Source: a virus
IMG/VR virus record: IMGVR_UViG_3300045051_000248
Span: 1-31,330 of that record
Strand: one strand, 5' to 3'
DNA: 31,330 nt
The notes below the pieces were generated by a model. It searched no databases. It was not told the origin of the DNA and worked only from the letters and a program-made list of their open reading frames with translations. Shown here piece by piece: positions 1 through 31,330 of the stretch (positions are counted from its first letter, which is position 1; each line of letters starts with the position of its first letter). A program made the translations under genes and the position numbers.

Positions 1-9
1 GATTCCCTG

Positions 10-43
10 TTGCAAAAGGGAACCAATAAGGTAAACTAGAAGA
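10..43 (+). promoter_or_regulatory. Promoter for the left-end untranslated RNA
   Basis: A -35-like TTGCAA (10-15) and a -10-like TAAACT (32-37) are separated by 16 bases. This is the only member of the window's TAAACT family with a convincing -35 box. By the spacing seen at the other members, transcription should start at A44. Confidence 0.6.
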
Positions 44-368
44 AGTGGTGCTCTGCGGGAGCGCAACACCACTGGACGCAAAGCGGCCCAGCCAACAGCA
101 ATCGGTTGGGCCGTCTCGCATTGTGGGGTGCGGCCATGTGCCTTGCTGGTCGGTAAATGTTAGGGATTACCAACAGCCCCTCCACACTTTGGGGTCGAAT
201 AGAACGGTAAGCCGGTAGGTGGATGTCCCAGTCCGGGGAACGCGATATTTGGCCCCACCAAGCACACCACGTGGACAACGAACGCTGGGAGATTGGAACA
301 CCGAGTCCAAAGGGCTGTGACAAGGCCAGCCACGGTCCAGTCACCCGGCGATTGTTGTTTTTACCGGC
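44..368 (+). ncRNA. Candidate structured non-coding RNA between two promoters
   Basis: No convincing gene lies in this 325-base stretch, yet it follows a good promoter. Visible hairpins: AGTGGTG (44-50) with CACCACT (67-73), continued inside by CTC/GAG; a 9-bp stem (one G-U) of GGCCCAGCC (85-93) with GGTTGGGCC (104-112); GGTAA (152-156) with TTACC (167-171); CCCC (177-180) with GGGG (191-194); GGCTG with CAGCC around 312-330. The first stem begins at the predicted first base of the transcript. A T-rich stretch at 352-362 could end it. I match it to no known RNA family. It might instead be a long leader of ccdA, but ccdA has its own promoter motif. Confidence 0.45.
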
Positions 369-374
369 TAAACT
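369..374 (+). promoter_or_regulatory. TAAACT promoter motif before ccdA
   Basis: TAAACT ends 8 bases before the ccdA ATG, preceded by CCGG. The transcript would have almost no leader, although a GAGGGG run between motif and ATG might act as a ribosome site if transcription starts slightly upstream. No -35 box is visible. Confidence 0.5.
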
Positions 375-382
375 AGAGGGGT

Positions 383-1012
383 ATGGAGGTAACTGTTTTA
401 GCCGCGTTTATCGCGGGCGTGATTTCCTTTCTTTCCCCTTGTGTGCTTCCCCTCATTCCGGCCTACATTTCGGTCATTACCGGCCTCTCCCTTGACAAGC
501 TGAAACGGCGCACAGTACTAACCCACTCACTCTTGTTCATTCTGGGATTCTCGGTCGTCTTCTTGACGCTGGGAGCCTCGGCTACATGGCTCGGTGAGTA
601 TGTCGGCTCACACATCCGGTTGTTCCGGCAAGTCGCCGGGCTGGCTCTGATCGTGATGGGCGTCCATCTGACCGGCCTAATCAAGATCAACATCCTCTAT
701 CGAGATAAGCGATTCCACGGCAAGACCGGCAACGCCTTCGTGGCGGGCCTCGCGTTCTCCATTGGCTGGATGCCATGCACCGGCCCGATCCTCGCAAGCA
801 TCCTCGCACTGGCAAGCGAGAAGGAAACCCTATCCGGGGCGATGGGACTGCTGGCCGTCTATTCGGCGGGCCTCGCCATTCCATTCCTGCTGACCGGCCT
901 CGCGCTGAATCCCTTCCTTCGGCTCTACACCCGGTTTAAACGACATCTACCGATAGTCGAGATTGCGAGCGGGATATTCGTGATTGCGCTGGGGATCAAA
1001 ATGTTGGTGTAA
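383..1012 (+). CDS. ccdA: CcdA-type membrane thiol-disulfide transporter
   Basis: 209 residues, the usual length of CcdA, with about six hydrophobic segments. It carries the family's two cysteine motifs: FLSPCVLPLIP with Cys20 near the N-terminus and IGWMPCTGP with Cys132. CcdA proteins in bacteria pass reducing power from cytoplasmic thioredoxin across the membrane, for cytochrome c maturation or disulfide repair outside the cell. In a phage this would be an auxiliary host-derived gene. It lies alone between the left-end RNA and small genes, has its own promoter motif, and contains a GTTTAAAC site (934-941), so it looks settled in this genome rather than a recent insertion. No thioredoxin partner gene is present, so it would rely on host proteins. 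Family assignment is firm; the role in infection is inference. Confidence 0.93.
   Translation: MEVTVLAAFIAGVISFLSPCVLPLIPAYISVITGLSLDKLKRRTVLTHSLLFILGFSVVFLTLGASATWLGEYVGSHIRLFRQVAGLALIVMGVHLTGLIKINILYRDKRFHGKTGNAFVAGLAFSIGWMPCTGPILASILALASEKETLSGAMGLLAVYSAGLAIPFLLTGLALNPFLRLYTRFKRHLPIVEIASGIFVIALGIKMLV
934..941. repeat. GTTTAAAC palindrome 1
   Basis: Inside ccdA, read CGG TTT AAA CGA (Arg-Phe-Lys-Arg). Flanks GG and GA. Confidence 0.9.
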
Positions 1013-1020
1013 AAATCGAG

Positions 1021-1085
1021 GGCACCTGCGGTGCCTTGCGCCCTAAAAACTCTCAAGGTGCGGGGGCTGTAAGCCCCCATGCACC
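1021..1085 (+). terminator. Double hairpin with TTGCGCCC module after ccdA
   Basis: Nine bases after the ccdA stop comes a GGCACC/GGTGCC hairpin (1021-1035), then the module sequence TTGCGCCC (1036-1043) and AAAACTC (1046-1052), then a strong hairpin GGGGGCT/AGCCCCC (1062-1068 with 1072-1078) flanked by GGTGC/GCACC. No T-run follows. It probably ends the ccdA transcript or stabilises its 3' end. Confidence 0.55.
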
Positions 1086-1105
1086 AACAACTTGCCTTTT
1101 GGGTC

Positions 1106-1111
1106 TAACCT
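1106..1111 (+). promoter_or_regulatory. TAACCT variant promoter motif
   Basis: TAACCTAGAATC sits in the same context as the TAAACTAG sites, with exactly 6 bases between hexamer and ATG at 1118. Transcription would start on the ATG itself, giving a leaderless mRNA; no ribosome site is visible. Confidence 0.45.
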
Positions 1112-1117
1112 AGAATC

Positions 1118-1276
1118 ATGGCGAACATTTGCTCTAACTGTGAGGCAGAAAGACCCATCCTAATGATCGGCGGCAGTTGGTTCTGCGAAGACTGCGGCTG
1201 GACTCTCGATCTGTTCAATTTTGACGAAACGATCCTGCTGACAGAGCCGGATCTGGTAGATTCCGATGTTTTATAG
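1118..1276 (+). CDS. Small zinc-ribbon protein (52 aa)
   Basis: It begins MANICSNCEAER and has two paired-cysteine knuckles, CSNC (residues 5-8) and CEDC (23-26), which fits a single zinc ribbon. The C-terminal half is acidic and hydrophobic. There is no Shine-Dalgarno sequence; the ATG is placed 6 bases after a TAACCT promoter motif, so translation may be leaderless. Function unknown; small phage zinc ribbons often bind host polymerase or nucleic acid, but nothing here proves that. Confidence 0.65.
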   Translation: MANICSNCEAERPILMIGGSWFCEDCGWTLDLFNFDETILLTEPDLVDSDVL

Positions 1277-1394
1277 CGACTTTATTCCCCTCTGGGGCGA
1301 AGTGGATTACGACTCCGATTTCTTTTTCGTCTTTGATCTATGCCCGATGCGCTCGGCTAAACTAGAAGAAGGGGGCAATAATGGATCAAAATAA
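1266..1394 (+). CDS. Possible small acidic protein (42 aa)
   Basis: An open frame starting MFYSDFIPLWGE overlaps the end of the zinc-ribbon gene and runs through the next promoter motif into the next gene. It is rich in Asp and Phe. It has no clear ribosome site, and overlap with a promoter argues against it. A weak candidate; this stretch may simply be a promoter spacer. Confidence 0.3.
   Translation: MFYSDFIPLWGEVDYDSDFFFVFDLCPMRSAKLEEGGNNGSK
1358..1363 (+). promoter_or_regulatory. TAAACT promoter motif for the tail-fibre block
   Basis: CGGCTAAACTAGAAGA is followed, at the predicted start A1370, by GGGGGC and then ATG at 1381. The leader would be 11 bases and consist almost only of the ribosome site. 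Confidence 0.55.
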
Positions 1395-1548
1395 TATCGG
1401 GGTAATTGCAAACGAGAGTTACACCCTTAAAAAGATTGATAATGCAACCGGAAAACTGGTTGAGGTAATCGAAGTCCGGTACGAGGGTGATAAACTGGTA
1501 TTAAGGCGGGATGTTACTGATCCCGCAGAACTTCAGGAGTATGAATAA
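1381..1548 (+). CDS. Small protein upstream of tail fibres (55 aa)
   Basis: It begins MDQNNIGVIANES and contains a hydrophilic beta-like stretch (KLVEVIEVRYEGDKLVLRR). It has a strong ribosome site (AAGAAGGGGG) 5-6 bases before ATG. Its stop overlaps the start of the next gene (TAATG at 1546-1550), so the two are translationally coupled. Function not recognised; position suggests a small structural or assembly protein of the fibre block. Confidence 0.7.
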   Translation: MDQNNIGVIANESYTLKKIDNATGKLVEVIEVRYEGDKLVLRRDVTDPAELQEYE

Positions 1549-1928
1549 TGCCTTTAACTGACGTAGGAAAAAATTTCATTGCTCAAGCAGTAATGAATGA
1601 TTCACCGACTTTTTTCAACAATGCCAATGCCTTTCTCGGTGTTGGGGACTCCGCTACTGGTTTTGCGGCAAATCAAACCGACCTTCAAGCGGCCAGCAAT
1701 AAATTGCGTAAAGCAATGGCGACTTCGTTCCCGCAACGGAACGCGAACGTCATTACTTTCCGTTCTGTGTTTGGAACGGCTGACGCCAATTTCGCATGGA
1801 ATGAATGGGGCGTCTTCAACGCCGGTTCGAGCGGAACAATGCTATCGCGTAAGGTTGAAAGCCTTGGCACGAAGAACAACGCGCAGTCGTGGCAGTTTGA
1901 CGCGACACTCACATTCCAAAATCCATAA
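1548..1928 (+). CDS. Tail fibre-like protein, copy 1 of the 126-residue domain
   Basis: 126 residues. It is clearly related to the next protein and to the first ~126 residues of the protein at 16788. Shared positions include the N-terminal LTxxGKxFIAQAV, PTFF, GVG, a central FRSxFG, the motif ANFxWNEWGVFNA and the end TMLxRKVExLGTK followed by QxWQ. The WNEWGVFNA...GTML part resembles the collar region of phage tail fibres, where a similar WNEIGL/F motif is common. It is likely a virion surface protein. Start is coupled to the upstream stop. Confidence 0.75.
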   Translation: MPLTDVGKNFIAQAVMNDSPTFFNNANAFLGVGDSATGFAANQTDLQAASNKLRKAMATSFPQRNANVITFRSVFGTADANFAWNEWGVFNAGSSGTMLSRKVESLGTKNNAQSWQFDATLTFQNP

Positions 1929-1937
1929 AGAGGGATC

Positions 1938-2321
1938 ATGGCTTTAACTAATGCGGGCAAGTATTTCATTGCCCAAGCAGTCACTAACCACTCCTCGCCT
2001 ACATTCTTTGACAACGCTCACGCCTACATCGGCGTGGGCAGTTCCAATGCAGCATTCAATGCCGCTGATGTGGACCTACGCGCACTGACCGAGAAGCTCC
2101 GCAAGGGCATGGTGGCGAACTATCCAACACAGGTAAGCAATACGATGACGTTCCGGTCATCCTTCGGCAGCAGTGAAGCGAACTTCGAGTGGGCTGAATG
2201 GGGTGTGTTTAACGCAGTCTCAGGCGGAACGATGTTACTTCGTAAGGTCGAAGCACTCGGAACAAAAGCGAACGGCCAAACGTGGCAGCTTGAAGTAGCG
2301 ATCACGATTGACTTGGCGTAA
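1938..2321 (+). CDS. Tail fibre-like protein, copy 2 of the 126-residue domain
   Basis: 127 residues, an obvious tandem paralogue of its upstream neighbour: LTNAGKYFIAQAV, SPTFFDNA, YIGVGSS, KLRKGM, ANFEWAEWGVFNA, GGTMLLRKVEALGTK, WQLEV. A ribosome site (AGAGGGATC) precedes ATG. It is slightly closer in wording to the 16788 copy than copy 1 is (SPTFF, GGTMLLRK, WQLxV). Probably a virion surface or adaptor protein. It is unclear whether the two copies sit together as a hetero-oligomer or are alternatives. Confidence 0.75.
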   Translation: MALTNAGKYFIAQAVTNHSSPTFFDNAHAYIGVGSSNAAFNAADVDLRALTEKLRKGMVANYPTQVSNTMTFRSSFGSSEANFEWAEWGVFNAVSGGTMLLRKVEALGTKANGQTWQLEVAITIDLA

Positions 2322-2334
2322 GTAAGGTGGGTTC

Positions 2335-5103
2335 ATGTCCGATAGATATGTCTCGTTAAGCGGCAATGACAGCAATGATGGGTTAACGGGTGGTACAACG
2401 TGGCGCACGCTGGCTAAAGCGGCGTCAATGGCTGTTGCCGGTATGACGATTCACGTTGCGCCGGGGGACTACGCGGAGCGTGTCAATGTCTCTGCAAGTG
2501 GGTCTTCGGGAAGCCCGATCATATTCCAAGGCGCGGGCTGGACTTCGATCTGCAAGGGATTCAACTGTACCGGCAGCTACATCACGATCAACGATTTTAA
2601 GATTGTCAATAACGGCGGAACAAACCATTTTGATCGCTCTGGTAATTCCGGCGTCAACATTACCGCATCGAATGTGACGGTTCAGCGGTGCTGGATGTAC
2701 CAGACGCACGCTTGCGGCGTTTACCTACCGAGTAGTGCATCCTACGCCACGATCCGGGATTGTTACTTCCAAGAAGTGATGCAGTGTGCCTCGGAAATCT
2801 GGGCGCATCACTGCTTATTCGAGCGATGCACAATCGACAATGTTCGCAATACCTACGTGACGGCCACAACGGACGTGGATGCGTTCATTATCGCCGGTCA
2901 CGACAACACGATCCAAGATTGCCTTGAAATTAATATGACGACCAGCGGCCAAAAGGGCAGTCCGCATATTGATTTTGCCCAGACGTGGGGGCAGGGTGGT
3001 GACGTTTATAACTGGACCTTCCAACGCAACTACATTGTCAAAAACGGAACTGGCAGGGATCAGTGCTTCACGTTTGAAGCGATCAACGGGCCGACGCACG
3101 ACATGCACATTTTGAATAACGTGGTGGTGTCGTATTCGCCGGATAACCGAACGTACAACCCAGCGGTTTACATCGGCCAGAATGCCGGTGACCCTTACAC
3201 ACTTTCTAACATCGAAATTCGCGGCAACACGTTTATCGCGATGAAGACGATTATCGAGTCGGCAATCGAAATCCGTCCATCCACGAGCAACATTACCATC
3301 GCAGACAACTACGTAGTGAACCATCAAGCCGCGTCAGGGTGGTTGCGGAATGTAAGCAACAATCCGGGTACGATCAGCGTCACCAACAATACCAACGTCA
3401 CGAATGTCACCCAGAAGCAAGGATCTGAATCGGGTGTCACGGTGTTTGCGGAAAGCAGCACTTTGGACAACGGCGGTGGTGGCGGCGGGCAGCCGGGTAT
3501 CTATTACGTCGATGCAGTCAATGGCAGCAACAGTAATGACGGGACCACTGCGGCTACGGCGAAGGCAACTATTAACGCGGGTGTTGGGTTGTTGGCGGCG
3601 GGCGACACACTCATTGTGCGTGCTGGAACCTATAACGAACGGTTGAACAACAACACGATTCCATCAGGCAGCGGGGTATCGACTCCGACGACGATTAAGG
3701 CATATACGGGCGAATCACCAACCATGAACGGTAATGTTTGGATTTCGACCAAGGACAATATCGTTTGGGACGGCATCAACATCAACGGCATTAATAACGG
3801 GGTTCCTAACGCTGATGGCGGCATGGAAACCTATACCAACTTCTTCATCAACGGCGGGACCAACATTCTGGTGAAGAATTGTGAAATCTACAATGCGAGC
3901 AAGCTAAGCGTTTTGACACACGATGGGAATGGTCCACTGCACAACATCGAGTTCCGCAATTGTAAGGTCCATGATCCGGGGCAGGGTGGTTGGACATCCG
4001 GGAACGAACCGGCGAATCACAATTTCTATCTGAGCGGTTACGGCGGCAACGGTTACGTTGGCCCGGTCATCGTTGATGGTTGTGAGATATACAACGCCTT
4101 GGGACCGGGACCGAATAGCTGGGGCATGCAGTGCTATGCGTCCTATTCCGGCTATCTGGATGGATTCATCATTCGCAACAATTATTTCCACGACAACCTG
4201 CAAGGTCTTGCGGTTGGTTGCGGCCCGAACCATCAGGTTTATAACAATGTGTTCTATCAAAACACGTTGCCCGGTTCTTATAACGAAGCCGCAATCACGG
4301 TAGGTTATGGGTCCGGGATGAGCAACATTCAGGTCTATAACAACACGATTGTAGACAATCCCGGTGGTTACGGGATTTCAGTTGGAACCTACGGCAGTCC
4401 AACCAATACCCTTATCAAGAACAACATTCTTTGGGCCAACGGGGTTGACAACATTAATTTGAATGCGGGTACGGGAACCGTTACCAGTAACAACTTGATG
4501 GGACAAGATCCACTCTTTGAACAGGGGTTGTTCAGTGTTTTGTCATCCAGCCCGGCGAAGGGTATGGGCGTCAATTTGACTTCGGTATTCACGACCGATA
4601 AGGCGGGCAACACACGTCCTGCGGCTGGGGCTTGGGATGCCGGTGCATACATCGTGCAGGACTCCGCACCGGGTGTTACTCCTGTCTCGGGCAGCGACTA
4701 CGTTTCACTGTACCTCAACGGGGCGACGGTGCCGGTGACGGTGACGATCACCAACTTGACGGTAACTGCCGATGACGCAATTTTGGTGGTGGCGAATACC
4801 ACCAGCAATGACATCGAACAGGCGGGAACCATTTTCAAGACTGCGTTCGAGGTTCACAACATGACCCTCAACGCTATCGGATGGCCGACAATCACCAGTG
4901 GTGAGTATTACGTTTACGGATATGACAGTCTCGCTGTTGGTTTAAACGATGGTGCGTCCATCTTCAGCATGACGGCGCAGATAAACGGCGCGGATACGGT
5001 TGATGTGGGCTTGGGTGAAGCGGTAAAGCGCAATCCGTTCCACATCAAGATTGTGATCCACGGCAAGACCAGAACCAAGTGTATCGAGGTAGAACTTGTA
5101 TGA
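2335..5103 (+). CDS. Large beta-helix tail spike-like protein (922 aa)
   Basis: Two right-handed beta-helix (pectate-lyase-like) units in tandem. The first opens RYVSLSGNDSNDGLTGGTTWRTLAKA (residues 4-29), the second opens YYVDAVNGSNSNDGTTAATAKAT at about residue 392 after a glycine-rich linker (GGGGGGQPG). Both are of the DUF1565-like opening used by polysaccharide-active spikes. Many short rungs of Asn, Ile and Val follow (for example NNTIVDN, NIEFRNC). About 140 C-terminal residues look like a beta-rich cap. The likely role is binding or cleaving host surface glycans. No catalytic residues can be assigned by eye. A GTTTAAAC site lies at 4940-4947. Confidence 0.8.
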   Translation: MSDRYVSLSGNDSNDGLTGGTTWRTLAKAASMAVAGMTIHVAPGDYAERVNVSASGSSGSPIIFQGAGWTSICKGFNCTGSYITINDFKIVNNGGTNHFDRSGNSGVNITASNVTVQRCWMYQTHACGVYLPSSASYATIRDCYFQEVMQCASEIWAHHCLFERCTIDNVRNTYVTATTDVDAFIIAGHDNTIQDCLEINMTTSGQKGSPHIDFAQTWGQGGDVYNWTFQRNYIVKNGTGRDQCFTFEAINGPTHDMHILNNVVVSYSPDNRTYNPAVYIGQNAGDPYTLSNIEIRGNTFIAMKTIIESAIEIRPSTSNITIADNYVVNHQAASGWLRNVSNNPGTISVTNNTNVTNVTQKQGSESGVTVFAESSTLDNGGGGGGQPGIYYVDAVNGSNSNDGTTAATAKATINAGVGLLAAGDTLIVRAGTYNERLNNNTIPSGSGVSTPTTIKAYTGESPTMNGNVWISTKDNIVWDGININGINNGVPNADGGMETYTNFFINGGTNILVKNCEIYNASKLSVLTHDGNGPLHNIEFRNCKVHDPGQGGWTSGNEPANHNFYLSGYGGNGYVGPVIVDGCEIYNALGPGPNSWGMQCYASYSGYLDGFIIRNNYFHDNLQGLAVGCGPNHQVYNNVFYQNTLPGSYNEAAITVGYGSGMSNIQVYNNTIVDNPGGYGISVGTYGSPTNTLIKNNILWANGVDNINLNAGTGTVTSNNLMGQDPLFEQGLFSVLSSSPAKGMGVNLTSVFTTDKAGNTRPAAGAWDAGAYIVQDSAPGVTPVSGSDYVSLYLNGATVPVTVTITNLTVTADDAILVVANTTSNDIEQAGTIFKTAFEVHNMTLNAIGWPTITSGEYYVYGYDSLAVGLNDGASIFSMTAQINGADTVDVGLGEAVKRNPFHIKIVIHGKTRTKCIEVELV
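4940..4947. repeat. GTTTAAAC palindrome 2
   Basis: In the beta-helix spike gene, read GGT TTA AAC GAT (Gly-Leu-Asn-Asp). Confidence 0.9.
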
Positions 5104-5396
5104 CGATTTTCGATCAAGGAAAAATGGTTTCCCTGCAAGCCACGTTCAAAGATGAAAGCGGGAACCTGCTTGACCCTTCGACGGTGACCTTCAAGTATCA
5201 GGTGCCCGGCTCGCCGGTTGTGACCAAGATTTATGGCACGGACGTTGAAGCAGTTCGAGATGAACTCGGGAAGTACCGGATCGACATTGACACGACCAAT
5301 ACAGCCGGTACGTACAAGTGGCGGATCGTGGCAACGGGCACCGGCCAGAATGCCGAACAGGGCGAGTTCTACGTCCAGCCCAAGAATTTAGCGTGA
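5100..5396 (+). CDS. Small Ig-like structural protein (98 aa)
   Basis: The start at 5100 overlaps the previous stop (ATGA) and is preferred over an in-frame ATG at 5079 inside the spike gene. The protein begins MTIFDQGKMVSLQATFKDESGNLLDPSTVTFKY and reads as a single beta-sandwich (LLDPSTVTFKYQ, GKYRIDID, GTYKWRIVATG, GEFYVQP), like the small Ig-type domains on phage surfaces or baseplates. It ends 15 bases before the next gene. Role inferred from fold appearance only. Confidence 0.7.
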   Translation: MTIFDQGKMVSLQATFKDESGNLLDPSTVTFKYQVPGSPVVTKIYGTDVEAVRDELGKYRIDIDTTNTAGTYKWRIVATGTGQNAEQGEFYVQPKNLA

Positions 5397-5410
5397 GGTA
5401 AAATAAGGTT

Positions 5411-5749
5411 ATGGATATTAAAACACTTGCACCCGGTTTCGGCGGGAAGTTTCAAAAGGTAATTGGGTATCAAGCCCCAGACGATTCCATTATGTTGGAT
5501 TGCAGTAAATGTAGCTCCATTGCGATCCAGTGCGTGGACGAAGTGGGAACACCGACCGGCAACCTGCAACCACAGGAATCCTTCAATGGGACCGTGTTTG
5601 CGAATCTCGGCTCGGCTATTGACACGGCTAATTCTGGGGTTATCGCGAAGTTCGACTGCACGGATGGACCATTCGGCATCCTTCGGATCACGAGCACGGT
5701 AGCCGAAAATACCAGCGTCAAGGTTACAGTCGTTGGATTCAAGGAGTAA
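5411..5749 (+). CDS. Unknown small virion protein (112 aa)
   Basis: It begins MDIKTLAPGFGGKFQKVIG. It is beta-rich, with four cysteines (DCSKC, QC, DC) and a valine-rich end (SVKVTVVGFKE). An AAGG ribosome site precedes ATG. Family not recognised. It lies between other tail-associated genes in the same orientation, so a structural role is likely. Confidence 0.65.
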   Translation: MDIKTLAPGFGGKFQKVIGYQAPDDSIMLDCSKCSSIAIQCVDEVGTPTGNLQPQESFNGTVFANLGSAIDTANSGVIAKFDCTDGPFGILRITSTVAENTSVKVTVVGFKE

Positions 5750-5752
5750 TTT

Positions 5753-6094
5753 ATGGCAATGAGTAGCACTTATCAAAACGCTATCGGTGATGCCGGTGGT
5801 GCTTTGATGACATATCTGGGACTGGTCGATGCCGGTGGAACCGAGTTGACGGGTGGCAGCTACGCCCGGCTGGCAGTCACATGGACTGCCGCGAGCGGTG
5901 GCATGATCCGTCCTTCGGCGGATAAAGCATTCAGTGTTCCAGCTTGCACAGTTGGTGGCTGGCGGGCTTATGGGCACGCGACGAATGCAACTCCGGCTTA
6001 CGGTGGCGGCGATTTGACACAAGAAACTTTCGCGGCTCCCGGTACCTACACTCTGTTGGCAGCGTCAACGGGTGTTGACCACAATCCAGCCTAA
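5753..6094 (+). CDS. Small tail-associated protein (113 aa)
   Basis: It begins MAMSSTYQNAIGDAGGALMTYLGLVDAGGTELTGGSYARLAVTWTAASGG. The run GLVDxxGTELTGGSYARxAVTWTAA resembles small tail-associated proteins I know from several phages, particularly those of actinobacteria. The gene starts four bases after the previous stop with a GGAG ribosome site inside the upstream gene end. Function in the tail tip or fibre is inferred. Confidence 0.65.
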   Translation: MAMSSTYQNAIGDAGGALMTYLGLVDAGGTELTGGSYARLAVTWTAASGGMIRPSADKAFSVPACTVGGWRAYGHATNATPAYGGGDLTQETFAAPGTYTLLAASTGVDHNPA

Positions 6095-6115
6095 TAGCTT
6101 TAGGTTGGTGGTTCT

Positions 6116-8092
6116 GTGGCAATTAATCTCCCGACTGTAACTCTCACCGGGGATGGTGCGTTAGGTTCGTGGACTACCAACGCCGGGGCCACCAGCAATC
6201 TCTATCAGTGCATCGACGAGGGCGGCGATAGTCCGAATGATGCGGATTACATCAAATGCGCCAACGATGTTAATAACAACCGCTACTATGTAAGCCTCTC
6301 CGATATGCCAGCGGACTTCGGTTCGTTGGCAACCATCGAGGTACGGTTCCGTTACCGCATGAGTGCGGCGGCTCCTGCCAATCCTGACACCTACACATTA
6401 CGTGCTGACGTTTGGACTTCGGGTGCCGGATCGGTGTGTCTCGCCACGGGTGCGGGCGCGACGGCCCAGCAGATAGCCTCGGGCAGCAGTCTACCGACCA
6501 GTTGGACCGATAGCGGTTGGATCAGCATTGCCGTTGTCAACACACCGGACAACAACAAAACCAAGTGGAATCTGGCCCAGCTTAGTATCCGGCAAGACTG
6601 GACCATCAACAGCACCACAGACGCACGGCACCTTGAAGTTTCTGCTGTTGAGGTTCGAGGTACATACAACCCAGCACTATCGGCTTTGGTTCCAACCAGT
6701 GACAATACAATCAATGGGTGGCGCACCTACGCCGAAGGCTCATCAAACCTGTATTCCTTCGTAGACGACCCTATCGCGAGTCCGGTAGATACGAACGACT
6801 ACATCCATGCCGCAACGGACACCAACAACTCTGAAATCCGTCTGAACATTTCGGACATGCCCACCGACTTTGAGTCGATGGCCGCTGTCAATGTCACGGT
6901 TCGTTATTGTTTAAACGCGAGTCCTCCGGGTTCCAATAAAGATACCTACGGTCTACAAGCCAAGATCATGGCCGCTAACGGTACAACGGTGCTGGCGGCA
7001 GCGGCGTCAGGTGGAACCTATCAGAGTGTAGTTGCAGCCACGACAACCATGCCAACCACGTGGACGAACTCTAGTCAGATTGGGTTTGCCTACGTCAATA
7101 CGGCAGCAACTAAATCCGATTGGGACGGAGCACTGCTGTTCTTGAACCAAACCTATACCGCAGCAAGTACCGGCGATACCCATCACATTCGGGTGTCAAG
7201 TGTTGAAGTGGGTGGCGGCTATGTTGCCGGTAATGCGAAGTCTGGTGGTAGTGAAGTCATCCTGACCTATACCACCGAACAGGCAGGCCAAAAGGCTGGC
7301 AAGGGTGGTGCCACAATCAACATCGCGATTATCACCGAACAGTTGGGTCACAAGACGGCGGCTCAGGGCGGCAGCACGATCAACATTGCGATCCCAACGG
7401 AACAGTCCGGGAAGAAATCGGGCCGGGGCAGTAGCGAAGTTGCGATCACGATCATTCAAGAGGGCGGCGGTATGCGCCTTCGTGGTGGTGGTAGCACCAT
7501 CAACGTAGCAATCATTACCGAACAGGCCGGTAAGAAGTCCAGCCGTAACGGAAGCACCCTAACGATTGCAATCCCCACTGAACAGGCCGGTAGAAAAAGT
7601 GCTAAAGGTGGCGCACAGCTTACCATCGGTATTCCGGTTGAGGGAGCGGGCAAGACGGCCCGGTCAGGCGCATCGCAGATCAACATCGCGATTGTCAATG
7701 AAGGTGCCGGTCGTTCCACAAGACGGGGCGGCACTACAGTCAACACGGCAATCATCACCGAACAAACCGGGAAAAAGACGGGTCGTGGTGGCGCAGAGGT
7801 TGTAATCAGTATCGTTCAAGAGGGTGCCGGTCGTGCCTCGTTACCCGGCTCGGGCGGATCAACCGCGATCATCAACATTCTATGCGCGGCTCAGGGTAGC
7901 AAAGGCGGGCAAGGTAGCTCCGAACGCAGCACCGTCATCGTAGTTGAGGGCGCAGGTATAAAACGTGGCCGGGGCGGCTCCACACTCACGATCACAATTG
8001 CCGTCGAAGGTGCAGGCCGCGTACCTCCTCCTCCTCCGCCCCCAGTGTTCAAACGGCGGTGGGACCGTCATTTCTACCGGAACATTCCCTAA
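6116..8092 (+). CDS. Tail fibre-like protein with 13 cationic repeats (658 aa)
   Basis: The start is GTG. Residues about 5-185 and 190-375 are two related beta-rich domains (both with NLYxxxDE/DD, DxxYIxxAxDxNN, SDMPxDFxS, VRxRY/VRYC, TYxLxA). Residues 376-635 (7241-8020) are about 13 repeats of about 20 residues of the type GGSTINIAIITEQAGKKSGR, each with an alternating hydrophobic strand, a TEQ or EGAG turn and a basic patch. The C-terminus has seven prolines and a basic tail. The repeats could form a solenoid shaft; the positive charge may bind lipopolysaccharide, teichoic acid or DNA. Likely a virion fibre. Inference beyond repeat structure is weak. Confidence 0.7.
   Translation: MAINLPTVTLTGDGALGSWTTNAGATSNLYQCIDEGGDSPNDADYIKCANDVNNNRYYVSLSDMPADFGSLATIEVRFRYRMSAAAPANPDTYTLRADVWTSGAGSVCLATGAGATAQQIASGSSLPTSWTDSGWISIAVVNTPDNNKTKWNLAQLSIRQDWTINSTTDARHLEVSAVEVRGTYNPALSALVPTSDNTINGWRTYAEGSSNLYSFVDDPIASPVDTNDYIHAATDTNNSEIRLNISDMPTDFESMAAVNVTVRYCLNASPPGSNKDTYGLQAKIMAANGTTVLAAAASGGTYQSVVAATTTMPTTWTNSSQIGFAYVNTAATKSDWDGALLFLNQTYTAASTGDTHHIRVSSVEVGGGYVAGNAKSGGSEVILTYTTEQAGQKAGKGGATINIAIITEQLGHKTAAQGGSTINIAIPTEQSGKKSGRGSSEVAITIIQEGGGMRLRGGGSTINVAIITEQAGKKSSRNGSTLTIAIPTEQAGRKSAKGGAQLTIGIPVEGAGKTARSGASQINIAIVNEGAGRSTRRGGTTVNTAIITEQTGKKTGRGGAEVVISIVQEGAGRASLPGSGGSTAIINILCAAQGSKGGQGSSERSTVIVVEGAGIKRGRGGSTLTITIAVEGAGRVPPPPPPPVFKRRWDRHFYRNIP
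6909..6916. repeat. GTTTAAAC palindrome 3
   Basis: In the 658-residue fibre gene, read TGT TTA AAC GCG (Cys-Leu-Asn-Ala). Confidence 0.9.
7241..8020 (+). repeat. About 13 tandem coding repeats of about 60 bases
   Basis: Successive units encode ATINIAIITEQ, STINIAIPTEQ, SEVAITIIQEG, STINVAIITEQ, STLTIAIPTEQ, AQLTIGIPVEG, SQINIAIVNEG, TTVNTAIITEQ and so on, each followed by a Lys/Arg-Gly turn. DNA identity between units is moderate, so the array is old and held by protein selection. Confidence 0.8.
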
Positions 8093-8093
8093 C

Positions 8094-8134
8094 TTGCGTC
8101 CCTGAAAACCTCGGCACGTGCGGAAGCACGCGCC
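8094..8134 (+). terminator. TTGCGTCCC module and hairpin before terminase
   Basis: TTGCGTCCC (8094-8102) starts one base after the upstream stop codon; GAAAACCTC follows, then hairpin CGTGC-GGAA-GCACG (8117-8130), extended by GGC/GCC around one mismatch. The loop is a GNRA tetraloop. No T-run follows, so if this is a terminator it is not of the simple T-tail kind. Confidence 0.5.
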
Positions 8135-8145
8135 TAATTACCCTG

Positions 8146-8151
8146 TAAACT
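8146..8151 (+). promoter_or_regulatory. TAAACT promoter motif, leaderless terminase mRNA
   Basis: CCTGTAAACTAGGGAT runs directly into ATG at 8158, exactly 6 bases after the hexamer. TG before the hexamer makes an extended -10. No separate ribosome site exists. Confidence 0.6.
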
Positions 8152-8157
8152 AGGGAT

Positions 8158-9039
8158 ATGGGGGCATACCGAGATTCACTATTACCCCGCATCGTCATCC
8201 CTGACACTGAAACCCTAAAGAAGACGTGGTTCCAGCTTGGCAGTGCGAAGTTCCAAGTATTGCCCAAACAGTTTGAGTTTTTGGCCGCGCAGGAACAATT
8301 CCTCGGCTACCTCGGGGGATATGGTTCCGGCAAGACGGCAATCGGCGTCATCAAAGCCGCGATGCTTTCCATGATCCCGAACAACCGTGGGATCGTGGGT
8401 CGTTTAAACGGCACGGACCTTGACGAAACTGCAAAGCGCGATCTGATCGACTTCCTTCATGAAGCGGAGCTATTGAAGGTTCCGCCGAACTCCAAGAACA
8501 ACCGGGCCATTGTCTACTGTGTCGATCCGATCACCGGCAAGAACCTTGGATACACGTCCGAGATTGGCTTTATGCACTTAGACGATCCGTGGCACATCCG
8601 AGGCCGACATTTAGGCTGGGCGTGGATTGACGAGGGTTCCGAAGTTCACCGGGCGGCATGGCAGAACCTTATCGGACGACTTCGTTTACCGGCAGCACGG
8701 CAACTCTACCGCATGATGGTGACCGGCAACCCAGACGGCCATAACTGGATCTACGACTTTTTCTTCAATCAAGAAATTATCGAAAACATGATCTGCGGTT
8801 TACCGACTTGCAAATTGTCAGACAAGGAATGCAACAAACAGATGCGCTTGAAACGGCGCGGTGTTCATTGCTCCTCCCTTGAGAACTACTTTCTACCACC
8901 CGAGTACTTGCAGAACATGCTCCACAGTTTTTCGGAAGAAGAACGCCGACGCTACATTGACGCAGAGTTCGAGTGCTTCGAGGGTCAGATTTATAAGGAG
9001 TTTTCCTCAGATATGCACGTACTAAGGCAGGCCGCGTAA
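8158..9039 (+). CDS. Large terminase, ATPase half
   Basis: 293 residues with the packaging motor ATPase motifs: Walker A GGYGSGKT (53-60), Walker B AWIDEG (155-160, catalytic Glu159) and the coupling segment TGNPDGHNW (189-197). It powers DNA translocation into the head at the portal. The protein ends right after the linker (FEGQIYKEFSSDMHVL), where a normal terminase continues into its nuclease domain. Here a stop codon follows, overlapping the next ATG by one base (TAATG). Full-length terminases are about 450-600 residues; the two genes together make 539. The mRNA appears leaderless. Confidence 0.92.
   Translation: MGAYRDSLLPRIVIPDTETLKKTWFQLGSAKFQVLPKQFEFLAAQEQFLGYLGGYGSGKTAIGVIKAAMLSMIPNNRGIVGRLNGTDLDETAKRDLIDFLHEAELLKVPPNSKNNRAIVYCVDPITGKNLGYTSEIGFMHLDDPWHIRGRHLGWAWIDEGSEVHRAAWQNLIGRLRLPAARQLYRMMVTGNPDGHNWIYDFFFNQEIIENMICGLPTCKLSDKECNKQMRLKRRGVHCSSLENYFLPPEYLQNMLHSFSEEERRRYIDAEFECFEGQIYKEFSSDMHVLRQAA
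8402..8409. repeat. GTTTAAAC palindrome 4
   Basis: In the terminase ATPase gene, read CGT TTA AAC GGC (Arg-Leu-Asn-Gly); ten-base palindrome CGTTTAAACG. Confidence 0.9.
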
Positions 9040-9779
9040 TGGCATACGAAGGGTGGACTTGGCCCCGGCCTCCACGAGAATGGCCCCGAGGATTGGCGAT
9101 AGACGTTGGCGGCACGTCCCCGTGGTCGTGGCTGTTCCTAGCGATTGATCCCGATCAAAACGTCATTGTGTATCACGAGATTTATAAGGCCACGACTTTG
9201 ATCGAGGATCTGGTAAAGGAAGCGAAGCCGTGGATGGCTGATCAAGAAGGCAGGCCATACGAGTTCAAATTCAAGTGCATCGACGCGGCCAACAAGATTG
9301 CAGCCGACGACATCCGGCGTAAGGGCATCACTCTCACCAATGCGATCAAGATCAACAAGCTAACCTCGATACATCGTTTAAACGGGTACCTGCACCCCAA
9401 TCCCATTCATGCTTTTCCCCAGTGGCACCCGCTGGCCGGGCAGGCCGGATCACCCCGGCTGTTCATCATGTCCAGTTGCAAGGGATTAATCAAAGAATTA
9501 CCCCAGCAACGATGGAAGCAGAACTCGACTGGGACCAGCATGAAGGACGAACCAGACCCCAATATAGCGGATCACAGTGTGGACGCCCTACTATATGCGC
9601 TCAGGCAGCTTCCCCCGCCGTATGACCTAAAGCCTGTCCCACCAAGCAAGAAGGGCGAGGACATCGACTTGAGAAGCAAGTTGTATTGGATCGACGTGAA
9701 AAAACAGAAGGAGAAATACGAGACTTCCAACCGCATACCTTACCGGCTCACTCGCGGGGGAATCAATATACTCGGTTAA
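9039..9779 (+). CDS. Large terminase, nuclease half
   Basis: 246 residues corresponding to the C-terminal RNase H-fold nuclease of terminases, which cuts the concatemer. Acidic metal ligands are visible: Asp22 in GLAIDVGG, Asp82 in FKCIDAANK and Asp182 in DHSVDALLYAL. It is in a different frame from the ATPase half. This frame is open upstream only to 8997, and no classic slippery heptamer is seen in 8997-9036, so coupled re-initiation at TAATG is more likely than frameshifting. A GTTTAAAC site lies at 9376-9383. Confidence 0.88.
   Translation: MAYEGWTWPRPPREWPRGLAIDVGGTSPWSWLFLAIDPDQNVIVYHEIYKATTLIEDLVKEAKPWMADQEGRPYEFKFKCIDAANKIAADDIRRKGITLTNAIKINKLTSIHRLNGYLHPNPIHAFPQWHPLAGQAGSPRLFIMSSCKGLIKELPQQRWKQNSTGTSMKDEPDPNIADHSVDALLYALRQLPPPYDLKPVPPSKKGEDIDLRSKLYWIDVKKQKEKYETSNRIPYRLTRGGINILG
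9376..9383. repeat. GTTTAAAC palindrome 5
   Basis: In the terminase nuclease gene, read CGT TTA AAC GGG; again CGTTTAAACG. Confidence 0.9.
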
Positions 9780-9782
9780 ACT
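9777..9782 (+). promoter_or_regulatory. TAAACT promoter motif overlapping terminase stop
   Basis: The TAA stop of the nuclease gene forms the first three bases of TAAACT. ATG of the next small gene follows 6 bases after the hexamer (9789), again giving a predicted leaderless start. Confidence 0.55.
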
Positions 9783-9788
9783 ATAAAT

Positions 9789-9965
9789 ATGGTGGCAATT
9801 ATCGTCTTATCAATTATCTGCATCGGTCAATTTGCAATTATTTTTGCACTTTTGAACCGGCTGTTACGGCAGGCAAACGTACAAACCATGACTATCCCTA
9901 TGCCTAAGACGGCAGAACCGCCAAAGGAAATTAAACGGCCCGTATTTTCGGTGCCGTTGACGTGA
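9789..9965 (+). CDS. Small single-pass membrane protein (58 aa)
   Basis: It reads MVAIIVLSIICIGQFAIIFALLN, one long hydrophobic helix, followed by a basic, proline-rich cytoplasm-like tail (RLLRQ, KTAEPPKEIKRPVF). It lies between terminase and portal and starts 6 bases after a promoter motif. Function unknown: a holin-like or envelope-interacting peptide is possible, but its place between packaging and portal genes is unusual for lysis. Confidence 0.65.
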   Translation: MVAIIVLSIICIGQFAIIFALLNRLLRQANVQTMTIPMPKTAEPPKEIKRPVFSVPLT

Positions 9966-9973
9966 GGTAACGT

Positions 9974-12208
9974 ATGGCTGGTGTAGTCGAAACCCTAACC
10001 TCGAAGTTAGGTGTACCGGGGCGGCGGAAATATGACGTTGAGAAGACGTTACCGGCGTTCCCCAACATGACGGTGCGGGAGAAGCTGTTACGCATTGCTT
10101 TGGACATCGGACTGATGGACAAGCAGTCCAAGCAACGTCACAAGTTGGTGTGGTACCTGATGGCTTTGTACTACTCCGGCTACCAGAACGTCGAACTCAA
10201 CGAATCCGGCGATGCCATTGATGTTCACGAGAGGGAAGACTTCTACGTTGAGAATCAATTCCGGCGTCACTGCGATACGGTAATCCAGATCCTCAACAAC
10301 CTCGAAAGTGATGTGATCGTTCGCCCGGCCTCCGACACTCCGTCCGACATTGCAACCTCGCGTGTGGCCGATCCGGTGTTGTCGATGCAGAAAGACACGA
10401 TTGGATACGACCGGCTTCGGCACATGAAGAACCTAAACAAAGTGTTGTTTGGAACTTCATATCAGTTTGTCGATTACGTGACCGATGCGAAGTACGGCAC
10501 GGTCCTGTCCCCTAAGTACGACTACGAAGAAATAGATGACCCGACCGACGAATCCGATGACCCCGTTCAGATGATGACGAAGGTCTTCACGGGCATGGAG
10601 AAGCGCAACCGTGGATCGGAAGTTGGCGTGGTGTGTAGCCCACTCGAAGTGGATGCGCCAAATGACATACTGGGCGGCTTCGAGAATATCCCCTATCTAC
10701 GATGGCACACACGGCACCTGATGGAACGGCTCAACTATGTGTATCCGGGTTTAAACGCAGGTAGTACCAGTTCTATCGAAGAAGACTTAGCCTCCATGTA
10801 CATGGAGAACCTTGCCAACCTACCGGGCAACATCCTTGGCGACATTGGCAGCACGCACGCGGGCACCAACACGGCCTTGAAGGGTGAGTTGGTCCGCACA
10901 TGGATTAAACCGTGCATGTTCCGTGGGGACAAACAGCTTGAAGGTCAGTTCCCAGATGGAGTGCAGGTTATCACTGTCAACGGCAGGATGGCCGACTTTT
11001 ACGGTGAGGACTTGAATGACCACTGGACACAAGAAGTTCTGATACCCGTTCCAGCTTCATTGCTGGGCGATGGTTTGTATGACGCGGTTCAGATTCAAGA
11101 CCAGATTAACGAGATGGACTCTCTGTTGATCCGGCACACCCGTTACACCACGGTTGGGCACAAGCTGTATGACTCCACAGTCTTCGATCCGAAAGTGATT
11201 AAAAACGATCCGGCCAATGGCTGGATACCCGGCACTCCGGGAATGGATAAGAACATCCGTGACGCGGCTATTGATCTTGGGCCGGGCCAACTCAGTCCTG
11301 ATGTGTCCCGTTGGATGCTAACGCAGAAGGACAGCATGGCCGACATGACCAGTGCGTATGACGCGGTATCTGGTAAGAGCACTGGTGCTAACTCACCGTA
11401 CTCCCAGTCCGTGTATTTAACCGAACGTGCTCAAGGCCGCTGGGCGAACAGCACGAAGTACAACCGTCCAGCATTGCAGCGGTTCAACCGGCAACTCTTG
11501 CAGCTTGCCAAGGACAACTGGATTGATGAACGCACTCGCGCAATCAAAGAGAACACGGGCGAGTGGAGCTTCCAGAAGTTCAGCAAGGCCGACCTTCGCG
11601 GCAACGTGGACATTATCCTAACGGATACGGATTTCAAGCCGAAGAACCGCGCTGAACAGCTTCAAGCGTTAATGATGTTGCAACAGATGGCCCCGATCCT
11701 TCCGGCTCTACCACCGAAACAGAAACTCAAGATTGAAGAAACATTGGGACTCCCGGCAGATGCCAATCCCATGAGCACTCAGGTAGCTCGGGCCTACCGG
11801 CATATTGATCGTATTAAACAGGGCATGCCAATTTCTCCGTTGCCGTTCGTGGATGACGCCATGATGCAGATCCCGGTATTCCAAGATTTCCTTGCATCCG
11901 AAGAGGGCGATGCAATCGCGGAACAAGATCCACAGACGTTCGCGAACGTCTACACGTTCATGACCACGTTAATGATGATGGGTATGCAGCAACAGGCTAT
12001 GGTACCCGGTGCAACGGCACAACCGGCCCAGCCGGGTAATGAACCGGGACAAGCACCCGAGGAAAAGGCAAAGAAGCAGCCGGGCGGGCAAGAAGGACAA
12101 CAGGGCGGCGGGCCGAAAGGCGGGCCGAACTCGGCTAACCAGCCACCCGCACAGACACCAGAGAAGGGCGCACCCCCGGTGGAGCCACCTTCTCCGAAAG
12201 GGTTTTAA
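9974..12208 (+). CDS. Portal protein (744 aa)
   Basis: Large portal of podovirus type, assigned from size, composition and position between terminase and scaffold. The N-terminal half has the helical, charged stem-like pattern (REKLLRIALDIGLMDKQSKQRHKLVWYLMALYYSGYQ) and the phrase VENQFRRHCDTVIQILNN typical of portals. A helical region at about residues 450-560 (SAYDAVSGKSTGANSPYSQSVYLTERAQGR) is also portal-like. The last ~70 residues are a low-complexity Gln/Gly/Pro/Lys tail, probably disordered or inside the head. A GAGG ribosome site precedes ATG. The stop overlaps the next promoter. A GTTTAAAC site is at 10749-10756. It forms the DNA gateway and the terminase dock. Confidence 0.85.
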   Translation: MAGVVETLTSKLGVPGRRKYDVEKTLPAFPNMTVREKLLRIALDIGLMDKQSKQRHKLVWYLMALYYSGYQNVELNESGDAIDVHEREDFYVENQFRRHCDTVIQILNNLESDVIVRPASDTPSDIATSRVADPVLSMQKDTIGYDRLRHMKNLNKVLFGTSYQFVDYVTDAKYGTVLSPKYDYEEIDDPTDESDDPVQMMTKVFTGMEKRNRGSEVGVVCSPLEVDAPNDILGGFENIPYLRWHTRHLMERLNYVYPGLNAGSTSSIEEDLASMYMENLANLPGNILGDIGSTHAGTNTALKGELVRTWIKPCMFRGDKQLEGQFPDGVQVITVNGRMADFYGEDLNDHWTQEVLIPVPASLLGDGLYDAVQIQDQINEMDSLLIRHTRYTTVGHKLYDSTVFDPKVIKNDPANGWIPGTPGMDKNIRDAAIDLGPGQLSPDVSRWMLTQKDSMADMTSAYDAVSGKSTGANSPYSQSVYLTERAQGRWANSTKYNRPALQRFNRQLLQLAKDNWIDERTRAIKENTGEWSFQKFSKADLRGNVDIILTDTDFKPKNRAEQLQALMMLQQMAPILPALPPKQKLKIEETLGLPADANPMSTQVARAYRHIDRIKQGMPISPLPFVDDAMMQIPVFQDFLASEEGDAIAEQDPQTFANVYTFMTTLMMMGMQQQAMVPGATAQPAQPGNEPGQAPEEKAKKQPGGQEGQQGGGPKGGPNSANQPPAQTPEKGAPPVEPPSPKGF
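10749..10756. repeat. GTTTAAAC palindrome 6
   Basis: In the portal gene, read GGT TTA AAC GCA (Gly-Leu-Asn-Ala). Confidence 0.9.
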
Positions 12209-12211
12209 ACT
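12206..12211 (+). promoter_or_regulatory. TAAACT promoter motif overlapping portal stop
   Basis: The portal TAA stop is the start of TAAACT. The predicted start G12218 begins GGAGGTAATC and then ATG at 12229: a leader that is just a ribosome site. Confidence 0.55.
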
Positions 12212-12228
12212 AGTAGTGGAGGTAATCA

Positions 12229-13287
12229 ATGAGTAAGGAAGTAACAGGTGCTCCTGCACCAGAAATGACGCTTGAACAGGAATTAGCGGCATTGGATCAA
12301 GAAACAGGCCGGGTACAACCGGCAGAGGTAAAAGAGGAATTGAAACCTGCTACGCCAGTAGCGGGTGCCGATCAGGGCACCAAAACCCAGACCGGCGACG
12401 GGGCACCTAAACCGGCAGCCTCCCCGGAAGCGGGTGCCCCACCCAACCCAGACGAGAAACCGGATGAACTGGAAGCGGCACTCGGGGAAATCGACAAGGA
12501 TAAATCCGAGGAAAAGACCGATCCGCTATCTGTTTTGTCGGCGGAACAACGCGACATTCTCGACTTGGTTCCCAGCAAAGCAATCTTGGATAAAGTAAGC
12601 AGCTACGCCGAAGGTTACAAGACCTTCACCGAGACACTGGGTAAGGGCAACTATGACGAAGCCCTCGACATGCTACAGCGACACAATCCTCGCGCCCTCG
12701 AAGGGCTGATGGAACACCTGTATAACAAGCATGTAACCAGCGAAGAATGGATCAACCGTTGGCTTGCGGAAAAAGAGAACGGGCCGGTCAACAAGACCGT
12801 CCGAAGTTTAGAGGGACGCATACAGCAACTCGAATCCATGCTCCAACAGCAAGCCACGAGCAACAAACAGAACAGTGAACAGGTAAGGATGGGCATGGCC
12901 GCGCAGCAGTACGGCGCACACCTGAAAACCTTGTTCGACCGGATCAAACTGCCCGAGGTTGATCGACGCTACGTGATAGCCGACATCAACGCTCAGGTAC
13001 AAGGTAATCAGGCCATACGTGGGCAGATCCTTAGCGGCAATCCGAAGGCCGTCAATGCGATCTTTACACAGACAGTTCGCGACTACATCAAGCGGGACCA
13101 GCAGCAGACGACCGAAACGGCGGCGGCACTCGGGCAACAAGCGAAAAAGCCGCTCCCGATGCAGGGTGGAATTGTGCCGGAATCCGATCAACTTCCCGAT
13201 GACATTAACCAAGTACCGGCTGAAAAACGGGAGAACTGGGTAGACCAGCAACTCAATAAGCTGTTTGCTCGGAAAGGCAAGAAGTAA
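12229..13287 (+). CDS. Probable capsid scaffold protein (352 aa)
   Basis: An acidic, Glu/Lys/Gln-rich protein between portal and coat genes, the standard scaffold position. The first ~110 residues are disordered-looking (APEMTLEQELAALDQE, GAPPNPDEKPDELEAALGEIDKDK). A helical and coiled-coil middle follows (VRSLEGRIQQLESMLQQQATSNKQNSEQVR), then a basic C-terminal helix (NWVDQQLNKLFARKGKK) of the sort scaffolds use to bind coat protein. A strong ribosome site (GGAGG) precedes ATG. The stop overlaps the next start (TAATG). It is presumably absent from mature heads. Confidence 0.75.
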   Translation: MSKEVTGAPAPEMTLEQELAALDQETGRVQPAEVKEELKPATPVAGADQGTKTQTGDGAPKPAASPEAGAPPNPDEKPDELEAALGEIDKDKSEEKTDPLSVLSAEQRDILDLVPSKAILDKVSSYAEGYKTFTETLGKGNYDEALDMLQRHNPRALEGLMEHLYNKHVTSEEWINRWLAEKENGPVNKTVRSLEGRIQQLESMLQQQATSNKQNSEQVRMGMAAQQYGAHLKTLFDRIKLPEVDRRYVIADINAQVQGNQAIRGQILSGNPKAVNAIFTQTVRDYIKRDQQQTTETAAALGQQAKKPLPMQGGIVPESDQLPDDINQVPAEKRENWVDQQLNKLFARKGKK

Positions 13288-13607
13288 TGTACGCCCGTCA
13301 CACAGACTGGCAGTATTCGCCAGATATTCCGATCCTCGGGCCGATCCTCTGGGTACTCACATGGCCGCTGTCGATGGTTCCTCGAAGCTGGACAGAGTTC
13401 CCCGGTGACCCACCACGGATGTTGATCGGCAACGTCCCGGCGTATGCTCACCTTGACATTACCCCGCCCGGCACATGGGCACTGGTATGGCCCCCGTACA
13501 TCACATTCCAGACTAAGAGCCGCTGGCACTTAGGTTTAGGGGTTCGTTGGGACTACAACGACCATCAATACCACTTCCCGCGCATTACCTTTAAGCGATT
13601 AGGGTAA
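13287..13607 (+). CDS. Trp/Pro-rich protein of unknown function (106 aa)
   Basis: It is translationally coupled to the scaffold gene. Very rich in Trp and Pro, with a hydrophobic stretch (IPILGPILWVLTWPLSMVP, residues 14-32), then beta-like segments (WALVWPPYITF, RWHLGLGVRWDY) and a basic end. Not recognised. The single hydrophobic stretch is broken by prolines, so a membrane segment is doubtful. Position between scaffold and coat suggests a head assembly role. Confidence 0.6.
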   Translation: MYARHTDWQYSPDIPILGPILWVLTWPLSMVPRSWTEFPGDPPRMLIGNVPAYAHLDITPPGTWALVWPPYITFQTKSRWHLGLGVRWDYNDHQYHFPRITFKRLG

Positions 13608-13609
13608 CT

Positions 13610-13646
13610 TTGCGTCCCCAAAACTCGGGGGTATGAAATACCCCCG
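13610..13646 (+). terminator. TTGCGTCCC module and strong hairpin before coat gene
   Basis: TTGCGTCCC (13610-13618) starts two bases after a stop codon, followed by AAAACTC and a perfect 9-bp hairpin CGGGGGTAT-GAA-ATACCCCCG (13626-13646). This is the cleanest copy of the module. CGTTTACC follows rather than a T-run. Confidence 0.6.
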
Positions 13647-13670
13647 TTTACCTCATTTTCCGATTTCATG

Positions 13671-13678
13671 GTTTAAAC
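13671..13678. repeat. GTTTAAAC palindrome 7
   Basis: Intergenic; contains the coat gene promoter hexamer TAAACT shifted by three bases. Confidence 0.9.
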
Positions 13679-13679
13679 T
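13674..13679 (+). promoter_or_regulatory. TAAACT promoter motif of the coat protein gene
   Basis: TAAACT lies inside a GTTTAAAC palindrome (13671-13678). The predicted start is A13686. The leader before ATG at 13745 is 59 bases, the second longest in the window, and can fold near the start codon: AAATTC (13713-13718) with GAATTT (13739-13744), enclosing TTTTC/GAAAA. Confidence 0.55.
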
Positions 13680-13744
13680 AAGTACATAGAGTCCGTTTCG
13701 GGTTGCGGCTTTAAATTCAATTTGTTTTCTAGGGAAAAGAATTT

Positions 13745-14974
13745 ATGGCTGGCGATCTTACTTATGCAAACGGCGTAATGCGAATCGTGGGCGGAAAACT
13801 CGTCAAAATGTACGAGGAAGTCCCCCTGCTTCACAACCGGATGCAGAAAGGCTCAGGCACTAAAATTAGTGACCGGGGCATCGAAATTCCGACTCATTTG
13901 GCTGGGAATTTTAATCACAAGTTTATGACTGACGGCGGGGAGTTCCCGGTCGGCGGTGCCAACCTTGTGAAACGGGCCACTGCATTTTTCAAAAATGTTG
14001 CAGCGGCAACACGTCTGTCCGGTGGGGCCATTGATACGGTCAACTCCGGCGATGTGGCATACATCAAAAATTGGTTGAACTTCAACCTTGACGAAACGCT
14101 GAAAGCATTTGCAAAGATCAGCAACGCTCACGCCTATGGCGATGGGTCGGCCAAGTTGGCTACCTTGTCGGCTCTGGCGAACTCCACAACGCAGACGGTC
14201 AACAACGCCGATGCAAACCGATACCTCCATGACGGCATGGTGGTTGATTTTATCGACACCAGCAATGGTGCTGTTCTCGCGGCTGGCAAGGTCATTGACA
14301 ACGCGCAGGCGTCTTCAACGACTTTCACATTGACGACCGCAGCAGACACGACTGCTTCAGGCGGCACGTGCATCGTGGTTCCGACCGGATCATACAACCT
14401 CGGCATCATGGGACTCCGTGGAATCATCGACGACACGACCAACGCTCCTGTCATCTTCCAAGGAATCTCGCGCAACACCTATCCTAGCTATCGCGCTTCG
14501 CGTGTAGACGCGGGCAGCGTGGGCCTCGATGTGGCGTTTATTCGCAGACTGTTGGGCGCGGGCATCCATGTGAAACAGGGTGAACTGAACCGCAAGGCTC
14601 TGGAACTCTGGACACACATGGCTCAGATTGCCGCAATGGATAGCCTCGGCTGGACATTGAAGCGGTTTGAGGGCGATTCCAAGTCAATGGATCTTGGATT
14701 CACCACGCACTCTTTTGAAGGTATCCCGTTCGTTGAGGACGTGGACCATCCAAAGAGTGAAATCAAAGCGATCAATTGGTCAACCATGAAGAAGTACGAA
14801 GCCAAGGGATTGGGCTGGGATGACAAGACGGGTTCGATCCTTCGTCAGATCCCCGGTACAGCGGCTTACACCGACATGTACGAAGCCTACTTGACGGCGC
14901 GTTACAACTATGGTTGCGACAAACCAAATGCGAATGGCTGGATTGAAAATCTGACCATTACAACGGGGTTCTAA
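13745..14974 (+). CDS. Major capsid (coat) protein
   Basis: 409 residues, in the canonical place after portal and scaffold. It has an isolated promoter and a long leader, as expected for the most abundant virion protein. The N-terminus (MAGDLTYANGVMRIVGGKLVKMYEEVPLLHNRM) is a typical coat start. Residues about 155-225 form a Thr/Ala/Val-rich beta insert (MVVDFIDTSNGAVLAAGKVIDNAQASSTTFTLTTA), similar in style to the insertion domains of HK97-fold coat proteins. The C-terminal half is mixed alpha/beta (LLGAGIHVKQGELNRKALELWTHMAQIAAMD). HK97 fold is inferred; no motif proves it by eye. Confidence 0.8.
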   Translation: MAGDLTYANGVMRIVGGKLVKMYEEVPLLHNRMQKGSGTKISDRGIEIPTHLAGNFNHKFMTDGGEFPVGGANLVKRATAFFKNVAAATRLSGGAIDTVNSGDVAYIKNWLNFNLDETLKAFAKISNAHAYGDGSAKLATLSALANSTTQTVNNADANRYLHDGMVVDFIDTSNGAVLAAGKVIDNAQASSTTFTLTTAADTTASGGTCIVVPTGSYNLGIMGLRGIIDDTTNAPVIFQGISRNTYPSYRASRVDAGSVGLDVAFIRRLLGAGIHVKQGELNRKALELWTHMAQIAAMDSLGWTLKRFEGDSKSMDLGFTTHSFEGIPFVEDVDHPKSEIKAINWSTMKKYEAKGLGWDDKTGSILRQIPGTAAYTDMYEAYLTARYNYGCDKPNANGWIENLTITTGF

Positions 14975-14975
14975 T

Positions 14976-15329
14976 ATGAGACACACCCAAGCTATGAATG
15001 AAGGGGCAGGCGCGATGCGCCTGTCCGCCACCATTCCGGCAGCAGGGACTTCGATCACTGCTACGGGTGGACCACGATCACAGATCGGGGATGTCAGTCT
15101 GAATACAGGCTCACATGCAACCGGCGTGTACGTGGTTACTATCAAAGAGTTCAAAGGTCCGCGTGCGCTGGCTTTTGCACAGGTATCGTTACTGGGTAAC
15201 TCTGGTATTGCGCGAGTTGAGAGTTTGGTCTACACCGGCAACGCTCTGGCGATCACAGTAAACACCTATGCGGTTGATGGCACCACGGCAACTGATAAGG
15301 CTTTCATCCTGTCAGTGGACGCATTTTAA
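14976..15329 (+). CDS. Probable head-associated small protein (117 aa)
   Basis: It starts one base after the coat stop. It is Ala/Thr/Val/Gly-rich and beta-type (SITATGGPRSQIGDVSLNTGSHATGVYVVTIKEF, LAFAQVSLLGNSGIARVESLVYTGNALAITVNTY). Size, composition and position suggest a capsid decoration protein. Two in-frame ATG codons (14994 and 15015) are other possible starts; the second is preceded by GGGGC. Unproven. Confidence 0.6.
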   Translation: MRHTQAMNEGAGAMRLSATIPAAGTSITATGGPRSQIGDVSLNTGSHATGVYVVTIKEFKGPRALAFAQVSLLGNSGIARVESLVYTGNALAITVNTYAVDGTTATDKAFILSVDAF

Positions 15330-15346
15330 TTGAGGAGTTTTTTAGT

Positions 15347-16066
15347 ATGGCGCAGATTTTCTTAACCGACCTTCCGGCTGATGTTGCTGGTTACAAGTTG
15401 GCTTTGGTTGGAATGCGTAACCCGTATACCACTGGCAAAGTGACGAGCGTAACCAATACCACGTCAAGCGGAGATAACATCGAATGCACCGACACGGCAG
15501 GTGGAACCGCCGTGAAGTGGATCACGAAGCCGATGGAAAAGGACGTTGCAATCGCGGGTATGGTCTTCCAAAACATCTGGTGTAAGGAATCCAACGCATC
15601 GGGTAACGCCGGTGTTGGTATGACCCTTCATGAGTACACCACGTCCGAACAAACAGCGTTTCTCGACACCAATGGAACGGTTGAAGCTGGGACAACGATT
15701 GCTCCCATGCGGCAGCTTTCAGCGGCTCCTACGGGAACCACCATTGATGCTGGCAATCGCTTGGCGATCAAGCTACAGACGATTGCAGTTGGTACGATGG
15801 GCGCATCCCAAACCCTTACCGTTGACTATGACGGCGCGGCATCTGGGGTTGATGGGGATACCTACATCGACTTGGCAGAAGAACTTCCTGTCAGTGAGGT
15901 CCAGCAAAAGAGTGGTTCGTCTGCTCTCGATCCGGGACTCGGACATGGACAGTTGGTCAAGTTGTCAATGGCACTGCAAGAGATTGTGGATGCCAAGTTG
16001 GCTTCCGGCACGGCACGTCTTGACATTGCTAAAGCAAACATCGACAAGGAACTAGCTCACCTGTAA
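15347..16066 (+). CDS. Beta-rich head-associated protein (239 aa)
   Basis: A GAGGAG ribosome site precedes ATG. The N-terminal 180 residues are Thr/Gly/Ala-rich beta (VAGYKLALVGMRNPYTTGKVTSVTNTTSS, VAIAGMVFQNIWCKESNA). The end is helical (GQLVKLSMALQEIVDAKLASGTARLDIAKANIDKEL). It is followed at once by a strong terminator, so it closes the coat operon. Likely a capsid decoration or fibre protein; family not recognised. Confidence 0.6.
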   Translation: MAQIFLTDLPADVAGYKLALVGMRNPYTTGKVTSVTNTTSSGDNIECTDTAGGTAVKWITKPMEKDVAIAGMVFQNIWCKESNASGNAGVGMTLHEYTTSEQTAFLDTNGTVEAGTTIAPMRQLSAAPTGTTIDAGNRLAIKLQTIAVGTMGASQTLTVDYDGAASGVDGDTYIDLAEELPVSEVQQKSGSSALDPGLGHGQLVKLSMALQEIVDAKLASGTARLDIAKANIDKELAHL

Positions 16067-16085
16067 TCCTCCCGACAAGGGGACT

Positions 16086-16141
16086 GGGCCAGCACCCCGC
16101 CTTTCACGGCGTATAAGAAAGGGTAAAAGCTGGCCCTTTTT
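16086..16141 (+). terminator. Rho-independent terminator of the coat operon
   Basis: GGGCCAGC (16086-16093) pairs with GCTGGCCC (16129-16136), with an inner CGCC/GGCG hairpin in the loop, followed directly by TTTTT. This is the only classic T-tailed terminator in the window. Confidence 0.85.
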
Positions 16142-16150
16142 ATTTCCTGT

Positions 16151-16156
16151 TAAACT
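16151..16156 (+). promoter_or_regulatory. TAAACT promoter motif after coat operon terminator
   Basis: CCTGTTAAACTGAAATA has an extended -10 TG. The predicted start G16163 is the first base of GGGGCA, which pairs with TGCCCC 50 bases downstream. Confidence 0.55.
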
Positions 16157-16160
16157 GAAA

Positions 16161-16221
16161 TAGGGGCAAAGGTAATTCAACCCGATTTCCTCTCAGGAGG
16201 AAACTATTACTAATGCCCCTA
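16161..16221 (+). promoter_or_regulatory. Nested hairpin in the 5' leader
   Basis: An outer 8-bp stem TAGGGGCA (16161-16168) with TGCCCCTA (16214-16221) encloses a perfect 7-bp hairpin TTTCCTC-TCAG-GAGGAAA (16186-16203). The outer stem would lock up the very 5' end of the RNA, and the inner one buries a decoy GGAGG. The true ribosome site CGGAGG lies just after the structure, before ATG 16239. It looks like an mRNA 5'-end stabiliser or a translation switch. Confidence 0.55.
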
Positions 16222-16238
16222 CAGTTTTCGGAGGTAAT

Positions 16239-16733
16239 ATGGCATTCCAGCCTACAGTTCTTTCCCCAACACCCGATCCATTCTTCGTTTGCGAACTGCA
16301 AAAGATTGACCCGGCCTTGCGCGTGACGTGGGGCTATGAACGGTATCTCGTTAATGAGTGGGCAATTGAGCGCAAGCTATCACCCGAACAGTACCATCGG
16401 CAGTACCGCAGTCTATTGAAATCCGGCTCCCCTCGGTTCGTTGAGCAACCCATTCTGGACGAGGACGAGAAGCAAATTGGAGTTCGCCGGTACGATCTTG
16501 CACCGGAATATATGTGGGTATCTTTCGCTAAGGTACTCGATCAACGGGTTTTAACCGGCCTCAAACGGGAATACGCATGGAACCAAAACCATCCAATCAG
16601 TCGAGCACTGATCGAATCCCAAATTGAGGCAGCGGCGAAGGAAAAGGAACTGAAGACCAGACGAATTGATGCCGCAATGGACGAATTGCCGAGGGTAGAT
16701 GTTGAGACTGGAAGGCGAAAAACCTTTAGTTAA
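16239..16733 (+). CDS. Unknown protein after coat operon (164 aa)
   Basis: It begins MAFQPTVLSPTPDPFFVCELQKIDPALRVTWGYERYLVNEWAIERKLSPEQYHRQYRSLL, mainly helical and charged, ending in a basic coiled-coil-like helix (IESQIEAAAKEKELKTRRIDAAMDEL). A strong CGGAGG ribosome site follows the structured leader. Not recognised. It has its own promoter and is expressed apart from the coat genes; virion assembly is the likely setting. Confidence 0.65.
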   Translation: MAFQPTVLSPTPDPFFVCELQKIDPALRVTWGYERYLVNEWAIERKLSPEQYHRQYRSLLKSGSPRFVEQPILDEDEKQIGVRRYDLAPEYMWVSFAKVLDQRVLTGLKREYAWNQNHPISRALIESQIEAAAKEKELKTRRIDAAMDELPRVDVETGRRKTFS

Positions 16734-16743
16734 GTTCAATTAC

Positions 16744-16758
16744 CCCCGTCATGCGGGG
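16744..16758 (+). terminator. Hairpin directly before a promoter
   Basis: CCCCG-TCATG-CGGGG, a 5-bp GC stem, ends one base before TAAACT at 16759. It could end the upstream transcript or shape the promoter. No T-run. Confidence 0.4.
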
Positions 16759-16764
16759 TAAACT
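16759..16764 (+). promoter_or_regulatory. TAAACT promoter motif of the fibre-protease unit
   Basis: GGGGTAAACTGGAAGC predicts a start at A16771, with ATAGGGAGTTTGAAACA as a 17-base leader containing the AGGGAG ribosome site before ATG 16788. Confidence 0.55.
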
Positions 16765-16787
16765 GGAAGCATAGGGAGTTTGAAACA

Positions 16788-18428
16788 ATGGGTTTAACAA
16801 ATGTCGGCAGAGATTTCGTGGCACAAGCGATCATTAATGACGCTTCGCCTACGTTCTTCTCGCAAGCAAACGCATACGTAGGGGTGGGCGACTCATCGGC
16901 AGCCTTTTCTGCCGCTCAAACCGACCTACAGGCATCTTCAAATAAATATCGTAAGCAGTGCGAGGTAACACATCCAACCCGCACCAACAATTCCATCACC
17001 TATCGCGTGATCGTTGCTTCGGGCAATGGGAATTTTGCATGGAACGAGTGGGGACTTTTTAATGCTCCGTCCGGGGGCACCATGCTTCTTCGCAAGAACG
17101 AAGCACTTGGCACCAAGAACAGTTCGCAAACATGGCAGTTGGATGTTGTCATCACGTTTGACAGTAGCGCGAGCAGCGGCGGCGGTGGCACTGGCAGTGT
17201 GACCGGCATGTTGGACGATGGTGTGAGTCATCCCGCACCGGCAACGGGCGCGTTTGCGTACAACACATTTGTACCGGGCGCAAGCTATACCGATCCCGTT
17301 TTCGGGACCACGGTTAAACGACTCACCAGTGACCACGCAACGGACGACTTGTATGCACGTGCGGGTTTCTGGAACGCGAATGGCACCCGCTATCTTCACA
17401 AGACGACTATTCAAAAAGTTAGTGACGGATCAATTGAGTACTCCAACATCCCAGTTGGGGCACGTTCGTTTGATCGAAGTTTCGATCCGGTTAATCCTGA
17501 CGTGTTGTATTACATGTCAGGTAACACGATTCGCAAAATCACCTTGGGCGCGGGCGGTGCTTTCACTGATGTTGTGTACCTCGATGTGGGCACTCCCACT
17601 TTAAGTTTGGGTGGTGAGACAGACTGGTTAGACGCAGTAGGGACGCACATGATCGTGCGCTACGGCAGTGAACCATCAATCCACGTCTTTGATCGAACCA
17701 ATCTTGCAGCCGGGCCATATACCGGAGCGGTTGACGGATCACACGTCGAAACGGGCGGTGGTCATGTGGGCATCACTCCCGATGGAAAATTCGTTATACG
17801 TACTGGCGTGACAACGGGTACTCCGGCATGTAGCGGTGGGAACGGTGTGACGAATAATGCACTGTACTCTTACGCGATCAATCCGGGGAGCCGATCTGTG
17901 GCTGGGGCAAATGAGTTCTGGACACTGGGTTGCGCTCACATCGGTTACGTATCGGCCTCGAACGGCCACTCCTACGCAATCGTCACGGGCAACTGGCAAC
18001 CTTACATCTATGCCATAGACGTTTCCTACAACGCCTACGGTCAATGCAACAACACAATCATCAGCAACGCTCGACTGTTGCTCAGTCCTGCGTCATGGGA
18101 CTACGCCCGGCATCTTGCCGGTGCCAAGAAGGGAACCTATCAGGATTGGGCCTTCATATCTGTCGAAGACGTGACGGATGTGATTAATTCCGGCAGTAAC
18201 AGTGGTGGTTTCATCACCCCGTGGAAATTGTATCAATCCGAAATCATTGCAATGAACGTCCTGACCGGCGAGGTTCGACGGTTAGCCCATCATCGTTCAC
18301 GTAGTATTTCTGACTATCGTTATCAACCACGTGTGTCCTGTTCATGGGGTGCCGAGGTCGTGGGCTTTGCCTCGAACTTTAATCAGGCTGACATCATTGA
18401 CACTTTCTGCATTCCGTTTGGGTTATAA
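16788..18428 (+). CDS. Tail fibre-like protein: 126-residue domain plus propeller-like region (546 aa)
   Basis: Residues 1-126 are a third copy of the domain at 1548 and 1938 (LTNVGRDFVAQAI, SPTFFSQANAYVGVGDS, NFAWNEWGLFNAPSGGTMLLRKNEALGTK, WQLDVVITF). A Gly/Ser linker (SSASSGGGGTGS) leads to about 410 residues with repeated blades of the type found in oligogalacturonate-lyase-like propellers: KRLTSDHATDDLYARAGFWNANGTRYLHKT, SFDPVNPDVLYYMSGNTIRKITL, GGHVGITPDGKFVIRTG, SEIIAMNVLTGEVRRLAHHRSR. Probable receptor-binding or glycan-active fibre. Confidence 0.72.
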   Translation: MGLTNVGRDFVAQAIINDASPTFFSQANAYVGVGDSSAAFSAAQTDLQASSNKYRKQCEVTHPTRTNNSITYRVIVASGNGNFAWNEWGLFNAPSGGTMLLRKNEALGTKNSSQTWQLDVVITFDSSASSGGGGTGSVTGMLDDGVSHPAPATGAFAYNTFVPGASYTDPVFGTTVKRLTSDHATDDLYARAGFWNANGTRYLHKTTIQKVSDGSIEYSNIPVGARSFDRSFDPVNPDVLYYMSGNTIRKITLGAGGAFTDVVYLDVGTPTLSLGGETDWLDAVGTHMIVRYGSEPSIHVFDRTNLAAGPYTGAVDGSHVETGGGHVGITPDGKFVIRTGVTTGTPACSGGNGVTNNALYSYAINPGSRSVAGANEFWTLGCAHIGYVSASNGHSYAIVTGNWQPYIYAIDVSYNAYGQCNNTIISNARLLLSPASWDYARHLAGAKKGTYQDWAFISVEDVTDVINSGSNSGGFITPWKLYQSEIIAMNVLTGEVRRLAHHRSRSISDYRYQPRVSCSWGAEVVGFASNFNQADIIDTFCIPFGL

Positions 18429-18430
18429 AA

Positions 18431-19093
18431 ATGAAACGAGTACTTACATCTTTTGTCCTGTCTCTGTCTTTGCTTCTTATGCCGACGATGGGGGCTTTTG
18501 CAGACGCACTGCCCCCAGCCGTGCAGCCGACCGATCCGACGTTACAAACTGCTGTAAATATGTACCTCCCGTTACAAATCAAAATGATGGACGGATTGCA
18601 ACGGATTGCAACTGGCTTTCCGGTTGGTCCACACACGCTGATGACTGCCGCACACGTCAACAAGGATCAAACATACGAACTGTGGGTACTCTTGCCAGAT
18701 GGCACGAGTGAACGCACATGGTGTATCGCGATTGATACCAAATCGGACATGCAATTACTTCGCGTGAAGTCAACACTAACGCCAATTAAAGGATTCCGCA
18801 CGGCTCGGCTCGGAGAACGGGTGACAAACTACGGTTCAGCTTTGAGCGATTATGGGCCGGGGCTGGCTACCTTTGGCAACGTGATGTTGAGCACGGATGA
18901 ATGGGTGTTTATTTCAAACACGACTATTCCCGGATGCAGCGGTTCAGCAATCTTCGGTGATGACGGCATGGTGATTGGGATGATTATCCAAACAGGTTTT
19001 GGCACCAATGGTAGCCCGATCTACGGCGGGCATTATGGCAAAGCCGTGCCGTCTGCGCTGCTACGTTCGTTTATAGAAGAGGAGGATAAGTAA
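18431..19093 (+). CDS. Secreted trypsin-like serine protease
   Basis: 220 residues. A clear Sec signal peptide (KR, then a hydrophobic core at residues 4-22) has a probable cut after AFA at about residue 24. The mature part has the chymotrypsin-fold triad in order: His75 in MTAAHV, Asp106 in TKSDMQLLRV and Ser170 in PGCSGSAIFGDDG. ATG is two bases after the fibre gene stop with no ribosome site, so it is coupled to that gene. A phage protease of this fold with an export signal is unusual, since phage proteases normally mature capsids inside the cell. It would act in the periplasm or outside. Targets could be host surface proteins, cell wall-bound proteins or phage fibres. Confidence 0.88.
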   Translation: MKRVLTSFVLSLSLLLMPTMGAFADALPPAVQPTDPTLQTAVNMYLPLQIKMMDGLQRIATGFPVGPHTLMTAAHVNKDQTYELWVLLPDGTSERTWCIAIDTKSDMQLLRVKSTLTPIKGFRTARLGERVTNYGSALSDYGPGLATFGNVMLSTDEWVFISNTTIPGCSGSAIFGDDGMVIGMIIQTGFGTNGSPIYGGHYGKAVPSALLRSFIEEEDK

Positions 19094-19264
19094 ATGTTAT
19101 CGGTCATTGTAATTGGAGTGATTGTCGCACTCAGCATATTGCCGGTGGTTCTGGAAGCATACCTTCATGACCCAATGCACAAACCATTCAGGTGCTCAAT
19201 CAGTTGGTTGTTCGCATTGCCGGTAGTGGTTGGTGCGATTGCAATTTTAGGAGGGCTTGAATAA
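19094..19264 (+). CDS. Small two-helix membrane protein (56 aa)
   Basis: It reads MLSVIVIGVIVALSILPVVLEAYLHD, a short polar loop with HKPFRC, then SWLFALPVVVGAIAILGGLE: two transmembrane helices with a short loop, the size and shape of a small holin. ATG follows directly after the protease stop and its own stop overlaps the next ATG (TAATG). A GAGGAGG-like ribosome site lies in the protease C-terminus. It may instead be a membrane partner of the protease. Confidence 0.65.
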   Translation: MLSVIVIGVIVALSILPVVLEAYLHDPMHKPFRCSISWLFALPVVVGAIAILGGLE

Positions 19265-20049
19265 TGGCTACGGGGAGGATTTATAACGGCTTCGGCCAAT
19301 ACGAGGAACGAAAGGGCGAGAAAGGAATCACGCTTCGATATGGCGGTGTGGAGTTCTGGCTACCGTACCAGAAGGTGACGGCGATCCCGAACTACACGTT
19401 CTATTACGTCGATCACGACAAGAGCACACCTGAACATGATGAGAAGGGTGAACTCGTCTATCAGATTTATGTAGTACCCGGTCAACGCATCGTTGAAGAA
19501 CTGACGATGACTCAGATTCCAGTACCCAACAAAATGAAAGGCATCATGGCCGTCGAAGGCAAGACGACTGGGCGCATCGTTCAGGTACCAGCCGGACGAG
19601 ATAGTGACGGTCATCCGGTATTCGCAGAAGTTGCCGAGGTTGACGCTACCAACGCGGAGAAGACAGAAGCAGAACGGCGGGCGCACGACTTTAAACATCA
19701 GGTTATCCAAGAATACTTCCAGTCGAAGCGCGAGCGTATGACGGGTGGCAAAGGTCGTTTAAACCCGGAAGGTATGGTCAGGGTTTTCATGGACGAACTC
19801 AACGTAGCGGATCTGGATGATGTCACCACGCACCAGAAGCAGACTGGCGGCATCGACATCGAGCTAATCAAAGTACTCGTAGAGGAAATGCGGAAGGGTT
19901 CAGAAGTGAATGCCCAGACGCTCAAGGAAGCTATCGAGTCGGTTCGTAAAGCGGGGAAGGCCCAGTTCAAGAGCCGCCCCAAGAGTTTGAACTTAGCTGA
20001 ACATGCCCGTCAGTTTGACGAGCAACACTCAGCGGAGAGGGAGGAATAA
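19264..20049 (+). CDS. Unknown structural-block protein (261 aa)
   Basis: The N-terminal half is beta-rich (GITLRYGGVEFWLPYQKVTAIPNYTFYYVDHD, GRIVQVPAG). The C-terminal half is charged and helical (EKTEAERRAHDFKHQVIQEYFQSKRERM, IDIELIKVLVEEMRKGSEVNAQTLKEAIESVRKAGKAQF). No motif recognised. It sits between two small membrane-protein genes, coupled to the upstream one. A GTTTAAAC site is at 19757-19764. Confidence 0.65.
   Translation: MATGRIYNGFGQYEERKGEKGITLRYGGVEFWLPYQKVTAIPNYTFYYVDHDKSTPEHDEKGELVYQIYVVPGQRIVEELTMTQIPVPNKMKGIMAVEGKTTGRIVQVPAGRDSDGHPVFAEVAEVDATNAEKTEAERRAHDFKHQVIQEYFQSKRERMTGGKGRLNPEGMVRVFMDELNVADLDDVTTHQKQTGGIDIELIKVLVEEMRKGSEVNAQTLKEAIESVRKAGKAQFKSRPKSLNLAEHARQFDEQHSAEREE
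19757..19764. repeat. GTTTAAAC palindrome 8
   Basis: In the 261-residue gene, read CGT TTA AAC CCG (Arg-Leu-Asn-Pro). Confidence 0.9.
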
Positions 20050-20051
20050 AA

Positions 20052-20240
20052 ATGGATCTTATTAGACGCATTTTTAATCGAGAACCTGTGCTGTTCACGG
20101 CTGTTATTCAATCGGTACTGACTCTTGCAGTTAGTTTCGGACTGAACATGACCGCCGACCAGATTGGAACCATCGTAGCAGTTACGGCGGCAATTCTCGG
20201 CGTGATCGCACGCAGCCAAGTGACACCAGTTCAGCAGTAA
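20052..20240 (+). CDS. Small holin-like membrane protein (62 aa)
   Basis: It reads MDLIRRIFNREPVLFTAVIQSVLTLAVSFGLNMTADQIGTIVAVTAAILGVIARSQVTP. Two hydrophobic segments surround a turn with the phrase FGLNMTADQ. A basic N-terminus and an ARSQVTP end match the small holin-like membrane proteins common in phages of actinobacteria. Ribosome site GGGAGGAA precedes ATG. It is far from the lysozyme gene, so the lysis role is probable, not certain. Confidence 0.7.
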   Translation: MDLIRRIFNREPVLFTAVIQSVLTLAVSFGLNMTADQIGTIVAVTAAILGVIARSQVTPVQQ

Positions 20241-20251
20241 AGGAAAGTGAA

Positions 20252-20938
20252 ATGTTACTCCAAGAGATGCTTGACACTGTAAAAGTACGGACACATATCA
20301 GTGACGACACCAAGGTCGTTCGAGAACTGAACTCAGCTAAAGACTGGGTTTATAACCGCGTATTCATCAGCGAAAACGGTCCTGATGCAATCATGAAGAC
20401 CGGACTCACTGTACCCATACTTACAAACACCCGCGAACTAGACATAGCCGCAGCAATGCGAACCTATGAGCTACCGTTGCCGGGTGAGTTGTACGGTGTC
20501 AAGCAGCTTTGGCTGAAACTCCCGACCGAAATCAAGTACACACCAATGGACACGAAGGACACTGGTGATCCCGCATTTCAAATGACGGACACCGGCGATG
20601 ACGCCAACGAAGTAGCAACCGGCCACCCGGTCTATTACGACATGGTGAATTTCTCAGTAGCTCGATTCTCGTGGATCATTCCAGCCGGTTCCTCGATCCG
20701 TGCGGATCTGTGGGAAGTCCCACCGGCATTCGATCTGGCTACCAACACTACAACAGCGATCCCGACTTGCTTGCACCAGTCGATTTGCGACAAAGCCACG
20801 GCACAATGTTTCGTCAACCTCGATGATGATCGTGAACCAATGTGGGAACGAAACGCTGAACGGAAAATTCGCGAGGCACTGTTCGCACTGAATAAGAGGA
20901 CAGAGCCAATCAAGACCCAACCGTTCCGAAGGAGATAG
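20252..20938 (+). CDS. Head-to-tail connector/adaptor protein
   Basis: 228 residues. It starts MLLQEMLDTVKVRTHISDDTKVVRELNSAKDWVYNRVF, a helical start, has a central beta region, and ends ICDKATAQCFVNLDDDREPMWERNAERKIREALFALNKR, a helical end typical of podovirus adaptors that ring the portal (P22 gp4 / T7 gp11 type). It precedes the nozzle-like gene, the expected order. Assignment rests on size, order and this C-terminal pattern. Confidence 0.6.
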   Translation: MLLQEMLDTVKVRTHISDDTKVVRELNSAKDWVYNRVFISENGPDAIMKTGLTVPILTNTRELDIAAAMRTYELPLPGELYGVKQLWLKLPTEIKYTPMDTKDTGDPAFQMTDTGDDANEVATGHPVYYDMVNFSVARFSWIIPAGSSIRADLWEVPPAFDLATNTTTAIPTCLHQSICDKATAQCFVNLDDDREPMWERNAERKIREALFALNKRTEPIKTQPFRRR

Positions 20939-20940
20939 TA

Positions 20941-21099
20941 ATGGCCTCGAAATGTACGGCCCCGAAATGCCCCAAGCCGCAGAAAGAAAACATCCTTGGT
21001 TTGCCGCAATGGCCCGCCACCGAAACGGTGTCCCCAGAGCGGGTAAAGAAAGCCAAGAAGGATAAGAAGAATGGCTTTACGCCACGCACAAAAGCCTAA
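20941..21099 (+). CDS. Small basic Cys-containing protein (52 aa)
   Basis: It reads MASKCTAPKCPKPQKENILGLPQ and ends in a lysine-rich stretch (KKAKKDKKNGF). ATG follows two bases after the adaptor stop, with ribosome site GGAG, and the gene overlaps the next one by 29 bases. Two close cysteines (positions 5 and 10) might bind a metal or form a bridge. Function unknown. Confidence 0.55.
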   Translation: MASKCTAPKCPKPQKENILGLPQWPATETVSPERVKKAKKDKKNGFTPRTKA

Positions 21100-22954
21100 G
21101 ATCACGAACTGGTATGGGCTACAAACCTTCGCAGAATCGGAGAACCTTCCGCTCGGCTGGTTCACTGCTGGCAATAATGTAGTTGTCACCAATGATGGAT
21201 CGGCAGCGGTATTGCGTTCCCCAAAACTCTATGGTGATGCACTCGCGGACGGTGGCCGCGTAGTGTCCATCAACCATTACATGAATGACATGATCCTTGT
21301 GGATCAAGAACAGCCCGACCAAAAGATACGGACCTACCTTTACACCCCTGCATCGGTATCCATGAATCGGATCGTGGATCGGTCCCAGTTGCTCGTGCGC
21401 GAGAACCAAGCAATGGGACTGCCGTGGCACCGGCTCACTGTGAATAGTTGGTCGTATGGTTTAAACGGGGACGAATATGTTCAGACTGACGGTGCAGTAA
21501 CCTATCCGGTTGGCATCCCAGCTCCGGTCAATCCGGCGTCACTTAGTTTTCAAGACGGCGGGCAAGGCGCACTTCAAGTTGGAGTGCAGGTAGCGTATGC
21601 GTATCGCAACAGCGTCACGCACGATGTCAGTGCTCCGTCACCACTCAGCGTGACATCAGGGCCGACCGGCAATGATCGAATCTTGCGTATCACCCATGAA
21701 GTCGGTTCAACACCCGGTTGCGATCAGATTATTTTCTTCATCACCGTCGATGGTGGCGCGGTGCCCTATCTGTTGGTTGATGCAAACGCCAACCCGGTCA
21801 CGGTTCCCAACGCTACGGGCTATACCGATTTCTCGGTGGTGCAGCTATCAAATACCTATCGGGATAAGTTGACACCACGCACCAGCTTCAACCAGACCGC
21901 TCCTGCTGGTGCTCACTTTCAATTCGAGTTTAAGGATAGAGTGTTCCTTTGTGACTTCCGCGATAACGCAACCAAAAGTCAGCTAGCCTACTCCGGCTTC
22001 GAGTCGGTGTACTACGGGACACCGCAGGCATGTTTCCCGCCATTGAATCGGTACAACCTGACGAACAAACAAGACGCTGCACGAAGCGGTATCGCCACGG
22101 CAATGGGCGCATTGATCCTCGGTGAACTCGATGCGTACTTGTTATCCGGCGCACCCAGCGACAAGACCGCAGGACCGCAGGCCAGCATCACAGTGACCGA
22201 ACACCTTGAAGCACTCAAATGGGCAATCGGCACCAAGAGTCCGAAGACATTGAAGACCACACCGTATGGTGAGTTCTGGCTGGACCAGAATAAACGTGTG
22301 CAGATGTGGACGCACAACAGCTTCCCAACGGAAGTGGGCTTACCGATCCGTAACACCCTCGCGGGTATCAATGGATCGTGGGACTCTCTCAACATGGCCG
22401 AAGCCGCGTGGTATCAGCACGGGGATCAAGGTGGTGAGTACGTCATTACGGCCAGCACTGATGGACAACGGAACAACAAGCTGTTCATCCTCTCGATCTA
22501 TCGTGATCCACAGAGCAATGAACTCCGCTTTGCATGGAGCGTTAGTGACATTCCGGCGCAGTCAATCTGTGCAACCACGAAGTGCTATGTCGGCGGTATG
22601 CGTAAGGTTCAAACAATCCTCGATCTGGAAACCAAAGGCGACGGTTGGGACGATGGTCAATCCCACTACTTCATCACTCCGGTTGGGGACACTCAGATTG
22701 AGTACGGCAAGTTGCACTCGATCCGGTTCCACGCAACCAACATCGAAGGACTATCCGTATTCAGCATGAAGCATGACGGCACGAGTATCGAGGAGCACGT
22801 CATCGAAGAAGACGACACCGGAGCGTACAGCAGTCTCATTGACCGGGACGGTGCCGACTGGCTCCTCAAATTTCAGTGGGACAAGGATGACTCGTTTAAA
22901 CGAGCGATTAGTAACATGCGAACGGCCATTGGCCGAACGAAGCGGACGATATGA
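21071..22954 (+). CDS. Tail nozzle / tubular-type protein (627 aa)
   Basis: A large beta-rich protein starting MALRHAQKPKITNWYGLQTFAESENLPLGWFTAGNNVVVTNDGSAAVLRSP. The opening about placing genes on 'GWFTAGNNVVVTNDGSAAVLR' is typical of podovirus nozzle proteins (P22 gp10 / T7 gp12 type), which form a propeller-like tube below the adaptor. Later parts include AYRNSVTHDVSAPSPLS and TPYGEFWLDQNKRVQMWTHNSFPTEVG. Order after the adaptor and before a fibre supports this. GTTTAAAC sites at 21459-21466 and 22894-22901. Its last codons overlap the next gene's ATG (ATGA). Confidence 0.68.
   Translation: MALRHAQKPKITNWYGLQTFAESENLPLGWFTAGNNVVVTNDGSAAVLRSPKLYGDALADGGRVVSINHYMNDMILVDQEQPDQKIRTYLYTPASVSMNRIVDRSQLLVRENQAMGLPWHRLTVNSWSYGLNGDEYVQTDGAVTYPVGIPAPVNPASLSFQDGGQGALQVGVQVAYAYRNSVTHDVSAPSPLSVTSGPTGNDRILRITHEVGSTPGCDQIIFFITVDGGAVPYLLVDANANPVTVPNATGYTDFSVVQLSNTYRDKLTPRTSFNQTAPAGAHFQFEFKDRVFLCDFRDNATKSQLAYSGFESVYYGTPQACFPPLNRYNLTNKQDAARSGIATAMGALILGELDAYLLSGAPSDKTAGPQASITVTEHLEALKWAIGTKSPKTLKTTPYGEFWLDQNKRVQMWTHNSFPTEVGLPIRNTLAGINGSWDSLNMAEAAWYQHGDQGGEYVITASTDGQRNNKLFILSIYRDPQSNELRFAWSVSDIPAQSICATTKCYVGGMRKVQTILDLETKGDGWDDGQSHYFITPVGDTQIEYGKLHSIRFHATNIEGLSVFSMKHDGTSIEEHVIEEDDTGAYSSLIDRDGADWLLKFQWDKDDSFKRAISNMRTAIGRTKRTI
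21459..21466. repeat. GTTTAAAC palindrome 9
   Basis: In the nozzle gene, read GGT TTA AAC GGG (Gly-Leu-Asn-Gly). Confidence 0.9.
22894..22901. repeat. GTTTAAAC palindrome 10
   Basis: Near the nozzle gene end, read TCG TTT AAA CGA (Ser-Phe-Lys-Arg); twelve-base palindrome TCGTTTAAACGA. Confidence 0.9.
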
Positions 22955-23997
22955 AACTTCCCGACATCCCAATTGTGGGTACCAACTGGACTCCGGTTCG
23001 TACCTTTTTGGTCGGCGTCAAGTCCGCACTCGAAGACTACTTCAACACCAGCGCAGAGGTTGTAGAGAAGCCCGAGATTGTTGAAGGACTCACACTATCG
23101 GTTAAGCCGGGTGGCGCACTACTCACGTGGCGCACGGTCACCGGGGCATCCAGCTACACCGTCTATCGAGCCGACAACAGTACCCTATTCAGCAGTGCAG
23201 TGGCGATAGCCAACCTTCCTCGGGCCGACAACATATCCTTCTTCGATCCTTTCGGGCAGACATCACCCAACATGGTTCGCACCTATTGGGTCAAGGCCGT
23301 CAACTCGGTAGACGAGGAAAGCGATCTATCCAGCCCGGTAGCTACCGTTGAACTGGGAAGTCCATTGCCGGGACCAAACGAAATCACGACCACGATGATT
23401 GATGACGAAGCGATCACCACGCCGAAGCTGGTAGCGAATTGCGTCACCACGGATAAGATTGCAGCACGAGCCATTACATCGACCAGCATTGCAACCGGAG
23501 CGATCACGGCAGATTTGATCGGCGCAAACGCTATTGCATCACCGAACATCCAAGCCGGTGCCATTACCGCCGACAAGCTGGCGGTGGCTCAACTCGATGC
23601 GATCAGCGCGAACCTCGGCAGCGTCACTGCCGGAACGATTACCGGCGTCACCATTCGGACCAATACCACCGGACCACGGATCAACCTCGACAACCTGACC
23701 GGATTAGAGGCATTTGATGGTGGAGGTAACCTTCGGGCCGCGATCCCAACAACCGGCCAATGGGCCGGATACTTCCTTACCCAGCGCAACTTTGTATGCC
23801 TACCCGGCTATGGTGTTCAAAACTCAAGTAGTAATTCCAGCATCGCGTTCCTCGACAATTCCGTCGAACTGTGGGCCGGTAGCCCCATTGCCCGGCGAAA
23901 CGTTTTCGATGCGGCTTTTACCCGCCTAACCATTGATGGTGCGATGTATACCCTGCACGTATCGGGCGGCAACGTGACCGTAACTCCTTACCCATAA
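22951..23997 (+). CDS. Fibronectin-type tail fibre/needle protein (348 aa)
   Basis: Residues about 50-130 read as a fibronectin type III domain (GGALLTWRTVTGASSYTVYRADN, RTYWVKAVNSVDEESDLSSPVATVEL). Then come heptad-like Thr/Ala/Ile repeats typical of trimeric fibre shafts (ITTTMIDDEAITTPKLVANCVTTDKIAARAI, ITADLIGANAIASPNIQAGAITADKL). A beta C-terminus ends the protein (SVELWAGSPIARRNVF, LHVSGGNVTVTPYP). A hydrophobic N-terminus (LPDIPIVGTNW) probably docks to the tail. It is translationally coupled to the nozzle gene. Confidence 0.72.
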   Translation: MKLPDIPIVGTNWTPVRTFLVGVKSALEDYFNTSAEVVEKPEIVEGLTLSVKPGGALLTWRTVTGASSYTVYRADNSTLFSSAVAIANLPRADNISFFDPFGQTSPNMVRTYWVKAVNSVDEESDLSSPVATVELGSPLPGPNEITTTMIDDEAITTPKLVANCVTTDKIAARAITSTSIATGAITADLIGANAIASPNIQAGAITADKLAVAQLDAISANLGSVTAGTITGVTIRTNTTGPRINLDNLTGLEAFDGGGNLRAAIPTTGQWAGYFLTQRNFVCLPGYGVQNSSSNSSIAFLDNSVELWAGSPIARRNVFDAAFTRLTIDGAMYTLHVSGGNVTVTPYP

Positions 23998-24000
23998 TAG

Positions 24001-24020
24001 GGTTGTCCTTCGGACGAACC
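24001..24020 (+). terminator. Hairpin after the fibre gene
   Basis: GGTT-GTCC / GGAC-(G)-AACC with a TTC loop follows the stop codon by three bases; AAGTTTT comes next. A plausible terminator for the fibre unit, though the T-run is short and offset. Confidence 0.55.
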
Positions 24021-24045
24021 AAGTTTTCCGAACGCAAAGGTTACC

Positions 24046-24084
24046 TTGCGTCCCGTTTAAACTCTGGGAGGGGCGAAAAGCCCC
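24046..24084 (+). promoter_or_regulatory. TTGCGTCCC module fused to a GTTTAAACT promoter and hairpin
   Basis: TTGCGTCCC (24046-24054) is directly joined to GTTTAAACTC (24055-24064). TAAACT at 24058-24063 predicts a start at G24070, the first base of hairpin GGGGC-GAAAA-GCCCC (24070-24084). Upstream ACGCAA (24030-24035) pairs with TTGCGT. Here the AAACTC of the module and the TAAACT promoter box are the same bases. Confidence 0.5.
24055..24062. repeat. GTTTAAAC palindrome 11
   Basis: Intergenic; joined to a TTGCGTCCC module and overlapping a TAAACT box. Confidence 0.9.
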
Positions 24085-24101
24085 TACCACAATTCCCCTG
24101 T

Positions 24102-24107
24102 TAAACT
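24102..24107 (+). promoter_or_regulatory. TAAACT promoter motif of the internal-virion operon
   Basis: CCTGTTAAACTATACCT runs into ATG at 24114, exactly 6 bases later. That ATG opens only a 7-codon frame (MVVLCLS) ending inside the next gene. The real gene starts at 24125 with GGTGGTG as a weak ribosome site. Confidence 0.6.
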
Positions 24108-24124
24108 ATACCTATGGTGGTGTT

Positions 24125-24832
24125 ATGTCTTTCTTAGCAGGTTTATTACCCGGATTGACCGGGGGATTATTCGGGATGCTGGGTGGTGCATCCAAAGAAA
24201 AGCAGATGGCTAAGCAGTTAGCCCAAGAGTTTCAGTATCAGATGCAGTTGCAAAATGCCCAGTTGGCTAACCAGATGGACATCGCGCAGATGGACACTGG
24301 GGAAAAGGCGCGGGAGTTCGATACGACCAACGCGAATCGTGGGCAGGAACTTGGCCGACGCAACAAGATGCAGAGTATTGCGGCTCCCTCGATGCTGTAT
24401 GCCTTGGGATACCGCGACTGGAACGATGAGATTGCCCCGATGACCAAACAGATGGCAGAGGCACCGGAGTCCCAGTTACAGGTGCGTAGTCCTTACTATG
24501 GGCTGGGCGCGAGCGATGGTGGTTCTGACATCTTAAAGAAGTACCTTGGCGGGGATATTTCCGCGAGCGGTATCAAGTCCGTCGATCAGTTGACCGGGCC
24601 GGGCGGGATTCAGAAAGCCTTTGAGCAGGCATTGTCGGAGATTGACACCAAACACAATGGGGATTGGAACATGAAGCGGCAAGCGTATGACCAGTTGGTA
24701 CAGCTTGGTAGCCAGTTCGCATCCAAGGGTGGCGACTATCAGAAGGCCGCTATGGGTATGTTCGACACGATTAGCCCGCTGTTTGGGCAGACGAATCCAC
24801 TCAGACTTAAAACGACAAGTAAGGTGATGTAA
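24125..24832 (+). CDS. Internal virion / ejection protein 1 (235 aa)
   Basis: The N-terminus is hydrophobic and glycine-rich (MSFLAGLLPGLTGGLFGMLGGAS), a membrane-active-looking segment, followed by Gln/Met/Ala-rich helix (KEKQMAKQLAQEFQYQMQLQNAQLANQMDIAQ). These are hallmarks of podovirus proteins ejected with the DNA (P22 gp7/gp16/gp20, T7 gp14 types). It is first of four co-directional genes with overlapping ends and its own promoter, coupled to the next gene. Residues after 80 have many Gly/Ser/Tyr (SPYYGLGASDGGSD). Class is inferred from composition and order. Confidence 0.65.
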   Translation: MSFLAGLLPGLTGGLFGMLGGASKEKQMAKQLAQEFQYQMQLQNAQLANQMDIAQMDTGEKAREFDTTNANRGQELGRRNKMQSIAAPSMLYALGYRDWNDEIAPMTKQMAEAPESQLQVRSPYYGLGASDGGSDILKKYLGGDISASGIKSVDQLTGPGGIQKAFEQALSEIDTKHNGDWNMKRQAYDQLVQLGSQFASKGGDYQKAAMGMFDTISPLFGQTNPLRLKTTSKVM

Positions 24833-25728
24833 TGAGCGAACCAATGATGTTAGGGGCAACCAAGATTCCGCAGTCGTACTTGTCACTTCAACCGTGGCTG
24901 AACTACGTGAATCCGAATTACTCGGACGACTACAAGAACTACTTCGGACTCGTGTCCGACGCGGTGAACGGCAAGATCAACGATGCGTACAGCTTCCTCT
25001 TTGATCCGGCTTGGGCGGCAAAGATGAACGTGGATGAAGTACCCCAGCCGACCGTCAACCAGATGCCGACCAGTGACGAACTAGTACGGATGTTGAGTGG
25101 ACAAGGCTACGATCCGGCAATCATGGCCCAGATGAAAGCCTCGGCTTCCGAGGGCGTGGCCGGTTCCGGGATGACCGAACTCAGTCAGGCCAAGCGTGCT
25201 CTTGAGCAGGCCGGGATCTTTGGTAGCCCAGCCGGAGCAGCAGTGCAGGCAGACGTAGCGCGACGATCCGGCGAGCAGGAACAGTCGGCCCTTCGCGACA
25301 TCGACATTAAGAGTGCTCAAGAAGGATTGACGAACTTCCGTCAGGGCGTGGGCTATCAGACTCAGATTGGTTTAAACAACATGCAAGAAGCCAACCGGAT
25401 GGCACTAGAGAATGCGAACCGGATGTTCGCGGCCATGTCTTCCAATCTGGCGAACCAACAGCAAGCCAACATGGCGAACTTCGAGGCCAACGCGAACAAG
25501 CAAATGACGCAGGCCAAAACATCGAGTGACTGGTACACCCAGCAGGGGAACCTGTTCAACACTCAGGCCGGGCAACGCGCAACACAAGCGGACGTTGCAA
25601 ATCAAGATTGGATTAAGTTCATGACGCAGCTTGAGCAGGATCGGCAAGGACGTAATCAAGCCGCAGACGAGAACCGATGGCAGACCGCAGCCGGTGCATA
25701 TATGGGCTACAACCCGTATGTGTTTTAA
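24832..25728 (+). CDS. Internal virion / ejection protein 2 (298 aa)
   Basis: Coupled to the previous gene (overlap by one base). The first 90 residues are aromatic and polar (YLSLQPWLNYVNPNYSDDYKNYFGL). From about 110 on it is long Gln/Ala/Asn-rich helix (ANRMALENANRMFAAMSSNLANQQQANMANFEANANKQMTQAKTS) typical of ejected proteins. A GTTTAAAC site lies at 25370-25377 (encoding GLN). Likely builds part of the DNA-ejection conduit; inferred from composition and operon. Confidence 0.65.
   Translation: MSEPMMLGATKIPQSYLSLQPWLNYVNPNYSDDYKNYFGLVSDAVNGKINDAYSFLFDPAWAAKMNVDEVPQPTVNQMPTSDELVRMLSGQGYDPAIMAQMKASASEGVAGSGMTELSQAKRALEQAGIFGSPAGAAVQADVARRSGEQEQSALRDIDIKSAQEGLTNFRQGVGYQTQIGLNNMQEANRMALENANRMFAAMSSNLANQQQANMANFEANANKQMTQAKTSSDWYTQQGNLFNTQAGQRATQADVANQDWIKFMTQLEQDRQGRNQAADENRWQTAAGAYMGYNPYVF
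25370..25377. repeat. GTTTAAAC palindrome 12
   Basis: In ejection protein 2, read GGT TTA AAC AAC (Gly-Leu-Asn-Asn). Confidence 0.9.
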
Positions 25729-25737
25729 GAGGATGGT

Positions 25738-26925
25738 ATGGGATGCGTGAGGGATGGTATGTCAGGTAACGATATTTATGCACAAGCGATGCAACAGTTG
25801 ATGCAGCCGCTACCGGAAGCTAAGGGTCCGGGGTTGGGCGCGTCGATTGGTGACGCAATCATTAATGCACTGCAAAGCTATTCGGCAGCGCGGTACGGGA
25901 CACAGTATCAGAATCCAGTTGCACAACGGGCGGCACTGGAACGGGACCGGCAGGCCCAGTTGATCGCACGCATTCAGGCCCAGCGGGCCGCGACGATGGA
26001 CGCTGTTCAGATCGCGGAAGCCCAGAAGCGCGACGAGTTGAACGGTCGTAAAGAAACTATGGCCGAACAACAGATGGCCCAAGAACAACAAACAGCGGCA
26101 GCACTATTGGAACAAAAGCAGGCAGCGGCAGCAGAGAACCAACGGCGATGGGAAGCCGAGTTTGGTTTGAAGACCAACAAAGATGCACGGGAACAGCAAG
26201 CAGCCGAATTGAAAACCACGGCACCCAGTGGGAAACCGGGTGCGGCCCCGAAGACAATCAAACTAAAGAACGGCAGGACGCTACAGTTCGATCCCGAACA
26301 GGGTTGGATCGGCGTGCCCGGTGACGAGTTACCGGCTCCTGTAGCGAAGGGTGGCGGTGGCAGCAAAGGCAAAGCACCCGCGCCCGGTAAAGAAGGTGGT
26401 TCGTACATTCCGTTGGTCGATGCTCAAGGGAACGTGCTCGGTGCATGGAATCCCAAGAGCGACAACCTTAAAGAGAATCCAATGCCGGGTGCGCGTAAGT
26501 CTCCGGTATCCCCGGCGCAACAGGACAAGACGAACACATTAGAAGTGATGCGTGAAGACTTGGACACACTGGAACAACTGGGTAACACCAACAAAGGTTC
26601 CATTGGCACCATTCAAGGACGGGTATCGGCGGCAAAACGAGCAACGATTGGAACCTCCGATGAGGTTAATGAACTGTTCCGTCTGTCGGACAACTACGCC
26701 GATCAGTTATTGCGTGCCAGATCGGGCGCACAGATCAATGAAAAAGAGTTTGCGCGGTTACGTCAGCTAGCCCCCAATCCGCGAGGCCCAGAAGGAAAGT
26801 TCTTCACCGATCTAAACGGGGCTAAGAGTGAACTGGATCGACTCCTTCAAAGACGACCGGGAACAAAGCCACTCCAATACCAAACACCAGACTTGACCGG
26901 CTTTTCTGCCGAGGAGATTAAGTAA
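25738..26925 (+). CDS. Internal virion / ejection protein 3 (395 aa)
   Basis: A very Gln/Ala-rich coiled-coil region (residues 60-150: RDRQAQLIARIQAQRAATMDAVQIAEAQKRDEL, MAQEQQTAAALLEQKQAAAAENQRRWEAEF) is followed by a Gly/Lys/Pro-rich disordered middle and a helical C-terminus (LEVMREDLDTLEQLGNTNKG, YADQLLRARSGAQINEKEFARLRQLAPNPRGPEGKF). The C-terminal part resembles segments seen in peptidase-lacking ejection proteins. There are two possible starts: 25738 and 25759 (MSGNDIYAQ), both preceded by a copy of GAGG(G)ATGGT, a small in-frame duplication. Confidence 0.65.
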   Translation: MGCVRDGMSGNDIYAQAMQQLMQPLPEAKGPGLGASIGDAIINALQSYSAARYGTQYQNPVAQRAALERDRQAQLIARIQAQRAATMDAVQIAEAQKRDELNGRKETMAEQQMAQEQQTAAALLEQKQAAAAENQRRWEAEFGLKTNKDAREQQAAELKTTAPSGKPGAAPKTIKLKNGRTLQFDPEQGWIGVPGDELPAPVAKGGGGSKGKAPAPGKEGGSYIPLVDAQGNVLGAWNPKSDNLKENPMPGARKSPVSPAQQDKTNTLEVMREDLDTLEQLGNTNKGSIGTIQGRVSAAKRATIGTSDEVNELFRLSDNYADQLLRARSGAQINEKEFARLRQLAPNPRGPEGKFFTDLNGAKSELDRLLQRRPGTKPLQYQTPDLTGFSAEEIK

Positions 26926-27782
26926 TGCCTAAGTTCAGAGTACGTACAGCCAGTGGGAAGACGGTTGAGATAGAAGCCGAAACGGCAAAGGACGCCATGA
27001 TTCAAGCGTTCTATAACGAGCAAGAGGAAGCAGCAAAGGGTAGACCGGCGAACCATGCCTCGTCACCGGCTCCCGAACAAGAACAACAGCCGCCCGCCCC
27101 ACAGGAACCTAACGCGAACCAAGAGGGATCACTGGCACAGATGGTCCGAACTCAACTTCAAGCGGATTCTCACATGGGGCACCAAGCCGCACGGACATTG
27201 GGTAAGGGTGCATTGGGTGCGGTTCAATGGGCAGAGAATGCTATCGGTGAACCTGTCACACCAACGCCACTATGGCTTGAACCAGAAGTTCATCAAGATC
27301 CACGATGGAATGAAGCAGAAAGGCAGGGCGACATTGCCGCGAAGGCCGGAACGGTAGGAGCCGCTTCGGCGGTGACTGGCGGTGCTCCACTTGCAGCCCA
27401 AGCCGCATTGTCAGCTTTAGCCGGTGGCGCGGCATCATCCGATCAAGGACCAGAAGCCGCTGAACGTAACGCCATTCTAGCCGGGGCAATTCCCGTTGCC
27501 GCCCAAGGTGCGGGTGAATTAACCAGCCGGGTCAAAAATGCCCGCATGGACGCTAATGTTCACAAAATGGTTGCTGAACGGGCCGCTCAATACGGTGAAG
27601 CACCAACACCTAACACCAAATGGGCAACACCTGAGCCAACACCAGCAGCGGCGGAAACTGGGACCGTTGCGCGGGTAAAAGAACTGATCAAAGCCCATCC
27701 TTATATAGCCGGTGTGATTGGGGACCGCATCCTCCATAAATTAGGCATCCCCATGCCGCTCGATGTGGTGCTCGGGAACTAA
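26925..27782 (+). CDS. Internal virion / ejection protein 4 (285 aa)
   Basis: It starts MPKFRVRTASGKTVEIEAETAKDAMIQAFYNEQEE, a small beta-alpha module seen at the front of some phage ejection proteins. A Gln/Pro linker follows, then an Ala/Gly-rich hydrophobic region (AAKAGTVGAASAVTGGAPLAAQAALSALAGGAASS, ILAGAIPVAAQGAG) that could insert into membranes. The end is short and helical (IKAHPYIAGVIGDRILHKLGIPMPLDVVLGN). It is coupled to the previous gene. Its stop codon overlaps the stop of the opposite-strand gene (27779-27782). Confidence 0.65.
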   Translation: MPKFRVRTASGKTVEIEAETAKDAMIQAFYNEQEEAAKGRPANHASSPAPEQEQQPPAPQEPNANQEGSLAQMVRTQLQADSHMGHQAARTLGKGALGAVQWAENAIGEPVTPTPLWLEPEVHQDPRWNEAERQGDIAAKAGTVGAASAVTGGAPLAAQAALSALAGGAASSDQGPEAAERNAILAGAIPVAAQGAGELTSRVKNARMDANVHKMVAERAAQYGEAPTPNTKWATPEPTPAAAETGTVARVKELIKAHPYIAGVIGDRILHKLGIPMPLDVVLGN

Positions 27783-27952
27783 TACCGTTTAGTGTAGCGG
27801 GCTTCCTCCCGCTTCACGAAACCCACCATTTCGTTTAAACGCATCTGCATTTCTTGCAGTTTCCGGCGTAGTTCCTCATTTTCTTGGATCAATTCCCTCT
27901 CTCGATCTACCTTCTTTTCTTGTGCGTCCGCCAATAGTTGCCTTAAATTCAT
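27779..27952 (-). CDS. Small coiled-coil protein (57 aa)
   Basis: It reads MNLRQLLADAQEKKVDRERELIQENEELRRKLQEMQMRLNEMVGFVKREEARY, one continuous charged helix with coiled-coil heptads. It has a good ribosome site (AAGGAATT) upstream of ATG. It overlaps the previous - strand frame by 77 bases. It carries a GTTTAAAC site (27833-27840), encoding RLN as elsewhere. It is the last gene of the leftward block and overlaps the end of the rightward one. Function unknown. Confidence 0.65.
   Translation of the reverse strand: MNLRQLLADAQEKKVDRERELIQENEELRRKLQEMQMRLNEMVGFVKREEARYTKRY
27796..27813 (+). terminator. Hairpin at the convergent gene end
   Basis: AGCGGG (27796-27801) pairs with CCCGCT (27808-27813), extended by GTG/CAC across a T-T mismatch. 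It lies 14 bases past the last + strand stop, inside the opposite gene. No T-run, but the position suits a late-operon terminator. Confidence 0.45.
27833..27840. repeat. GTTTAAAC palindrome 13
   Basis: In the - strand coiled-coil gene, read CGT TTA AAC GAA (Arg-Leu-Asn-Glu). It is the last copy; none is seen in the 3.5 kb to its right. Confidence 0.9.
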
Positions 27953-28109
27953 ATAATTCCTTCAATTTCTTGGTTTCGATTTCTAGCCCTCTAGCTGCCT
28001 CTATAAACGATCTGGTGTAGGAGGTAATACGATCCATCAACTCACCCCCTACAATGATTACCTTGACCCCATTCTGCAAGGTTTCTCCGGGAATTTGCTG
28101 CTCAGTCAT
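27876..28109 (-). CDS. Unknown small protein (77 aa)
   Basis: Start chosen at the ATG at 28109 (MTEQQIPGETLQNGVKVIIVGGELMDR), with AAAGGGGAA as ribosome site, overlapping the zinc-ribbon stop by eight bases. A longer GTG start at 28142 is possible but less attractive. A valine-rich strand (VKVIIVGGELMD), then helix (SYTRSFIEAARGLEIETKKLKELYEF). The last ~25 residues overlap the next gene. Function unknown. Confidence 0.55.
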   Translation of the reverse strand: MTEQQIPGETLQNGVKVIIVGGELMDRITSYTRSFIEAARGLEIETKKLKELYEFKATIGGRTRKEGRSREGIDPRK

Positions 28110-28233
28110 TTCCCCTTTGGTCACTTTCGTAATCCGGCCCACATTCGATGCAAACAGCCAACCCCAAATCCTCCGGGTCGTAGTAGTTCTCGATGTGCTC
28201 TCCGCAGTACATACAAACCGGCATGTGGTTCAT
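28102..28233 (-). CDS. Small zinc-ribbon protein (43 aa)
   Basis: MNHMPVCMYCGEHIENYYDPEDLGLAVCIECGPDYESDQ: two CxxC knuckles about 17 residues apart form a treble-clef/zinc-ribbon. Start at 28233 is supported by ribosome site GGAGG and the overlap ATGA with the exonuclease stop. A longer upstream reading would run inside the exonuclease gene and is unlikely. Probably binds nucleic acid or a protein partner; otherwise unknown. Confidence 0.65.
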   Translation of the reverse strand: MNHMPVCMYCGEHIENYYDPEDLGLAVCIECGPDYESDQRGND

Positions 28234-28967
28234 CGACCTACCTCCACAATCCCGGTGTGCTCGATCCGCTTTACCGCCCGGCTCCACTTACCGCACTCCT
28301 TACACACAAACCGCTGGTACTTGCCGGTTTTGGTAAACGCTTGCCCCCTATGTGCCAGTTCCTCACTGCCGCAGTTAGGACAAACATCCTTGCCTGTCAA
28401 GGCTCCATAGCTGGGGTGCCGCTCGATCCACGGCAGGATCTTTTGATATAGCTTCTCGGTTTCCCGAACGTCACCGATGTTATAAACCCGCATCTTTGCC
28501 CATGCCTTTGCGTCATTCGCCATGCACCGTTTCCATAGCGGGAAACCCTCATGCTTCACCTTCTCACCGATGTTGAATCGCGTCAGGCAGTATTGAAGTT
28601 TGTTTGATATGAGATAGAACTTGTGCTTTACGGTTTCCATCAAGTCAACCTGCTGAAACGGGGCAGGAGGGGTCATGCCCGCTTCGAGGAACAGTGTATT
28701 AAGGTGGGGAACATCAAACCGACGACCGTTGAAATGAACAACCATGTCAGCTTCGTTCAACAGTTCCCAGATGCGCTTGAGCATTACATCTTTGCCGTCA
28801 TGGAACACAGACCGGAACTCTACCTTCGATTCACCAAGCCACTTTGCCGCCCAGCAAATACTTTCACCGGACTGGACCAACTGATCTAACCCTACGTGCT
28901 GATCCCAGAGGGACCAGACGTAAGCCAGCGACGGCCTAGTCTCGATGTCAATGATAAGAATTTTCAT
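28230..28967 (-). CDS. DnaQ-like 3'-5' exonuclease with C-terminal zinc ribbon
   Basis: 245 residues. It has the DEDDy exonuclease motifs: ExoI IIDIET (Asp7, Glu9), ExoII VVHFNGRRFDVPHL (Asp85) and ExoIII YNIGDVRETEKL (Tyr162, Asp166). After about residue 190 it has a zinc ribbon, CPNCGSEE (Cys196, Cys199) and CKECGKW (Cys222, Cys225). Such proteins proofread or trim DNA ends. Here it would act beside the family A polymerase encoded upstream on the same strand. The added zinc ribbon is uncommon and may position the nuclease on DNA. No clear ribosome site precedes ATG 28967. Confidence 0.85.
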   Translation of the reverse strand: MKILIIDIETRPSLAYVWSLWDQHVGLDQLVQSGESICWAAKWLGESKVEFRSVFHDGKDVMLKRIWELLNEADMVVHFNGRRFDVPHLNTLFLEAGMTPPAPFQQVDLMETVKHKFYLISNKLQYCLTRFNIGEKVKHEGFPLWKRCMANDAKAWAKMRVYNIGDVRETEKLYQKILPWIERHPSYGALTGKDVCPNCGSEELAHRGQAFTKTGKYQRFVCKECGKWSRAVKRIEHTGIVEVGR

Positions 28968-28998
28968 AAGTACTCACAGTCCTAAGAATATCAGATTA

Positions 28999-29014
28999 CC
29001 CCGGTGTGCAGGGG
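28999..29014 (-). terminator. Weak hairpin between membrane gene and exonuclease
   Basis: CCCC and GGGG pair across an 8-base loop in the gap between the 68-residue membrane protein and the exonuclease. Possibly a terminator or a processing site; no T-run on the - strand. Confidence 0.3.
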
Positions 29015-29016
29015 AA

Positions 29017-29223
29017 TTACTTTACTTTACCTTTGGTGTAAAAATGCAGGATTAACCATGCGAAGAATGCAGCCAGCATGAATGCGAAGAAATCCACATC
29101 CATCAAGTGCCATACCCACTCACTCAGGGTGTCGCCTTTGTAGGAATTGAAAGCGGCGGTACCTTCGATCACGCCGAACAGTGCAAGCCACACCAGCCAG
29201 AAGAAACCGTATAGCTTACTCAT
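29017..29223 (-). CDS. Small two-helix membrane protein of the lysis region (68 aa)
   Basis: MSKLYGFFWLVWLALFGVIEGTAAFN, then polar loop with DTLSEWVWHLMDVDFFAFMLAAFFAWLILHFYTKGKVK: two hydrophobic helices with a basic C-terminus. Overlap ATGA with the preceding 30-residue gene. Size, position and topology suit a lysis-associated membrane protein, holin or antiholin, but no family is recognised. Confidence 0.65.
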   Translation of the reverse strand: MSKLYGFFWLVWLALFGVIEGTAAFNSYKGDTLSEWVWHLMDVDFFAFMLAAFFAWLILHFYTKGKVK

Positions 29224-29312
29224 ACGCCCATCCTTGAAACCAACATTGCTAGTAGCCCGCCGATGAATAAACCGGCGATGATGATCGCGATTGCAACACA
29301 GTCGTCACTCAT
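29220..29312 (-). CDS. Very small membrane peptide (30 aa)
   Basis: MSDDCVAIAIIIAGLFIGGLLAMLVSRMGV, a single transmembrane helix. Ribosome site AGGAGA precedes ATG. Its start overlaps the lysozyme stop and its own stop overlaps the start of the next gene (both ATGA), so three lysis-region genes are read as a coupled string. Pinholin or lysis regulator is possible. Confidence 0.6.
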   Translation of the reverse strand: MSDDCVAIAIIIAGLFIGGLLAMLVSRMGV

Positions 29313-29737
29313 GCCTGTTCTCCTGTTCGCATCATGGCAACCAGTCGGCGCGAGCGCATGCCTACCTGTTTGTACCAAAGGGAGTTCACCATTGCATCGG
29401 CAGCAAGAGCGAAGTGACCAGTGCGTAGATGTTCGAGTGTGTCTTTAAACTTGAGTAGCTTGGAGATTCCAAGGTTGAAGCACATGTTGGCGAGAACCTG
29501 TTGCCTCACTTCATCGAGGTTCTTCCACCACGGCAGCTTGGTGTTCAGATCGTGGATGACATCATTGAAGTCGTCATTGAAAATCTGTTGAACAGCGGCC
29601 TCACTGATTGGTTTCGCATCGAGGTTGTGTCCGATGCCGATTGTGAGTGCGCCCTTAGAACAACGGTACGGCTTGTACCGTTTGTCCTCGTCAACTTCGA
29701 GTTGGGATCGAAGTTCATTGATACTATCTGGGGTCAT
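29309..29737 (-). CDS. T4-type lysozyme (GH24 endolysin)
   Basis: 142 residues, the size of small phage lysozymes. The active-site pattern Glu-8aa-Cys-5aa-Thr is exact: Glu17, Cys26, Thr32 in LEVDEDKRYKPYRCSKGALTIGIGHNLD. Asp at the middle position is replaced by Cys, an alternative known in this family (E-8-D/C-5-T). NxGxxxLLKFKDTL and WYKQVGMRSRRLVAMMRTG are the usual C-terminal elements. There is no signal peptide, so release needs a holin. Ribosome site AAGGAG. It cleaves peptidoglycan. Confidence 0.92.
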   Translation of the reverse strand: MTPDSINELRSQLEVDEDKRYKPYRCSKGALTIGIGHNLDAKPISEAAVQQIFNDDFNDVIHDLNTKLPWWKNLDEVRQQVLANMCFNLGISKLLKFKDTLEHLRTGHFALAADAMVNSLWYKQVGMRSRRLVAMMRTGEQA

Positions 29738-29751
29738 AAGAACTCCTTCGT

Positions 29752-29964
29752 TTATGAATTGATAACGTGGTATGCGAAATACGCGACAACGAAGGTAGCG
29801 AGGGCAAGAAACCCCTTGAAATAGTTTTGGAACTTTTCGATTTCAGTGACCCTAGTCTCGATCTTTTCCACTTCGGACAGGCGCAGGGAAATACCATTCA
29901 GTTGGCCTTTAATTTCCCCGAGTGTTCCGATGATCTGTAGGAGGGTTTCTTGATTCAATTCCAT
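29752..29964 (-). CDS. XhlA-like coiled-coil membrane protein (70 aa)
   Basis: MELNQETLLQIIGTLGEIKGQLNGISLRLSEVEKIETRVTEIEKF is a coiled coil; FKGFLALATFVVAYFAYHVIN is a single C-terminal helix. This is the layout of XhlA/haemolysin-type lysis partners, which assist holin and endolysin. It begins 10 bases after a - strand TAAACT promoter motif with GAAGG as ribosome site and lies directly before the lysozyme. Confidence 0.72.
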   Translation of the reverse strand: MELNQETLLQIIGTLGEIKGQLNGISLRLSEVEKIETRVTEIEKFQNYFKGFLALATFVVAYFAYHVINS

Positions 29965-29974
29965 GACTACCTTC

Positions 29975-29980
29975 AGTTTA
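29975..29980 (-). promoter_or_regulatory. TAAACT promoter motif on - strand before lysis genes
   Basis: On the - strand ATCTAAACTGAAGG lies just upstream of the XhlA-like ATG (29964). It is the only leftward copy of the promoter family in the window and would start the lysis string separately from the upstream early genes. Confidence 0.55.
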
Positions 29981-29982
29981 GA

Positions 29983-30549
29983 TTAAATCCCTTGAAGTGA
30001 CCTATAGTATTGATATACAAAGGCTTTCAGTACCGTCCGGTTGACGCCCATGCCCATAAATCCGCCTTTGTCGAACTTATACCGGAGCATTTCGGCGTAC
30101 ACTTTATCCGGTGCCCAGCCGTCCACCTTCATGCGATAGACCGCGATCATTACCCCAGTACGGTGCCGCCCACCTTGACAGTGGACATAGATGGGGTAGT
30201 TATCCGGGTTGGTAGTGATTTCTAAGAACCGCTCAACAGCCTCACGGCTCGGAGCACGCTTGGTACTTAAAGGGATATTGAAATAGTTCATACCAATCCG
30301 TCGCGCCGTTGGCCCTTCCCACTTCTCCGGGTCGTCTTTCAGGTCTACCACCGTCTTGATTCCTAACGTGTCCTTCAATCGAGCTAGTCGAATGTCATCG
30401 GCAATGACGCCACCACGATAGATGTTTTCGGTCACCTGCCCCATGTTCGTAGGCATGTCACGAACGATGTTGTCTCCACCGCCAGCCGCTAAATTACCCA
30501 AGGCCCAAAGGCCCGCGAAAAATGTCCAACCAAATCCTTGCCAGTGCAT
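29983..30549 (-). CDS. Membrane-associated dual-specificity tyrosine phosphatase
   Basis: 188 residues from ATG at 30549, chosen because GAGAGG lies 5 bases before it; an upstream alternative start (30600) has no such site. The P-loop HCQGGRHRTG at residues 123-132 has catalytic Cys124 and Arg130 (CX5R) with following Thr-Gly. ENIYRGGVIADDIRLARLKDTLGIKTVVDL is the usual opening of small dual-specificity phosphatases. Residues 5-23 are hydrophobic (FGWTFFAGLWALGNLAAGG), a membrane anchor or export signal. It lies next to the lysis genes. Phosphatases of this kind are rare in phages. Whether it acts inside or outside the membrane, and on protein, lipid or capsule systems, is open. Confidence 0.85.
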   Translation of the reverse strand: MHWQGFGWTFFAGLWALGNLAAGGGDNIVRDMPTNMGQVTENIYRGGVIADDIRLARLKDTLGIKTVVDLKDDPEKWEGPTARRIGMNYFNIPLSTKRAPSREAVERFLEITTNPDNYPIYVHCQGGRHRTGVMIAVYRMKVDGWAPDKVYAEMLRYKFDKGGFMGMGVNRTVLKAFVYQYYRSLQGI

Positions 30550-30557
30550 AAAGCCTC

Positions 30558-30629
30558 TCAGTTGGTGAAGAACCAGATCGCTATGACGAACAGTCCCCAC
30601 CCGATATAAATTTTCAAATCTTCTTTCAT
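30558..30629 (-). CDS. Tiny membrane peptide (23 aa)
   Basis: MKEDLKIYIGWGLFVIAIWFFTN: a charged N-terminus and one short hydrophobic helix. Ribosome site GAGG 6 bases before ATG. It ends 8 bases before the phosphatase ATG. The start lies at the edge of the TTGCGTCCT module copy. Real but of unknown role; small enough that only expression data would settle it. Confidence 0.5.
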   Translation of the reverse strand: MKEDLKIYIGWGLFVIAIWFFTN

Positions 30630-30661
30630 TGCGTCCTCAAACTCAGGGTGCGGAAGCACCC
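30629..30661 (-). terminator. TTGCGTCCT module and hairpin after polymerase gene
   Basis: Hairpin GGGTGC-GGAA-GCACCC (30646-30661) lies two bases past the polymerase stop; TTGCGTCCT (30629-30637 as read on the + strand) and CAAACTC adjoin it. The GGAA loop is the same as at 8122. This copy is inverted relative to the genes around it. Confidence 0.5.
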
Positions 30662-30663
30662 GT

Positions 30664-31330
30664 TTAGTCTTTAACGAGGTTGTCCTTGATTGCGATGTCG
30701 CAGCCGAATGTCAAACCATCGAGTTGAGGCCACGGTTGGGTAAAGGCGGCTTTAACGGGACCGAACATGATTCGCTCTACACGGTCTTCGGGAATATCAA
30801 ATATAAGTTCGTCGTGAATCTGCCAAACCATCCACTCGCCAGCTTCTTTCCACTCGGGGTGCTCGGGCGTACCAAACCAGAGTTGCCACATGATTTCTTT
30901 CAGGATTGCGGCAATGATGCTTGATGGTCCGAATGCAACTGCCGATGGGGCGTCACCGCCCGGCAGATCCCAAAATGGTTTGGTGTATCCAAACGCATTG
31001 GTGAGTTTCTTCTGTGCTGTTGCTTGTTTAATGGTGCTGGACTTCCAGCGGTTGACAGGATCACTTAGGGTTGTGCAGAAGCGCAGGAACTTCCCCGCTT
31101 CTGACTGCGATTCAAAATCTTCTGGATTATTTAAGAAGACGGTCTTCGGCCCGGCGAGATAGTTCCCGCCGTAAATAACAATCTTCATCTTTTTGTACAG
31201 AGCAAGGCCGCGCTTCTTAATGTCTTTGAGGTACGGCTTGATCTGGTCATCGGGCATCGTCTTATCAACGGGTAGCCCGAGGAACTTTGCCATTGCAAAC
31301 TTGTGAATGCCGAGTCGCGCCAGCCGCATG
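30664..31330 (-). CDS. DNA polymerase, family A, C-terminal part (cut by window edge)
   Basis: 222 codons of a longer frame reach the right edge with no sign of a real start. KKMKIVIYGGNYLAG matches the finger-helix region (Lys...Tyr-Gly) and WQIHDELIFDIPED is motif C with HDE, both diagnostic of family A polymerases (T7/Pol I type). The stop (TAA) lies at 30664-30666, followed at once by the hairpin module. It replicates phage DNA, probably with the DEDDy exonuclease encoded downstream. The exonuclease domain, if any, is outside the window. Confidence 0.88.
   Translation of the reverse strand, partial: MRLARLGIHKFAMAKFLGLPVDKTMPDDQIKPYLKDIKKRGLALYKKMKIVIYGGNYLAGPKTVFLNNPEDFESQSEAGKFLRFCTTLSDPVNRWKSSTIKQATAQKKLTNAFGYTKPFWDLPGGDAPSAVAFGPSSIIAAILKEIMWQLWFGTPEHPEWKEAGEWMVWQIHDELIFDIPEDRVERIMFGPVKAAFTQPWPQLDGLTFGCDIAIKDNLVKD

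Follow-up and report, generated by a model that had tools for sequence, protein, structure and literature searches.

An intact Siw14/TpbA-like phosphatase of Acidobacteriota type beside a viral lysozyme gene, and its probable location outside the host cytoplasm

Why would a phage carry, close to its lysozyme gene, an intact phosphatase that begins with an uncharged hydrophobic segment? The locus lies in IMG/VR virus record IMGVR_UViG_3300045051_000248, of which positions 1 to 31,330 (the whole stretch of DNA analyzed, 31,330 nucleotides, referred to here as the window) were considered. A first-pass annotation had described the product as a tyrosine/dual-specificity phosphatase with an N-terminal membrane segment, rare in phages and encoded near the lysis genes, and had proposed that it might switch off capsule synthesis, counter a host kinase-based defense, or act in the envelope before lysis. 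The gene and its parts are as follows.

30549..29983, minus strand: PTP/DSP-fold phosphatase (188 aa; ATG start; loop HCQGGRHRTG; single cysteine)
30475..30549, minus strand: N-terminal 25 residues, uncharged and hydrophobic, a probable signal anchor or signal peptide (weak alone; relatives have signal peptides)
30247..30273, minus strand: WPD-equivalent loop PLSTKRAPS, residues 93 to 101, with no Asp or Glu (Asp105 of TpbA aligns with Lys97)
30154..30183, minus strand: catalytic P-loop HCQGGRHRTG, residues 123 to 132, with nucleophile C124 and R130

The open reading frame on the minus strand corresponds exactly to the 29983-30549 interval annotated previously, and the complete HCX5RTG loop with Cys124 as the nucleophile was confirmed (HC124QGGRHR130TG). 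The ATG is preceded by GAGAGG. Pfam matches (PF22741, E = 1.8e-19; PF03162, E = 1.6e-17), a phmmer search against PDB sequences (Siw14 first, 1.6e-10; TpbA, 3e-10), an AF2 model, and structural alignment all agreed on an HCX5R(T/S) P-loop set on a PTP fold, and the identification of the product as a PTP/DSP-fold phosphatase, complete and with its loop intact, is therefore secure. The model, built on 26 relatives, had a mean pLDDT of 87, with values of mostly ~90 to 98 over residues 31 to 188 and a low-confidence loop at residues ~161 to 170 (pLDDT, ~60). Compared by Foldseek and VIA-align, it matched AtPFA-DSP1 and Siw14 first (VIA-align Z, 19 to 20 for the two; 20.1 to AtPFA-DSP1), with DUSP23 and TpbA close behind. 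We strongly infer that the phage protein has phosphatase activity.

In canonical DSPs, the general acid is an acid-loop Asp, e.g., Asp105 of TpbA, for which the phage protein has Lys97. The lack of a WPD acid combined with a GxHR loop is the Siw14/PFA-DSP pattern, found here as PLSTKRAPS and HCQGGRHRTG. Because the WPD Asp is absent and a His precedes the P-loop Arg, phosphotyrosine is not to be assumed as the substrate; the earlier label thus holds for the PTP/DSP fold but not for the substrate class that it took for granted. TpbA of Pseudomonas aeruginosa, a phosphatase located in the periplasm that reduces c-di-GMP and matrix formation, shares with the phage protein the PTP fold, a similar domain size, and, probably, an N-terminal export segment, whereas its loop (HCKHGNNRTG), its Asp105 acid, its separate clade, and its 24% identity over the alignment set it apart; it is the best functional precedent. 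Siw14 and AtPFA-DSP1 (PF03162; inositol pyrophosphatases) are the best fold matches and share the GxHRTG loop and the missing WPD acid, but they are eukaryotic, ~20 to 25% identical, and act on a substrate not known in these hosts, and the phage protein differs from them in having an N-terminal hydrophobic segment.

For AtPFA-DSP1, it has been proposed that water is activated by His155 and that the proton comes from the substrate itself (PMC9038691). Given the lack of an acid-loop Asp and the His before the P-loop Arg, as in AtPFA-DSP1, the phage enzyme may likewise act best on substrates that carry a good leaving group, although many members of the Acidobacteriota clade described below have an acid-loop Asp displaced by one position (MSDKDYP). 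Such a site, with His129 before Arg130, and the ranking of the fold matches would also suit a phosphoanhydride hydrolase like Siw14 and PFA-DSP1 that acts on a pyrophosphate-type envelope compound (e.g., an isoprenoid pyrophosphate) and not on phosphoproteins. Against this reading, which we consider unlikely, DUSP23 and TpbA scored almost as high, the MSDKDYP Asp lies close by in the relatives, and we know of no inositol pyrophosphate pathway in these bacteria. Slightly more doubtful still is its most specific form, a periplasm-facing phosphoanhydrase with a Siw14-type acid-free site that would act on an envelope pyrophosphate compound of an Acidobacteriota host and serve as a late factor in lysis or superinfection.

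In a genome scan, the bacterial proteins closest to the phage phosphatase came from Acidobacteriota (41 to 49% identity). The family had matches in 109 of 297 Acidobacteriota genomes (eight in one genome), and among the translated loci of the scan, the GGRHR loop occurred only in this phylum. The phage phosphatase fell within an HCxGG[RK]HRTG clade with support of 98/96 (96/95 in another tree); the 98/96 clade consisted of 20 rows, Acidobacteriota plus two phages, with HCxGG[RK] and the P-loop Arg in common. Its Acidobacteriota members (Blastocatellia/Pyrinomonadaceae) resemble the phage copy not only in the signature loop, sequence identity, and well-supported common clade but also in the limits of the catalytic domain and a C-terminal YVxxYY-type helix; they differ in that the phage N-terminus is shorter, less hydrophobic, and devoid of basic residues and in that the phage gene lies in a lysis operon. 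A degraded P-loop among relatives, which the first-pass annotation had named as evidence that would count against it, was seen in none of those checked: every row, in the clade as in the wider set, retained Cys and Arg. An aligned set of distant plasmid homologues (A2) was highly diverse. The exported HCxGGRHRTG phosphatase occurs as several paralogues (L018, L022, L080, and L083) within a single Acidobacteria metagenome-assembled genome (MAG; G001), which we read as a family expansion in Acidobacteriota. The clade placement is a weak lead to the host of the virus. The lysozyme was rejected as a host marker for its low host specificity (matches in six Acidobacteriota genomes; best, 42%), and a search with the major capsid protein, run without a positive control, gave no match in the 297 Acidobacteriota genomes.

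Taken alone, the N-terminal segment of the phage protein is a toss-up between a targeting signal and none. Residues 2 to 25 contain no D, E, K, or R (p ~6e-4 at the protein's own composition), and the Wimley-White octanol score (-7.2) equals that of exported relatives. The best Kyte-Doolittle 15-mer scored 1.21, which was equalled in 2,266 of 20,000 whole-protein shuffles, versus ~1.9 to 3.2 in exported relatives; no basic n-region follows the ATG start, and the AF2 model has no confident helix in the segment. The membrane segment claimed at first is thus uncharged and hydrophobic, as stated, but weaker than implied. An alternative GTG start at 30600 (205 aa; adding Arg5 and Arg15) was rejected, as it lacks a Shine-Dalgarno sequence and overlaps a 23-aa ORF.

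The relatives are more informative. Bacterial proteins of the clade with complete N-termini have basic n-regions and strongly hydrophobic cores, and nearly all Acidobacteriota members of the clade have clear Sec signal peptides; two loci (L019 and L020) at or near contig ends showed no signal sequence with the chosen start. Because close relatives carry export signals, the catalytic domain of the phage phosphatase probably lies outside the cytoplasm, and export is strongly inferred from these sequences. Its only cysteine is the catalytic C124, and 16 of 17 clade relatives counted likewise have a single Cys in the catalytic region (the exception, L086, has 2). This pattern is only suggestive of export, since TpbA, which is periplasmic, has three cysteines in the corresponding region.

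The lack of a basic n-region and the modest hydrophobicity would also agree with a cytoplasmic enzyme whose hydrophobic N-terminus serves as an anchor, either peripheral or facing inward, and which dephosphorylates host proteins, including kinase-based defenses and capsule tyrosine kinases. Some distant relatives, in Melainabacteria, lack signal peptides, and host-signaling roles have been proposed, without a test, for another phage PTP (PMC12038007). We nevertheless regard a cytoplasmic location as fairly unlikely: the nearest relatives have Sec or lipoprotein-type signals, the four members of the family that lack a signal peptide have 3 to 6 cysteines each versus one here, and no kinase or defense link was found. 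To our knowledge, capsule BY-kinase tyrosines and Stk-type defense kinases do not occur outside the cytoplasm, and the phosphatase, if exported, cannot reach cytoplasmic kinases. The proposals of capsule shutoff through a kinase and of counter-defense against Stk-type or other host kinases therefore lose support, while the export signals of close relatives support the third proposal, a role in the envelope, as possible.

A degenerate DNA pattern for HCxGGxHRTG identified one true phage relative in IMG/VR, namely, IMGVR_UViG_3300005546_000001 (131 kb). Its copy, 41% identical, has a lipoprotein-type signal with a PROSITE-type lipobox and adjoins a phage head-maturation protease, a phrog_403 DnaQ-type exonuclease, a phrog_240/5417 protein, and structural genes; the phrog_403 and phrog_240/5417 families are also present in the window. 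No lysis-gene neighborhood was seen around this copy, and the lysis link is therefore specific to the window genome. The tree gave no decision on whether the two phage copies derive from one capture (sister relation, p-AU = 0.44). In IMG/VR, no relative was recovered when the phosphatase, the polymerase fragment, or the major capsid protein served as a single-sequence query, and INPHARED contained no phosphatase match at 1e-5 (weak matches only, at E up to 5). Several candidates were discarded: L015 and L016 were chance matches to the loop pattern, L002 to L006 had only the lysozyme in common and lacked the loop motif searched for, and L011 (CAKLQH020000002.1, "Acinetobacter phage MD-2021a") has secA, folC, and accD among its genes and resembles bacterial chromosome rather than phage DNA.

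The rarity noted at first accordingly applies to the subfamily but not to phage PTPs at large, which are annotated in Vibrio phages J26 and R21Y, in mycobacteriophages (DSPs), and in an uncultured Caudovirales phage (a SIW14-like protein). These share a phage-encoded PTP fold with the window protein, and the phage PTPs obtained by tblastn matched it only at E above 0.01. Since phage PTPs as such are known, this is not a new kind of enzyme; what is unusual is its probable location, and the literature searched yielded neither an exported phage PTP nor a study of a bacterial Siw14.

Regarding the genomic context, the gene stands in a tightly packed minus-strand series.

30664..31329, minus strand: C-terminal portion of a family A DNA polymerase, truncated where the window ends
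30558..30629, minus strand: possible 23-aa one-TM microprotein, MKEDLKIYIGWGLFVIAIWFFTN (SD GAGG; stop codon separated by 8 nt from the phosphatase start)
29752..29964, minus strand: 70-aa protein with a coiled coil and a single C-terminal TM (phrog_689 holin at E = 0.094 only)
29309..29737, minus strand: phage lysozyme, 142 aa (PF00959, 8.8e-10)

From the polymerase end (30664) through the 23-aa ORF, the phosphatase, and the 70-aa protein to the lysozyme, the gaps are 34, 8, 18, and 14 nt, bearing out the reported proximity to lysis genes. Judging from its architecture, the 70-aa protein may be XhlA/holin-like, and the 23-aa ORF is possibly a membrane microprotein of the phosphatase operon. 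In a promoter scan of the region, no signal rose above chance, and a PTP-NADK arrangement was dismissed, there being no NAD kinase among the neighboring genes. Directly after the polymerase gene is a perfect 6-bp hairpin (GGGTGC-GGAA-GCACCC; 30646-30661) that is terminator-like on the plus strand only. Elsewhere on the plus strand, the large terminase (phrog_2) spans two consecutive ORFs (8158-9039 and 9039-9779) that overlap as TAATG, either a split terminase or a coupled pair, and a phrog_23653 domain occurs in three ORFs, in tandem at 1548-1928 and 1938-2321 and, once more, at the N-terminus of a 546-aa protein (16788-18428).

This packing, together with the retention of all catalytic residues at ~40 to 49% identity to any relative, argues against a host-derived cargo gene that plays no part in infection. 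Such a gene would fit the single other phage found with the subfamily in the scans made and the different neighbors in the two phages, and we consider it very unlikely.

Our preferred reading, to which we give a probability of about 60%, is a phage-captured, intact Siw14/TpbA-like Cys phosphatase of Acidobacteriota type that faces the periplasm and alters envelope or surface signaling. Phages would have taken the gene from Acidobacteriota-type bacteria, in which the family is exported and multicopy within genomes. The N-terminus, uncharged and hydrophobic, most likely targets the inner membrane and leaves the catalytic domain facing the periplasm; because its closest relatives are exported Acidobacteriota enzymes, the phosphatase probably acts on the host envelope. 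There, C124 would attack the phosphate of an envelope-exposed substrate, with R130 binding that phosphate; in the second step, water may be activated by H129, the role proposed for His155 in AtPFA-DSP1. The enzyme is probably made late, because its gene is packed with that of the lysozyme in one operon. Whereas the fold, intact loop, clade, and gene packing were demonstrated, its substrate and benefit are a matter of guesswork, the likeliest benefit being altered host envelope or surface signaling (TpbA-like), around lysis or against superinfection.

The locus draws attention to an exported phosphatase family, so far unnamed, that phages have captured and that has as many as eight matches in a single Acidobacteriota genome. 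If the enzyme is extracytoplasmic, phages would use extracytoplasmic dephosphorylation late in infection, a barely studied process, and this small phage enzyme would offer a handle on the role of the host phosphatase family.
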